NCBI GenBank assembly: GCA_017464805.1
Contig: JAFTYE010000010.1
Span: 139,047-191,557 of the forward strand
DNA length: 52,511 bases
Direction: 5' to 3'
Source: Clostridia bacterium
GTDB lineage: Bacteria > Bacillota > Clostridia > Oscillospirales > CAG-272
Position 1 is the first letter of the stretch. Every line of letters begins with the position of its first letter. The notes under the pieces are model-generated. The model made no database searches. It was not told the DNA's origin and worked only from the letters and a program-made list of their open reading frames with translations. Made by a program: the position numbers and the translations under genes. Below, piece after piece: positions 1 to 52,511 of the stretch.

Positions 1-2
1 CC

Positions 3-809
3 GCCCAGCTTCGCACCCTGCTTTCTCGTGTGGGCAAGAACGTGGATGTGTCCACCCTAGATGAGTTCACCCTGGAGGCGGGCCGTCCCGATACCATCAC
101 CGCCGAAAAGCTGGCAGTCGCCCTCGACGGGGGCGTGACCCGCATCAGTGTCAATCCCCAAACGCTGTCAGACGAGCTGCTTGCCGCCATCGGACGCAGG
201 CACACCGTGGCCGATTTCTATCACGCCTACGAGCTGGCACAGGCTTCGGGCATCCGTGATATCAATGTCGACTTGATTGCGGGTCTGCCCGGAGATAACT
301 TCGATAATTTCGCAAATTCCGTTGACACCATCCTCTCCTGCGCGCCCACGAACATCACCGTTCACAGCTTTAGTGTCAAGAACGCGGCCGACATTCGTCG
401 CCGCGACGGCATCTATTCCTCCGCGAGCGATGCGGGCAAGTGCGTGGAGTACTCCCAGCTCCGAACCAAAAACGCAGGCTACCGTCCCTACTACATGTAC
501 CGCCAGAAGAACACCGTCGGAAATCTCGAGAACGTCGGTTACGCACGCGAGGGGCACGAGGGACTTTACAATGTGTTCATGATGGAGGAGCTGCATAGCA
601 TCTTCGCAGTCGGGGCCGCCGCCGTGACCAAGTTGGTCATGCGAAACTCCTACGCGGACACGAAAAGTGAAATCAAACGTATATTTACCCCCAAATATCC
701 ATACGAATATTTAAGAGATGCGGAAAAGATCCGCCTGGGGGACAGGGAAACGAATACACCCTCCATCGCGGAAAAAATCGAAGCCTTTTACGAAAAAGCA
801 AGAGGCTGA
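3..809 (+). CDS. hemZ: HemZ-type oxygen-independent coproporphyrinogen dehydrogenase, C-terminal part
   Basis: The reading frame is open from the first bases of the window, so the 5' end is cut off; 268 residues remain. The visible part matches the C-terminal two thirds of HemN/HemZ radical SAM proteins: the E-A-G-R-P-D strand, the V-N-P-Q-T motif, G-L-P-G-D and the V-H-S-F-S-V-K segment. The radical SAM Cys3 cluster would lie upstream and is not visible. HemZ belongs to the HemN family of anaerobic haem-synthesis enzymes; its exact substrate is less firmly proven than that of HemN. The flippase gene follows after about 18 bp on the same strand, so the two are probably co-transcribed. Family assignment is good; HemZ rather than another HemN paralogue is inferred from the sequence style. 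Confidence 0.8.
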   Translation, partial: AQLRTLLSRVGKNVDVSTLDEFTLEAGRPDTITAEKLAVALDGGVTRISVNPQTLSDELLAAIGRRHTVADFYHAYELAQASGIRDINVDLIAGLPGDNFDNFANSVDTILSCAPTNITVHSFSVKNAADIRRRDGIYSSASDAGKCVEYSQLRTKNAGYRPYYMYRQKNTVGNLENVGYAREGHEGLYNVFMMEELHSIFAVGAAAVTKLVMRNSYADTKSEIKRIFTPKYPYEYLRDAEKIRLGDRETNTPSIAEKIEAFYEKARG

Positions 810-827
810 CCGCATGCGGGGGTGCAG

Positions 828-2486
828 ATGAACGAAACGGCAAAAAGCGCGTCCGGCAAGAATAAGTCCTTATTCTTTTCGGGCGTGCTGTTTCTTAGCG
901 GAGCAAATGTTCTGGTCAAAATTATCGGGTTGCTTTTCAAGATCCCGATGTCCTATTTCCTCGGAGACGAAGGAATGGGCTACTTCAATGCCGCCTACCA
1001 GATCTATACGTGGCTCTATATGCTCTCTACCGCGGGGCTTCCTGTTGCCGTTTCGATCCTGATCTCCGAATGTCGCGCCGATGGCAACGCTCCCCGCGTG
1101 CGCCACATCTACCGCATTGCGTGGTACACCTTTCTTTCTCTTGGTATCCTCGGCACGGGCATTATGCTCTTCGGCGCAGGGCCGCTTGCCGCTGCCATCG
1201 GCTCACCCGATGCCCGCTATTGCATGATGGCGATCTCACCCACGCTCTTTTTTATCTGTCTCGCTGGTGCGCTTCGCGGCTATTTCCAGGGCTTTTTGCA
1301 GATGGCACCACCTGCCGTGTCGCAGGTGCTGGAGGCACTTGGCAAGCTGCTAGTCGGTGTGCTCTTTGCCTCGCTGGCCATTCGACGCGGCCTCGATCTT
1401 CCGATCGTGGCCGCCGCCGCGATTTCGGGTCTTGCGGTCGGGGAAGCGGCAGGCTTCCTCTATCTGCTCCTCTCCCGCCGCCGCTATGAGAAAAAACATC
1501 GTTTTTTCATGCTCACCGAGGGCGAGAGCAAGAGTACCGTTCATTCCGTCTCACCCTCGCGTGACATCCTTTCCCGTCTTGTAAGGATTGCACTCCCCAT
1601 CACGGCAAGCGCATCGGTCATGAGCCTGACGGGCCTGCTTGATCTGGTGATCGTCCAGCGTCGCTTGCAAAGCATCGGCTTTTCGGTGACACAGGCAACC
1701 GCCTTCTATGGCAACTATACCACCCTCGTCGTACCGATGTTTAATCTGCCGCCCGCCCTCATCTATCCCATCACCACAGCTGTGGTCCCCCTTCTTTCCG
1801 CCACCATTGCCGGGGGGAACAGGGATGGGGTCACGCGTACCGTGCAGTCGGTCTTGCGGGTTGCGTCGCTTATCTCACTCCCTTGTGCCTTGGGGCTCTC
1901 GCTTTTTGCCCGTCCCATTCTGCGTCTGTTCTTTCCCGCCGACATGGCGGAAAGTGCCGCGCCCCTGCTCGCGATACTCGCTCTCGCCGTTTTCTTCCTC
2001 TCTCTGCTCACCGTCACCAATGCGGTCTTGCAGGCAAACGGCATGGCAGGTAAGCCCATGATTGCCATGCTCGTCGGCGGTGCCGTCAAGCTCGTGTGCA
2101 GCTATCTTTTGATCGGCATTCCCACCGTCGGAACGGCAGGCGTACCGATCGGCACACTGCTCTGTTATTTTGCCGCCCTTTGCGTGAATTTGTATTTCAT
2201 CATCCATCACCTCGGCGTTTACCCGTCCGTGTCGCGTATTTTGCTTCGCCCCGCCTTCGCAGCCTTCCTTGCCGTCGGGGCGGCTCGGGGACTTTACTCG
2301 CTCCTTGGCGGAGATGCCGCCGCACGCCCGACCGTCCTCACCCCCATTGCGGTGGCCGCCCTCATCTACGTGGCGGCGGTTTTCCTCTTCCGCGCCGTGA
2401 CGGAGGAGGATCTTGCGCTCTTGCCCTTTTGGGGAAAAATCAAGCACCGCCTGCATAAAAACCGAAAAAGCACCGAAAACTCATAA
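828..2486 (+). CDS. SpoVB/YabM-family polysaccharide flippase (MOP superfamily)
   Basis: A 552-residue polytopic membrane protein of the MATE/PST/MurJ superfamily. The N-terminus has the typical SpoVB-like start (F-F-S-G-V-L-F-L, then G-A-N-V-L-V-K-I-I-G-L) and about 14 hydrophobic segments follow, which is the family's usual number. Such proteins flip lipid-linked sugars or peptidoglycan precursors across the membrane. ATG at 828 is chosen because a GGGGG ribosome site ends 5 bases before it; GTG at 822 in the same frame overlaps that site. The gene sits just before mazG, as yabM precedes yabN in Bacillus, so the YabM/SpoVB subgroup fits. The exact lipid substrate cannot be read from the sequence. 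Confidence 0.85.
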   Translation: MNETAKSASGKNKSLFFSGVLFLSGANVLVKIIGLLFKIPMSYFLGDEGMGYFNAAYQIYTWLYMLSTAGLPVAVSILISECRADGNAPRVRHIYRIAWYTFLSLGILGTGIMLFGAGPLAAAIGSPDARYCMMAISPTLFFICLAGALRGYFQGFLQMAPPAVSQVLEALGKLLVGVLFASLAIRRGLDLPIVAAAAISGLAVGEAAGFLYLLLSRRRYEKKHRFFMLTEGESKSTVHSVSPSRDILSRLVRIALPITASASVMSLTGLLDLVIVQRRLQSIGFSVTQATAFYGNYTTLVVPMFNLPPALIYPITTAVVPLLSATIAGGNRDGVTRTVQSVLRVASLISLPCALGLSLFARPILRLFFPADMAESAAPLLAILALAVFFLSLLTVTNAVLQANGMAGKPMIAMLVGGAVKLVCSYLLIGIPTVGTAGVPIGTLLCYFAALCVNLYFIIHHLGVYPSVSRILLRPAFAAFLAVGAARGLYSLLGGDAAARPTVLTPIAVAALIYVAAVFLFRAVTEEDLALLPFWGKIKHRLHKNRKSTENS

Positions 2487-2498
2487 AGGAGAAGACCC

Positions 2499-3293
2499 GT
2501 GAAACCGACCTCACTCGAATTTCTGTCCAAGGAAGTCTACACCTTCGATGACCTGCTTGCCATCGTGCGCCTGCTTCGTTCCCCCGAAGGATGCCCCTGG
2601 GATCGTGCCCAGACCCACGCCTCCGTGCGAAAGAATCTGCTCGAGGAGGCCTACGAGGTTGCGGAGGGCATCGACCGCGACGATGCGGCCATTCTGCGTG
2701 AAGAATTGGGTGACCACCTCTTTCAGGCCGTCTTTCATGCCGTGATCGAGGAGGAGCGTGGTCGCTTCACCACCACCGATGTACTGACCGATATCTGTCG
2801 AAAAATGATCTTCCGCCATCCCCATATCTTCGCGGGCGAAAGCGCGAAAGGAAGGGAAGAGGCACTCGACGCATGGGAGGCGGCCAAGCGTGCAGAGAAG
2901 CACCAAACAAGTGCATCCGAGGCGATGCGCGCCCTGCCTGCTACACTGCCCGCCCTGATGTATGCCGCCAAAATGTCCGGTAAGGCGGCTCGTGTCGGCT
3001 TCACTTACGACACCCCGGGCGAGGCCGCCGAAAAGGTGACCGAGGAATGGGACGAGCTTGCCGCCGCCAAGACGAAAGAGGAGCAGGCCGAGGAGTACGG
3101 AGATCTGCTTTTTGCCCTTGTAAACTACGGGCGCATGCTTGGCATCGATGCCGAGGAAGCACTGTCCTTTGCAGCGAAGAAGTTCCTTGCTCGCTTTGAA
3201 AAAGCGGAAGGCTCCCTTGCTGCCGAAAAGGGGGATTTGGCACAATGCACAAAAAAAGAATGGATTTCTGCATGGGACGGGACAAAAGTATAG
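2499..3293 (+). CDS. mazG: MazG nucleoside triphosphate pyrophosphohydrolase
   Basis: 264 residues. The signature G-C-P-W-D-R-A-Q-T-H is at 31-40, followed by the metal-binding E49-E50-x-x-E53 and E69-x-x-D72 set of the all-alpha NTP-PPase fold. A second, more diverged MazG half with an E-E-W-D-E-L and E-E-Y-G-D-L pattern fills about 170-225. MazG hydrolyses (d)NTPs, including damaged ones, to NMP and pyrophosphate. Unlike Bacillus YabN it lacks an N-terminal tetrapyrrole-methylase domain. The start is GTG, with AAAGGAG about 8 bases upstream, 12 bp after the flippase stop. Confidence 0.92.
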   Translation: MKPTSLEFLSKEVYTFDDLLAIVRLLRSPEGCPWDRAQTHASVRKNLLEEAYEVAEGIDRDDAAILREELGDHLFQAVFHAVIEEERGRFTTTDVLTDICRKMIFRHPHIFAGESAKGREEALDAWEAAKRAEKHQTSASEAMRALPATLPALMYAAKMSGKAARVGFTYDTPGEAAEKVTEEWDELAAAKTKEEQAEEYGDLLFALVNYGRMLGIDAEEALSFAAKKFLARFEKAEGSLAAEKGDLAQCTKKEWISAWDGTKV

Positions 3294-3331
3294 TGAAAAT
3301 TTACAAAAATTACAAAAAACGTCAAAAACTA

Positions 3332-3360
3332 TTGATAAATTTTAGTGAATATGCTATAAT
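3332..3360 (+). promoter_or_regulatory. Sigma-A promoter of hup-rqcP
   Basis: TTGATA at 3332-3337 and a perfect TATAAT at 3355-3360 are separated by 17 bp, with TGC just before the -10 (extended -10). It lies in an AT-rich gap after mazG and 64 bp before hup. No terminator is visible between mazG and this promoter. Confidence 0.8.
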
Positions 3361-3423
3361 ATAAGATGAAAGACAGCGAGTTGCGCTGCGTTTCTATATC
3401 TTAAAAGAAAGGAATGAATTCCC

Positions 3424-3699
3424 ATGAACAAGACCGAACTGATCGAACTCGTTGCAAAAGAAGCGGAAATCAGCAAAAAGAACGCGGAGGTTGCCGTAAA
3501 CGCTGTGTTTGAGGCAATCGCCAAGACCTTGGAAAAGAACGAGGAGGTACAGGTTTTCGGCTTCGGTAAGTTTGCCGTAAACGAAAGAGCCGCTCGTGAG
3601 GGTCGTAACCCCGCAACCGGTGAAAAGATCAAGATCGATGCAGCCAAGTATCCTGCATTCTCGGCCAGCAAGACCTTGAAGGATCGCGTAAACAAGTAA
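3424..3699 (+). CDS. hup: HU-family histone-like DNA-binding protein
   Basis: 91 residues, the standard HU length. It starts M-N-K-T-E-L-I and carries the HU arm signature G-F-G-K-F around 48-52 followed by R-x-G-R-N-P-A-T-G-E, the beta-ribbon with the DNA-intercalating Pro. HU dimers bend and compact the nucleoid. A strong ribosome site (AGAAAGGA) precedes ATG at 3424. The stop is only 3 bp before rqcP, so the two are almost certainly one transcript, an arrangement common in Clostridia. Confidence 0.96.
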   Translation: MNKTELIELVAKEAEISKKNAEVAVNAVFEAIAKTLEKNEEVQVFGFGKFAVNERAAREGRNPATGEKIKIDAAKYPAFSASKTLKDRVNK

Positions 3700-3702
3700 G
3701 AT

Positions 3703-3945
3703 ATGCGTCTCGATAAGTACCTCAAGGTCGCGCGGATCATCAAGCGGCGTACCGTAGCCAACGAAGCGTGCGATGCCTCGCACGTGCAGGTCAACGGAAA
3801 GCCCGCCAAGGCATCCTACGACGTCAAGCCCGGTGATGTCATTGAGGTGGGTTTTGGCAGTCGCACGATGCGTGTGCGTGTTCTGGACATTAAGGACAGC
3901 ACAAAGAAGGCTGATGCGCAGGACATGTACGAGGTCATCCCTTGA
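3703..3945 (+). CDS. rqcP: RqcP (YabO) S4-domain RNA-binding protein
   Basis: 80 residues made of one S4 RNA-binding domain: M-R-L-D-K-Y-L-K at the N-terminus, a basic I-K-R-R-T helix, and V-N-G-K-P-A-K followed by V-K-P-G-D. RqcP/Hsp15-like proteins bind the 50S subunit carrying peptidyl-tRNA and work with RqcH to add poly-Ala tails to stalled chains. The gene follows hup by 3 bp and precedes yabP, matching the order yabO-yabP-yabQ of Bacillus. Its stop (3943-3945) is 7 bases before the sigma-E -35 element and 14 bases before the base of the hairpin in front of yabP. Confidence 0.92.
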   Translation: MRLDKYLKVARIIKRRTVANEACDASHVQVNGKPAKASYDVKPGDVIEVGFGSRTMRVRVLDIKDSTKKADAQDMYEVIP

Positions 3946-3951
3946 AACCAT

Positions 3952-3980
3952 TCATAGAATACAGCGCCTTTGCATACAAT
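3952..3980 (+). promoter_or_regulatory. Candidate sigma-E sporulation promoter of yabP-yabQ
   Basis: TCATAGA (3952-3958) and CATACAAT (3973-3980) are spaced by 14 bp. The -10 is an exact match to the known sigma-E -10 consensus, and the -35 matches the first five of seven positions of TCATATT. In Bacillus yabP and yabQ belong to the sigma-E regulon. The predicted start point is about 3986-3988, inside the loop or the first bases of the right arm of the hairpin described next. Confidence 0.72.
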
Positions 3981-4009
3981 GTAGCAACATTGTATCGGAG
4001 GCGCTGTAT
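3959..4009 (+). promoter_or_regulatory. Hairpin that covers the yabP ribosome-binding site
   Basis: Two perfect 9-bp helices are stacked: 3961-3969 pairs with 3999-4007, and 3974-3982 pairs with 3987-3995, closed by the tetraloop AGCA (3983-3986). A 4/3 internal loop separates them, and two A-U pairs extend the base to 3959/4009. The right arm contains the ribosome site CGGAGG (3996-4001), and the base touches the start codon (4008-4010). No T-run follows, so it is not a terminator. The left arm is the same DNA as the sigma-E promoter. Confidence 0.8.
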
Positions 4010-4289
4010 GAATTCTATGCCCGAAAATCAAAAAAATCAAACCCTCATTCTCCGCGACCGCAAGCTCCTTGAGACAGACGGTGTGTCGGACGTGGTGGGC
4101 TTTGACGAGGCCACCGTCCTTTTGCGGACCGTCCGTGGGGCGATGACCGTGGAAGGCGAAGGCCTGCATATCACCCGCCTGGATCTCGAAAAGGGGGTCG
4201 TGTCGGTGGAAGGGAACATATCCGCCGTTTTATACACCGATGAGAGCAAGGGCGAGCGTCGCGGATTTTTCGCACGAATGGTCAAATGA
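4008..4289 (+). CDS. yabP: Sporulation protein YabP
   Basis: 93 residues from ATG 4008, chosen because CGGAGG lies 6 bases before it; an upstream in-frame ATG at 3942 overlaps rqcP and lacks a ribosome site. The body matches the YabP/YqfC fold: the L-I-L-R-D-R-K-L-L-E start, then V-V-G-F-D, and a repeated short beta pattern with G-E-G-L-H-I and V-S-V-E-G-N-I. In Bacillus YabP is made in the mother cell and is needed for efficient sporulation; its biochemistry is unknown. The stop overlaps the yabQ start (ATGA), so the two are translationally coupled. Confidence 0.9.
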   Translation: MNSMPENQKNQTLILRDRKLLETDGVSDVVGFDEATVLLRTVRGAMTVEGEGLHITRLDLEKGVVSVEGNISAVLYTDESKGERRGFFARMVK

Positions 4290-4894
4290 CGGGGCTTGAG
4301 GTTTCGGCCGCAGTACAGCTGCGTGCGCTCGTCCTTGCTGTCGGGCTCGGCATCCTGCTTGGCCTGCTTTTTGATGCCTTCTTTATTCTTCGCGTGCTTC
4401 TCGGTGCCCATACGGGAAAACGGGGAAGGACGCGCCTTGCTGCGCGCCGCTACCCTCTCCTGCCTCCCGATTTCGGCGAACGAGAGCAGGGAAGGGTCGG
4501 ACGGGGTTTGAGCTTTGTCCTCACCCTGATCCTTGACTTTTTCTATGCTACGATGGGCGGTATTCTGTTCCTTCTCTTTGTTTACTCACAAAGTGAGGGC
4601 GTCTTTCGCTTGTACTACCTTATCGCGGCGGCTTTCGGCTTTTTCTGTTATTATCAAACGCTGGGGCGACTGGTTGGTTCTCTTACTGCCGCGATCGTGT
4701 TTCTCCTTCACCTATTCCTTGCTTACATACTTTTGTTCATTCGTGTACCCTTCTTGTGGCTTTTGCGCGTGGCGGGGCGATCTATCCTTTCTCTTGCCTT
4801 ACTGATCTACCGCCCTCTCTACGGTGCCTGTCTCATGGCAAAACGAAAAATCTGCGCCGGGCGTGCATTTTTGCCCCCTCGGCTTTCCATCTGA
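4286..4894 (+). CDS. yabQ: Spore cortex biosynthesis protein YabQ
   Basis: 202 residues with four to five hydrophobic helices: one at the N-terminus (L-A-V-G-L-G-I-L-L-G-L), then clusters around 70-95, 105-125 and 130-165. The L-L-F-D-x-F-F-x-L-R pattern near residue 30 and the F-R-x-Y-Y segment are typical of YabQ. The protein is a mother-cell membrane protein needed for cortex formation. It overlaps yabP by 4 bp. Bacillus has divIC next; here a terminator follows at once, so divIC is not in this operon. Confidence 0.85.
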   Translation: MTGLEVSAAVQLRALVLAVGLGILLGLLFDAFFILRVLLGAHTGKRGRTRLAARRYPLLPPDFGEREQGRVGRGLSFVLTLILDFFYATMGGILFLLFVYSQSEGVFRLYYLIAAAFGFFCYYQTLGRLVGSLTAAIVFLLHLFLAYILLFIRVPFLWLLRVAGRSILSLALLIYRPLYGACLMAKRKICAGRAFLPPRLSI

Positions 4895-4918
4895 AAAAGC
4901 GGCCGCGGCCGCTTTTTT
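4895..4918 (+). terminator. Intrinsic terminator after yabQ
   Basis: A GC-rich palindrome centred on GCGGCCGCGGCCGC is flanked by an A-run on the left and TTTTTT on the right, starting directly after the yabQ stop. Confidence 0.88.
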
Positions 4919-4948
4919 AATTTGTTGTCGAAAAATGAGAAAAACCTC

Positions 4949-4977
4949 TTGCAATACGAGCGCAACTGTGGTACAAT
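4949..4977 (+). promoter_or_regulatory. Promoter of the SAM riboswitch-metK unit
   Basis: TTGCAA (4949-4954), 17 bp, TACAAT (4972-4977), with TGG just before the -10. Transcription would begin about 4984, just ahead of the riboswitch. Confidence 0.8.
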
Positions 4978-4995
4978 AAAGAAAATTGCATACAA

Positions 4996-5077
4996 CTTAT
5001 CAAGAGTGGCGGAGGGACTGGCCCTGTGAAGCCCGGCAACCTGTCATGCGACAAGGTGCTAATTCCCGATAGATGAG
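4996..5077 (+). promoter_or_regulatory. SAM-I (S-box) riboswitch aptamer
   Basis: Shows the conserved S-box blocks in order: CTTATCAAGAG, GGAGGGACTGGCCC, GAAGCCCGGCAACC and AAGGTGCTAATTCC. P1 forms between 4996-5001 and GATGAG at 5072-5077. It senses S-adenosylmethionine and controls metK, which makes that molecule. Confidence 0.95.
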
Positions 5078-5087
5078 AGAGTGGTGT

Positions 5088-5117
5088 TCGGGAGGGGTTT
5101 GCTCTTCCGATTTTTTT
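5088..5117 (+). terminator. Riboswitch-controlled terminator before metK
   Basis: TCGGGAG (5088-5094) pairs with CTTCCGA (5104-5110) and is followed by seven T. An alternative pairing of CCCGA (5065-5069) with TCGGG (5088-5092) would break the terminator, which is the expected OFF-when-SAM-is-bound logic. Confidence 0.82.
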
Positions 5118-5137
5118 GTTGTAAGAAAGAGGTTATT

Positions 5138-6322
5138 ATGAACGAAAGAAAGCTGTTTACGTCCGAATCGGTCACCGAAGGACATCCCGATAAGATCTGC
5201 GATAAGATCTCGGACGCGATCCTTGATGAAATGCTCCGCGCCGATCCTATGTCCCGCGTAGCCTGCGAGACCTTTGCTACCACGGGCATCATCATGGTCA
5301 TGGGCGAGATCACGACCTCGGCGCATGTGGATATTCCCGCCGTTGTACGCCGCACGGTCGAAGAGATCGGCTACGATCGTGCAAAATACGGCTTTGATTG
5401 CCATACCTGCGCCGTACTGAACTCCATTCATGAGCAGTCGCCCGATATCGCCATGGGCGTAGATCGTTGTGCCGAGGCAAAAAGCGGTGACATGCAGGAC
5501 GAACTGGATACGGGCGCGGGTGACCAGGGTCTGATGTTCGGCTATGCTTGCAACGAGACCCCAGAGCTGATGCCCCTGCCCATTTCGCTTTCTCACAAGT
5601 TGGCCATGCGTCTGACCGAGGTAAGAAAACAGGGAATTCTTCCTTATCTCCGTCCCGACGGCAAAACGCAGGTCACTGTGGAATACGAGGGAGACCGTCC
5701 CGTCCGTGTGGACACGGTGGTCGTTTCCTCCCAGCACAGCGAGGATGTTACCCTCGAAACCATCCGCGCCGACGTGATCCGCGAGGTCATCGAGAAAATC
5801 ATTCCCGCCGATCTGCTTGATGGTAACACCAAAATTTACGTCAATCCCACCGGTCGTTTTGTCATTGGTGGCCCGATGGGCGACACGGGTCTGACGGGTA
5901 GAAAGATCATCGTCGATACTTACGGCGGCTATGCCCGCCATGGCGGCGGTGCCTTCTCGGGTAAGGACCCCACCAAGGTGGATCGCTCCGCCTGCTACGC
6001 CGCTCGTTACATCGCCAAAAATGTCGTTGCCGCAGGCCTGGCCGACCGTTGCGAGGTTCAGCTTGCCTATGCCATTGGCGTGGCACGCCCTGTTTCCGTG
6101 CGCGTGGATACCTTTGGCACCGCCCGCGTTCCCGAGGCAAGGATCGCCAAGGAGGTGGACAAGCTGGTCGACCTTCGCCCCGCCGCGATCATCAACCGTT
6201 TTGGTCTGCGCCGTCCCATTTACAGCCCCCTCGCCGCCTACGGTCACATGGGTCGTGAGGATCTTTCCGTTGGCTGGGAACAGATCGACCTCGTTCCCGC
6301 GCTCAAAGCCGCACTTCTTTGA
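5138..6322 (+). CDS. metK: S-adenosylmethionine synthetase
   Basis: 394 residues, the normal MetK length. It makes SAM from methionine and ATP. Visible signatures are [13 protein letters not shown] at the N-terminus, G-A-G-D-Q-G near 126-131, and the phosphate-binding [16 protein letters not shown] loop. The start ATG at 5138 has AAAGAGG upstream; an in-frame codon at 5081 lies inside the riboswitch expression platform and is rejected. Regulation by the upstream SAM-I riboswitch is direct product feedback. Confidence 0.97.
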
Positions 6323-6369
6323 ACCCAAAGCATCCCTTCTCGCATAGAATGCTAAAAAGGGAGGGGATT

Positions 6370-6660
6370 ATGGGCTTTTTGGAAATTATGGAAATTGTCG
6401 TTTGCATCTTTGCCGTCTACGGTGTGTATGCGTTGGTGTGCCGCCTGCTCGGCCACGGATGCTACAAGGGCGACCTTTCGGTCGCCATTCACAAAACCGA
6501 AGGAGAAACAGGTGACGCCATTCACCGTGCCATCATCCTCACCGAGGCACAGAACGGCAAAATGCGTTCCCCCGTCATCCTGCTTGAAAAGACACCAAGT
6601 GCCGAGGAAGAGAAGGCTCTACGCGAATGCGGCTGCCGTTTATACAGCCGCATTTCTTGA
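6370..6660 (+). CDS. Small single-pass membrane protein, unknown function
   Basis: 96 residues from ATG 6370, which has a strong GGGAGGGG ribosome site; an in-frame ATG at 6319 overlaps the end of metK. The first 30 residues form one hydrophobic helix (I-M-E-I-V-V-C-I-F-A-V-Y-G-V-Y-A-L). A soluble tail follows with E-A-Q-N-G-K-M-R-S-P-V-I-L-L-E-K and a C-terminal Cys-rich end (E-C-G-C-R-L-Y). I do not recognise the family. It lies between metK and recD2, with about 47 and 30 bp gaps. Confidence 0.65.
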   Translation: MGFLEIMEIVVCIFAVYGVYALVCRLLGHGCYKGDLSVAIHKTEGETGDAIHRAIILTEAQNGKMRSPVILLEKTPSAEEEKALRECGCRLYSRIS

Positions 6661-6690
6661 CCTAAAAATTCAAAGAAATGGAGTTAGACG

Positions 6691-8928
6691 ATGGCAGAGC
6701 CAATCAGAGAATGCGTCAGCGGCGTTGTGGAAACCGTCGTCTACCGCAACGAGCGCAATGACTACGCCGTCATCGAATTAACGGGTGACGACGACAGCAT
6801 GATCACCGCCACGGGCATTCTGCCCTACGTTGCGGAGGGGGAGGAGGTCATCCTCTACGGCCGCTGGGTCACCCATGCCGCCTACGGCAGACAGTTCTCG
6901 GTGGAAACCTTTGAAAAGCGTCTGCCCTCGGACGTCCATGCCATTTTGCGTTACCTCGCCTCGGGCGCGGTGCGCGGTGTCGGTCCCTCCACCGCCACCA
7001 AGATCGTTTCCCGCTTCGGGGAGGACAGCTTCGACGTGATCGAAAACCACCCCGAATGGCTTTCGGATATCCCGGGCATCTCGGTCAAAAAGGCCGCCGC
7101 CATCTCGGAATCCTTCCGTGAGCAAACAGGCGTGCGCGCGGTCATGATGTTCTGCCGCGATTTTGTCGGCGCGGCGACCGCCACGCGTGTCTATAAACGC
7201 TTCGGCGCGGGCGCGGTCGGCAAGATCCGCGAAAATCCCTACTGTTTGTGCGACGGCACGCTCGGCATCGGCTTTGAAAAGGCGGACGAGATCGCCGCCT
7301 CTCTCGGTATGGATAAAAATGCCGCCTGCCGCCTCGAAAGCGGCCTGCGCTATGTTCTGCAATATAATGCCATGGCAAACGGCCATACCTGTTTACCGGC
7401 GGACAAGCTGACGGCAAGCACCACCGCCCTCCTCGGGGTGGAGCAGGATACCGTCCTTGCCGCCCTCGATGCGGCACTCAACTCGGGCAAGCTTGTTTCC
7501 CACCCCGCAGAAGGATTCGAGGAAACACCTCTCATCTTCTTGGAGGAAGCCGCATCTGCCGAGGATTATGTGGCGAGAAAACTCCTGCTTCTCGACCGTT
7601 ATTGTGCCACCTACTCTCATGAGGACGTGGAGCGCATGATTGGGATGGTCGAGGCGGAGCAGGGGATCCGATATGCGGAGCAGCAACGCCACGCCATCCA
7701 CGCCGCCATGACGGGCGGTGTCCTCATCGTCACGGGTGGCCCCGGTACGGGCAAGACAACCGTCGTTATGGCGCTGTTGCGGATCTTTGAGCACCTTGGC
7801 TGTCAGGTGGCCCTCGCCGCTCCCACGGGCCGCGCCGCCAAGCGCATGTCCGAGGCGGGGGGACACGAGGCGCGTACCATCCACCGCATGCTGGAAATGG
7901 AGCGCACGGCAGAGGAAGGCGAGCTTCGCTTCAACCGCAATGAAAGGAATCCCCTCGACGAAAATGTCATCATCATTGACGAGGCCTCTATGCTGGATCT
8001 GCCGCTTGCGGCAGGCCTTTTGCGCGCGGTGCAGAACGGCACGCGCCTGATTCTGATCGGGGATGTCGATCAGCTCCCCTCAGTCGGCATGGGCAACGTC
8101 TTGGGCGATTTGCTCGACTGCGGCGTGTTCTCCACCGTCTGCCTGTCCGAGATCTTCCGTCAATCCGAGCGCAGTCTGATCGTCACCAACGCACACCGTA
8201 TCAATCGCGGCGAAATGCCTCGCCTTGACGAGACCGATGGTGATTTCTTCTTCGTGGAGCGAAACGTGGAGGAGCAGATCGCCCTCACGGTCGCCGCTCT
8301 GATCGAAACGCGCCTGCCCCGCGTCTACGGGGAAGAGATGCGCGACAAGATCCAGGTCATCACCCCCTCGCGTAAGGGGCGCGCCGGTACAGAGGTGCTC
8401 AACCGTCTTCTCCAGGAGCGCATCAACCCCGCCGAAATCGGCAAAGACGAGATCCGCTTCCGAGATGCCGCCTTCCGCATAGGCGATCGTGTGATGCAGA
8501 TCCGCAACAACTACGAGATCGAGTGGGAAAAAAACGGCAAGCAGGGAAACGGTATCTTCAACGGGGACATCGGCGTGATCGAGCGCATCGAAAAGCAAAG
8601 CGAAACGCTCTGGATCCGTTACGACGATCGCCTCGCTACCTACGATTTCTCGCTCCTTGAGGAGCTGGAGCATGCATATGCCATCACCGTGCACAAAAGC
8701 CAGGGCAGCGAATATCCCGTGGTGATCCTTCCTATGTACGCCTGTGCACCCCCACTCCTTACCCGTAACCTTATCTATACTGCCGTCACGCGTGCACGCG
8801 AAATGGTCGTTCTGGTTGGCAGGAAGGATATTGTCGCCCGCATGGTGGAAAATAACCGTCACGATATGCGCTATACCTGCCTGCATCACCGCATTTTGAA
8901 AGCGGCCAAAGACTATGAAAATATCTGA
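6691..8928 (+). CDS. recD2: RecD2-type ATP-dependent DNA helicase
   Basis: 745 residues. The N-terminus has the RecD2-specific OB-like region and helix-hairpin-helix repeats (V-R-G-V-G-P-S-T-A near 92-100; L-S-D-I-P-G-I-S near 125). Superfamily 1B helicase motifs follow: Walker A G349-x4-G354-K355-T356-T357, Walker B with D430-E431, G-D-V-D-Q-L-P-S-V-G after it, and the UvrD-like C-terminal T-V-H668-K-S-Q-G-S-E. RecD2 is a 5'-3' helicase that works without RecBC and is linked to replication and repair. It overlaps comF by 14 bp. Confidence 0.94.
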   Translation: MAEPIRECVSGVVETVVYRNERNDYAVIELTGDDDSMITATGILPYVAEGEEVILYGRWVTHAAYGRQFSVETFEKRLPSDVHAILRYLASGAVRGVGPSTATKIVSRFGEDSFDVIENHPEWLSDIPGISVKKAAAISESFREQTGVRAVMMFCRDFVGAATATRVYKRFGAGAVGKIRENPYCLCDGTLGIGFEKADEIAASLGMDKNAACRLESGLRYVLQYNAMANGHTCLPADKLTASTTALLGVEQDTVLAALDAALNSGKLVSHPAEGFEETPLIFLEEAASAEDYVARKLLLLDRYCATYSHEDVERMIGMVEAEQGIRYAEQQRHAIHAAMTGGVLIVTGGPGTGKTTVVMALLRIFEHLGCQVALAAPTGRAAKRMSEAGGHEARTIHRMLEMERTAEEGELRFNRNERNPLDENVIIIDEASMLDLPLAAGLLRAVQNGTRLILIGDVDQLPSVGMGNVLGDLLDCGVFSTVCLSEIFRQSERSLIVTNAHRINRGEMPRLDETDGDFFFVERNVEEQIALTVAALIETRLPRVYGEEMRDKIQVITPSRKGRAGTEVLNRLLQERINPAEIGKDEIRFRDAAFRIGDRVMQIRNNYEIEWEKNGKQGNGIFNGDIGVIERIEKQSETLWIRYDDRLATYDFSLLEELEHAYAITVHKSQGSEYPVVILPMYACAPPLLTRNLIYTAVTRAREMVVLVGRKDIVARMVENNRHDMRYTCLHHRILKAAKDYENI

Positions 8929-9646
8929 TCTGCCGAATATTATATCTCGTCTTTTCTTCGTCCCGAAATGCGCGGTCTGCAACACGCGCCTGCCGCTGTC
9001 TCATCCGGACGGTGTGCTTTGTCCGATCTGCCGTCTGCGCTACGAAAACGAAAAAACCGTGACTTGTCCCGTCTGTGCTTCGGTGCTGGGGGAATGTTTG
9101 TGCCTGCCGCCCGATATGCCGAAAAGCGCGGCCCATAAAATGGTCAAGCTGGTTTCTTATCATCCGGGCGCGGAGGATGCCTCGGCCGACATGATCTTTG
9201 CCCTCAAGCATCATGCCACAACCGATCTTCTTCGCTTTTTCGCGGACGAGCTTGCCCTTCGCCTTTTGCCTGTCGTGAACGGAAAAGAGCACTTTGTCGT
9301 CACGTATCCGCCGCGTGGCAGAAAAGCACTTCGCCACGACGGCTACGACCATGCCGCCTCGCTTGCCTCGGCGCTCGGTAGGAGACTGCATCTACCTGCC
9401 CTGTCACTCTTCCGCCGCCGTTATGCGGGCCAGCAGAAAAAACTCTCTCGTACTGCTCGTCTTGCCGCGGCGCGGGCTGGTTACACGCTTCGGAGAAATG
9501 CCAGCGTGAAAGGGAAGCGCGTGATCCTTGTGGACGATATCTGCACCACGGGTGCCACGCTTACGGCACTCGCCAAGCATCTGCGCGCCTCAGGTGCAAG
9601 GGAGATTGTCTTCGCCGTGATCGCGGTTACGTCCGCTCGTGCATAG
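8915..9646 (+). CDS. comF: ComF-family phosphoribosyltransferase-like protein
   Basis: 243 residues. The N-terminus holds a zinc-finger-like set, C-x2-C near 19-22, C-x2-C near 36-39 and C-x2-C near 52-55, followed by a type I phosphoribosyltransferase domain. The PRPP-binding loop is V203-I-L-V-D-D-I-C-T-T-G-A-T. ComFC proteins take part in DNA uptake for transformation in Bacillus and related bacteria, but many non-competent Clostridia keep the gene. The start lies inside the last codons of recD2, so the two are coupled. Confidence 0.9.
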   Translation: MKISDLPNIISRLFFVPKCAVCNTRLPLSHPDGVLCPICRLRYENEKTVTCPVCASVLGECLCLPPDMPKSAAHKMVKLVSYHPGAEDASADMIFALKHHATTDLLRFFADELALRLLPVVNGKEHFVVTYPPRGRKALRHDGYDHAASLASALGRRLHLPALSLFRRRYAGQQKKLSRTARLAAARAGYTLRRNASVKGKRVILVDDICTTGATLTALAKHLRASGAREIVFAVIAVTSARA

Positions 9647-9684
9647 ACTCAAAAGCAACCGCGTATATAAAATGCAAAAAGCGG

Positions 9685-9713
9685 TTGATTTTTTGAAAAT
9701 CCTGTTGTATAAT
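9685..9713 (+). promoter_or_regulatory. Promoter of the mreB-like gene
   Basis: TTGATT (9685-9690), 17 bp, perfect TATAAT (9708-9713). The last two bases of the hexamer are part of an in-frame ATG at 9712, so that ATG would not be in the transcript. Confidence 0.75.
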
Positions 9714-9753
9714 GAAATTGTATGACTTTATCGATCTTTCGGAGGGAAAAACA

Positions 9754-10773
9754 TTGCATAAGGAAATAGGAATAGACCTTGGCAGTACCTTGATGCTTGT
9801 CAGTACCGCCGAGGAAGGGATCATCGCGCGCGAGCCATCTCTTGTTGCCATCGGTCGCGATAACCGCCTATATTCGATCGGCCGTGAGGCAGAGGAGGAT
9901 GCCGCGGACGCGACCAAAAATCTGCGACTTTTGCGCCCTTTGCGGAACGGCATCGTGGCCGACCAGGACATGACGCGCAACATGATCGCCTATGCCATCC
10001 ACCTCACCTGCGGCTCTCTGATCATCAAGCCGCGTGTGCTTATCGGCGTGCCGTTCGACACCACCGAGGAGCAGGAAACGCTTCTTGAATGGACCTCCGT
10101 CCACGCGGGTGCGCGTGAGACCTTTGTGGTTTACAGCCCCGTTGCGGCACTGGCAGGCCTTGGTATCTCGCCCGAAAATGCCGTTTTGCTTGCGGATATC
10201 GGTGCCGGCCGCACCAGCATTATGCTCACAGGCGGCGGCAAGATCCTATACAAAAACACCGTGGCGGTGGGCGGTGACTCCTTTGATACCGCCATTGCCG
10301 ACTACCTGCTCGCGCGTTACCGCATGAAGGTTAATTCCCGCTCTGCGGAGGCGATCAAGATCCGCATCGGCACGGTTTGGATCAACCGTGAGGATAGGCG
10401 TCTGGATATCAAGGGCAAGCACGCCGACACGGGTGAGCAAATGACCGTCCGCATCTCCTCACGCGAAATGTTCGACGCGCTGGAGGAGCCGACCGCCTGC
10501 CTTGTGGCCGCGATCTGCGAGGCGATCAAGAATATCCCCTCCGCCTACGTTGGTGAGGTGTTCCACCGCGGCATTCTTCTGTGCGGCGGAGCCAGCACGT
10601 TGGATGGGCTGGATAAAATGATCTCGGGCGTCACAGGCGTCAATGCCCGCGTGGTCGACCGACCCGATGAGGTCGTGGCGATCGGCCTCGGTAAGATCTT
10701 GGCCGACCTGCCCACGTCTATGAAAAATGCCAAGATCAACATTTCCCAGCGTTGTCTGCGCTCGGAATTTTGA
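9754..10773 (+). CDS. Divergent MreB-like actin-fold protein
   Basis: 339 residues. Actin-fold motifs are present: phosphate-1 I-G-I-D-L-G-S-T, phosphate-2 L-A-D-I-G-A-G-R-T, and an adenosine motif L-L-C-G-G-A-S-T-L-D-G-L. TTG at 9754 is chosen as start because GGAGGG lies 7 bases before it and because the upstream ATG at 9712 overlaps the promoter -10. Normal MreB has D-L-G-T-A-N-T and E-E-P-M-A-A-A; here these read D-L-G-S-T-L-M and Y-S-P-V-A-A-L. The Glu before the Pro, which is tied to ATP hydrolysis in MreB, is therefore Ser. No mreC or mreD follows. Probably a second, specialised MreB paralogue. Confidence 0.82.
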   Translation: MHKEIGIDLGSTLMLVSTAEEGIIAREPSLVAIGRDNRLYSIGREAEEDAADATKNLRLLRPLRNGIVADQDMTRNMIAYAIHLTCGSLIIKPRVLIGVPFDTTEEQETLLEWTSVHAGARETFVVYSPVAALAGLGISPENAVLLADIGAGRTSIMLTGGGKILYKNTVAVGGDSFDTAIADYLLARYRMKVNSRSAEAIKIRIGTVWINREDRRLDIKGKHADTGEQMTVRISSREMFDALEEPTACLVAAICEAIKNIPSAYVGEVFHRGILLCGGASTLDGLDKMISGVTGVNARVVDRPDEVVAIGLGKILADLPTSMKNAKINISQRCLRSEF

Positions 10774-10784
10774 GAGGACGTGCT

Positions 10785-10886
10785 ATGAAAACAAGTAAAT
10801 TGTGGGTACGCGTCCTCTGCCTTGCGCTCGCTGTTTTGATGATTGCCGGTGTGGCCTATTACGCCTTTTACGCCCTGCTTTTGTGA
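10785..10886 (+). CDS. 33-residue single-pass membrane peptide
   Basis: ATG at 10785 has GAGAGG about 7 bases upstream. The product is a short basic start (M-K-T-S-K-L-W-V-R-V) followed by one hydrophobic helix rich in Leu, Val, Ala and Tyr to the end, with no soluble tail. It begins 11 bp after the mreB-like stop and ends 11 bp before pncB, so it is part of the same transcript. Too short for homology by eye; support comes from the ribosome site, spacing and clean topology. Confidence 0.55.
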   Translation: MKTSKLWVRVLCLALAVLMIAGVAYYAFYALLL

Positions 10887-10897
10887 TGAGGTAAATT

Positions 10898-12334
10898 ATG
10901 AACCAGGAAAACTATACGCTTCTTTGCGATTATTATGAGTTGACCATGGCCAACGGCTATTTTGAACTTGGCCGTAAGGATGAGATCGCCTATTTCGACG
11001 TCTTCTTCCGCACCATTCCCGATGGTGGCGGCTTTGCCATCTTTGCGGGCCTGGAGCAGCTCGTCAGCTATGTCCGCAATCTCCGCTTCACCGAGGAGGA
11101 TATCCGTTTTTTGCGTACAAAAGGTACGTTTTCCGAGGAATTTCTTGACTACCTACGTACCTTCCGCTTTAGCGGCGATATCTACTCCATGCGGGAGGGA
11201 ACGCCCATCTTCCCGGGTGAGCCTATTTTGACCGTCCGCGCCCCCATCATTGAGGCGCAGATCATCGAAACCTTCGTGCTCCTGACCGTCAACCTGCAAT
11301 CTCTAATCGCCACCAAGGCAAACCGCATCGTCCGCGCCGCACAGGGCCGTGCTGTGGCGGAGTTCGGATCCCGCCGTGCACAGGGCGCGCAGGGCGCGAT
11401 CCTCGGCGCACGCGCTGCCTACATCGGCGGATGCGGCAGTACCGCCTGCACCATCAGCGATAGGGAATTCCACATCCCCGCCAGCGGTACCATGGCGCAC
11501 TCCTGGGTGCAGATGTTTCCCGATGAGCACGCCGCCTTCACGGCCTACTGTAAGCTCTACCCGAACAACGCGACCCTCCTCGTCGATACCTACAACGTTC
11601 TGGAAAGCGGTATTCCCAACGCCATTCGTGTATTCCGCGAGCAGGGAATTACCCATGGCGGCATCCGCATCGACTCGGGTGATATTGCCTATCTGTCCAA
11701 AAAGGCAAGAAAGATGCTCGACGAGGCAGGCCTGCCGAACTGTCGTATCATCGCCAGTAATTCGCTTGACGAATTCATCATTCGCGATCTGATCTCCCAG
11801 GGGGCCAAGGTCGATGCCTTCGGTGTCGGCGAACGCCTCATCACCGCCAAGAGCGACCCCGTGTTCGGTTGCGTTTACAAGCTCGCTGCCATCGAGGATG
11901 AGCTTGGAAACATCATCCCGAAAATCAAGGTCAGCGAAAATAACGAAAAGATCACCAATCCCTCCTATAAGAAGGCCTACCGCATCATCGACAATAAAAC
12001 GGGTCAGGCGCTGGCCGACTATCTCACCCTCGCCGATGAGGAAGTGGACGAAGGACAGCCGCTGGAACTCTTTGACCCCATCAGCACCTGGAAGAAAAAG
12101 ACGGTCACCGACTATACCGCTCGCCCGCTTCATGAACCCATCTTTCTTGACGGCGAATGCGTGTACGATTTGCCCGACATTGAGGAGATCAAGCGGTACT
12201 GCGCCCGCGAGGTCGAATCCCTGTGGGATGAGGTAACGCGCTTTGAAAATCCGCATCGTTACTACGTCGATCTCTCCGTCGAGCTTTGGAATCTCAAGCG
12301 CCGCATGCTGGAAAATGCCGGCAAGTGTGAGTAA
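10898..12334 (+). CDS. pncB: Nicotinate phosphoribosyltransferase
   Basis: 478 residues, matching the long Firmicute type. It converts nicotinate and PRPP (with ATP) to nicotinate mononucleotide in NAD salvage. Visible hallmarks: D-Y-Y-E-L-T-M-A-N-G-Y at 10-20, F-G-S-R-R-A-Q-G near 152-159, G-T-M-A-H-S-W with the phosphorylatable His near 200, and R-I-D-S-G-D-I around 257. ATG at 10898 has GATGAGGT ahead. It follows the 33-residue membrane peptide by 11 bp and precedes a small lipoprotein gene. Confidence 0.96.
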   Translation: MNQENYTLLCDYYELTMANGYFELGRKDEIAYFDVFFRTIPDGGGFAIFAGLEQLVSYVRNLRFTEEDIRFLRTKGTFSEEFLDYLRTFRFSGDIYSMREGTPIFPGEPILTVRAPIIEAQIIETFVLLTVNLQSLIATKANRIVRAAQGRAVAEFGSRRAQGAQGAILGARAAYIGGCGSTACTISDREFHIPASGTMAHSWVQMFPDEHAAFTAYCKLYPNNATLLVDTYNVLESGIPNAIRVFREQGITHGGIRIDSGDIAYLSKKARKMLDEAGLPNCRIIASNSLDEFIIRDLISQGAKVDAFGVGERLITAKSDPVFGCVYKLAAIEDELGNIIPKIKVSENNEKITNPSYKKAYRIIDNKTGQALADYLTLADEEVDEGQPLELFDPISTWKKKTVTDYTARPLHEPIFLDGECVYDLPDIEEIKRYCAREVESLWDEVTRFENPHRYYVDLSVELWNLKRRMLENAGKCE

Positions 12335-12345
12335 GGAGAATGCGA

Positions 12346-12570
12346 GTGAAAAAAGTCTGCCTTATATTATTGCTGGTTTTTGCCATTTCTTTGATACTTT
12401 CTGCCTGCGATCCTTTGAATCCGAATACCGGTGGTGATTTCTACTTCGGCGGGGATATCAATCTTGACACCAGCCGCCGCCCCGATGACGGCGGTCTTGC
12501 CGATGAGGAGCCCGAGGCGGGCATCGGGGACAATTCCCCTACGGATTTGCCCTATCTTCCGCTTGCGTGA
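12346..12570 (+). CDS. Small lipoprotein, unknown function
   Basis: 74 residues from GTG 12346, which is 8 bases after AAGGAG; ATG at 12340 in the same frame is only 2 bases from it. The start M-K-K-V-C-L-I-L-L-L leads into a lipobox L-S-A-C, so the mature protein would start at that Cys and be lipid-anchored outside the membrane. The rest is acidic and Gly/Asp/Pro rich with no fold I can see. It starts 11 bp after pncB. Confidence 0.65.
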   Translation: MKKVCLILLLVFAISLILSACDPLNPNTGGDFYFGGDINLDTSRRPDDGGLADEEPEAGIGDNSPTDLPYLPLA

Positions 12571-12606
12571 TTGTACGAAATCAAAGAATTTTTGTCCGAA
12601 ACACTA

Positions 12607-12635
12607 TTCTGAAAAGCCCCCGCTTATGGTACAAT
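12607..12635 (+). promoter_or_regulatory. Possible promoter of the TIM-barrel isomerase gene
   Basis: TACAAT at 12630-12635 has TGG before it, an extended -10; the -35 at the 17-bp position (TTCTGA) is poor. The gene starts 34 bp further on. Confidence 0.5.
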
Positions 12636-12668
12636 GCAGTACCGTAAAACAAAATCGAGGTACTTTCA

Positions 12669-13514
12669 ATGGAACTGACCAACTATTCTTCCTTCACCAG
12701 AGATTGGAGAAATCGCGGTATTGATTATGCGATCGAGCATTCTGCCGAGCTCGGATTTACCTCTGTTGAGTTTATCGATATGTATAACTCGCAGTCGATG
12801 ATTCCCGATGCTCTGGATGCCGACCATGTCAACAGGCTTCTCAAAAAGCACGGTATGCATGTTGCCTGTTATTCCATGGGTGTACCGTTGCATCATAATA
12901 TGGAAAAGAACCTTCAAAACGTTCTTCGCCAGGTCGATATGGCGGCAAAGCTCGGCTCCCCCTTCTTCCATCACACCGTCACGCTCATGTCCGTCGGACG
13001 TGAGGAGATGATCCCGATCGAGGATATGCTCGCATGCGTTCTCCCCTCGCTGAAGGAGATCGCAAACCGTTGTGCGGAGCACGGCATCACCACGCTCTAC
13101 GAGCCGCAGGGAGCTTATTTCAACGGCATTGCAGGCATTGACCTTCTGCTCCGTACCATGCGCGACGAAGGATGCCCTAATCTCGGCTTTTGCGCCGATG
13201 TCGGTAACTCCCGCGAGGTGGATGAGCTGGCCTCCCTCGTCTTCGCCCACTTCAAAAATGATATCCGCCATGTCCATCTCAAGGACTATGTGCTAACCGA
13301 TGTCGCGCCCAAGGGCATTCATTACTATACCTCCCGTAAGGGCACCTATATGTACGATTGCGAGATCGGAACAGGGAACATCGAATTTAAGGAATGCTTT
13401 GACGTTCTGCGCCAGATCGGCTACAACGCCTCCTTTAGCTTTGAATGCACCTGTGACGACGAGTCGATGCGTCGCTCGATCAGTTACATCAAAAATCTTT
13501 GGGAAAACCAATGA
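12669..13514 (+). CDS. Sugar phosphate isomerase/epimerase-like TIM-barrel protein
   Basis: 281 residues of the xylose-isomerase-like TIM-barrel superfamily (AP endonuclease 2 family). The pattern fits: A-E-L-G-F-T-S-V-E-F after the first helix, the metal-site T-L-Y-E-P strand, G-F-C-A-D-V-G-N with the second Asp, H-V-H-L-K-D-Y, and a final G-x-I-x-F with S-F-E-C-T. These carry the Glu, Asp, His, Glu metal set of the family. The substrate cannot be told. GAGG lies 9 bases before ATG. A strong terminator follows. Confidence 0.82.
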   Translation: MELTNYSSFTRDWRNRGIDYAIEHSAELGFTSVEFIDMYNSQSMIPDALDADHVNRLLKKHGMHVACYSMGVPLHHNMEKNLQNVLRQVDMAAKLGSPFFHHTVTLMSVGREEMIPIEDMLACVLPSLKEIANRCAEHGITTLYEPQGAYFNGIAGIDLLLRTMRDEGCPNLGFCADVGNSREVDELASLVFAHFKNDIRHVHLKDYVLTDVAPKGIHYYTSRKGTYMYDCEIGTGNIEFKECFDVLRQIGYNASFSFECTCDDESMRRSISYIKNLWENQ

Positions 13515-13546
13515 AAATACGCCGCCTCAATCGGGCGGCGTATTTT
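13514..13546 (+). terminator. Intrinsic terminator after the isomerase gene
   Basis: AAAATACGCCGCC pairs perfectly with GGCGGCGTATTTT around a 7-base loop, directly at the stop codon. Confidence 0.85.
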
Positions 13547-13562
13547 ATAAACGGAGCTTGTG

Positions 13563-14516
13563 ATGATCTACTTACAAAAGCACGGCCTGAAAATGGCAAG
13601 AATCTCCCTGGGCACAGCAGGCTTTGGATCGGCCGTCAGCCGCGAGCAAAGCTTTGCTCTGATGGATCGATACTATGAGGCAGGGGGGAACCTGCTGGAC
13701 ACCGCGCGTGTGTACGCCGATTGGCTTCCGAATGGACACGGTGCCTCGGAGCGCACAGTCGGAGAATGGGTCGCCTCGCGAGGTCTACGCGACCGCGTTC
13801 TCATTTCCACCAAGGGTGCACATCCCCCGATGGGGAATTTGCACGCCCCGCGCGTGCGCCGCGAGGCCATCGAGCAGGATATACACGAAAGCCTGCGTTG
13901 CCTTGGCACCGACTACGTGGATATTTATTTTCTCCACCGCGACGACGAAAGCCGCCCCGTGTCCGAGATCATGCCCGTGCTCGACAGGCTTGTGCGCGCG
14001 GGAAAGGCTCGCCTGCTCGGCGCGTCCAACTGGACTGCTCAGCGCATTGCCGAGGCAAATGCCTTCGCCCGCGAAAACGGCCTCGCTCCCTTTGCGTTCT
14101 CTCAAATTATGTATAGCTATGCCGAGATCAACGCGGAGAAATTTGAGGATGATACCCAGGTTATCATGAACGAAACCGAATACGCCGCTTATCTGGAAAG
14201 TGATCTCACTCTCATGGCCTTTTCCTCGCAGGGACAGGGCTTTTTCTCCCGTGCGGCAGAGCAGGGAATCGAAAACCTCTCCCCCTCCTATCGCGCCAAA
14301 TTCGATAACAAAGCAAACCGCGTCCGCCTTGCGCGACTGACGCGGCTCGCCGAAAAAACGGGAGTCACCCCCACCGCGCTCGGCCTTCTGCCGCTGATCC
14401 ATAACACGGATCTCGATACGCTCCCCATCATCGGTCCCACACGGCTCGAAACGTTGGATGCCTCCCTTACGGCACTTGATTGCCCCGAGCAGTTCCTGTC
14501 CGAGCTTCTGATATGA
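13563..14516 (+). CDS. Aldo/keto reductase
   Basis: 317 residues. The AKR fold is clear: I-S-L-G-T-A-G-F-G, the catalytic region N-L-L-D-T-A-R-V-Y-A-D (Asp and Tyr), V-L-I-S-T-K-G (Lys), and Y-V-D-I-Y-F-L-H-R-D-D (His). The NADP-binding C-terminus has I-I-G-P-T-R. A likely substrate is a sugar or other small aldehyde, but it cannot be fixed. ATG 13563 is preferred over GTG 13560 because GGAG then lies 6 bases away. It stands alone after a terminator; its own promoter is not clear. Confidence 0.88.
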   Translation: MIYLQKHGLKMARISLGTAGFGSAVSREQSFALMDRYYEAGGNLLDTARVYADWLPNGHGASERTVGEWVASRGLRDRVLISTKGAHPPMGNLHAPRVRREAIEQDIHESLRCLGTDYVDIYFLHRDDESRPVSEIMPVLDRLVRAGKARLLGASNWTAQRIAEANAFARENGLAPFAFSQIMYSYAEINAEKFEDDTQVIMNETEYAAYLESDLTLMAFSSQGQGFFSRAAEQGIENLSPSYRAKFDNKANRVRLARLTRLAEKTGVTPTALGLLPLIHNTDLDTLPIIGPTRLETLDASLTALDCPEQFLSELLI

Positions 14517-14556
14517 CTAAATGATAAATAAGAATTTCTCTAAGGAGTGTAAGGAC

Positions 14557-15063
14557 ATGAACATAGAGATATACCCATTAGATAGAGTTGTAATTGATGG
14601 AGCGGCAGTATGCTTTGGGATGGAACAATCTGCTGTTGAAGCCGCAATCGGAAAAGGTCAACGTATTGGAAAGCGATATTATTACTTCAATAACGAGATG
14701 GCGATTGATTACAGCAATAACAAAGCAGAATTTATAGAGTTTCTGTGTGGGGGTGATGGAATACTGAAACCTGTAATCTATGGAATATCTGCTTTTGATG
14801 CCCGAGCGAATGATTTGTTTGAGATTTTGAAAGAGCAAAACAATGGTGTAATCGGCGATACTGAAAATGGATATTCCTATCAGTTTCAAAGCATTAGTGT
14901 CGGCATTTATCGGGAAGCAATTCCAAAAGAAGTTGGGGAAATGATTGAGGAAGCCGCAAGTTTCGGCAATCCAATGTCTGATGATGAGATACAGTATGAA
15001 ATGAATAGAGCCGATCATTGGGCAACCATCGGTGTTGGTATTGCGGGCTATTATCAAAGATAA
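14557..15063 (+). CDS. AT-rich orphan protein of unknown function
   Basis: 168 residues from ATG 14557, with AAGGAG 9 bases upstream; an in-frame ATG at 14521 is less well placed. Base use differs sharply from all neighbours: many ATA, AGA, TTT, AAT and GAA codons instead of GC-ending ones, so recent transfer is likely. The product is soluble, with an N-terminal I-x-I-Y-P-L-D-R-V-V-I-D-G block, G-K-x-x-x-G-K-R-Y-Y-Y-F, and a C-terminal D-H-W-A-T-I-G-V-G. I have a sense of similar unnamed Firmicute proteins but no function. Small lone AT-rich genes of this size are often immunity proteins; that is only a guess. Confidence 0.7.
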   Translation: MNIEIYPLDRVVIDGAAVCFGMEQSAVEAAIGKGQRIGKRYYYFNNEMAIDYSNNKAEFIEFLCGGDGILKPVIYGISAFDARANDLFEILKEQNNGVIGDTENGYSYQFQSISVGIYREAIPKEVGEMIEEAASFGNPMSDDEIQYEMNRADHWATIGVGIAGYYQR

Positions 15064-15098
15064 ATTCCAATTTGCTGATTTGAATAAGAGATGTCAAT

Positions 15099-15130
15099 AA
15101 AAAAGAAGCCCCGTACGGGGCTTCTTTTTT
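15099..15130. terminator. Bidirectional terminator between the orphan gene and lysA
   Basis: Perfect palindrome AAAAAAGAAGCCCC/GGGGCTTCTTTTTT around GTAC serves both convergent genes. Confidence 0.92.
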
Positions 15131-15139
15131 ATACGTCGT

Positions 15140-16465
15140 TTATACGTCGAGTGCCGCAAGGTGTTCGGGTGTTTCGCGGCGCACGGCCACGTAGCTTTCG
15201 CCGTCCCGCAACATTACCACGGGCGGGCGGGGAATACGGTTGTAGTTGGATGCCATCGAATAATGGTAGGCACCCGTCGTCAGACAGGCAAGCAGATCGC
15301 CGCGCCCAATGCCGGCGGGCATCGACACGCCCTCCTGTAAGATATCACCGCTCTCGCAGCAACGCCCAACCACCGAGCAAAGCTCGCAGTCCTCGGGCAC
15401 CTCACCCGCGACAGGCAGAATGGTGTAGGGCGAGCCGTACAGGGCAAAGCGGGGATTGTCGGTCATACCGCCGTCCACCGAAACATAGGTCTTGTAGCCG
15501 GGAATGCGCTTCACCGTGCCCACTGTATACAGGGTAAGCCCCGCATCGGCCACGATGCTTCTACCCGGTTCAAAGGCAACCTCGGGCAACGCGATGCCAA
15601 GCTCTGCCGCTCGCGCGGTCATAAAACGGCCCACCTCGGCAATGTTTGCCGCGATATCAATGGTAGGTTGTTCCTCTATGTAGCGAACGCCGTAACCGCC
15701 ACCGATATCTAACTCTGCCGCAGTATAACCATGCGTTTCTGCAACATGCGCCACGAAGGACAGCATCACATCTGCGGCGCGCAGATACACGTCCGAATCA
15801 AAAACCTGCGATCCGACATGACAATGGAAGCCGCGAAGCTCCACGCGGGGAAGCGAAAGGGCAAGGCGCACCATCTCTTCCGCCTGTCCCGTCTCGATCG
15901 CCGAGCCGAACTTGGAGTCCACCTTGCCCGTGCTCACGGCTGCGTAGGTGTGCGGATCAATGCCGGGGGTCAGGCGCAGAAGAACCTTCTGTGTCGTGCC
16001 GCGCTCGGCGGCAATGCGATCAATGGCGTACAGCTCCTCTGCGTTGTCTACGACGAAATAGCCAACACCATGCTCCATGGCGTAGGCCACATCCGCATCG
16101 GTCTTGTTGTTGGAATGGAAGTAGGCCTTTTCCAACGGAAAACCTGCCGCGTGAGCCGTGTAGATCTCACCGCAGGACACCACGTCAATGCCCATGCCTT
16201 CCTCGCGCATGATCTCATACAGGCGGCGGAAGGAAGCAGCCTTCGAGGCGTAGAGCACCTTGGCGCGACCATGGAAGGCCTCTTTCACCGCGACAAGATA
16301 GGTGCGACAACGTTCGCGGACACGCGCCTCGTCATACAGATAAAGCGGTGTACCGTACTGACGTGCAAGAGGGGAAAGCGGCATGCCCGCAAAGCAAAGC
16401 TCTCCGTCCTCGTTTCGTGCAAGGTTTTCGCAAATCATGCGATTGTTCTGTTCGGTAAAAAGCAA
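15140..16465 (-). CDS. lysA: Diaminopimelate decarboxylase
   Basis: 441 residues. It removes CO2 from meso-DAP to make lysine, using PLP. The PLP lysine is K75 in V-L-Y-A-S-K-A. Further hallmarks are G-F-H-C-H-V-G-S-Q, D-I-G-G-G-Y-G, F-E-P-G-R-S-I and the C-terminal C-E-S-G-D-I-L with G-A-Y-H-Y-S-M-A-S-N-Y-N. The start is TTG at 16465, with AAAGGAG 8 bases upstream; an internal ATG 27 bases later has no such site. Last gene of the dapA-dapB-ddh-lysA operon, 33 bp after ddh. Confidence 0.95.
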   Translation of the reverse strand: MLFTEQNNRMICENLARNEDGELCFAGMPLSPLARQYGTPLYLYDEARVRERCRTYLVAVKEAFHGRAKVLYASKAASFRRLYEIMREEGMGIDVVSCGEIYTAHAAGFPLEKAYFHSNNKTDADVAYAMEHGVGYFVVDNAEELYAIDRIAAERGTTQKVLLRLTPGIDPHTYAAVSTGKVDSKFGSAIETGQAEEMVRLALSLPRVELRGFHCHVGSQVFDSDVYLRAADVMLSFVAHVAETHGYTAAELDIGGGYGVRYIEEQPTIDIAANIAEVGRFMTARAAELGIALPEVAFEPGRSIVADAGLTLYTVGTVKRIPGYKTYVSVDGGMTDNPRFALYGSPYTILPVAGEVPEDCELCSVVGRCCESGDILQEGVSMPAGIGRGDLLACLTTGAYHYSMASNYNRIPRPPVVMLRDGESYVAVRRETPEHLAALDV

Positions 16466-16498
16466 GGGAATTTCTCCTTTCGGGGGTCAATAGGGTGC

Positions 16499-17476
16499 TT
16501 ACAGCATGTGGGCGCGCAGATCCTCGGGAGACAGGGGAGAGAGGTCGGCAGGCGCGACGTCAAAAACGGTCTTGCACCCGACAGCCCCTCGCTCCTTCAT
16601 GCGCCAAATGGCGCGAGCGTAGGCCACAAGAACGCTACCCGTAAATTCGGGGTTGGAATCCAGGGTAAGGGCAAACTCTACGGTATGCGCGTGCTCACCA
16701 TCCGCGCCCGTCCTGCCACTGTGCAGGACCGAGCCGCCGTGCGGCATGCCACTGTGCTTTGCCTTTAACTCGTCAAGTGAAATGAAGGTCACGCTTGTAT
16801 CATAATCCGCAAAATAGTTGGGCATTTCTTTGATCTCGCGCTCGATGCGAACAAGATCCGCTCCCTCCTCTGCCACTACATAGCACTCGCGGCGGTGCTT
16901 TTCACGCGTCGTCAGCTCGGGCATCGAGCCGCTTCGAACGGCGGCAAGTGCCTCGTCGATCGGCACGGTGTATTGCCGCGCATCCAAAACTCCCTCGATG
17001 CGACGGATCGCATCCGAATGGCCCTGACTGATGCCACGACCCCAGAAGGTGTAGCCCTTGCCCTGCGGTAACACCGAGGAAGCATACAGCCGCGCGATCG
17101 AGAACAGACCCGGGTCCCAGCCCGAGGAGATCAGCGCGATATGCCCGCCCTCCTTGGCGGCCTTGTCGGTTGCCGCAAAGTGTGCGGGAATAGACGCATG
17201 TGTGTCAAAGCTGTCGATGACGTTAAACTCGCACGCAAGTGAGGGGGTCATTTTCGGCAGATCCGTTGCACTGCCGCCGCACAGGATCAAAACGTCTATT
17301 TTGTTTTCAAAATCGGAAAGGGAAGTAGCCGAGAATACAGGTGCGCCCGTCGCGGTCTTGACCGCCTCGGGTGCGCGGCGCGTAAAGACACCGACAAGCT
17401 CCATGTCCGCATTCTGCGAAATGGCCAGCTCCACACCGCGGCCGAGATTTCCATATCCGTAAATGCCGATCTTCAT
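16499..17476 (-). CDS. ddh: meso-Diaminopimelate D-dehydrogenase
   Basis: 325 residues from the ATG at 17476, which follows GAGGAGG; a codon at 17497 in frame overlaps the end of dapB. The N-terminal Rossmann motif is I-G-I-Y-G-Y-G-N-L-G-R-G. S-S-G-W-D-P-G-L-F-S, F-W-G-R-G-I-S-Q-G-H-S-D-A and H-R-R-E-C-Y-V are signature Ddh segments. The enzyme makes meso-DAP in one NADPH- and ammonia-dependent step from tetrahydrodipicolinate, so no dapD/E/F-type genes are needed in the operon. It lies 13 bp after dapB. Confidence 0.95.
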   Translation of the reverse strand: MKIGIYGYGNLGRGVELAISQNADMELVGVFTRRAPEAVKTATGAPVFSATSLSDFENKIDVLILCGGSATDLPKMTPSLACEFNVIDSFDTHASIPAHFAATDKAAKEGGHIALISSGWDPGLFSIARLYASSVLPQGKGYTFWGRGISQGHSDAIRRIEGVLDARQYTVPIDEALAAVRSGSMPELTTREKHRRECYVVAEEGADLVRIEREIKEMPNYFADYDTSVTFISLDELKAKHSGMPHGGSVLHSGRTGADGEHAHTVEFALTLDSNPEFTGSVLVAYARAIWRMKERGAVGCKTVFDVAPADLSPLSPEDLRAHML

Positions 17477-17489
17477 GTTTCTATCCTCC

Positions 17490-18278
17490 TCAAGCATGTG
17501 CGCCCGACATGGCGGTATCCTTTTTTTCGCCGCCTACAAGACTCTTCATGTCGTAAAGGCCGGGTGCCATGCGGCAAAGGAAAGCCGCCGCCGCCAAGGC
17601 CCCCTCCGCAAACAGGGCGCGGCTGTGCGCCTCATGCTTGAGGGTGATGGTCTGATTGGGTGTGCCCACGATCACTTCGTGCTCGCCCACGATGTTGCCT
17701 ATGCGGATGGCATGAATGCCGATCTCCTCACGCGTGCGCTTGCCCTGGCCGCTTCGGCCGGTCTTCGCATACGCATCCGGGCGCACCTCACAGATCGCGT
17801 TGGCCAGCATCAGAGCCGTGCCACTGGGAGCGTCCAGCTTGCGGTCGTGGTGCTTTTCGATGATCTCGATCTCTGCCTCGGGCAGGGCTGCCGCCGCAGT
17901 CTTTGCCAGCTCTACAAGGAGTGCCACTCCAAGCGACATATTGGCTGAGAAGAAGACGGGAATGCTCTCACCCGCTGCACGGATGGCGGCGATCTCCTCC
18001 TCCGTGTGACCTGTGGTGGCTACCACGCAGGGCAGATTGTTCGCCATCGCGTAGGCAAGCAGGGCAGGGGTGCAGGTATGATGGGAAAAGTCCACAATGC
18101 AGTCGATACCGTCCGCCGAAGGGATCTTGTCAAAACCCGTGTAAACTGCAACCTCGCCGCCCTCGGTCGCATTGATGTCCACACCGCAACCGAGATGTGC
18201 CGCGCGGTACCCCTCACGGCAGAGCTTCTCGACCTCGCGGCCCATGTGACCGCATATTCCGTTTAATAAAATATTCAT
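17490..18278 (-). CDS. dapB: 4-Hydroxy-tetrahydrodipicolinate reductase
   Basis: 262 residues. N-terminal dinucleotide motif G-I-C-G-H-M-G, then V-D-F-S-H-H, A-T-T-G-H-T, and the substrate-site E-K-H-H-D-R-K-L-D-A-P-S-G-T-A with the catalytic His and Lys. It reduces the dapA product with NAD(P)H. The gap to dapA is 21 bp. A C-terminal tail of about 15 residues (K-K-D-T-A-M-S-G-A-H-A end) follows the usual last helix. Confidence 0.95.
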   Translation of the reverse strand: MNILLNGICGHMGREVEKLCREGYRAAHLGCGVDINATEGGEVAVYTGFDKIPSADGIDCIVDFSHHTCTPALLAYAMANNLPCVVATTGHTEEEIAAIRAAGESIPVFFSANMSLGVALLVELAKTAAAALPEAEIEIIEKHHDRKLDAPSGTALMLANAICEVRPDAYAKTGRSGQGKRTREEIGIHAIRIGNIVGEHEVIVGTPNQTITLKHEAHSRALFAEGALAAAAFLCRMAPGLYDMKSLVGGEKKDTAMSGAHA

Positions 18279-18299
18279 AAAACGATCCTTTTATCTCTG

Positions 18300-19184
18300 T
18301 CAGATCAGATTTTGTTCCTTCATGTAGGAGAGCATGACCTTCTCCTTCTCCTCATCCATGGGGGTCAGGGGCAGGCGGAGGTAGTTGTCGCAGAAGCCCA
18401 TGGCCGCCATCGCCGCCTTTACGGGAATGGGATTGACCTCGGAGAACAGGGAATTAATGAGCGGCAGAAGGTCCAGTTGGAGCTTACGCGCCCCCGTCAA
18501 GTCACCCTCAAAGAACAGCTTGCACATCTCGCTCGTCTTGGCGGGCATGAGGTTGGAAAGCACCGAAATAACACCCTTGCCGCCGAGCGACAGGACCGGC
18601 ACGATTTGATCGTCGTTGCCCGAGTAAATGTCCATCTCGTCGCCGACGAGAGCCGCCAGCTCCGCGATCTGGGAAATATTGCCGCAGGCCTCCTTGATGG
18701 CCACAATGTTCGGATGCTTTGCCAGCACCGCCGCCGAAGCAGGGGTCAGATTGCAACCCGTGCGGCTGGGTACGTTGTACAGGATGCAGGGCTTGGTCGA
18801 GGCATCCGCGATTGCGCGGAAGGACTCGATCATACCCTTTTGGGTAGCCTTGTTGTAGTAGGGGGTCACCAAAAGCATGGCGTCCGCGCCTACCTCGCAG
18901 GCAAACTCGGTCAGCTGAATGGCGTAGGCCACGTCGTTGGAGCCGGTGCCCGCGATCACAGGCACGCGGCCTGCTACACGCTCCACGCAGAAGCGGATCG
19001 CTTCCTTATGCTCCTCGTCCGTAAGGGTAGAGCCCTCACCTGTCGTGCCGACCGCCACGATGGCGTCAATGCCCTCGGCAATCTGCCAGTCGATAAGGCG
19101 GCCAAACTGCTCGTAGTCCACACCCCGTTCGTTTAGAGGAGTGATGATGGCGGTAGCCGCACCGGTAAATACTGTCTTTTTCAT
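18300..19184 (-). CDS. dapA: 4-Hydroxy-tetrahydrodipicolinate synthase
   Basis: 294 residues, the standard length. It condenses pyruvate and aspartate semialdehyde, the first committed step to DAP and lysine. The Schiff-base lysine is K164 (A-I-K-E-A) and the catalytic Tyr is Y136 (L-Y-N-V-P-S-R-T-G). G-T-T-G-E-G-S-T-L near 46-54 is the pyruvate-site motif. It is the first gene of the operon and is read after a lysine riboswitch, so the pathway's end product should shut it off. Confidence 0.96.
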   Translation of the reverse strand: MKKTVFTGAATAIITPLNERGVDYEQFGRLIDWQIAEGIDAIVAVGTTGEGSTLTDEEHKEAIRFCVERVAGRVPVIAGTGSNDVAYAIQLTEFACEVGADAMLLVTPYYNKATQKGMIESFRAIADASTKPCILYNVPSRTGCNLTPASAAVLAKHPNIVAIKEACGNISQIAELAALVGDEMDIYSGNDDQIVPVLSLGGKGVISVLSNLMPAKTSEMCKLFFEGDLTGARKLQLDLLPLINSLFSEVNPIPVKAAMAAMGFCDNYLRLPLTPMDEEKEKVMLSYMKEQNLI

Positions 19185-19221
19185 AATACGTTCTCCAATC
19201 TTGATTTACACATCCAAAAAC

Positions 19222-19246
19222 AAAAAAGATAGCAAAAAGCTATCTT
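19222..19246 (-). terminator. Riboswitch-controlled terminator before dapA
   Basis: On the minus strand AAGATAGC and GCTATCTT pair around five T and are followed by a T-run. The GATAG arm can instead pair with CTATC at the 3' end of the lysine aptamer, giving an antiterminator. Confidence 0.85.
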
Positions 19247-19275
19247 CCCAAAAATCATCGTTGTCCCATGATTTT

Positions 19276-19434
19276 ATGATAGCCCTCCGCATTGCTGCGA
19301 CAACAGAACGGATGTTCTCCGGCCTGCCAGCAGATACCTTCCCGCAGTACCCACTTCGGCACCCACGCCTTTCCCGCACGGCCTTGGGAGCCGTTTATGT
19401 GCGGTACTGTTCGTGCAGTGCGCCTCTATCTCCT
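19276..19434 (-). promoter_or_regulatory. Lysine riboswitch (L-box)
   Basis: Read on the minus strand it has the L-box blocks in order: GGAGATAGAGGCGC at the 5' side, the GAACAGTA loop-E-like segment, GGTGCCGAAGTGGGTA, TGCTGG, and GGAGGGCTATC at the 3' side. P1 forms between GATAG and CTATC. With the dapA promoter just upstream and a terminator downstream, this is a complete lysine-responsive leader. The gene-free stretch 19185-19579 is fully explained by this leader, its promoter and the MFS promoter. Confidence 0.93.
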
Positions 19435-19448
19435 TATTTATATACGAC

Positions 19449-19477
19449 ATTGTACCACATCATTCTCACTCTGTCAA
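19449..19477 (-). promoter_or_regulatory. Promoter of the dapA operon
   Basis: On the minus strand: perfect TTGACA, 17 bp, TACAAT, with TGG before the -10. It lies 15 bases before the riboswitch. Confidence 0.88.
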
Positions 19478-19517
19478 TAGGTTTTTGCATTTTTATTCGG
19501 AAATTCCGTTTCCTTTC

Positions 19518-19546
19518 TTGCTTTTTTGCGTGCCTCATGGTATACT
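19518..19546 (+). promoter_or_regulatory. Promoter of the MFS transporter gene
   Basis: TTGCTT (19518-19523), 17 bp, TATACT (19541-19546), with TGG before the -10. It is divergent from the dapA promoter, 40 bp away. Confidence 0.7.
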
Positions 19547-19579
19547 CTTGGTATATTTTGAGAGCAAGGGGGGAAGAAC

Positions 19580-20809
19580 ATGGAAAAGCGCATCTGTCCG
19601 CGCGCCCGCGCCATCACCTGGATGCTGACGCTCGTCTATTTCGCCAGCTACCTGTTGCGTATCAACTTCGCCGTCATGATCGTCAAGATCTGCTCGGACA
19701 TGTCACTTGCGGAAACCGATCTTGCCATTGTGCTAACGGGTCTCACCGTTGCCTACGGCGGCGGACAGCTCATCAGCGGCCTGCTCGGCGACCGACTGAA
19801 GCCCACTTTTCTGATCACCCTCGGCCTTGTCATCGCCGTTCTGTGTAACGTGGCGATGTTTTTTGCACCTACCGTGCCGATCATGACCGTTGTCTGGACG
19901 GTCAATGGCTTTGCCCATTCCCTGTTTTGGCCACCTATTATTCGCCTGCTTTCTACCTATATCACCGATGCGGAATACGGCTACGCGAATGTCCGTATCT
20001 CTTGGGGCTCCTCCTTCGGCACGATCTTCCTATACCTTGCCTGCCCGCTTTTGCTCACCGTCATGCCCTGGCGCACCGTCATTTTGTGTTGTGCCGGCGG
20101 CGGTGCCGTGATTCTTGTTCTGTGGCTTGTCCTTTCCAGCCGCCTCTTTGATACACCGGTCCGCGAGACACCTGTTAAAAAGGAAGGAAGGGAGGCGCGC
20201 AAGCCCCTGCCGCACTCGGTGATTTTGCCTGTCGCACTCATTATGCTGGCCATTCTGTGTCAGGGCATGCTCCGTGACGGTGTGACCAACTGGATGCCTT
20301 CGTATATGAGTGAGGCCTTCGGTCTTCCCGAAGAGCAAGCAATCCTCTCCACCGTGATCCTTGCCGTTTTCTCGGTTGTCAGCTTCGCTTTCTTCTCCTT
20401 TGTAAACGAACGCCTGTTCCATGACGAGCTTTCCTGTGCCGCTACCACCTTCGTGGCCGCTGCGATTGCATCTGCTGTGCTTTTTGGTCTAAATTTTCTT
20501 GTTTCCTCGGCGGCGATGTCCATGCTCCTGATGGCTCTCGTGGTCGGCTGCATGCATGGCATCAACTTGATGCTCATCGCCTATGTTCCCCGCCGCTTCA
20601 TTCCCTATAACCGCGTGTCCACCTTCTCTGGGATGCTCAATTCCTGCACCTACGTCGGCGCCTCGATCTCCAACATCTGCTTCGCCGCCATCGCGGCTGC
20701 AAAGGGGTGGAGTGCTACGGTGTTGGTCTGGGTAGCGGTTGCCGCCATCGGCGCACTTCTTTGTTTTGCGGCACTGCCCCTGTGGCGACACTTTTATCGT
20801 GGGGAATGA
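19580..20809 (+). CDS. MFS transporter, organophosphate:phosphate antiporter-like
   Basis: 409 residues with 12 predicted membrane helices. The first helix has Y-F-A-S-Y-L-L-R-I-N, and loop 2-3 has G-L-L-G-D-R-L-K-P, the MFS signature. The overall style (short N-terminus, R-I-N-x-x-V, W-x-x-N-G-F-A-H-S-L-F-W-P-P) resembles the GlpT/UhpT-like OPA group, where W-x-x-x-G and the N-G-x-x-Q/H-S motif are typical. The substrate is not known. GGGGGG precedes ATG. A LysR gene follows after 37 bp and may control it. Confidence 0.82.
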   Translation: MEKRICPRARAITWMLTLVYFASYLLRINFAVMIVKICSDMSLAETDLAIVLTGLTVAYGGGQLISGLLGDRLKPTFLITLGLVIAVLCNVAMFFAPTVPIMTVVWTVNGFAHSLFWPPIIRLLSTYITDAEYGYANVRISWGSSFGTIFLYLACPLLLTVMPWRTVILCCAGGGAVILVLWLVLSSRLFDTPVRETPVKKEGREARKPLPHSVILPVALIMLAILCQGMLRDGVTNWMPSYMSEAFGLPEEQAILSTVILAVFSVVSFAFFSFVNERLFHDELSCAATTFVAAAIASAVLFGLNFLVSSAAMSMLLMALVVGCMHGINLMLIAYVPRRFIPYNRVSTFSGMLNSCTYVGASISNICFAAIAAAKGWSATVLVWVAVAAIGALLCFAALPLWRHFYRGE

Positions 20810-20846
20810 ACTTGCCCATCATCGATTTTTGTGAGGTGACCACTGT

Positions 20847-21770
20847 ATGAATATATTACATGTAAAATACGCGCTGGAGGTAGCACGACTTGGCTCCCTG
20901 AATAAGGCGGCTGAATCCTTGCTTGTTGCACAGCCCAATATCAGCCGCTCCATCAAGGAGCTGGAGGCAGACCTCGGCATTTCCATTTTCAATCGCTCCG
21001 CAAAGGGAATGCGACTCACGCCAGCTGGGGAAGAGTTTGTCGGTTATGCGCAAAGCATTCTCCGCCAGATCGACGAGGTAGAAAAGCACTATAAGCACGG
21101 AGAAGCGAGAAAACAAAAATTCTCCATATCTGTGCCTCGCGCCTGCTATATCGCGGACGCCTTCGTTTCCTTTTCCCTGGAGATTGACGATTCTCCTGCA
21201 GAAATATTTTATAAGGAAACAAACTCTCAGCGTACCATCCATAACGTCTTGAACCGTGAGTATAAGCTCGGCATCATCCGTTATGCCGAAAACTACGATC
21301 GCTTTTTTAAGGAAATGTTGCATGAAAAGGGGCTTGTCGGGGAGTTGATCGCAGAGTTTTCTTACGTTTTGATTATGAGCGAGGATAACCCCCTCGCTAC
21401 GAAGGACATCATTCATTTTGACGACCTCTCTCCCTACATCGAGATCGCGCACGCAGACCCTTACGTCCCTTCGTTGCCGCTGTCCAAGGTGGTCAAGGAG
21501 GAGCTGCCCGACAACATCGATCGCCGCATCTTCATTTTTGAGCGGGCCAGCCAATATGATCTGCTTTCCGAAAATCCCCAAACCTTTATGTGGGTCACCC
21601 CCGCATCCGAGAAGGTCTTGGGGCGGTACGGTCTTGTCCAACGGTATTGCGCGGATAACAAAAAACGCTACAAGGATGTTTTGATCCATCACAACGGATA
21701 TCGGCTTACAGAGTTGGATAAAAAATTTATCACGGCGTTGTCCGAATCCAAAAACGAGCATTTTCATTAA
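20847..21770 (+). CDS. LysR-family transcriptional regulator
   Basis: 307 residues. The N-terminal winged helix-turn-helix reads Y-A-L-E-V-A-R-L-G-S-L-N-K-A-A and Q-P-N-I-S-R-S-I-K-E-L-E, with L-G-I-S-I-F-N-R ending the wing, all classical LTTR features. The effector domain follows from about residue 90; it is less conserved (K-E-T-N-S-Q-R near the hinge). It shares strand and likely transcript with the MFS gene, rather than being divergent as is usual. The target and inducer are not known. A hairpin follows its stop. Confidence 0.9.
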   Translation: MNILHVKYALEVARLGSLNKAAESLLVAQPNISRSIKELEADLGISIFNRSAKGMRLTPAGEEFVGYAQSILRQIDEVEKHYKHGEARKQKFSISVPRACYIADAFVSFSLEIDDSPAEIFYKETNSQRTIHNVLNREYKLGIIRYAENYDRFFKEMLHEKGLVGELIAEFSYVLIMSEDNPLATKDIIHFDDLSPYIEIAHADPYVPSLPLSKVVKEELPDNIDRRIFIFERASQYDLLSENPQTFMWVTPASEKVLGRYGLVQRYCADNKKRYKDVLIHHNGYRLTELDKKFITALSESKNEHFH

Positions 21771-21772
21771 AC

Positions 21773-21807
21773 AATGGGGAAGGATCTTTTGAAGACCCTT
21801 CCTCATT
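21773..21807 (+). terminator. Hairpin after the LysR gene, probable terminator
   Basis: A stem of about 13 bp with one G-U and one mismatch pairs ATGGGGAAGGATC with GACCCTTCCTCAT. The following T-run is poor, so termination would be imperfect. Confidence 0.55.
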
Positions 21808-21849
21808 CTGTTATATCATGGAGTATAACGGCATATAACAATTTGGTAA

Positions 21850-21878
21850 TTCACAAAAGAAAAGTGTTGTGTTAAAAT
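21850..21878 (+). promoter_or_regulatory. Promoter of adhE
   Basis: TTCACA (21850-21855), 17 bp, TAAAAT (21873-21878), with TGT before the -10. The -10 sits inside the Rex-like operator. Confidence 0.72.
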
Positions 21879-21886
21879 ATTAACGA
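21869..21886 (+). promoter_or_regulatory. Rex-type redox operator on the adhE promoter
   Basis: GTTAA-AATA-TTAAC (21871-21884) is a perfect inverted repeat with a 4-base centre, matching the core of the Rex consensus TTGTTAA-N4-TTAACAA. It covers the -10 element, so bound Rex would block RNA polymerase when NADH is low, the standard control of adhE in Clostridia. Confidence 0.75.
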
Positions 21887-21952
21887 ACTAAAGGCCGAGG
21901 CGGATGCTGTCTCGGCGACCATTGCGTTTATCATATCAGGAGGACTTACAGA

Positions 21953-24616
21953 ATGAACCCCAAAGCTTACGAAATCATTGACAGCGTGGAAGCGCTGCAC
22001 GACGCGCTTGACCGTGTCAGAGAAGCCCAAAGGCTTTTTGCTACCTACACGCAGGAGCAGGTCGATCGCATCTTCCTTGCCGCCGCCACCGCCGCGGATA
22101 AGGCTAGAATTCCCCTTGCCAAGCTGGCTGTTGAGGAAACCGGCATGGGCATCGTGGAGGACAAGGTGATCAAAAATCATTATGCCGCCGAATATATCTA
22201 TAATGCCTACAAGGAAACCAAGACCTGCGGTGTGATCGAGGAGGATAAGGCCTACGGCATCAAAAAGATCGCAGAGCCGATCGGCGTGATCGCCGCGGTC
22301 ATTCCTACGACCAACCCCACGTCTACTGCGATCTTCAAGTGCCTGCTTGCCCTAAAAACGCGCAACGCCATCATCATCAGCCCCCACCCCCGCGCCAAGG
22401 GCGCGACTATCGCGGCGGCCAAGCTCGTTCTGGAGGCGGCGGTAGCGGCCGGTGCACCCGAGGGGATCATCGATTGGATCGATGTGCCCTCTCTCGAGCT
22501 GACGAACACGGTCATGAAGGAAGCAGATATCATTCTCGCTACCGGTGGCCCCGGTATGGTCAAGGCCGCCTATTCCAGTGGCAAGCCTGCCCTCGGCGTC
22601 GGTGCAGGGAACACCCCTGCCATCATCGACGATACAGCGGATGTTTTGCTCGCAGTCAACTCCATCATTCACTCCAAAACCTTCGATAACGGTATGATCT
22701 GTGCTTCCGAGCAGGCTGTCATCGTCCTTGAGAGTATCTATGATGCCGTGAAGGCCGAATTTGCAGCAAGAGGCTGCTATTTCCTTACACCCGACGAAAC
22801 CGAAAAGGTACGCAAGACCATCATCATCAACGGGGCTCTCAATGCCAAGATCGTTGGACAGAAGGCGTCCAAAATCGCTGAGCTTTCCGGTGTCACCGTT
22901 CCGGCGGGAACCAAGATCCTGATCGGCGAGGTCGAAAGCGTAGAGCTTTCCGAGGAATTTGCACACGAAAAGCTCTCTCCCGTGCTTGCCATGTACCGTG
23001 CAAAGAGCTTCGAGGAAGCCCTTGATAAAGCCGAGCAGCTTGTGGCCGACGGCGGCTACGGCCATACCTCCTCCGTATATCTCAACGCCGTCACCGAAAT
23101 GAAGAAGCTCGACAACTTTGCCGCGCGCATGAAAACCTGCCGCATTCTTGTCAATACCCCCTCCTCCCATGGCGGCATCGGCGATCTGTACAACTTTAAG
23201 CTTGCTCCCTCGCTGACCTTGGGCTGCGGCTCTTGGGGCGGAAACAGCGTTTCCGAGAATGTGGGCGTGAAGCATCTGCTGAATATCAAAACCGTCGCCG
23301 AGAGGAGAGAAAACATGCTTTGGTTCCGCACCCCCGAAAAGGTATACATCAAAAAGGGCTGTCTGCCTGTTGCGCTGGATGAGCTGCGGACCGTCCGCGG
23401 CGCGAAGCGTGCCTTCATCGTAACCGATACCTTCCTGTACCAGAACGGCTATACCAAACCGATCGCCGATAAGCTGGATGAAATGGGCATCGCCCACACC
23501 ACCTTCTTCAATGTACAGCCTGATCCTACCCTTGCCAATGCAACCGAGGGTGCTGCACAGATGAGAGCCTTTGCGCCCGACACCATCATCGCCCTTGGCG
23601 GCGGCTCGGCCATGGATGCTGCCAAGATCATGTGGGTGCTGTACGAGCATCCCGAAGCAGACTTCATGGATATGGCGATGCGCTTCATCGACATCCGTAA
23701 AAGGGTCTACACCTTCCCCAAAATGGGTGAAAAGGCATACTTCATCGCCATCCCGACCTCGGCCGGTACCGGCTCGGAGGTCACGCCCTTCGCGGTCATC
23801 ACCGATGAAAAGACCGGCGTGAAATACCCCCTCGCGGACTATGAGCTGATGCCCAACATGGCCATCATCGACACCGATTTCCATATGTCCGCACCTCGCG
23901 GCTTGACCGCCGCATCCGGCATCGACGCCGTTACCCACGCTGTGGAAGCCTACGCCGCCATGCTGGCAACCGACTACACGGACGGCCTTGCCCTGCGTGC
24001 CCTGAAGGTGATCTTTGAATACCTGCCTCGCGCGTATGATAACGGCGGGACCGACATTGAGGCCCGCGAAAAGATGGCCAATGCCGCCACCATGGCCGGT
24101 ATGGCCTTTGCCAACGCATTCCTCGGCGTATGCCACTCGATGGCGCACAAGCTTGGTGCCTTCCATCATCTGCCCCACGGCGTGGCCAACGCGCTGCTTA
24201 TCGAGGAGGTTCTGCGCTTCAACGCAAGCGAAGCACCGGCGAAGATGGGTACCTTCTCGCAGTACGATCATCCGCACACCCTTGCAAGATATGCCGAGAT
24301 CGCCGATTATCTCGGCATCAAGGGGAAAAACGACAGCGAGAAGCTTGAGGGGCTGATCAAAGCTATCAATGACCTCAAGGCCCGCGTTGGCATCAAGGCA
24401 ACCATTAGGGATTATGGTATCGACGAGCAGGATTTCCTTGCCCGTCTCGACGATATGGTGGAGCAGGCGTTCGACGATCAGTGCACGGGTGCCAACCCTC
24501 GCTACCCGCTGATGAGCGAGATCCGTCAGATGTATCTCAACGCCTACTACGGCAAGCATTTTACGGAGCAAGAGATGCCCGCAATCGTCCACGCCAAAAA
24601 GGGTAAAAAGGCATAA
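21953..24616 (+). CDS. adhE: Bifunctional acetaldehyde-CoA/alcohol dehydrogenase
   Basis: 887 residues, full AdhE length. The N-terminal half is a CoA-dependent aldehyde dehydrogenase: P-T-T-N-P-T-S-T, G-G-P-G-M-V near 202-206, and the catalytic C250 in G-M-I-C-A-S-E-Q. The C-terminal half, from about 455, is an iron-type alcohol dehydrogenase: G-G-G-S-A-M-D-A-A-K, G-T-G-S-E-V-T-P and H728-x3-H732-x9-H742. It turns acetyl-CoA to ethanol and regenerates NAD. It probably forms spirosome filaments, as the family does. AGGAGG precedes ATG. Likely repressed by Rex. The kinase-like gene follows by 17 bp. Confidence 0.97.
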   Translation: MNPKAYEIIDSVEALHDALDRVREAQRLFATYTQEQVDRIFLAAATAADKARIPLAKLAVEETGMGIVEDKVIKNHYAAEYIYNAYKETKTCGVIEEDKAYGIKKIAEPIGVIAAVIPTTNPTSTAIFKCLLALKTRNAIIISPHPRAKGATIAAAKLVLEAAVAAGAPEGIIDWIDVPSLELTNTVMKEADIILATGGPGMVKAAYSSGKPALGVGAGNTPAIIDDTADVLLAVNSIIHSKTFDNGMICASEQAVIVLESIYDAVKAEFAARGCYFLTPDETEKVRKTIIINGALNAKIVGQKASKIAELSGVTVPAGTKILIGEVESVELSEEFAHEKLSPVLAMYRAKSFEEALDKAEQLVADGGYGHTSSVYLNAVTEMKKLDNFAARMKTCRILVNTPSSHGGIGDLYNFKLAPSLTLGCGSWGGNSVSENVGVKHLLNIKTVAERRENMLWFRTPEKVYIKKGCLPVALDELRTVRGAKRAFIVTDTFLYQNGYTKPIADKLDEMGIAHTTFFNVQPDPTLANATEGAAQMRAFAPDTIIALGGGSAMDAAKIMWVLYEHPEADFMDMAMRFIDIRKRVYTFPKMGEKAYFIAIPTSAGTGSEVTPFAVITDEKTGVKYPLADYELMPNMAIIDTDFHMSAPRGLTAASGIDAVTHAVEAYAAMLATDYTDGLALRALKVIFEYLPRAYDNGGTDIEAREKMANAATMAGMAFANAFLGVCHSMAHKLGAFHHLPHGVANALLIEEVLRFNASEAPAKMGTFSQYDHPHTLARYAEIADYLGIKGKNDSEKLEGLIKAINDLKARVGIKATIRDYGIDEQDFLARLDDMVEQAFDDQCTGANPRYPLMSEIRQMYLNAYYGKHFTEQEMPAIVHAKKGKKA

Positions 24617-24633
24617 ACGGAAGGAGAACAGCC

Positions 24634-25383
24634 ATGAAACTGGATACCGTTATCGCAGTAAGAAGCAACAAGACCGTCCACCGCGACGGCGACCGCTGTA
24701 TCAAGCTCTTCAATTCGGAATTTTCCAAGGCAGACGTTCTGAATGAGGCGCTGAATCAAGCACGGATCGAGGAAACCGGTCTTCCCATTCCCAAGATCCT
24801 GGAGGTCACGACCTTTGAGGGAAGATGGGCCATCGTTTCTGAATTTATCGAGGGAAAGACGCTCGCACAGCTGATGGAGGAGAACCCCGAGAAAAAGCAG
24901 GAATATATCGAGCTGCTCGTGGATATCCAAATGCGCGTGCACGAAAAGACCTGCCCCCTGCTCAACAAGCTCAAGGACAAAATGAACCGCAAGATCTCGG
25001 CTACGGGTTTTGATGCCACCACGCGGTATGAGCTGCACACACGCCTCGAAGGCATGCCCAAGCATACCAAAGTGTGTCACGGCGACTTTAACCCTTCCAA
25101 CATCATCATCACCGCGGACGGGACGCCGTACATTCTGGACTGGTCGCACGCCACCCAGGGCAATGCTTCGGCCGATGTTGCCAGAACCTATCTCTTGTTC
25201 TGCTTGAACGGCGACGAGGATGGAGCGAAGCACTATCTGGACGTGTTCTGCAAGAAGAGCGATACCGCCAAGCAGTACGTACAAAAATGGATGCCCATCG
25301 TCGCCGCCTCGCAGTCGGTGAAGGGAAATGAAAAGGAGCGCGAGTTCCTTGCTTCTTGGGTTGACGTCGTGGATTACGAATAA
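24634..25383 (+). CDS. APH-fold phosphotransferase, substrate unknown
   Basis: 249 residues of the aminoglycoside/choline kinase-like fold. Seen are the catalytic loop H149-G-D151-F-N-P-S-N156 and the metal site L-D169-W. A hydrophobic V-S-E-F-I-E-G-K-T-L hinge lies around 70. The N-terminal lobe is short, with few Gly-rich residues. It follows adhE by 17 bp with its own GGAG ribosome site and ends at a strong terminator, so it is in the adhE transcript. Such genes often act on sugars, choline-like compounds or antibiotics; none can be chosen here. Confidence 0.85.
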   Translation: MKLDTVIAVRSNKTVHRDGDRCIKLFNSEFSKADVLNEALNQARIEETGLPIPKILEVTTFEGRWAIVSEFIEGKTLAQLMEENPEKKQEYIELLVDIQMRVHEKTCPLLNKLKDKMNRKISATGFDATTRYELHTRLEGMPKHTKVCHGDFNPSNIIITADGTPYILDWSHATQGNASADVARTYLLFCLNGDEDGAKHYLDVFCKKSDTAKQYVQKWMPIVAASQSVKGNEKEREFLASWVDVVDYE

Positions 25384-25394
25384 GCCATACAAAC

Positions 25395-25434
25395 AAAAAA
25401 CGCGGCAGAGCCACCGGCTCTCCCGCGTTTTTTT
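25395..25434. terminator. Bidirectional terminator after the kinase and oxidoreductase genes
   Basis: AAAAAACGCGG with AGAGCC pairs to GGCTCT with CCGCGTTTTTTT around a short loop, with an A-run on the left and a T-run on the right. Genes on both sides converge on it. Confidence 0.88.
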
Positions 25435-25440
25435 ATCCTG

Positions 25441-26463
25441 TTAATCAAAATTGTAGTTCGGCTTTGTGGGAATACCGGTCTTGGTGGACTCCACGATGGC
25501 AAGACAGGTGGCAACCGTCTTGGCCCCCTCCGTGGCAGTCATCAGGATCGGCTTGTTGTTCTCGATCGCATCCGCAAAAACGGCAAATTCCTTTTCCGCG
25601 TTGTGGTTGTTCACCTCGATCGGAATGATCTCGGCGGGCTTGATCACCTTGTTGTTCTCATCCACGTGGAAGACGGTCATCTGCTCGCTCTTGTTGTCGC
25701 AGATGATGGTGCCCTTCGTGCCGTACAGGCAGGTACGCATCGTGTAATCGCGCTTACAGCCCGTGGAGGCAAACACCTTGCCGATTACACCGTCAGGGAA
25801 CTTCATAACAGCAACGGCCGCATCGTCGTATTCGACCATGGGCAGCAGCTTGTGGGAGCCGTATCCGAAGACCTCCTCGGGGTCGCCCGCGATCCAGCGG
25901 AGCAGATCGACGGCGTGGCAGCCGCCGCCGACCATGCCGTGGCGGCGGGGATCAAGACGCCATGCGCCGTGGGGATCCTGCATGATTTCCATGTAATCGT
26001 GTGCATACTCGGACTCCACGAAGTACAGCTCGCCGATCACGCCCGACTCCACCAGCTCCTTTGCTTTTACAAAGGCAGGGGTGAAACGGCAGATCTGCCC
26101 GACCATAAAGCGGTTTTTTGCCTTCCTTTCGGCCGCGATGATCGCGCACAGATCCTCACGTGTCAGGGCAAGGGGCTTCTCACACATCACATGCTTGCCT
26201 TTTGCAAGAAATTCCTCTACCATCTCGCGGTGAAGCTGGTCGGGGGTCACGACCAGAACCACGTCGATCTCGGGATTGTTCGCAACATCGTGCCAGTTCA
26301 AATACCGCTTTTCCTCGGGAATATTAAAGAGCTCGCCAACCTCCTTCAGACGACCCGGATGTGAGTCGCAGATCGCGCCGATCTCCGCGCCGTATTTCTG
26401 AAGTCCCTTGAGGTGCGTGCGGCCCATCTGCACGCCGATCACGCCAACAACGAGTTTTTTCAT
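25441..26463 (-). CDS. Gfo/Idh/MocA-family oxidoreductase
   Basis: 340 residues from ATG 26463, which has AGGAGG upstream; an in-frame codon at 26481 lies before that site. The N-terminal Rossmann fold starts V-V-G-V-I-G-V-Q-M-G-R. The family motif is C-E-K-P-L-A-L, with the catalytic Lys. The C-terminal domain has G-G-G-C-H-A-V-D-L-L-R-W, with the catalytic Asp/His. Members oxidise or isomerise inositols and sugars with NAD(P). The divergent AraC gene is the likely regulator. Confidence 0.92.
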   Translation of the reverse strand: MKKLVVGVIGVQMGRTHLKGLQKYGAEIGAICDSHPGRLKEVGELFNIPEEKRYLNWHDVANNPEIDVVLVVTPDQLHREMVEEFLAKGKHVMCEKPLALTREDLCAIIAAERKAKNRFMVGQICRFTPAFVKAKELVESGVIGELYFVESEYAHDYMEIMQDPHGAWRLDPRRHGMVGGGCHAVDLLRWIAGDPEEVFGYGSHKLLPMVEYDDAAVAVMKFPDGVIGKVFASTGCKRDYTMRTCLYGTKGTIICDNKSEQMTVFHVDENNKVIKPAEIIPIEVNNHNAEKEFAVFADAIENNKPILMTATEGAKTVATCLAIVESTKTGIPTKPNYNFD

Positions 26464-26481
26464 AAGTATCTCCTCCTGCAC

Positions 26482-26509
26482 TTGAAAAAATGTTTTTTGG
26501 TGGTATAAT
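26482..26509 (+). promoter_or_regulatory. Promoter of the AraC gene
   Basis: TTGAAA (26482-26487), 16 bp, TATAAT (26504-26509), with TGG before the -10. It reads toward the oppositely oriented promoter at 26533-26561. Confidence 0.72.
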
Positions 26510-26532
26510 GAAATAAGGGGAACACTATTCTC

Positions 26533-26561
26533 ATTATAGCAACTTCCGCTCTGCTTTTCAA
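26533..26561 (-). promoter_or_regulatory. Promoter of the Gfo/Idh gene
   Basis: On the minus strand: TTGAAA, 17 bp, TATAAT, with TGC before the -10. The transcript runs through the AraC promoter. Confidence 0.75.
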
Positions 26562-26608
26562 TATGCTTGTGTTTGCTAAAATCGTCATTTTGTTGGGAAG
26601 GAAAGCTT

Positions 26609-27400
26609 ATGCTTTACGAAAGAATACCCTCGCACCGCGAGGAGCCGACTCTCTATTTCTGTGGTCGGGATGAAAACCTGAAGGCAGGTACCCGTTACGG
26701 CCCCGTTATCCGCGATGCCTACGTTGTTGAATGTTGTACGGGCGGCGAGGGTGGCGTGATCATCAACGGTAAGGAATATAGCGTGCGGGCAGGGGATTGC
26801 TATTTCCTGATGCCCAACGACGTGATCACCCATTTGTCGGGCGAGGGCGAGACCCGTCGCGGCGTCTGGTGTACCGTGGACGGATTGCAGGTCGGTCGCG
26901 CTTTGGCCGAGGTAGGTATTACGACAGAAAGTCCCTTCGCGCCCCCGGAACTGTTTGAAAAGATCAAGGAGCAGGTCGAGCGCATGCTCACCTGGAAGGG
27001 GAACGAAAGCATCGGTGCGGATTACCATCGCACCGCCATCATTTATAACATTCTCGGCATCCTGCTGGAAAGTAAAAAGCGAAGCGACGGAGAGAGCCTG
27101 ATCGCCAAGGCCATCGGCATCATGGAATGTGATTATCCCACCGAGCTTTCGGTTTCTCGCCTCGCCGCCGAGGTGGGGCTTGAGCGTAGCTACTTCTCGG
27201 TGCTCTTCAAAAAGCATACAGGCCGGTCTCCGCACAGTTATCTGAATCAGCTCCGCATCAAAAAGGCCTGCGTGCTGATGAAGGAATACGACTACTCGGT
27301 GTCTGAGGTCGCAGAGCAGGTAGGACTGGAGTCCACCAACTTCGCCCGCATTTTCAAGCGCGAGATCGGCAAGACCCCGCGCGAGTATCTTAAGGTGTAA
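26609..27400 (+). CDS. AraC-family transcriptional regulator with cupin-like sensor
   Basis: 263 residues from ATG 26609, preceded by GGAAGGAAAG. The N-terminal half is a cupin-like fold (G-E-G-G-V-I-I-N-G-K-E-Y, then G-D-C-Y-F-L-M-P). The C-terminal 95 residues carry two helix-turn-helix motifs: S-V-S-R-L-A-A-E-V-G-L-E-R-S-Y-F-S and V-S-E-V-A-E-Q-V-G-L-E-S-T-N-F-A, with T-P-R-E-Y-L at the end. This layout is typical of sugar-responsive activators. It is divergent from the Gfo/Idh gene and very likely controls it. Confidence 0.9.
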   Translation: MLYERIPSHREEPTLYFCGRDENLKAGTRYGPVIRDAYVVECCTGGEGGVIINGKEYSVRAGDCYFLMPNDVITHLSGEGETRRGVWCTVDGLQVGRALAEVGITTESPFAPPELFEKIKEQVERMLTWKGNESIGADYHRTAIIYNILGILLESKKRSDGESLIAKAIGIMECDYPTELSVSRLAAEVGLERSYFSVLFKKHTGRSPHSYLNQLRIKKACVLMKEYDYSVSEVAEQVGLESTNFARIFKREIGKTPREYLKV

Positions 27401-27405
27401 TAAGG

Positions 27406-27443
27406 AAAAAAAGAACACCGCCCGTAGGCGGTGTTCTTTTTTT
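27406..27443. terminator. Bidirectional terminator between the AraC gene and rplA
   Basis: AAAAAAAGAACACCGCC pairs with GGCGGTGTTCTTTTTTT around a 4-base loop. Confidence 0.9.
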
Positions 27444-27445
27444 CA

Positions 27446-28135
27446 TCAACCAAGCTTCGTGTAGTTGATCTTGATGCCGGGGCCCATCGTGGATGCGATC
27501 ACGCAACTCTTGATGTACTGGCCCTTCGCAGCAGCCGGCTTTGCCTTGATAACGGCGGAAACCAGAGCGTTGAAGTTCTCGGCGATCTTGTCTGCACCAA
27601 AGGAAGCCTTACCGATGGGGCAGTGGATGATGTTGGTCTTGTCCAGACGGTACTCGATCTTACCTGCCTTGGCCTCACGAACGGCACGGCCAACATCGGG
27701 GGTAACGGTACCTGCCTTCGGGTTAGGCATCAGACCCTTAGGACCAAGCACCTTACCCAGACGGCCGATCACGCCCATCATGTCGGGGGTAGCGATAACC
27801 ACGTCGAAATCGAACCAGCCGCCCTGGATCTTGGCAACCAGATCCTCAGCACCTACGAAATCAGAGCCTGCCTCCTCGGCTGCCTTGGCGTTGTCGCCGC
27901 GAGCAAACACGAGGGTGCGAACGGTCTTACCGGTGCCGTTCGGGAGAACGATAGCACCGCGGACCTGCTGGTCAGCGTGACGGGAGTCAACGCCAAGACG
28001 GATGTGAAGCTCAATGGTCTCGTCAAACTTTGCCTTTGCGGTCTGGCAAACCAGAGCAACCGCCTCGGCGGGATCATACATCTTTGCCTTCTCAATAAGA
28101 GCGGCACTCTCTTTATACTTTTTACCCATATTCAT
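27446..28135 (-). CDS. rplA: 50S ribosomal protein L1
   Basis: 229 residues. It starts M-N-M-G-K-K-Y-K-E and has the L1 signatures [20 protein letters not shown] and N-F-N-A-L, with the final T-M-G-P-G-I-K-I. L1 binds helices 76-78 of 23S rRNA at the L1 stalk and, in many bacteria, represses its own operon by binding a look-alike on the mRNA. Such a look-alike is present before rplK here. The gap to rplK is 19 bp. Confidence 0.97.
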
Positions 28136-28154
28136 CGTAAACTACCTCCTTGCC

Positions 28155-28580
28155 TTACTCTTCTACCGTGATACCCATGCTGCGCGCGGTGCCGGCAACC
28201 ATGCTCATGGCAGCCTCGATGGAACCTGCGTTCAGGTCGGGCATCTTCGTTTCGGCGATCTTGCGAACCTGATCCTTGGTCAGGGAAGCGACCTTGGTCT
28301 TGTTCGGTGCAGCGGATGCGGTCTCGATGCCGCAGGCCTTCTTGATCAGAACGGCGGCAGGGGGAGTCTTGGTGATGAACGTAAAGGTGCGGTCAGCAAA
28401 AACCGTGATGACAACGGGGATGATCAGACCGATGTCGTTCTTGGTTCTCTCGTTGAATTCCTTGGTGAAGTTCGGGATGGACACACCGTACTGACCGAGT
28501 GCAGGACCTACCGGGGGTTGGGGAGTTGCTTTGCCGGCGGGAAGCTGCAGCTTGATATAACCCATAATCTTTTTAGCCAT
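28155..28580 (-). CDS. rplK: 50S ribosomal protein L11
   Basis: 141 residues, standard length. It has the N-terminal [23 protein letters not shown]-style block (prolines of the domain-1 linker), [12 protein letters not shown], and the C-terminal RNA-binding [10 protein letters not shown]11 forms the GTPase-associated centre. GGAGG sits 10 bases before ATG, and the L1-like RNA element ends 3 bases before that site. Confidence 0.97.
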
Positions 28581-28597
28581 AACATTTTACCTCCAGA

Positions 28598-28642
28598 TGT
28601 GGTACATGATACGGGAGAATGAAATATTTTCTCCCTCCCACA
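28598..28642 (-). promoter_or_regulatory. L1-binding mRNA element that mimics 23S rRNA helix 76
   Basis: On the minus strand the 45-base element has an outer helix TGTGG/CCACA, then an asymmetric internal loop (GA on the left, ten bases GTATCATGTA on the right), then GGGAG/CTCCC and a 13-base loop. The rRNA site has the same plan: GUGG-GA-GG... on one side and a long loop ending in UACCAC on the other. It lies just before the rplK ribosome site, as in the E. coli L11 operon. Two further small hairpins (28651-28670 and 28673-28687) lie between it and nusG, without T-runs. Confidence 0.82.
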
Positions 28643-28705
28643 GAGTGCCCTTCCTGGTGGGGAAGGGGATGAGCCGAATCGGCTCGGGCAAACGCGGCGC
28701 TACCG

Positions 28706-29248
28706 TCAATTTGCCTGTTTGATATCCTTCGCTTCGACGATGATCGGGATATCGCGCTTTCCGGTCGAGGCAAGCACGGTAACCTGCTTTTTGTCCTCGG
28801 AAATCTCCGTGACGGTACCGTTATAACCCTCAAACATACCGGAAATGATGGATACGGCATCGCCCACGTTGAAGCCAAGCTCTTCCTTGCGGCTTTCCAC
28901 GTGCAATGCCTCTACCTCCGCCTCCGTCAGCGGAACGGGCTTGGACCCGGGTCCTACAAAACCGGTTACGCCGGTGATGTTGCGGACGACATGCCAGCTC
29001 TCGTCGGTCATCGTCATCTTGACAAGAACGTAGCTGGGGAACACCTTGGTTTCGACCTCTTTTACAACGCCCTTGTCGTTTGTGACCTGGGTGATCTCCA
29101 CGGGGACCTGAACGTCGTAGATCAAATGGCCGAGGCCGCGGTTTTCCACGATGCGCTCGATACTGCTTTTTACTTTGTTTTCATAACCGGAATACGTGTG
29201 TGCGACATACCATCTGGGACCTAAGTTCATCTGATCGATATCACTCAT
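28706..29248 (-). CDS. nusG: Transcription antitermination/pausing factor NusG
   Basis: 180 residues. The NGN domain reads R-W-Y-V-A-H-T-Y-S-G-Y-E-N-K-V and contains V-F-P-S-Y-V-L-V-K-M, then V-R-N-I-T-G-V-T-G-F-V-G. The KOW domain is V-G-D-A-V-S-I-I-S-G-M-F-E-G-Y-N-G. It binds RNA polymerase and links it to Rho, pausing and the ribosome. Standard place between secE and rplK; secE ends 12 bp before. Confidence 0.97.
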   Translation of the reverse strand: MSDIDQMNLGPRWYVAHTYSGYENKVKSSIERIVENRGLGHLIYDVQVPVEITQVTNDKGVVKEVETKVFPSYVLVKMTMTDESWHVVRNITGVTGFVGPGSKPVPLTEAEVEALHVESRKEELGFNVGDAVSIISGMFEGYNGTVTEISEDKKQVTVLASTGKRDIPIIVEAKDIKQAN

Positions 29249-29260
29249 GATCGTACGTCC

Positions 29261-29494
29261 TTACACAAGTCTGCCCAGCGCCTGAATTGCGTTGGAAAAA
29301 CCGAAGTCAAGCAAACCGATGACAACGCTGATGATCACGGCTGCGGCAACTACCAACAGCGTGTTCTTGCGAACGTCCGAGCCGGACATCCACACGACCT
29401 TCTTCGCTTCGCTGGCGAAATCGCGCCAGAATCTGGCAATGCCACCGAACATGCGACGGAAAAAGCCGGGTTTCTTTTCAGTATTTTCTGCCAT
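29261..29494 (-). CDS. secE: Preprotein translocase subunit SecE
   Basis: 77 residues from ATG 29494, with GAGAGG ahead; an in-frame codon at 29509 is upstream of that site. The body has an amphipathic region W-R-D-F-A-S-E-A-K-K-V-V-W and one membrane helix (L-L-V-V-A-A-A-V-I-I-S-V-V-I-G), the typical short Gram-positive SecE. It stabilises SecY in the translocon. It sits between rpmG and nusG. Confidence 0.95.
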   Translation of the reverse strand: MAENTEKKPGFFRRMFGGIARFWRDFASEAKKVVWMSGSDVRKNTLLVVAAAVIISVVIGLLDFGFSNAIQALGRLV

Positions 29495-29536
29495 TGTGCA
29501 ACCTCTCAAAAATAGATTTGGGATTCCCGCGGGGAA

Positions 29537-29704
29537 TTACTTGGTTTCCTTGTGCAGGGTGTGTTTGCGGCAAAAACGGCAAAACTTGTTCTGTTCGATT
29601 CTGTCCGGATCGTTTTTCTTGTTCTTTTCCGTGTCGTAATTTCTTTGCTTGCATTCACTGCACGCCAGGGTAATTTTGACTCTTGCGTCATTTTTCTTAG
29701 CCAT
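29537..29704 (-). CDS. rpmG: 50S ribosomal protein L33
   Basis: 55 residues; short, but clear. It starts [18 protein letters not shown] and ends [15 protein letters not shown]. The four Cys (two C-x2-C pairs) are the zinc-binding type of L33, which can be replaced by a Cys-free paralogue under zinc limitation. TAGGAGG lies 11 bases before ATG. First gene of the rpmG-secE-nusG-rplK-rplA unit. Confidence 0.96.
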
Positions 29705-29848
29705 AAGTTCGGCACCTCCTATTCAGAATTGGGGCGAGAGCCCCTTGTGAGCCACGCCATTGGCGCGGCGTGTACCTCCCTCGTGTCGGGTCGCCGTGCT
29801 CGTCCGTCCCAGTGAAAGAGCACAACAAAAATACCTCCCAACAGAGGT
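29705..29848 (-). promoter_or_regulatory. Structured 5' leader of rpmG-secE-nusG
   Basis: About 144 transcribed bases precede rpmG. On the minus strand they form a hairpin TACCTC/GGGAGGTA near the start, GTGCTC/GAGCAC around a 16-base loop, and GGGGC/GCCCC near the ribosome site. GGAGGT occurs three times, the last being the rpmG ribosome site. No T-run and no small ORF with a good start is seen. I do not recognise it as a named leader. Confidence 0.5.
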
Positions 29849-29854
29849 AAGGAC

Positions 29855-29883
29855 AGTATACCACAAGCCTAACCGTTTGTCAA
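29855..29883 (-). promoter_or_regulatory. Promoter of rpmG-secE-nusG-rplK-rplA
   Basis: On the minus strand: perfect TTGACA, 17 bp, TATACT, with TGG before the -10, in the gap after ruvB. Confidence 0.9.
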
Positions 29884-29928
29884 GAGATTTTTTCAATATA
29901 TAGTATATTTTTTCAAAAAAACCGAAAA

Positions 29929-31008
29929 TCAGTCCTCGGCCCCGTCAAAAAGGCTCGGTTGGCGGGAATTTGCTGCCCCGCCTGCGCTCGGGAAGGGGAT
30001 GCCGAGGTGCTCGTACGCCTGTGCCGTCGCACAGCGACCGCGCGGCGTACGGGACAGAAAACCGATTTGAAGCAAATACGGTTCGTACACGTCCTCAATG
30101 GTGATGGACTCCTCGCCGATGGTGGCGGCCAGCGTTTCCAGACCAACAGGCCCGCCGCCGTAAAATTTGATAATGGCTTCCAGCATGCGGCGGTCGGTGT
30201 TGTCCAGACCCAACTCGTCGATCTCCAACAACCGAAGCCCCTCGCGGGCGATCGCCTCGTCGATCACGCCCTGTCCGCGCACCAACGCAAAGTCGCGGAT
30301 TCGCTTTAAGAGGCGGTTGGCAATACGCGGTGTGCCGCGTGAACGGGATGCCAGCTCGCGTGCCCCCGACTCGGAGATCTCAATATCGAGGATCGAGGCA
30401 GAGCGCATCACGATTGAGGCAAGCTCGTCCCTCGTGTACAGCTCCAGCTTCAAAATGACACCGAAGCGGTCACGCAGAGGGGTGGAAAGCTGACCCGCGC
30501 GCGTCGTTGCGCCGATCAGGGTAAACTTCGGAATGGGCAAACGGATGCTCCGCGCGCTCGGCCCCTTGCCGATGATGATATCCAGCGCAAAGTCCTCCAT
30601 CGCAGGGTAGAGAATCTCCTCTACCTGCCGCGGCAGTCGGTGGATCTCGTCGATAAACAACACGTCCCCGGGAGCTAGATTGGTCAGAATGGCGGCCAGA
30701 TCTCCCTGCTTTTCGATCGCAGGGCCGGAGGTGGTGCGGATGTTCACGCCCATCTCGTTTGCGATGATGGCGGACAGGGTCGTCTTGCCCAGACCGGGCG
30801 GGCCGTACAGAAGCACATGGTCGAGCGAATCGCCGCGCAGCTTGGCGGATTCGATGTACACGCGCAAATTCTCCTTTGCCTTCTCCTGACCCGTATATTC
30901 GTCCAGTGTCCGCGGGCGCAGAGAAAGCTCCGCATCGCGGTCTGCGGGGATCTCTTCGGTCGATACGATTCGATTTTCAAAGTCAAATTCTTCCAGCTCG
31001 TTCGGCAT
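29929..31008 (-). CDS. ruvB: Holliday junction branch migration helicase RuvB
   Basis: 359 residues. Walker [10 protein letters not shown] near 68-76, Walker [10 protein letters not shown], sensor I I-G-A-T-T-R-A-G, and an arginine finger in P-L-R-D-R-F-G. The C-terminal winged helix has F-L-S-R-T-P-R-G-R. RuvB hexamers drive branch migration with RuvA. It follows ruvA by 9 bp. The C-terminal tail after the winged helix is Gly/Ala/Ser-rich and ends in Q-P-S-L-F-D. Confidence 0.97.
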
Positions 31009-31017
31009 ATCCTATCC

Positions 31018-31644
31018 TCACTTCGCAAAATATTTGAGGGCGGTGGTAATCATTTGCTCTACCGTCATGGTGGCGGTGTCCACCTTCTGAAGGGCGGCCA
31101 TCACCTCAGTGCGGTTGTAGCCCAGCACCGTCAGTGCCTCCACGGCCTCGCTCAATTTGCCGCCAGATGTGCTCGCACCGCCAAAGCCGGGCGCGGTACC
31201 CGAATGAACGGCCGAGCCGACGGAAGAGGGAAGCCCCTTGAACTTGTCACGCAGCTCCAGTACCACGCGTGCCGCCGTCTTGGGGCCAACGCCGTTTGCG
31301 CGGGCGATCGCCTTGGTATCCTCGGCGGCCACCGCGAGAGCCAGTCTGTCGGGGGTGAAAAGGGAGAGAATGGCCAGTGCCGCCTTCGGGCCGACGCCCG
31401 ACACGGCGATCAACATGCGGAAGGTATCCAGCTCCTCTTCCGTGTAAAAGCCGAACAACTCCACCCCGTCCTCGCGTACCTGTAGGTCGGTGTACAGCTT
31501 GACCTTTCCCATCGCCGTGCTCGGATGGCCGAGGGCGGCGGCTGTCGTGCGGCTGACAGTCAGCTTGTAGCCGACCCCTCCGCAATCCAGAACCACAAAG
31601 GATTCCTCTGCGTGCACATATTCACCTGCAATGTGATAAAACAT
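31018..31644 (-). CDS. ruvA: Holliday junction DNA-binding protein RuvA
   Basis: 208 residues. Domain I is an OB-fold with V-L-D-C-G-G-V-G-Y. Domain II has two helix-hairpin-helix motifs: I-A-V-S-G-V-G-P-K-A-A and A-N-G-V-G-P-K-T-A. The C-terminal domain III contacts RuvB (A-L-T-V-L-G-Y-N-R-T-E). It binds four-way junctions and loads RuvB. It lies 15 bp after the DUF951 gene and 9 bp before ruvB. Confidence 0.96.
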   Translation of the reverse strand: MFYHIAGEYVHAEESFVVLDCGGVGYKLTVSRTTAAALGHPSTAMGKVKLYTDLQVREDGVELFGFYTEEELDTFRMLIAVSGVGPKAALAILSLFTPDRLALAVAAEDTKAIARANGVGPKTAARVVLELRDKFKGLPSSVGSAVHSGTAPGFGGASTSGGKLSEAVEALTVLGYNRTEVMAALQKVDTATMTVEQMITTALKYFAK

Positions 31645-31659
31645 ATCGCAACCTCTGAT

Positions 31660-31875
31660 TTACTTATTTTCGTCGTTCTTTGGAACGGAAAGCTTCTGCC
31701 GCACGGCCTTTTCCAGCTTCACGCGGTCAAGCACCATGTCCCGTCCGCAGCCCTCGCACAGGATTCGCACGTCGCTTCCCACACGCAAAACCGTAAAGAT
31801 GCGGGAGCCACAGGGGTGAGGTTTTTTCAGCTCCAACCTTTCGCCCGTAAACAGGCGAAGGATCTCATTCGCCAT
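31660..31875 (-). CDS. DUF951 small nucleic-acid-binding-like protein
   Basis: 71 residues from ATG 31875, with GGAGG 8 bases upstream inside the end of yfhO. DUF951 signature: L-K-K-P-H-P-C-G-S, then R-V-G-S-D-V-R-I-L-C-E-G-C-G-R, with three Cys that may bind a metal, and V-M-L-D-R/L-D-R-V-K-L-E-K. The function is unknown; the family is widespread in Firmicutes. It overlaps yfhO by 11 bp and leads ruvA. Confidence 0.88.
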   Translation of the reverse strand: MANEILRLFTGERLELKKPHPCGSRIFTVLRVGSDVRILCEGCGRDMVLDRVKLEKAVRQKLSVPKNDENK

Positions 31876-34819
31876 ACTTGTTGCCTCCATCATTTTCGTT
31901 CGGCTCGGCAGGTCCGCCTGCCTTGTCTTTTTTTTGCTTTTTCGGCGGAAGCGGCATATACTCGTCCGCAAGCTCATTCGGCTCCTCAGGCAGCCTGTCC
32001 TCAAAGGAGAAGAATACCGAAAGCACCGCGCGAGTCTTGTCATCACGCACACATATCACGCCGCGGCGAAGAAGAATGTCCACACCGAGCAGAATAAGGA
32101 ACAGTCCAAGCGAGATTAGGGAGATTGACTTGCCAAGCACGTAACAGCGCGGATGGTAGAGCATCTCGATCTCATGCTCGCCCGGCTCCGCATCAAAGGC
32201 AAGAAGCGCGTCCAGCGTTTCGTAGGTGTCTGCCTTCACGCCGTCGACCGTCACGATCCAGCCCGCGTCGTAGGGAATGGTGGTAAATACCGTGGAACGT
32301 TTCTCGGTCGTGACGATCGTTCCTTTGAAATAGGTGTCGCTCCACTCCGAGAGGGTAATGCCGTTTTCGGCAAGCGAGGTGAGAGCCTCGGTCGCCACGC
32401 TTTCCTGTTCCTGGTAGAAGAAGGAGCAACCTTCAATGTAGTAGAAGAATGCACATTTTTCCATACGAAGCTCGACCGTCACCACGTCCCCCGCTGTGTA
32501 GTTTCCAAGATCCTGCAAATGATCCTCATCGTCACGGAACAAATATCCCCGTCGCTGGCCGCCCACATAGATGGCCAACTCGGTCTTGTAATCGGTCGGA
32601 ATGTAGAAATAGAGAGCCCCGGTCTTTTCAATTGTTACCGTGAAGGTCATGCCCGAATCGGGCGCGCATTGCTCCTCGTCGGGAATAAGGTTGCTCTCAA
32701 TGGCCGTCTTGTTCTCCAAATAATAGTCCGAAAGAAGCTCCCGATACTCTGTTCCGTCTACGTCATCCACGATGATCTCCTCGGTCAGCACGGCATTGTC
32801 ATAGGTGACCTCGGTCGGCGTGATAGGCGTGAAAATCCCGACCGTTTCGCCGCCCAGCATCGCGCGGATCATGGCATTCTGCCGCGCGAGCGGCTCGCGG
32901 ATACCCGCAAGGGACAGATCGTTTATGTGACCGCTGACCGCATAGGCGATCGGAAGCGCATAGGGGTTTTCATAAACGAAATCGGGCGCGCCGTCTACCA
33001 ATTGGTAATCGTGGCTCGGCTCGGCCGCATGGGGAGAGAAGACGTACTTGATGCCGAGCAGAGAGTCCAGCGTCGTGGTGCTACCCTTGTATTCCGACCA
33101 GTGCGCGCCGGCCTGGATACCCAGACGTCGCAGAAAGGTAAGCGTCTTTTCATTGAGGGTAGAGGTCGAACCCGAAACACCGCGGTAGCCGAGCTCAAAT
33201 GGGTCGTTCGTCACACGGCGGTACGCCGCCTCCACTCGGTAAAAGTCATCGTCATATCCGTCTATAAAATCCACCAACGGCTGGTATTTCTCGTGATGCT
33301 CCACGTACAGATCCCGATCGTTTTCCCCCACGTTTTCGTGAATCCCCGCCAGCTGTAAGCTACCGTTGTAGAACACCTCGGCGATCACCACACAGGCAAG
33401 CAGTATCGCCAAAAGCGGGTGCATTTTACCGCCCATGCGGAGCATGCCGATCAGAATAGCCGCAATCACGACCACAAACAGTGCACCTACGGCCAAAACG
33501 GTCGGGGAAATAAACTCATATCCCGCCGTCGCGACCAGAGCAAATCCGACAAGGAGAACCGCCGCCACGGTGCAAACCGTCCGCACAGTCATGTCCCCGA
33601 TGCGACAGAACGCTCGCGACGCAAGCACTAGAATGATAAAGCATAGGAAAAAGGCGTAGCGGTAGTTGAGCCAGTTCGGTGCTTGTCCGCCATGCCAAAG
33701 CATATCCAGCGATGAAACCGACATGGAAATGTAAAAGACAAGAAGCAAAAGGCCACCCGCTATCCGCTCCCCCCGTGCAAAACGGCGGTTAAGGAAGTAG
33801 AGGGGAACCAGGATCAGCGTCAGCGTGCCGCAGTACACAAAGGGAAGCCCCTCCGGCTCGACCGAATCGTACACACCCGGCAGTAGCTTGGCAAAAAAGT
33901 CAAGCGGGGAAAATTGCAGGCTCGGCACGTAGCTTGGATCGGTGAAGTCGTTTTTGCCAAAGGAGAGGGAATAGCTCACGGTCAGCAGAATGATCGCGGC
34001 AATGCCGATCGAAAGCAGGGAATACAAGCCCATGCGCAAGAGAGAGCGCAGGTAATGCCCACGTTCGCGCAGAGGGTTGTTGCGGTGATCTCTCGTGTAG
34101 CCGTAGAAGTAGTACAGGAAATAGAGCAGCGTGTAAAGACAGCTCATGTAGCCGATGTAAAAATTCGACAAAAGGGAGAGGGAAAGGGCAAATACGTAAA
34201 GCCCGAAGCGGCGGTATTTCACAAGCCTCTCGATACCAAGGGTCAGGATCGGCAACAGAATCAGGTTGTCCGTCCACATGGTGTTGTGCTGCATCACAAT
34301 GGCAAAGGATGTCAGCGCGTACAGGGTGGAGAACAGAATCACCTCGAGCCGTCCCGCATACTTTTTGCTGTCTAAATAGATGCCAAAGGTCAGACCGCAC
34401 AGCCCTACCTTCAGTACGTACATGCAGAAAAGTGCCTCGGTCATCATGCTCTCGGGAAACAGCGCGACAATGTAGGATAGCGGGCTGGCCAGATAGTAGG
34501 CGTAAATGCCCATCATCTCGCCGCCAAGCGAGCGGGAAAAGGAGTACAGCATGGAGCCGTCCCCGTAGACAAAAGCGCGCAGGGCCTCGAAAAATCCCAC
34601 GTACTGTACGTTGGCATCCAGCACCAGCACAGATCGTTCCCCAAATGGGTAAACGCCGTCCAGCACGTATAAGATCAGCATGATCGACAGGGGGATGAGA
34701 AAGCTCCAAAGCAGATAGGAGCGATCCTTTTTGCCCTCCCGCAACGGGTCCGCGCGGAAAAAGGAAACAAAGCGATCGCACACCGACCGCTTGGTCGGGC
34801 TGTTGGGGGAAGGGGTCAT
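31865..34819 (-). CDS. YfhO-family membrane glycosyltransferase-like protein
   Basis: 984 residues with about a dozen membrane helices in the first 520 residues and a large outside domain (about 540-900), then a last helix near 910. G-V-Y-P-F-G-E-R-S-V-L-V-L-D-A-N-V-Q-Y and S-R-S-L-G-G are typical of YfhO, as is the L-L-S-N-F-Y-I-G-Y helix. Relatives add sugars to lipoteichoic acid using polyprenyl-phosphate sugar. The C-terminus is charged. The first gene of the operon yfhO-DUF951-ruvA-ruvB; GAGGAG precedes ATG. Confidence 0.88.
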   Translation of the reverse strand: MTPSPNSPTKRSVCDRFVSFFRADPLREGKKDRSYLLWSFLIPLSIMLILYVLDGVYPFGERSVLVLDANVQYVGFFEALRAFVYGDGSMLYSFSRSLGGEMMGIYAYYLASPLSYIVALFPESMMTEALFCMYVLKVGLCGLTFGIYLDSKKYAGRLEVILFSTLYALTSFAIVMQHNTMWTDNLILLPILTLGIERLVKYRRFGLYVFALSLSLLSNFYIGYMSCLYTLLYFLYYFYGYTRDHRNNPLRERGHYLRSLLRMGLYSLLSIGIAAIILLTVSYSLSFGKNDFTDPSYVPSLQFSPLDFFAKLLPGVYDSVEPEGLPFVYCGTLTLILVPLYFLNRRFARGERIAGGLLLLVFYISMSVSSLDMLWHGGQAPNWLNYRYAFFLCFIILVLASRAFCRIGDMTVRTVCTVAAVLLVGFALVATAGYEFISPTVLAVGALFVVVIAAILIGMLRMGGKMHPLLAILLACVVIAEVFYNGSLQLAGIHENVGENDRDLYVEHHEKYQPLVDFIDGYDDDFYRVEAAYRRVTNDPFELGYRGVSGSTSTLNEKTLTFLRRLGIQAGAHWSEYKGSTTTLDSLLGIKYVFSPHAAEPSHDYQLVDGAPDFVYENPYALPIAYAVSGHINDLSLAGIREPLARQNAMIRAMLGGETVGIFTPITPTEVTYDNAVLTEEIIVDDVDGTEYRELLSDYYLENKTAIESNLIPDEEQCAPDSGMTFTVTIEKTGALYFYIPTDYKTELAIYVGGQRRGYLFRDDEDHLQDLGNYTAGDVVTVELRMEKCAFFYYIEGCSFFYQEQESVATEALTSLAENGITLSEWSDTYFKGTIVTTEKRSTVFTTIPYDAGWIVTVDGVKADTYETLDALLAFDAEPGEHEIEMLYHPRCYVLGKSISLISLGLFLILLGVDILLRRGVICVRDDKTRAVLSVFFSFEDRLPEEPNELADEYMPLPPKKQKKDKAGGPAEPNENDGGNKYGE

Positions 34820-34857
34820 AGGTGCTCCTCGTTTTCAAAAAATACTTACACAAATAT

Positions 34858-34886
34858 AGTTTACCATAAAATGCGGAAAAAGTAAA
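34858..34886 (-). promoter_or_regulatory. Possible promoter of the yfhO operon
   Basis: On the minus strand: TTTACT, 17 bp, TAAACT, with TGG before the -10. Both hexamers match four of six positions. Confidence 0.5.
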
Positions 34887-34924
34887 GAAAAAGCGAAAAA
34901 ATCCTTGCGGGAAATTCCGCGCGC

Positions 34925-34954
34925 TTGACAAACGAGATGATTTCGTGCTATAAT
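34925..34954 (+). promoter_or_regulatory. Promoter of manA
   Basis: Perfect TTGACA (34925-34930), 18 bp, perfect TATAAT (34949-34954), with TGC before the -10. Confidence 0.88.
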
Positions 34955-34980
34955 ACCCGAAAAAAAGACGGGAGATAACC

Positions 34981-35940
34981 ATGCGTTACCCGATGAAATT
35001 AACCTTCTCGCCGAAATACCGCATCTGGGGCGGCGACCGCCTCGCGCGCGAGTACGGCAAACGATCCGAGATAGACCGACTGGGAGAGACCTGGGAGCTT
35101 TCCGTGCGGCAAGATACCATGAGTCTTGTCGAAAACGGAATATTCGCGGGAAAGACCTTGGCAGACGTCATTTCTACTGTCGGCCATGATGCCGTCAGCC
35201 CCTCCTATGACGGCACACATTTTCCCCTTCTGATCAAGCTCATCGACGCGCGTGATGACCTCTCCGTGCAGGTGCATCCCGACGATGCCTATGCCGCTGC
35301 ACGGGAAAACGATCTCGGTAAGACCGAGATGTGGGTCGTCCTTGCCGCAGGGGAAGGGGCCAAGCTGGTATTCGGTCTCGCCGACGGCGTTGATCGCACC
35401 GCCTTCGAACAGGCGGTGGAAAACGGAAGGATTGAGGACACGCTTGCCTTCCGTCCCGTCCACGCAGGGGATGTCTTTTTTATCCCCTCGGGCATGATCC
35501 ACGCCATCGGTGCAGGCATTGTTTTGGCGGAAATTCAGCAGAATTCCGATCTCACCTACCGAGTCTACGACTATGACCGCCGCCAAAGTGACGGTAGCCT
35601 GCGTGAGCTTCACATCCGTCAGGCCCTTGACGTTGTGCGCCCCTTTACGGATGATGAGGTCGAGGCCATTCGATTCGAGGCACGCATCGATCAGGACGGT
35701 GAAAATACCCTCGCGCATTGTCGCTATTTTCGCACGGAGCGTCTGCATGTCACCAATCGCGTCGTGCTTTCGGCGGACGCGAAAAGTTTCCATGCACTCC
35801 TCTGCACCGAGGGGGTGGGAAGCATCCTTTTCGGCGGCGAGGAATACCCCTTAAAAAAGGGCGATTGTTACTTCATCCCCGCAAAAACGGGGGAATATAC
35901 CTTGGCAGGTACACTTGATGTCCTGATCGCCTCGATCTGA
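34981..35940 (+). CDS. manA: Mannose-6-phosphate isomerase, class I type
   Basis: 319 residues, the short Firmicute form. It interconverts mannose-6-P and fructose-6-P. Cupin metal ligands are visible: V-Q-V-H-P-D-D near 96-102, a following E in T-E-M-W, and the F-I-P-S-G-M-I-H-A-I-G block with a His. A-E-I-Q-Q-N-S-D-L-T-Y-R-V-Y-D-Y is the typical substrate-side segment. GGGAG precedes ATG. A GNAT gene follows by 13 bp. Confidence 0.95.
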   Translation: MRYPMKLTFSPKYRIWGGDRLAREYGKRSEIDRLGETWELSVRQDTMSLVENGIFAGKTLADVISTVGHDAVSPSYDGTHFPLLIKLIDARDDLSVQVHPDDAYAAARENDLGKTEMWVVLAAGEGAKLVFGLADGVDRTAFEQAVENGRIEDTLAFRPVHAGDVFFIPSGMIHAIGAGIVLAEIQQNSDLTYRVYDYDRRQSDGSLRELHIRQALDVVRPFTDDEVEAIRFEARIDQDGENTLAHCRYFRTERLHVTNRVVLSADAKSFHALLCTEGVGSILFGGEEYPLKKGDCYFIPAKTGEYTLAGTLDVLIASI

Positions 35941-35953
35941 CGGAGGAAGGAAT

Positions 35954-36484
35954 ATGAATAAATACTTGACTTGCACCACCACCATCCGAAGGACCACCGA
36001 GGCCGACATTCCCGCTGTCCTTGCGATTTGGGAGGATGGTCGCCGCGCCCTTGCCGAGGCAGGAGTCGATCAATGGGCGGACGGTTATCCGAACGAAGAA
36101 ATTTTGCGTGAGGACATCGCCGCAGGTCAGAGCTATCTGGTGCTCGTTTCGCGAACGCCTGCCGCCGTCGCCACCATTCGCCCCGAGGCAGATATCGACT
36201 ACGAGGAAATCGCGGAGGGCACCTGGCTCTCGCAAAAGAAATACTGCGCCGTTCACCGTATCGCTACCTGTGCGTCTATGAAGCGCATGGGGCTTGCGTC
36301 CTTTATCATGGAGAACGCCGCCCGCATCGCGCGAGAAAACGGATGTGTTTCTCTGCGCATCGACACGCATGACGATAACCGCACCATGCAGGCCTTTCTC
36401 GAACGCAACGGCTTCGTTCGTTGCGGCCGCATTCGCCTGCACCGTTCTGGTAAGATGCGCGTCGCCTTTGAAAAGCTCTTGTAA
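35954..36484 (+). CDS. GNAT-family N-acetyltransferase
   Basis: 176 residues. I-R-R-T-T-E-A-D-I-P opens the fold. The acetyl-CoA site is weakly kept as C-A-S-M-K-R-M-G-L-A-S-F-I-M-E, where the usual Q/R-x-x-G-x-G/A pattern has Met in place of Gly. L-R-I-D-T-H-D-D-N and F-L-E-R-N-G-F follow. The substrate cannot be told. GGAGGAAGG precedes ATG; the gene shares the manA transcript. Confidence 0.85.
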   Translation: MNKYLTCTTTIRRTTEADIPAVLAIWEDGRRALAEAGVDQWADGYPNEEILREDIAAGQSYLVLVSRTPAAVATIRPEADIDYEEIAEGTWLSQKKYCAVHRIATCASMKRMGLASFIMENAARIARENGCVSLRIDTHDDNRTMQAFLERNGFVRCGRIRLHRSGKMRVAFEKLL

Positions 36485-36517
36485 GGTTTTGCCTTGAAAT
36501 AAAAGCCCAAAATAAAC

Positions 36518-36560
36518 AAAAAGAACCCTGCAACGCTTGCGCGCAGCGGGGTTCTTTTTG
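36518..36560. terminator. Bidirectional terminator between the GNAT and zinc-ribbon genes
   Basis: AAAAAGAACCC pairs with GGGTTCTTTTT, with GC-rich inner pairs and T-runs on both sides; the flanking genes converge. Confidence 0.85.
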
Positions 36561-36566
36561 CGTTTT

Positions 36567-37400
36567 TTATACCTCTTCGTTGCTTGAAAGCAAGGAGCCG
36601 TGAATGAGGGTAGCCGCCACGATATACGCAGCCGCCTGGCAACCGCTGCCAAAGGCAGACCAAATCTCCAGGCTTGTGAGGGAAGAGAGCGCGCCGAGCG
36701 CGCTCATGATGCCGAAGGCCCACAGCCAGCCCTTGGCGCCGCGGGCGTGTCGGATCAGGGAAAGATCCCCTGCCGCTATGCTCTCGTAAGAACTCTTGGC
36801 AAGCGCGTGAATTTTGCCGTAACCGAGTAGGTTGAGCAAAAATACGGCTGTCGCGGCCAGTAAGCATATGACTGCGATCACGATTCCCGGGGCGGTAAAG
36901 AGAAGCGAGAGGAAGAGTGCTGCGCTTGGATTTTCCGCAATCAGCTCGTTCTGAAAGGCCTGTAAGCTGCCGGGCAGAGTCGATGCCATGCCGCCGATCG
37001 TAACACCGGCGAGCGCAAACGCTCCCGCGACAACGTAACTGACCACATAGCCTGCATACACCGTTCCGCTGACGTTTCGCATTTGTTTTACGTTTAAGAT
37101 GCTTTTGCGGGCGCCCGCATAGACCAGCCACATGAAGATCATGGTCAGAAGAACCAAAACGTCCATGCTCCCCGCAAAAAGCGTGCAGGCAAGTGAAACC
37201 GAAAGCAGCACGCAAATGGCAAGAAATCTGCCGCTTTTCAGGGCGGGCAGGATCCTCTCCGCCGCTTCATTTCTTTTCGGGGGCTCCTCTTGTGCTGGAT
37301 TTGGTGTCGGCTCGGGTTCCTGCTCTTGTGCAGGCGCACCGCAATTCGAGCAGAAGGCAAATGTATTGTCGATTTCGTTTCCGCAATATTTACATTTCAC
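36567..37400 (-). CDS. Zinc-ribbon membrane protein of unknown function
   Basis: 277 residues. The N-terminus is a zinc ribbon (C3-x2-C6-x10-C17-x2-C20), followed by a Pro/Glu-rich linker (about 24-45) and then five to six hydrophobic helices. This zinc-ribbon plus linker plus membrane layout is common in Firmicutes and has no assigned role. The C-terminal region G-Y-G-K-I-H-A-L-A-K-S-S-Y-E leads into the last helices. It follows galM by 24 bp and ends at a shared terminator. Confidence 0.75.
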   Translation of the reverse strand: MKCKYCGNEIDNTFAFCSNCGAPAQEQEPEPTPNPAQEEPPKRNEAAERILPALKSGRFLAICVLLSVSLACTLFAGSMDVLVLLTMIFMWLVYAGARKSILNVKQMRNVSGTVYAGYVVSYVVAGAFALAGVTIGGMASTLPGSLQAFQNELIAENPSAALFLSLLFTAPGIVIAVICLLAATAVFLLNLLGYGKIHALAKSSYESIAAGDLSLIRHARGAKGWLWAFGIMSALGALSSLTSLEIWSAFGSGCQAAAYIVAATLIHGSLLSSNEEV

Positions 37401-37424
37401 AGCTTTCTCTCCTCACTTTATGGA

Positions 37425-38423
37425 TTAACGGTGGCGGAAGGTGTAAACAGTCAGGTGATCGTATGCTTCACCTGTACGCAGAATATGCTCGCCACGGTTG
37501 ACGCAATCCGGTTCAAACTGGGTTTCTAAACACAAAGCGTGCTGCTTTGCCTGGGCCACCCCGTACTTGAAATTCGGACCGCTTCCAAGGAAGTTGCCTG
37601 TGTAGACCTGAATGCAGGGCATATCCGTGTAGCAATCCATCTGATAGGATTCCGACCGTACCGATGCCGCGGCATATACCATTCTACCGTTCGTCTCGCA
37701 GGGCGCATTTTTCGTCAGGAAAAAGTTGGTGTCGTACCCATCCACCTCCGCGCTGATACGCGAGCCGATCGGGCGAAATTCGGCAAAGTCGTAAGCCGTG
37801 CCGGCCACGTCCATGTGCTTGCCCGTCGGAAGCAGATCGGCGTCCACAAGTGTGATGCGGTCGGCGTATAGCTTCATCTCGTGCGAAAGGATCGAGCCTG
37901 AACCGATACCGTCGATGTTGAAGTAGGAGTGATTGGTGAAGCTGGCGGGTGTATCGGCGTCTGCTGTAGCATAATAGCGCATTTTCAGCGAATTGCCGTC
38001 AAGCGAATAGGTTACCGCAATCTCCATGTCCCCTGGATATCCCTCCTCGGTGGCAGGGCTTTTTCGGAAAAAGGTAATGAAATTCTCTCCGGCCTCCTTC
38101 ACCTCCCACAGGGAAATGCCGAAGCTGCCGTGTAGGTGATTTCCTTTTTCGTTGGGGTTAAGTCGATAGGTCTTGCCGTTCAGATCGAAGCGCGCGCCGC
38201 GGATGCGGTTGGCCACACGACCCACGAAGGCTCCCTGCCAGCTGTCGTCGGCAAGATACGCATCAAGGGAGTCGTAACCGCAGATCATGTCCCGCCCGTC
38301 AAAAATCAGGGATTGGATGCGGCAGCCGTAGTCCAGAACGCGGAGAGTCAATGCCTCGTTTCGGAGCGTGTAAATATGTACCTGTTTGCCATTCGGAAGA
38401 GTTCCGAAAACTGTTTCTTTCAT
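37425..38423 (-). CDS. galM: Aldose 1-epimerase (mutarotase)
   Basis: 332 residues from ATG 38423, with AAAGGTGG upstream; an in-frame codon at 38471 lies before the promoter -10 and is rejected. Signatures: V-G-R-V-A-N-R-I-R-G-A-R-F, N-H-L-H-G-S-F-G (His), F-T-N-H-S-Y-F-N-I (catalytic His) and C-L-E-T-Q-F-E-P-D (catalytic Glu). It interconverts alpha and beta forms of aldoses. First of a two-gene unit with the zinc-ribbon membrane protein. Confidence 0.95.
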   Translation of the reverse strand: MKETVFGTLPNGKQVHIYTLRNEALTLRVLDYGCRIQSLIFDGRDMICGYDSLDAYLADDSWQGAFVGRVANRIRGARFDLNGKTYRLNPNEKGNHLHGSFGISLWEVKEAGENFITFFRKSPATEEGYPGDMEIAVTYSLDGNSLKMRYYATADADTPASFTNHSYFNIDGIGSGSILSHEMKLYADRITLVDADLLPTGKHMDVAGTAYDFAEFRPIGSRISAEVDGYDTNFFLTKNAPCETNGRMVYAAASVRSESYQMDCYTDMPCIQVYTGNFLGSGPNFKYGVAQAKQHALCLETQFEPDCVNRGEHILRTGEAYDHLTVYTFRHR

Positions 38424-38451
38424 AGAAAAACCACCTTTCCTCGATAAAAAC

Positions 38452-38480
38452 AGTATACCAGTACCCGACAAAAAAGTAAA
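38452..38480 (-). promoter_or_regulatory. Promoter of galM
   Basis: On the minus strand: TTTACT, 17 bp, TATACT, with TGG before the -10. Confidence 0.68.
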
Positions 38481-38509
38481 CCCCTTTTTTAAAAAAAGTC
38501 ACGGGAAAG

Positions 38510-38538
38510 TTGACTTTGACAAAAAGGGGTTGTATAAT
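38510..38538 (+). promoter_or_regulatory. Promoter of the P-loop kinase gene
   Basis: TTGACT (38510-38515), 17 bp, perfect TATAAT (38533-38538). The start codon is only 18 bases after the -10, so the leader is about 12 bases with GGAGG near its 5' end. Confidence 0.8.
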
Positions 38539-38556
38539 ATCCGTGGAGGTATTGCC

Positions 38557-39072
38557 ATGAAAAAGCTTGTTTTCGTCATCAACGGTCGCGGCGGTGTAGG
38601 GAAGGACGCACTCTGTGACTTTGCCGCAAGGCATTTCCGCGTCACCAATCTCTCCACCATCATGCCGATCAAGGACCTGGCCGTACAGTGCGGCTGGCAG
38701 GGCGAAAAGACTGACCGCGCCCGCCGATTCCTCTCGGATTTGAAGGCGGTGCTTGCCGCTTATAACGACTACCCCACCCTCTGGGCAAAGGAACGTTATC
38801 TTGAATTTCTCGCGGACGAGAATGAGATACTGTTCATGCACATCCGCGAGGCGGAGGAGATCGAAAAATTCGTGCGCGCCACCGACGGCCGCGCCGAAAC
38901 CATCCTCATCCGCCGCGCCGCCGTACACCGCGAAGCGTACGGCAACCGTTCGGACGATGAGGTAGAAGACTACACCTACGACTATGTTTACGACAACGAC
39001 CTGCCTCTTGAGGAGGCAGGGGAGGGGTTCGTTGCCTTTTTGAAAGGTATTTGGAATTCGCTTACAGAATGA
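38557..39072 (+). CDS. P-loop nucleotide kinase-like protein
   Basis: 171 residues from ATG 38557, which has GGAGG 8 bases upstream; the open frame runs further upstream but across the promoter. The P-loop is G10-R-G-G-V-G-K16-D, the G-x4-G-K-D form seen in nucleotide monophosphate kinases. F-M-H-I-R-E-A-E-E-I-E near the middle resembles the lid or nucleoside-monophosphate site of dNMP-kinase-like proteins. I recognise the fold class, not the substrate. Its last 11 bp overlap the end of spoIVA, which is convergent. Confidence 0.78.
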   Translation: MKKLVFVINGRGGVGKDALCDFAARHFRVTNLSTIMPIKDLAVQCGWQGEKTDRARRFLSDLKAVLAAYNDYPTLWAKERYLEFLADENEILFMHIREAEEIEKFVRATDGRAETILIRRAAVHREAYGNRSDDEVEDYTYDYVYDNDLPLEEAGEGFVAFLKGIWNSLTE

Positions 39073-40540
39073 TGCAGATGAGGCCGCCGCTGCCTTCGTT
39101 GATGATGCGCTCCAGCGTCTCGGCCAGCTTGGTGCGTGATTCGGCCGGCATGTTCGACAGCTTGGTATGCAGTCCCTCGCCTACCAGCTCGTAAAGCGAT
39201 TTCCCGAACATGTTGGATTCCCAGATCTTCTGCGGATTTTCCTCAAATTCGTTGAGCATGTAACGCACAAGCTCCTCGGACTGCTGTTCTGTGCCTACGA
39301 TCGGGTTGATCTCGGTTTCGATGTTGGCACGGATCATGTGAATAGACTGTGCGGATGCGCGCAGCTTCACACCGTAGCTGCCCGATTGCTTAATGATCTC
39401 GGGCTCCTGTAAGGTCAGCTCGGATACATCGGGCATCACGATTCCGTATCCCGTTTTGCCAACCTGCTCCAGCGCGCCTGCCACCTTGTCGTAGGCGCGT
39501 TTCGTTTTGGCAAGCTCCCGCATCAAGGAAAGGAGCCTTGCGTCATCCGAAATATCAAAGCCCGTCAGCTCGCTCATGATGCGGAAATACAGCCCCTCGG
39601 CGGGGATCATGGAAATGTCCGCCGTTCCGTCCGCCAGATCCAGGGAGGTGACCTTCCATTCCTTTACGTATTCGTTCTCGACGGGATTCGAGAAAGCGCG
39701 CGTGATATCCCCCATCTTGGAAATGCCGTCGCAGATCTCGTTGAGGGTGTCCGTGCAGCTCTTTTTCAGCCAATGATCGCTTTCCAGGCTCCTCATCCAT
39801 TCGGGCAGGGAAACCTTCATTTCGGTGGTGGGGAACTCCTGCAGGATCAGCTCCATGATATTGCCGATGTCCTCGTTGTTCAGCTCCAGACAGTTGAGAA
39901 GCGCAACGGGGGCGTTATATTTTTTCTCCAGCTCGTAGGCAAGGGCGGTGGTTTCCTCGCGCTCGGGGTGGGCGGAGTTGAGAATGATGGCAAAGGGCTT
40001 GTTTTGTAAGGAAAGCTCGTGCGCTACGCGCTCCTCCGCTTCTGTGTAGCTTTCCCGCGGAATGTCCCCGATGCTTCCGTCCGTGGTTACTAGGATTCCG
40101 ATGGTCGAATGCTCGCAAATGACCTTTCTCGTCCCCATCTCCGCCGCCTCGGCAAAGGGAATGGGGGTCTCCGACCAGGGGGTATGTACCATGCGTTCCT
40201 CTCCATCCTCGCTTCCGCCAAGGGCCTCGGGAACGATGTAGCCGACGCAATCGATCATTTTCACACGCAGACGGGTGTGCTCGCCAAGCAAAACGCTCAC
40301 TGCCTCGTCGGGGATGAACTTCGGCTCGGTCGTCATCACCGTCTTGCCCGAGCCGGCCTGCGGCAGCTCGTCAACCGCGCGCGTGCGGTCGTATTCATCC
40401 GTGATGTTGGGGATAACGGCGTTTTCCATAAACTTCCGAATAAAGGTGGATTTTCCCGTGCGTACAGGTCCCACGACACCAATGTAGATGTCGCCGCCCG
40501 TCCGCTGGGCAATGTCCCGGTAGATGGATGTGCTTGCCAT
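39062..40540 (-). CDS. spoIVA: Stage IV sporulation protein A
   Basis: 492 residues, the full SpoIVA length. Walker A is G24-P-V-R-T-G-K30-S-T; V-K-M-I-D-C-V-G-Y serves as the Walker B area. The middle domain and the conserved C-terminus (G-G-L-I-C-I-I-L end) match SpoIVA. It is an ATPase that polymerises on the forespore to form the basement layer of the coat. ACGGAGG precedes ATG. A sigma-E-like promoter lies upstream. This is strong evidence for spore formation. Confidence 0.97.
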   Translation of the reverse strand: MASTSIYRDIAQRTGGDIYIGVVGPVRTGKSTFIRKFMENAVIPNITDEYDRTRAVDELPQAGSGKTVMTTEPKFIPDEAVSVLLGEHTRLRVKMIDCVGYIVPEALGGSEDGEERMVHTPWSETPIPFAEAAEMGTRKVICEHSTIGILVTTDGSIGDIPRESYTEAEERVAHELSLQNKPFAIILNSAHPEREETTALAYELEKKYNAPVALLNCLELNNEDIGNIMELILQEFPTTEMKVSLPEWMRSLESDHWLKKSCTDTLNEICDGISKMGDITRAFSNPVENEYVKEWKVTSLDLADGTADISMIPAEGLYFRIMSELTGFDISDDARLLSLMRELAKTKRAYDKVAGALEQVGKTGYGIVMPDVSELTLQEPEIIKQSGSYGVKLRASAQSIHMIRANIETEINPIVGTEQQSEELVRYMLNEFEENPQKIWESNMFGKSLYELVGEGLHTKLSNMPAESRTKLAETLERIINEGSGGLICIIL

Positions 40541-40577
40541 TTTTGTGTTCCTCCGTAACCTGTTTTCTTTTCACCTC

Positions 40578-40607
40578 ATGAATATGAAAAAACGCGTATA
40601 ATTATGA
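40578..40607 (-). promoter_or_regulatory. Candidate sigma-E promoter of spoIVA
   Basis: On the minus strand: TCATAAT, 14 bp, CATATTCAT. The -35 is one base off the TCATATT consensus; the -10 shares CATA. The spacing equals that of the yabP promoter. spoIVA is a known sigma-E gene. Confidence 0.65.
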
Positions 40608-40833
40608 CAAACACCGAAAAACCGCCCGTTGACACTCCCTTGCCTCCCACTTTACAAAAAGTTTGCAAATAATATTTCGGGAAAAGTATGGAAATTTTCA
40701 AAGAAATATTGTATAGTATATAAGGAAAAGCGGGGAAGCACGTTCCTTTTTGACGGATTTTGGTCAATTTGCACAGAATTTTCCGTTTTGCTTGTGCAAA
40801 ATACCGAAGATGCGAAATTCTTAAACTTTTTCA

Positions 40834-40862
40834 TTGAAAAAGACGATTATTTATGGTATAAT
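40834..40862 (+). promoter_or_regulatory. Promoter of the peptide-binding lipoprotein gene
   Basis: TTGAAA (40834-40839), 17 bp, perfect TATAAT (40857-40862), with TGG before the -10. Confidence 0.82.
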
Positions 40863-40908
40863 AACCTGTAAATAAATTTCACACAGTTATCTTGGAGGAC
40901 ATCGAAAC

Positions 40909-42810
40909 ATGAAGAGAGTTTTGGCTCTGATTTTGGCGCTACTTGCCGTTGTTGCATCCATGGGCGTTTTGTCGGGCTGCTCCGACAATGCGGCCGAGGA
41001 GGATCTTGGCGCCGAGATCCGTGCGTTTTTTGTAGGAGAGGTCTATGATTTTGACCCCGCGAAGGCATACACGAACGATGATGCCATGAAGATTATGAGC
41101 CTCATTTACGAGCCGCTCTTCGCCCTCGATCAAAATGGCACGCTTCAGTATGCCTTGGCCAATGGGTATGAGTTTTATGAGAACCACCGCGGTGAGTTTT
41201 GCTTGGACATCACCCTGCGTGAGTCCTATTGGAACAACGGTACCGACCAAGTGACCGCTTCCGACTTTGTGTATGCATGGCAGCGTATCCTTGACCCCAA
41301 CTTCCCCTCGCAGGCAGCGACGCTCCTGTACGATGTGAAATACGCGAAGGAGGCCAAGCTGAACCAGGACGGTATCACCAAGTATGACGCCGCCATCTCC
41401 GCACAGGATCAGACCCTAACCGTCATCTTCAATAAGGAGCTGACCAAGGAGGGACAGCAGAATTTCCTGCGTAACCTTACCTCCGTCGCCCTCGCTCCCG
41501 TTAAGGAATCCGCCCTGTACGATGACCGCGAGAACTATTGGAGCAAGCGCGTGGCCACCATCGTGACCAACGGCCCGTTCGCTATCCGTTACCTGGACTA
41601 CGGTCTTGGCGAGGTTCGCCTCGACCAGCTGGAATTCCGTCTGGAACGTAACAACTACTACCGCCGCTCCCAGACCAGCAGCATTGCCAAGGATGCCTAT
41701 GTAACGCCCTACAAGTTCCTTACCTATTGGGACACCGAGCTGACCGACGCCTTTGCCGAGTACCTTGAGGAGGCCATCTTCTACGTCGGTGACATCCCGC
41801 TGGAGCAGCGTGCCGAGTACCTGTCCAAGGCAGATCTCACCAATATGCTCTCTACCTACACCTACGTTCTCGACACCGAGGATCCCACCTTTGAAAATGA
41901 TAAAGTGCGACGCGCCCTTTCAATGGCACTCAACCGTGCTCTCATCGCCTCTGAGGCTACTATGGGACTTCATGTTCCAGCCACCGGCTTCGTTTCTCAC
42001 GGCGTGCTGAATGGTGCTTCCGGATCCTTTGCCGACGCTACCGCCAAGAGTGACTATGCTCTGAAAACCGACTTGGAGGCCGCCGCAGCTCTCATTAGAG
42101 ATGCGATCCTTAATGACGGCTACCGTGCCGGCGACATCAACATCCTCGTCCGTGACAACGCCGAGGAACGTGCGATCGCCGAAATGGTCAAGACCGCGTG
42201 GGAGGAAGTATTCCGCCAGGGCGGGGAAAAGGTCACCGTCAATCTCCACTTCCTGTCTTCCGTCACCTTCCGTATTGTGGAGGATGAAACCTACGTTACC
42301 ATGCCCCTGGATGCCGTCCAGGAAGCATACAGCCTGCTGAAATGGGACTACGACTTCAAAACCGATGGCGATGCCGCACAGGAGGGCTTTGAGGTAGGCG
42401 GTAAGAGCTACAACGTCATTGCCATGGACTACCAGATGCTTTCGCCCGATGCCTTTGGTGCTCTGGCAAGCTTCTCCTACGAGCTTTCCGGCAACGGTAT
42501 CCACCTCGGTGGCTTCGACGGTACGACCGCGATTCGTACCCATGCCTCCGGTTTCAACAGCGATGCCTTCAACGCCAAGATTCAGGCAGCCTATGAAGAA
42601 ACGGATATGGCAAAGCGCAACCGGCTTCTCCATGAGGCAGAAGAGCTTCTGCTTGAGAAGATGCCCGTTATCCCGATCCTGTTCAACAGAAGTGCCTCTC
42701 TCGTAAACAACGATCTCAATCGCGTTTACTACAACTACTACGGCTATGCGGTATTCACCCGCACCGAGCTTCGCAACTACCACAAGCATCTGATCACGGA
42801 AGAGGACTAA
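40909..42810 (+). CDS. ABC transporter peptide-binding lipoprotein (SBP_bac_5/OppA type)
   Basis: 633 residues. The signal peptide ends in a lipobox L-S-G-C, so the mature protein is lipid-anchored. Family 5 features: F-D-P-A-K-A-Y near 48-54, L-Y-E-P-L-F, F-C-L-D-I-T-L-R-E-S-Y-W-N-N-G-T, A-S-D-F-V-Y-A-W-Q-R and V-R-R-A-L-S-M-A-L-N-R. It would bring peptides or similar solutes to an Opp-type permease, but no permease or ATPase genes are next to it; a terminator follows. Strong GGAGG precedes ATG. Confidence 0.93.
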   Translation: MKRVLALILALLAVVASMGVLSGCSDNAAEEDLGAEIRAFFVGEVYDFDPAKAYTNDDAMKIMSLIYEPLFALDQNGTLQYALANGYEFYENHRGEFCLDITLRESYWNNGTDQVTASDFVYAWQRILDPNFPSQAATLLYDVKYAKEAKLNQDGITKYDAAISAQDQTLTVIFNKELTKEGQQNFLRNLTSVALAPVKESALYDDRENYWSKRVATIVTNGPFAIRYLDYGLGEVRLDQLEFRLERNNYYRRSQTSSIAKDAYVTPYKFLTYWDTELTDAFAEYLEEAIFYVGDIPLEQRAEYLSKADLTNMLSTYTYVLDTEDPTFENDKVRRALSMALNRALIASEATMGLHVPATGFVSHGVLNGASGSFADATAKSDYALKTDLEAAAALIRDAILNDGYRAGDINILVRDNAEERAIAEMVKTAWEEVFRQGGEKVTVNLHFLSSVTFRIVEDETYVTMPLDAVQEAYSLLKWDYDFKTDGDAAQEGFEVGGKSYNVIAMDYQMLSPDAFGALASFSYELSGNGIHLGGFDGTTAIRTHASGFNSDAFNAKIQAAYEETDMAKRNRLLHEAEELLLEKMPVIPILFNRSASLVNNDLNRVYYNYYGYAVFTRTELRNYHKHLITEED

Positions 42811-42819
42811 ATCTTCCCG

Positions 42820-42855
42820 AAAGGGTTGCCCGCGTTTTGCCGGCAACCCTTTTTT
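42820..42855 (+). terminator. Intrinsic terminator after the lipoprotein gene
   Basis: AAAGGGTTGCC pairs with GGCAACCCTTT around an 11-base loop, followed by a T-run. It ends a few bases before the DUF4364 ribosome site. Confidence 0.85.
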
Positions 42856-42869
42856 CGAAAGGAGCACGC

Positions 42870-43424
42870 ATGAAGACCTATCAGAACGGTATGAACGACA
42901 AGACCGATATTAAAGTATTTATCCTGTTTCTGCTTGACAATATCGACTATCCCTTGGACTACGATACCATCCACGATATCGTGACGGAAAGCGGCTACGT
43001 CGGGGACTTTGACTTTGCGGAATGCTTTTCCAAGCTCCGCGAGCTTGGTCATATCCTTGAGGATCAGGAGAACGGTGTGACCTATTATCTTATTTCTCCT
43101 ACGGGAAAGATCGTGTCGGCCGAGCTGCAAAGTAAGCTGATGCTCTCTATCCGTGAAAAGAGCCTCAAGATCGCCATGCGTTTCCTCTCTTTTCGCAAGC
43201 GTAACGCAACTCCTTCCTCGAGCATCGAGAAAAGGGAAGACGGGAAATACACCTTTCACTGTGAGATCGCCGATCCTGTCGGAAAGCTCTTGTCTGTTGA
43301 CATCTGCATGGCCTCCCGTCTGCAAGCTGAGGAGATGAAAAAGAAGTTCGATAAAGATCCCGAGGACGTCTACCGCCGTCTGCTTTCGGTTATGACGTGG
43401 GATGCCGATTACCTGCTTGGATAA
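42870..43424 (+). CDS. DUF4364 family protein
   Basis: 184 residues from ATG 42870, which has GAAAGGAG upstream. F-I-L-F-L-L-D-N-I-D-Y-P-L and the following helices fit the N-terminal winged-helix part of DUF4364, a family of Firmicute proteins thought to be regulators. F-S-K-L-R-E-L-G-H-I, then Y-L-I-S-P-T-G-K, resembles a PadR/MarR-like wing. The role is unknown. It starts right after a terminator and has no clear promoter of its own, so low-level read-through or a hidden promoter feeds it. Confidence 0.82.
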   Translation: MKTYQNGMNDKTDIKVFILFLLDNIDYPLDYDTIHDIVTESGYVGDFDFAECFSKLRELGHILEDQENGVTYYLISPTGKIVSAELQSKLMLSIREKSLKIAMRFLSFRKRNATPSSSIEKREDGKYTFHCEIADPVGKLLSVDICMASRLQAEEMKKKFDKDPEDVYRRLLSVMTWDADYLLG

Positions 43425-43432
43425 AGCCCATT

Positions 43433-43460
43433 GGCATGGAAAGCGTTCGCTTTTCGTGCC
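43433..43460 (+). terminator. Hairpin after DUF4364, possible terminator
   Basis: GGCA-GGAAAGC pairs with GCTTTTC-TGCC around a GTTC loop; only a short T-run follows. Confidence 0.5.
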
Positions 43461-43497
43461 TTTCTGATCTAAAAGTAAATTTTTTTTAAAAAAACTA

Positions 43498-43525
43498 TTG
43501 ACAAAGAAAATTTCGATGGTATAAT
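43498..43525 (+). promoter_or_regulatory. Promoter of the sigH-like gene
   Basis: Perfect TTGACA (43498-43503), 16 bp, perfect TATAAT (43520-43525), with TGG before the -10. Confidence 0.85.
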
Positions 43526-43557
43526 ACAATTACATATTATTGTAAAAGTGGTTTCGT

Positions 43558-44148
43558 ATGAGCAATAATTGCGACAAAAAGGTTGGGCAGAACGCAGAAG
43601 AGTTGCTGGCTATCCTCTCGGATATCCGCGCAGGGAACGATCATGTATTCGCCCGTCTGCTTGATCGGTACGAGGCGCTTTTGCGTGCACGCGTGTCTGC
43701 CTTTGGCGGCTCGCCCACAGAGGCGGAGGATGCGTATCAGGAGGCTTGCCTTGCCCTGCATCGCGCCGCGTTGCACTACTATCCCCAGAATGATGTTACA
43801 TTCGGGCTTTATGCCAAGATTTGTGTTGATAATGCCCTGAAAACGAAGTACCGAAAAGACGGTCGTTCTGCCCCTATGGGCGGCAAGCGTCCCCCTGATT
43901 TCGTCCCGTTTGAAGAGTGCCGGTTCCTGACCCGCTTCTCCGATCGCATGGTCGAAGAAGAGAATTTGGAAGAATTGCTTTCCTTGATCCATTCCGAGCT
44001 TTCACCTTATGAAAGACGCGTGTTTGAATTATACATCAACGATGTCCCCTGCGCGGAGATTGCCGCGCGCCTTGAAAAAGGGGAGAAGTCTGTGCGAAAC
44101 GCGATAAACCGCCTGCTTGGCAAGTTGCGTAAAAAGCTCGGTAATTGA
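43558..44148 (+). CDS. SigH-like RNA polymerase sigma factor
   Basis: 196 residues. Region 2 is seen as A-E-D-A-Y-Q-E-A-C-L-A-L-H-R-A and a following basic stretch; region 4 reads S-P-Y-E-R-R-V-F-E-L-Y-I, then C-A-E-I-A-A-R-L-E-K-G-E-K-S-V-R-N-A-I-N-R. This resembles sporulation sigma-H (E-R-K-V-L-x-L-Y-L, then K-S-I-D-N-A-L-Q-R) more than ECF factors. In Bacillus sigH lies beside rlmB and before rpmG-secE-nusG; here rlmB is two genes away. The ribosome site is weak, which hints at limited translation. Confidence 0.75.
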   Translation: MSNNCDKKVGQNAEELLAILSDIRAGNDHVFARLLDRYEALLRARVSAFGGSPTEAEDAYQEACLALHRAALHYYPQNDVTFGLYAKICVDNALKTKYRKDGRSAPMGGKRPPDFVPFEECRFLTRFSDRMVEEENLEELLSLIHSELSPYERRVFELYINDVPCAEIAARLEKGEKSVRNAINRLLGKLRKKLGN

Positions 44149-44159
44149 TATGTTTATAT

Positions 44160-44222
44160 GCCCCGGTAGCTTAAGGGAGAGCGTTGTTATCAAAGGCGTC
44201 GGTTGGAATCCGTCTAAGGGCA
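44160..44222 (+). ncRNA. tRNA-like element, probably not a working tRNA
   Basis: The stretch has tRNA-style blocks in order: acceptor side GCCC pairing with GGGC (4 pairs, then mismatches), TA, D arm GCTT/GAGC with loop AAGGGA, an anticodon-like loop TTATCAA, and a T arm GTCGG/CCGTC around TTGGAAT (one mismatch). It is only 63 bases, with no variable loop, a strained anticodon stem, TTG instead of TTC in the T loop, and no encoded CCA. It starts 12 bases after the sigma-factor stop. A decayed tRNA or a tRNA-mimic RNA fits. Confidence 0.35.
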
Positions 44223-44256
44223 AAAAATAACCATTCTTCAAAGCGAGGTAAGAAGC

Positions 44257-44532
44257 ATGTACGAAGACAAGACTCTGAAATGTAAGGATTGCGGCAACGA
44301 TTTCGTGTTCACCGCCGGTGAGCAGGAATTCTATGCAGAGAAGGGCTTCCAGAACGAGCCCCAGAGATGCAAGGCTTGCCGTGATGCTCGCAAGAACGGT
44401 GCAAAGGGTGCAAGAGAGATGTTCTCTGCTGTTTGCGCTGATTGCGGCAAGGAATGCAAGGTTCCTTTCAATCCTACTGAGGGTAAGGCTGTCTACTGCA
44501 GCGAGTGCTTTGCACTCCGCCGCGGCAACTGA
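44257..44532 (+). CDS. Double zinc-ribbon protein
   Basis: 91 residues with two clean zinc knuckle pairs: C9-x2-C12 with C38-x2-C41, and C60-x2-C63 with C81-x2-C84. The first half matches the zf-trcl probable zinc-ribbon family (L-K-C-K-D-C-G-N-D-F-V-F-T, then E-F-Y-A-E-K-G-F), the second the C-x2-C/C-x2-C family (V-P-F-x-P-T-E-G-K). Members are common, abundant and of unknown role. The codon use (TGC, AAG, GTT, ACT) suggests high expression. A GCGAGGTAAG ribosome region precedes ATG; a terminator follows. Confidence 0.88.
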   Translation: MYEDKTLKCKDCGNDFVFTAGEQEFYAEKGFQNEPQRCKACRDARKNGAKGAREMFSAVCADCGKECKVPFNPTEGKAVYCSECFALRRGN

Positions 44533-44555
44533 TTCCGATCGGTCGGCCACCAAAG

Positions 44556-44586
44556 AAAAAAGATGCATGAAAGTGCATCTTTTTTC
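44556..44586 (+). terminator. Intrinsic terminator after the zinc-ribbon gene
   Basis: AAAAAGATGCA pairs with TGCATCTTTTT around TGAAAG, followed by a further T-run. Confidence 0.85.
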
Positions 44587-44605
44587 TTTTTTTGACACTT
44601 TCCCC

Positions 44606-44634
44606 TGTACAATCGCACAAAACTGTGCTATAAT
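44606..44634 (+). promoter_or_regulatory. Promoter of rlmB
   Basis: TGTACA (44606-44611), 17 bp, perfect TATAAT (44629-44634), with TGC before the -10. Confidence 0.65.
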
Positions 44635-44666
44635 AATTCTGTATAGAATAATTCGGGAGAGCGACC

Positions 44667-45491
44667 GTGAAAGAGAATAAGTCAACTCATCATAAGAACA
44701 ACAAGAATAACGAACGCCGCGAAAGACAGATGCAGGGTGAATCGCGCGCTACCCCCGCCGAGGGAGTTGTCAGCGGCAGAAACGCCGTTCGCGAGCTACT
44801 TGCAAGCGGTCGGGATATCGATAAAATCTTCGTTGCCCGCGGCGACCGCGAGGGCTCGATCGTGGCCCTTGTCGGGGAAGTGCTCGCTCGAAAGATCCCC
44901 CTGGTTGAAACCGACCGCAAGCGGCTGGATACCCTTTGCGGCCATAACCACCACCAGGGCATCGTCGCACAGGCGGCCGAGCGTGCCTACTCGACGGTCG
45001 AGGATATCCTCGCCTGTGCAGAGGAGCGCGGGGAAAAGCCCTTGGTCGTCATTGCCGATGAGATCGAGGATCCCCACAACCTCGGTGCGCTGATCCGTTG
45101 TGCCGAATGCTCGGGCGTCCACGGCATCATTATTCCCAAACGCCGCGCCGTCGGACTGACTGCCGCTGTGGCAAAGTCCTCGGCAGGCGCAATCGAGCAC
45201 ATGCGCGTGGCTAAGGTCGCCAATATTGCATCCACAGTCGAGCTTCTCAAAGAGAAGGGGCTTTGGATCTATGCCGCCGATATGGACGGCTCGCCCTACT
45301 ACGGAACAGACCTGCGCGGCGCGGCCGCAATCGTGCTGGGAAGCGAGGGATTTGGTATCTCGCGCCTGGTCAAGGAAAAATGCGACTTCGTCGTGTCGAT
45401 CCCCCTGTACGGACAGGTCAACTCGCTTAACGTATCCACCGCCGCGGCGGTCATCCTTTGCGAAGCGGCAAAGCAAAGACACGGTAGCTGA
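44667..45491 (+). CDS. rlmB: TrmH/RlmB-family 23S rRNA 2'-O-methyltransferase
   Basis: 274 residues. After a basic N-terminal tail (K-E-N-K-S-T-H-H-K-N-N-K), the substrate-binding L30e-like domain starts G-R-N-A-V-R-E-L. The SPOUT domain has D-E-I-E-D-P-H-N-L-G-A-L-I-R, then K-S-S-A-G-A-I-E and the knot motif L-G-S-E-G-x-G-I-S, I-P-L-Y-G-Q-V-N-S-L-N-V-S. RlmB methylates G2251 of 23S rRNA. The start is GTG with GGGAGAG ahead. The close link to a sigH-like gene matches Bacillus (yacO-yacP-sigH). Confidence 0.93.
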   Translation: MKENKSTHHKNNKNNERRERQMQGESRATPAEGVVSGRNAVRELLASGRDIDKIFVARGDREGSIVALVGEVLARKIPLVETDRKRLDTLCGHNHHQGIVAQAAERAYSTVEDILACAEERGEKPLVVIADEIEDPHNLGALIRCAECSGVHGIIIPKRRAVGLTAAVAKSSAGAIEHMRVAKVANIASTVELLKEKGLWIYAADMDGSPYYGTDLRGAAAIVLGSEGFGISRLVKEKCDFVVSIPLYGQVNSLNVSTAAAVILCEAAKQRHGS

Positions 45492-45524
45492 CCGTGCCAA
45501 TAACAGGAAAGAAGGTCGTTTTTC

Positions 45525-48500
45525 ATGTCTGATTTTGATAAGAAAAAGAAAACGGAAGAGGATCCCATCCAAGCTATGCTGGAACGGCTCCGCAAGATCG
45601 TGGACACGCCTGTCGAGAAGATTGATTTTTCCTCCTCCGAAAAACCGACCAAATTGAAAAAAGCAACCTCATCCGCACAAAACGGCAAAAAGAAGGCGGC
45701 AGAACCGAAGCCCGAGGTCGAAGAGCTAATTCTTCCCGGAACGGACGAGGAAACCCCCGAGGATATTCCCGTTCTTGTAGAGGAGGTCGTGGAGGAGGTA
45801 CCTGCCGCCCTTGTCGAGGAAGATGCGGAGGAAGAAGATCTTCCCCTGGATGATGAAGATGAGGTCGATGACGAGACGCTTTCCCATTTCTTCGGCCCCG
45901 AGGAAACGGAAACGACCGAAAAAATCGAGGTAGAGCCGGCACAAGGCCCCGAAGAGCCCGCAGACAAACCCTCCTTTCTTCCGGATGACGAGCAAGAAGA
46001 AGTTGCACCGTCGGACGAGGACGATGGCCGTGAATATGACCTCCTGACCCTGGAGGACGTTTCGGTGATCGACGACGGTGAGGATCAACGCGACAATTCC
46101 TGGAAAGAAGCCATTGCCTTTCCCAAACGGACGGACGAGCCTACCGCGGCTCCTCCCATCACGCCCGAATCCTTCGCGCTTGCTCGCCCCTCGGAGGAGG
46201 AGGCGCGTCCGCAAGAGGAAAAAGCAGTCACCGAGGAAGATGCTTTCACACCGCAAGGGGATGCCGATTGGCTTTTCCGCCCGCGTGTCTTTGGCAATTC
46301 CTTTGCCGCGTCCGAAGAGCCGAAGGAAGAGATTCCCGAGGAAGAGGAGCTCGAGGAAATCGAAGCAAACGAAGATAACGGCTATTCTGTCGAGGTAACG
46401 GTAACACCGCAGCAAAAAGCATGGTACATTCCCACTTCCTCGCAGGTGGAAACCGTTTTGGATACCGTTTCTCCTACCGAGGAGCTTCTCCATAAAATCG
46501 AAGAAGAGGAAAGAAGTGTCGATCCTGCGGCTTCCGAGTCCCCCGTGACTGCGGATGAGCCGAGCGAGCCCTCCTTCTACACACACGAGGAAAATGACAG
46601 CATCGATACCGTCGACACCGATGATACCGATGACTTGCATATCCCCCATGTCCTGCAAAATGCCTCCGAAGCCGATGGCTCGGAGAATACTGTTCACGTC
46701 GAAGGGGAGGAGGAGATCCACAGCTTCAGTTGGGAAACCGTTCCTCCGAGGAAGCCGGCAGAGAAAAAGAAAAAATCCCTGCGTGCCTCGTTTTCCTCCT
46801 TCTTCCGCGGTGAGGGAGGCGACGCCAAATCGCAAAAACGCGGCGTCTTCTTCGGCTCGAAGATCGAGAATGAGGAGATTCCCGAGGCTCTTTCGGGAAT
46901 TTATAACGAGGCAGGTGCCGATTATCACGAGTACACTTCGCGCAACCAGATTGGCCTGTTCTCCGGCCGCTTCGTGGCACTCGTTTCCTCTTGCACCGTA
47001 CGTGTGATCGCGCTCGCCTTCTTGTGCACGCTTTTGCTACTTCTTGAGGATCTGCGCTATCTCGGCGTTACCCTGGGTGGCTTCTTTGCTCGTCCCGGCG
47101 GCATGGCTGCGGCGCACCTGCTTCTTATGATCTTTGTGATCCTGTGCTGTATCCCTATGCTCTCTCACGCATGGCGACACCTGTTCAACAATCGCGTCCT
47201 GCCCGAGGCGTATCTGGCCATCGGCTTGATCTGCGCGCTGTTCTACGATGTGTTTTTGCTCCTTGCCTCCGTTGCCGATCCCTATTTGTTCGGCCTTGTG
47301 CCCGCGGTCGGTGCGCTTATTCTCTCGGTGATCGACCTACTCAAAACAAAGGGTGACTTTGCATCGTTCAAGCTGGTATCCTCCTCGGGGGACAAACTGG
47401 CCTGCTCGGTTTCCTGCGGCGCACAAACGAGATCCGAGGCCATTGCTGTTTCGGATCTGGAGGAGGGAACGGATACCCGCATCCTGTCTGTGAAAAAGGT
47501 CGGCTTTGCAGCGGGCTTTTTTCACCGTGTCAGCCGTATCTGCGAGGACGGAAGAAAGAATCTTTGGCTGCTCATCATGGCACTCATTTCTTCGCTCGCC
47601 ACGGCCATCGTTTGCGGCATCCTTGTCGCTACGCACATTCTGCAACAGGACGGCTCCTCCGCCGTTTACGCATTCTGCGTGTCCCTGTCCTTCTCTTTCC
47701 CGATCTTCTCGCTCCTTCTGCATAAGATTCCTGCCGTCCAGCTATTCTCCCGAGCCACGGCGACCCGCTGTGCCGTGGTAGGCGAGGTTTCGGCACTCGA
47801 ATATTGTGATGCCGCTGCCGTTGCCTTTGAGGATGTCGAGGCATTCCCCGCGCGCAATGTGCGCGTCCAGCGTATCAAGCTGTACGGCGATGCCGCCCTT
47901 GACCACGTTCTGTATCGCGTGGCAGGCCTGTTCTCAGTCGTTGGTGGCCCGCTTGACGGTGTATTCCGTGCCTCGACTGCCGAGGTCGGCCTCTCCGCCG
48001 AGGTGCGCCTGCTCCGTGCGGAGGAGGGGGGGATCGTTGCCTCCGTGGACGGTCATGAGGTCTGTGTCGGTCGCGGCGAATATATGCTCGCCCGCAATAT
48101 TCACATGTACTACGACCCCGATGATGAGCAAAATCTGCTCGGCGGCAAGGTCAATATCATGTACGCTGCCGAGGATGGCCATCTTATTGCCAAATTCTAC
48201 GTCCGCTACAAGATGGATGAGGATTTTGAACGCGATGTCGAGGAGCTGCACAAGCGCGGCATCCGTGCCATTATCCGTACCTACGACCCCAACGTCACCG
48301 AGGCACTGGTGGGCGGTATCAGCTATACCGAACGCTTCGATGTCCGCGTGGTGCGCAAAACGGTCGATCAGCAAAATGACTTCGCGACCGACCGCCTCAA
48401 CAGCGGAATCGTCTGCAAGACCTCCAGCCGCGATATCGTCAAAACACTCTTTGCCTGCCGCCGCATGTGTCAGGTCATCCGCGTAGCCGAGAACTGCAAT

Positions 48501-48644
48501 CTGCTCATCGCCTGCTTCGGCATGCTGTTGTCCTTGCTTTTGTGCGCGTTTGGCGTGATCTTCTCCGTGCCCTCGTTCTTCCTCGCTCTGTATCAACTGA
48601 TCTGGGTAGGACTGATCGCCGTCGGCGGTAAACTTTACATTTAA
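45525..48644 (+). CDS. Giant acidic, catalytically degenerate P-type-ATPase-like membrane protein
   Basis: 1039 residues. Residues 1-430 are low-complexity and highly acidic (Glu/Asp/Pro runs), with a basic patch K-K-K-K near 418. From about 480 the layout is that of a P1/P2-type ATPase: helices near 483-605, an actuator-like soluble stretch, two helices near 680-745, a large cytosolic part, then two final helices. At the phosphorylation site, where D-K-T-G-T is invariant, the sequence is E769-D-V-E-A-F-P. At the T-G-D hinge it reads T919-Y-D-P. So it should not form the aspartyl-phosphate or pump ions. The G-R-G-E-Y-M-L region may keep a nucleotide-domain fold. The gene sits between rlmB (33 bp) and a radical SAM pair (9 bp), with no terminator between. 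The reading frame is intact over its whole length, so it is not a decayed pseudogene. The role is unknown. Confidence 0.75.
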   Translation: MSDFDKKKKTEEDPIQAMLERLRKIVDTPVEKIDFSSSEKPTKLKKATSSAQNGKKKAAEPKPEVEELILPGTDEETPEDIPVLVEEVVEEVPAALVEEDAEEEDLPLDDEDEVDDETLSHFFGPEETETTEKIEVEPAQGPEEPADKPSFLPDDEQEEVAPSDEDDGREYDLLTLEDVSVIDDGEDQRDNSWKEAIAFPKRTDEPTAAPPITPESFALARPSEEEARPQEEKAVTEEDAFTPQGDADWLFRPRVFGNSFAASEEPKEEIPEEEELEEIEANEDNGYSVEVTVTPQQKAWYIPTSSQVETVLDTVSPTEELLHKIEEEERSVDPAASESPVTADEPSEPSFYTHEENDSIDTVDTDDTDDLHIPHVLQNASEADGSENTVHVEGEEEIHSFSWETVPPRKPAEKKKKSLRASFSSFFRGEGGDAKSQKRGVFFGSKIENEEIPEALSGIYNEAGADYHEYTSRNQIGLFSGRFVALVSSCTVRVIALAFLCTLLLLLEDLRYLGVTLGGFFARPGGMAAAHLLLMIFVILCCIPMLSHAWRHLFNNRVLPEAYLAIGLICALFYDVFLLLASVADPYLFGLVPAVGALILSVIDLLKTKGDFASFKLVSSSGDKLACSVSCGAQTRSEAIAVSDLEEGTDTRILSVKKVGFAAGFFHRVSRICEDGRKNLWLLIMALISSLATAIVCGILVATHILQQDGSSAVYAFCVSLSFSFPIFSLLLHKIPAVQLFSRATATRCAVVGEVSALEYCDAAAVAFEDVEAFPARNVRVQRIKLYGDAALDHVLYRVAGLFSVVGGPLDGVFRASTAEVGLSAEVRLLRAEEGGIVASVDGHEVCVGRGEYMLARNIHMYYDPDDEQNLLGGKVNIMYAAEDGHLIAKFYVRYKMDEDFERDVEELHKRGIRAIIRTYDPNVTEALVGGISYTERFDVRVVRKTVDQQNDFATDRLNSGIVCKTSSRDIVKTLFACRRMCQVIRVAENCNLLIACFGMLLSLLLCAFGVIFSVPSFFLALYQLIWVGLIAVGGKLYI

Positions 48645-48653
48645 GGAATCAAA

Positions 48654-50507
48654 ATGAGAATCAACAACGAAATGTCCGGCATTTTGCGCTCGGTCACCAA
48701 GCCCGGGCGCTATACCGGCGGCGAATTCAATCAAGTCGTCAAGAACAAGGCAGACATCCGCTGTCGCTTTGCCTTTGCATTCCCCGACGTCTACGAGATC
48801 GGTATGTCCAACCTTGGCATCCGTATCCTTTATCACGTTCTCAATGAAATGCCTGATGTCTGGTGCGAGCGGGTCTACACTCCTTGGCCGGATATGCAGG
48901 AGCGCATGAGGGAAGCCGGCGTGCCCCTCACCGCACATGAAAGCGGCGATCCAGTCCGTGATTTCGACATTCTGGGCTTTACTTTGCAATACGAGCTGTG
49001 CTACACCAACGTGCTGGCCACCCTCAAGCTCTCGGACATCCCCTTGCGCGCCGAAGCGCGAGGGGAAGAGGACCCCATCGTCATCGGCGGCGGCCCTTGC
49101 AGCTACAATGCGGAGCCCATCGCCCCCTTCATTGACGTCTTCAGTATCGGTGAGGGCGAGGAGGCTCTGCCCGAATTTTGCCGCCTCTATACCGAAATGA
49201 AGGAGAACGGTACCTATACCCGATCCGCCTTCCTCTATGCTGTCGCCACGCAGCTGAAAGGCTTTTACGTCCCCTCGCTCTACGACGTGACCTACCATGA
49301 GGACGGCACCGTGGCAGCCTATACCCCGAAAACCCCTGAGGTCCCGAAAAAGATCGTCAAGCGCATCATTGCGGATATGGATAAAGCACCCTATCCCGAT
49401 AAGCTTGTCCTTCCGTATATCGAAACGGTCCACGACCGCGTGGTGCTGGAAGTCTATCGCGGCTGTATCCGCGGTTGCCGCTTCTGCCAGGCAGGCATGG
49501 TTTACCGTCCCATCCGTGAAAAATCGCCCGAGCTGCTCTGTAAGCAGGCGCGTTGCCTCTATGACAGCACGGGGTATGATGAAATTTCCCTCATCTCGCT
49601 CAGCATCAGCGACTACTCCCGCCTTGACGAGCTGACAAACGGCCTGCTCACCTGGACGGACGACGAGCGCGTCAGCATTTCTCTCCCGTCCTTGCGCGTG
49701 GATAGCTTCACCGAGGAGCTGATGGAAAAAATCTCCACCGTCCGCACAGGCGGTCTTACATTCGCTCCCGAGGCGGGCACCCAGCGTCTGCGTGACGCCA
49801 TCAACAAAAACGTCTGCGAGGAGGATCTCCTCCGCGCGGTCAATATTGCGTTCGCGGCAGGGAAGTCCTCTGTGAAGCTCTATTTCATGCTTGGTCTGCC
49901 CACCGAGGAGCTTTCCGACCTCGACGGCATTGCCGAGCTTGCCGACAAGGTGGTCAAGGCCTTCTACGACAATCCCAAGCGCAATCGCGCCAAGGGTGTG
50001 ACCGTCACCATCAGTGTTGCCTGCTTTATTCCCAAGCCCTTTACCCCCTTCCAGTGGGAAGGACAGGATAGCATGGAAAAACTGCTTGAGAAGCAGCAGT
50101 ACCTCAAGGAAAAGATTACCAACCGCCGTGTCCGTTATAACTACCACGACGCGCGCGTGTCCCAGATCGAGGCCGTCTTCGCCCGCGGCGACCGCCGCCT
50201 GGCCGATGCCCTGGAGCTTGCTTGCGAGGAAGGGATCATGTTCGACGCGTGGGATGAATACTTCAACTATGATAAGTGGGTGGACGTCTTCACCCGCACG
50301 GGTGTGGATATTGCCTTCTATGCCAACCGCACCTTCGGCCGCGACGAGGTCCTTCCGTGGGATATCATCGACTGCGGCGTGTCGCGTGCCTACCTGTGGC
50401 ATGAGCGCGAGCGCGCCTACCGTCATGAAACCACTCCCAGCTGTGCGGAGCATTGCAACGGCTGTGGTGCAAATTGTCTGGGGGGTGATACACGATGGTG
50501 CAAATGA
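48654..50507 (+). CDS. TIGR03960-type B12-binding-like radical SAM protein
   Basis: 617 residues. A cobalamin-binding-like domain occupies about 30-190 (P-D-V-Y-E-I-G-M-S-N-L-G-I-R, then G-G-G-P-C-S-Y-N-A-E-P). The radical SAM cluster is C271-x3-C275-x2-C278. E-A-G-T-Q-R-L-R-D and C-F-I-P-K-P-F-T-P-F-Q are family blocks. The C-terminus carries a further Cys set (S-C-A-E-H-C-N-G-C-G-A-N-C), possibly a second cluster. The function is not established; it always travels with the next gene. It overlaps that gene by 13 bp. Confidence 0.92.
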   Translation: MRINNEMSGILRSVTKPGRYTGGEFNQVVKNKADIRCRFAFAFPDVYEIGMSNLGIRILYHVLNEMPDVWCERVYTPWPDMQERMREAGVPLTAHESGDPVRDFDILGFTLQYELCYTNVLATLKLSDIPLRAEARGEEDPIVIGGGPCSYNAEPIAPFIDVFSIGEGEEALPEFCRLYTEMKENGTYTRSAFLYAVATQLKGFYVPSLYDVTYHEDGTVAAYTPKTPEVPKKIVKRIIADMDKAPYPDKLVLPYIETVHDRVVLEVYRGCIRGCRFCQAGMVYRPIREKSPELLCKQARCLYDSTGYDEISLISLSISDYSRLDELTNGLLTWTDDERVSISLPSLRVDSFTEELMEKISTVRTGGLTFAPEAGTQRLRDAINKNVCEEDLLRAVNIAFAAGKSSVKLYFMLGLPTEELSDLDGIAELADKVVKAFYDNPKRNRAKGVTVTISVACFIPKPFTPFQWEGQDSMEKLLEKQQYLKEKITNRRVRYNYHDARVSQIEAVFARGDRRLADALELACEEGIMFDAWDEYFNYDKWVDVFTRTGVDIAFYANRTFGRDEVLPWDIIDCGVSRAYLWHERERAYRHETTPSCAEHCNGCGANCLGGDTRWCK

Positions 50508-51214
50508 TCTCCTTTGACGGTCCCGTTCTTGAAAAACCGCGCCTTCTGCGCGTCTGCTTCCGTAAAACGGGTGTGTTGCAATACATTTCGCACCTTGACC
50601 TCATGCGTACCATGACACGCGTGATGGTGCGCGCCCATCTTCCTATCAAGTATACCGGCGGCTTCCATCCCATTCCGCATCTCGTATTTTCCGCGCCCCT
50701 GCCCGTCGGTGCCCAAAGCCCGCGGGAGTTTGTGGATATCGAGGTACTGCGTGAGGTGGATATCGAAGCCGTGCGCGAGGCACTCAACAGCGGCCTGCCT
50801 GACGATCTTCGCGCAGAGAAGGTCTACTATCCCACCACCAAGCTGGGGTATATCGCCTCTGCCGTCTACGAGGTGTCCATTCATGCAGAAAACGCCTCGC
50901 AGGAAATGGCAGACGCCTGTCATGCCGCCCTCGTCGCACGCCCCATAACGGTCTATAAGCGTACCAAGGCGGGTAGCCGCGACGTGGATGTCAGTCCTGC
51001 GATCATCGAGGCGAGTGCATCCTACCTCTCTGAGGTGAACGAGGTGCTCCTCACCCTTCATCTCCGCGCCGAAGGGGGTAGCTTCCTCAACCCCGACTAC
51101 ATTGTTAAATATATAAAGGAAAGAACGGGCATCCTCACGGGGGATACGGCGAAGGAATGGTATACCGTCGTTCGTTCTCACCTCTGTGATAAGGAAGGTC
51201 GTGACTTCTCCTAA
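50495..51214 (+). CDS. TIGR03936 (DUF2344) radical-SAM-linked protein
   Basis: 239 residues. L-R-V-C-F-R-K-T-G-V-L-Q-Y-I-S-H-L-D-L-M-R-T and K-Y-T-G-G-F-H-P-I-P-H-L are the family's hallmarks. In some bacteria it is fused to the preceding radical SAM protein; here they are separate but overlap by 13 bp. The C-terminal part (residues 150-235) is less conserved. The pair is often found before the rne/rng-rplU region, which is not the case here. Role unknown. Confidence 0.92.
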   Translation: MVQMISFDGPVLEKPRLLRVCFRKTGVLQYISHLDLMRTMTRVMVRAHLPIKYTGGFHPIPHLVFSAPLPVGAQSPREFVDIEVLREVDIEAVREALNSGLPDDLRAEKVYYPTTKLGYIASAVYEVSIHAENASQEMADACHAALVARPITVYKRTKAGSRDVDVSPAIIEASASYLSEVNEVLLTLHLRAEGGSFLNPDYIVKYIKERTGILTGDTAKEWYTVVRSHLCDKEGRDFS

Positions 51215-51573
51215 CAGATTTGCTCGATCCGAAATCCGACCAGATCGTGAATGTGGGAGCAGGCTTCCTGCAATTCTGCGACAGCGATGGCATAATCGCT
51301 GTCGCTTTTGCTTTGGTTGGAGGCGATCGCCTCGGCGAGAGCCTCGTCCACCCTTCCGATCTCGCTTGTATTCACCGCCAGCATATACCAGGGGCGCATC
51401 CTTTCCCAGTTCTGCTCGAATTCGGAGAGGCTTTGCTCTCGATCTGCAGCTGCTGCAAGGGCCTTTGCCGCCTCGGCCGTCGCCTCCGTGCTTGCATAAA
51501 GTGCCACCGAGCCAACCACCACGCCCCCGATCAATACGGAAAGCAACACAAGGGCCGCCACAAAAGCCTTCAT
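51211..51573 (-). CDS. DUF4363 membrane-anchored protein
   Basis: 120 residues. An N-terminal membrane helix (V-A-A-L-V-L-L-S-V-L-I-G-G-V-V-V-G) is followed by a helical soluble domain with W-x-R-M-R-P-W-Y-M-L-A-V-N-T and H-I-H-D-L near the end, the DUF4363 pattern. It overlaps the DUF421 gene by 4 bp and is convergent with DUF2344, also overlapping by 4 bp. DUF421 and DUF4363 are a common Firmicute pair; function unknown. Confidence 0.85.
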   Translation of the reverse strand: MKAFVAALVLLSVLIGGVVVGSVALYASTEATAEAAKALAAAADREQSLSEFEQNWERMRPWYMLAVNTSEIGRVDEALAEAIASNQSKSDSDYAIAVAELQEACSHIHDLVGFRIEQIC

Positions 51574-52247
51574 GCCTTTTTCTCCTTCCCGATCATTGAA
51601 ATGCCGCCTCCATCATCTACTGTCATCAAAAAGACCTCTTTGATTTGCCGTCCGCGTTTCGCGCATTCCTTCTCTAACCAACGGCGGTCAAGCCCCAGCA
51701 TCGAAAGATGATTGTCTTGCACGCGCCCGTCCAGGATCACAGGGTGCGAAAGTCCCTTGTCCTTTACGGTTATGCGCACGTCCTCGGCACATAGCGGTTG
51801 TCGCTCGGCACGAGGTAGAATGGATAATTGCCCGTCCTGCTCCAATATGGCATAATCAATATCCGAAAGATCCGCATAGCCCTGTAATCGACACTCACCG
51901 ATAAATTCCTCGATGGATATCCTCATCCGCTCCAGCTCCGTCTGGTCAAGTCGCCCCCGCGCGATCAAAATACTCGGCTTACCTTCCAGTAGCTTTTTCA
52001 GAGGAGAGAACTTCGTTTTTAGGTAGGTTAGGATGATCTCAAAGGATAAAACGAGCAAAAGTGGTATTAGGGCGTTGAGCAGCGGAACGTTCGAGTCCGC
52101 GATCGGCAAGGATGCCACCTCGGAAATCAGTAAGGTCGCCACCAGATCGGAAAGCTCCAGCTCCCCGACCTGTCGTTTTCCCATGCACCGTAGCAAAATG
52201 GAGATCAGAATATAGATGATGACCGTTCGAAATAAGATTGTTATCAT
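51570..52247 (-). CDS. DUF421 (YetF-like) membrane protein
   Basis: 225 residues from ATG 52247, with AAAGG directly before and GAGG slightly further; an open frame reaches further upstream but the family starts at this M-I-T-I-L-F-R-T-V. Three membrane helices (R-T-V-I-I-Y-I-L-I-S-I-L-L-R, L-S-D-L-V-A-T-L-L-I-S-E-V-A, and L-N-A-L-I-P-L-L-L-V-L) precede the G-K-P-S-I-L-I-A-R-G soluble domain typical of DUF421. Relatives are found in spore membranes (YetF/YrbG) or with SpoVA genes. Function unknown. Confidence 0.9.
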   Translation of the reverse strand: MITILFRTVIIYILISILLRCMGKRQVGELELSDLVATLLISEVASLPIADSNVPLLNALIPLLLVLSFEIILTYLKTKFSPLKKLLEGKPSILIARGRLDQTELERMRISIEEFIGECRLQGYADLSDIDYAILEQDGQLSILPRAERQPLCAEDVRITVKDKGLSHPVILDGRVQDNHLSMLGLDRRWLEKECAKRGRQIKEVFLMTVDDGGGISMIGKEKKA

Positions 52248-52338
52248 CCTTTCGGCATCCTCGGTTCTTCTTTTTTGAATATTCTTTGCTGCAGTCAGGA
52301 AAAATATCAAAAAATCTGAAAAAATCTTCAAAAAACGC

Positions 52339-52367
52339 TTGACAAATCGGATTTTCGGTGATATACT
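52339..52367 (+). promoter_or_regulatory. First of two tandem outgoing promoters
   Basis: Perfect TTGACA (52339-52344), 17 bp, TATACT (52362-52367), with TGA before the -10. An A-rich stretch with phased A-tracts lies just upstream, like an UP element. It reads rightward out of the window. Confidence 0.82.
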
Positions 52368-52454
52368 AAACAAGCCTCTGCCCGAGAGGGAAGGCTGCCA
52401 CAGCAAAATCCCGAAAAAACCTTCAAGAAAAATGAAAAAAGTTTCAAAAAAGGG

Positions 52455-52483
52455 TTGACAAGCGGGGAAGGATGTGGTAGAAT
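52455..52483 (+). promoter_or_regulatory. Second of two tandem outgoing promoters
   Basis: Perfect TTGACA (52455-52460), 17 bp, TAGAAT (52478-52483), with TGG before the -10. It again has A-tracts upstream. The spacing of 116 bp between two strong promoters with UP-like DNA suggests an rRNA or tRNA operon beyond the edge. Confidence 0.8.
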
Positions 52484-52511
52484 AAGAGGGTCGCGGCCGA
52501 GAGGATTGCTC

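Follow-up and report, generated by a model that had tools for sequence, protein, structure and literature searches.

How might a sporulation gene be kept silent until sporulation when it lies directly behind genes read from a vegetative-type promoter? The question is raised by yabP in the window, the whole 52,511-nt stretch of DNA analysed here (C17:139047-191557 of the source genome G000, which comprises 1.76 Mb in 17 contigs), where the gene is preceded by hup and, across a gap of 62 nt, by an S4-domain gene that, by synteny, we take to be rqcP (Table 1). YabP scores above the cut-off of PF07873 (56.7 versus 27 bits) and slightly below that of TIGR02892 (4.8e-21; 74.6 versus 75.4 bits), and the yabQ-like gene that follows reaches 27.3 bits against TIGR02893 (below the cut-off of 32) and 27.5 bits against PF09578 (cut-off 27). 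The preliminary description of this DNA had named the hup promoter as the source of a long RNA entering yabP, and a consensus match to such a promoter is indeed present. Besides the strong terminator behind yabQ, a scan of the plus strand returned weak terminators at 3374-3388 (hup leader) and at 4555-4570 and 4853-4867 (within yabQ) and a strong one at 5088-5110, and none at the hairpin that precedes yabP. Because no terminator was found between hup and yabP, hup RNA should reach yabP unless it is stopped. Further downstream on the same strand, a SAM riboswitch (4994-5079; Rfam RF00162, 72.3 bits) lies upstream of metK.

The gap before yabP is occupied by a promoter and a hairpin that overlap. 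Positions 3959-4009 are predicted to fold into a near-continuous 23-bp stem, with a minimum free energy of -39.2 kcal/mol against -14.85 +/- 2.54 for shuffled sequences (z -9.6; 0 of 200 shuffles as good). Two 9-bp helices with an AGCA loop had been described; their positions, the 9-bp inner helix and the 4-nt loop stand, whereas the outer helix proves to have 11 bp. Since 3970-3972 pair with 3996-3998 in the fold and a single C is bulged at 3973, the whole of CGGAGG is paired, and the stem takes in the AT of the start codon, as expected from the earlier placement of this Shine-Dalgarno (SD) sequence in the right arm with the start codon at its base. The sigma-E promoter proposed for the left side of the stem, TCATAGA-14-CATACAAT, is likewise found exactly as described, at 3952-3980: its -35 box contains ATA, its -10 box conforms to CATANNNT, both in line with the sigma-E consensus, and the spacing agrees with that given in a figure legend for B. 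subtilis. The 28-base core of this promoter (3953-3980) occurs once in the window, even with three mismatches allowed. From the spacing, the sigma-E transcript is expected to start at about 3986-3989, near the loop.

Table 1. Features of the hup-yabQ region and of the metK-downstream junction (window positions)
Feature	Position	Strand	Basis or remark
hup promoter, vegetative-type: TTGATA, 17 nt, TATAAT; TG precedes second box	3332..3360	+	consensus match only
hup (HU-family DNA-binding protein)	3424..3699	+	family profile match
rqcP/yabO-like S4-domain gene, directly 3' of hup	3703..3945	+	S4 domain
sigma-E type -35 element TCATAGA	3952..3958	+	exact sequence match
Outer left arm, within promoter spacer	3959..3969	+	pairs with 3999-4009
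sigma-E type -10 element CATACAAT, in left side of stem, its C bulged	3973..3980	+	
Inner left arm	3974..3982	+	pairs with 3987-3995
Loop AGCA	3983..3986	+	
Inner right arm	3987..3995	+	
SD CGGAGG, paired in long RNA (predicted)	3996..4001	+	
Outer right arm, reaching AT of start codon	3999..4009	+	
yabP (sporulation protein YabP), start ATG 4008	4008..4289	+	TIGR02892 and PF07873
yabQ-like gene, overlaps yabP 3' end	4286..4894	+	TIGR02893, PF09578
Strong terminator behind yabQ	4892..4919	+	terminator scan
Candidate for a second lock, weaker, downstream of metK; arms 6332-6341/6359-6368, CATAGAAT at 6343-6350	6332..6368	+	

RNA that begins at 3987 has a structure within chance (z +1.1), and the predicted unpaired fraction of the SD rises from 0.00 in the long RNA to 0.39 in the short one, so the short form would be only moderately open; within that limit the predictions support the claim that the long RNA hides the ribosome site and the short RNA exposes it. 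An additional helix, 3953-3963/4009-4019 (91% complementary), may compete with the base of the stem or extend it. The suggestion that ribosomes ending at rqcP might weaken that base carries little weight, the stop codon lying at 3943-3945 and the main stem beginning at 3959. The window hairpin has no T-run of the kind that marks an intrinsic terminator, and an Rfam search of positions 2000-9000 at gathering scores returned the metK SAM riboswitch and no match at the hairpin. A repeat-element origin was considered and rejected: the element is single copy in its own genome (no second copy at E 0.001) and the arm sequences differ between genera.

We consider the yabP junction to be, probably, a read-through lock built on a sporulation promoter. 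RNA initiated at the hup promoter would cross rqcP into yabP carrying both arms, and would then fold into the long hairpin predicted here, closing the yabP start region; in the many relatives whose hairpin ends in a T-run, transcription should instead be terminated, or both effects may apply. RNA initiated by sigma-E would start near the loop without the left arm, form no hairpin, and be both transcribed and translated. YabP would thus be made only when sigma-E is active, despite a strong vegetative promoter upstream and almost no spare DNA. At the level of sequence this reading draws on the promoter motif, the hairpin, SD pairing, conservation, left-right asymmetry and recurrence at other genes; the dependence on sigma-E in the source organism is deduced from the consensus and from B. 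subtilis.

Conservation was assessed in the gaps upstream of yabP in the 47 of 69 same-genus genomes in which YabP was found, the source genome included. When the strongest hairpin of each gap was picked blind to the motif, CATANNNT fell in the left arm only in 25 gaps, in both arms in 12 and in neither in 10, four of these ten having yielded no simple hairpin, at least partly through a start finder that chose an ATATG inside the right arm; mirrored in the right arm only, it was found in 0 of 47. The same choice of a right-arm ATATG was made in several genus loci, a bias against the lock: in the SD-accessibility test, the SD came before the start site at 7 of the 47. By the criterion of a paired CATA in the left arm, the -10 box is paired there at 40 of 48 loci (39 of the 47 in the genus, plus L034), leaving eight genus loci without the arrangement. 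These 40 loci were chosen for CATA on the left; on the opposite side, the complement of the facing bases likewise spells CATA at 21 of them, and G-U pairs or gaps and unpaired bases occur at the others. Such a difference between the arms would be expected if the promoter holds the left side in place and its RNA partner on the right can vary more freely. An ATA-type -35 box stands at the 14-nt spacing in 40 of the 45 genus loci with a picked -10 box. At two of the eight genus loci that lack the left-arm arrangement, L008 and L041, a different register places the promoter over a terminator, with the -35 box (AATATA) in the left arm and the -10 box CATATATT in a right arm followed by a T-run; there, the start is expected after the right-arm -10 box.

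Across the genus gaps the outer hairpin sequence turns over, and promoter and pairing are kept. In a plain MAFFT alignment of 34 of the 39 hairpins (L007, L012, L029, L031 and L037 were omitted as irregular), changes on both sides occurred at the four outer pairs in 22, 8, 8 and 1 of the sequences. The preliminary description had proposed looking in relatives for paired base changes that preserve stem and promoter, and such changes are what the both-side substitutions, the left-arm motif and the complementarity of the spacer (below) reveal. A further element is superimposed on the promoter: at 23 loci the -10 box begins exactly 14 or 15 nt past the rqcP stop codon, and all 23 of these stops are TAA (the 22 other loci have TGA in 11, TAA in 8 and TAG in 3), so that the -35 box incorporates the upstream stop codon.

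The hairpins of the genus differ in how they could act on read-through RNA. Among the 39 classified hairpins with a left-arm -10 box, 32 have a T-run, in 23 cases with the SD outside the hairpin (L043 is counted here, although by eye GGAGG lies within its arm) and in 9 with the SD in the right arm; four, namely the window and the three relatives whose YabP has the highest identity to its own (L004, L005 and L006), lack a T-run and carry the SD in the arm, and both features are missing from three. The T-run gives most of the genus hairpins the form of an intrinsic terminator rather than of an SD lock alone, a feature invisible to the preliminary description, as was the recurrence of the arrangement at other genes. 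The element thus seems to shift between terminator, SD lock and both, with the -10 box mostly staying in the left arm.

To our knowledge, the 14-nt spacer is not read by sigma-E. The promoter was picked regardless of pairing, its spacer was shuffled 1000 times, and the complementarity of spacer plus -10 box to the stretch between start site and start codon was scored. Of the 47 genus loci, 43 had a picked -10 box, and 30 of these reached significance at p<=0.05; the corresponding figures were 29 of 63 (from 70 loci) for the rest of the family, 23 of 67 (from 70) for the rest of the order and 4 of 29 (from 30) for the class at large; most loci outside the genus were thus non-significant. Mean duplex energies for genus, family, order and class were -21.4, -15.5, -15.2 and -10.1, versus -12.1, -11.0, -11.8 and -8.8 for the shuffles. 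The baseline, 237 genes with the same geometry at fixed distance, gave 16 at p<=0.05 and 3 at p<=0.01; it was drawn from the source genome alone (open frames of at least 120 codons with an SD, sporulation genes left in), whose base composition is not that of the order and class genomes. The family set includes L034, which is the same contig as L178, and L164 was dropped for want of an assigned start. Scored by SD accessibility, the test is weaker (15 of 36 genus, 13 of 62 family, 11 of 64 order and 2 of 26 class loci at p<=0.05), and a promoter-free count finds the yabP SD sealed by upstream sequence at 15 of 47 genus, 23 of 68 family, 18 of 70 order and 6 of 30 class loci. Outside the genus, the association between the yabP lock and a close upstream rqcP is non-significant (p 0.16). 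The idea of a lock in all Clostridia is unsupported, given the 4 of 29 loci of the wider class; inspection by eye finds the lock geometry, complete with SD, T-run and ATG, at two class loci (L072 and L075).

Is the arrangement peculiar to yabP, or does it recur at other sporulation-type genes of these gut bacteria? In B. subtilis, yabPQ and cwlD are listed among the sigma-E genes of the cortex group in the extract of PMC517825 used here. We fetched 30 loci each for cwlD, TIGR04086 and spoIVA (44 and 61 of the 69 genomes match TIGR04086 and spoIVA, respectively), with -10 pickers that differ slightly among the yabP, TIGR04086, cwlD-like and spoIVA tests, the cwlD-like test also accepting AATA boxes. 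The name cwlD is tentative, 0 of 69 genomes passing the TIGR02883 cut-off (best 207 bits versus 221.55). At the cwlD-like genes the spacer test was significant in 21 of 30 loci (29 tested); typically the spacer ends in CCTC, the right arm contains GGAGG, and a T-run and the ATG follow. The picker found no -10 box at L379, and by eye a different box is apparent at L386, L393, L401 and L402. The source genome's own cwlD-like gene (L392) is non-significant by the CATA rule (p 0.42); post hoc inspection by eye shows a UUCG terminator there whose left arm contains CGTATACT.

The junction between yajC and TIGR04086/DUF3792 has its promoter in a hairpin in the source genome (G000:C17, near 120700; L278 744-700, minus strand), at L315, L322 and at others. 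Within the genus, 10 of 30 such junctions are significant, that of the source genome included, 26 having a testable CATA box, and several of the non-significant ones show by eye a similar hairpin with GAATA-type boxes. At L320, L323, L324, L332, L337, L339 and L342 the -10 box, judged by eye, frequently resembles GAATA instead of CATA, and the -35 box reads TTCTA in some cases; these boxes possibly mark another sporulation sigma factor or a variant box. The arrangement suggests that in these bacteria the sigma-E regulon includes TIGR04086/DUF3792, a functionally uncharacterised family. The right arm is formed by the SD itself at many loci of both the cwlD-like and the TIGR04086 sets, in which the SD is sealed at 15 of 30 and 11 of 30 loci, respectively.

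The spoIVA loci were meant as a control without lock. Of 28 tested (30 loci), 8 were significant at p<=0.05 and 1 at p<=0.01, and the SD was sealed at 6 of 29 versus 12 of 237 own-genome genes, above background and thus not a clean negative. The window's own spoIVA, on the minus strand near 40586, has the promoter TCATAAT-14-CATATTCA and no lock (p 0.59). The lock is therefore unsupported as a universal feature of sigma-E promoters, with spoIVA as the counter-example; since spoIVA is rarely locked, the lock looks like a property of certain junctions rather than of sigma-E promoters as such.

Two-box and pattern scans delimit the recurrence further. A strict two-box pattern gave 21 matches in the source genome and 21 in the reversed control; three reached p<=0.01: yabP, yajC-TIGR04086 and L306, at which no gene is evident. 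Over 390 kb of that genome (the window plus 19 stretches), a strict promoter rule returned two sites, yabP and yajC-TIGR04086, both locked, and looser searches stayed near chance: 6 of 75 sites at p<=0.05 with a looser two-box rule, and 8 of 111 for CATANNNT boxes before a start codon without a -35 box. The pattern CCTCCGNATAN{6,30}CGGAGG (CCTCCG-NATA-CGGAGG) matched 40 times in 32 of 69 genomes, two of these sites being palindromes counted on both strands, versus 7 in the reversed control and none in the source genome. Nine of the 30 pattern loci read precede what is apparently one amino-acid carrier gene (the one tested, L345, scores 248.5 bits against TIGR00835, below the cut-off of 272.65); this AGCS-type-like gene, possibly a sporulation gene, follows CCTCCGCATANNNT..CGGAGG, a T-rich stretch and ATG at L344, L345, L348, L350, L354, L356, L360, L362 and L369. 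Other pattern loci are two cwlD-like genes (one tested), one D-Ala-D-Ala carboxypeptidase gene, one site behind metK, several TIGR04086 genes and one SPOCS-like gene, named by eye without a family. The list is impure, L357, L363 and L364 being THF riboswitches before an ECF-transporter-like gene.

A second candidate lies in the window itself, behind metK, where arms in the gap 6320-6370 would hide the SD of a small gene without family that starts at 6370. Its fold is weak (z -0.9), and the spacer shuffle gives p 0.024 in the source genome and no significance at the other 7 of 8 loci. In one relative (G018, L351) a stronger hairpin behind metK has CCACCCTCCG facing CGGAGGTGG.

The most serious competing explanation sees in the hairpin no more than a terminator for the hup-rqcP operon, with the shortness of the gap as the only reason for its overlap with the promoter. 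The gap is indeed short, and T-runs accompany most of the genus hairpins with a left-arm -10 box; yet in the window and its three closest relatives the T-run is missing and the SD lies in the right arm, the scan finds no terminator in the window copy, and the SD forms the right arm at many cwlD-like and TIGR04086 loci. The blind-picked hairpins also speak against a terminator that merely shares space with a promoter, since 37 of 47 carry the motif on the left and none carries it mirrored on the right alone, the right-arm -10 boxes of L008 and L041 notwithstanding. We hold this explanation to be unlikely. A role in protecting the 3' end of the hup-rqcP mRNA, or in its processing, with no bearing on yabP, would suit a hairpin that stands close behind rqcP in the large majority of the 47 folded genus gaps, and would leave unexplained why a left-arm -10 box and a right-arm SD recur at several unrelated gene pairs; it appears very improbable.

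Equally improbable, in our estimation, is that the palindrome serves as a DNA operator through which SpoIIID or another sporulation regulator represses yabP. A long palindrome does cover the promoter, and SpoIIID represses yabPQ and cwlD in B. subtilis according to the extract of PMC517825; outside the promoter boxes, however, complementarity is conserved and the arm sequence is not, and the G-U pairs towards the right arm suit an RNA rather than a DNA site. Least credible of all is control by a ligand-sensing riboswitch or an RNA thermometer: although the hairpin sequesters the SD, the searched 7-kb region around it gave no Rfam match at the site, no conserved aptamer-like sequence is apparent, and the -10 element in the arm would go unexplained. 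A read-through lock on the sporulation promoter thus continues to be the reading we prefer for the yabP junction.

The closest precedent is phage T4. For its lysozyme gene e, and also for soc, 49 and I-TevI, the available extract of PMC3014915 describes early transcripts with an inhibitory structure whose 5' strand holds late promoters, an arrangement reported there as kept in related T4-type phages; the parallel drawn in the preliminary description is apt, gene e showing that such logic works (PMC3014915). As at gene e, the long RNA before yabP is predicted to bury the SD and start in a hairpin, the DNA encoding the 5' strand of that hairpin contains the later promoter, the short RNA is predicted to be open, and pairing is kept while sequence changes. 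Unlike gene e, the genes concerned here are several unrelated chromosomal sporulation genes with a sigma-E type promoter, over a genus and family breadth, and the element is often converted to an intrinsic terminator, a feature absent from the gene e description in that extract (PMC3014915). The element resembles an intrinsic terminator between operons in the hairpin and T-run of 32 of 39 genus copies, and differs from one in that the next gene's -10 box lies in its left arm, so that RNA should start within the hairpin, and in that the window copy has no T-run.

IS10/Tn10 is reportedly protected from external promoters, a finding attributed to Davis et al. in 1985. IS elements carry 5' elements or terminators that prevent outside-driven expression, as stated in the extract of PMC2965389. 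The likeness is that read-through RNA from outside would be closed or terminated and RNA from the element's own promoter spared. Unlike these cases, no mobile element is involved (the genes are hup-rqcP-yabP-yabQ, with no transposase gene guarded at an element end), and promoter, terminator or lock, SD and often the upstream stop codon are superimposed. In the open-access literature we found no lock or promoter-in-terminator described at yabP, cwlD or other sporulation genes, in keeping with the preliminary description, which knew of no such case for yabP. Compared with known locks, this one would stand apart in where it occurs, in how widely it is spread, in its repeated appearance at genes unrelated to one another, and in the interchange of SD lock and terminator at a single site.

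More tentatively, we lean towards a lineage-wide anti-leak code, in which sigma-E promoters behind vegetative genes carry an anti-SD (CCTCC-like) in an otherwise free spacer: RNA entering from upstream would seal or terminate itself, sigma-E RNA, starting past the spacer, would be exempt, lock and terminator would be two forms between which one element can evolve, and the -35 box would take in the upstream stop (TAA) at many loci of the genus. If this is true, compact genomes could place developmental genes right behind housekeeping genes, free of leak, with no regulator protein and almost no DNA, and a cellular developmental programme would be seen to use a trick known from phages and transposons. 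A single site would be shown to change between translational lock and terminator, and the design would be ready-made for leak-proof gene stacking. The anti-SD in the promoter spacer would, moreover, amount to a sequence rule for sporulation promoters in uncultured Clostridia.
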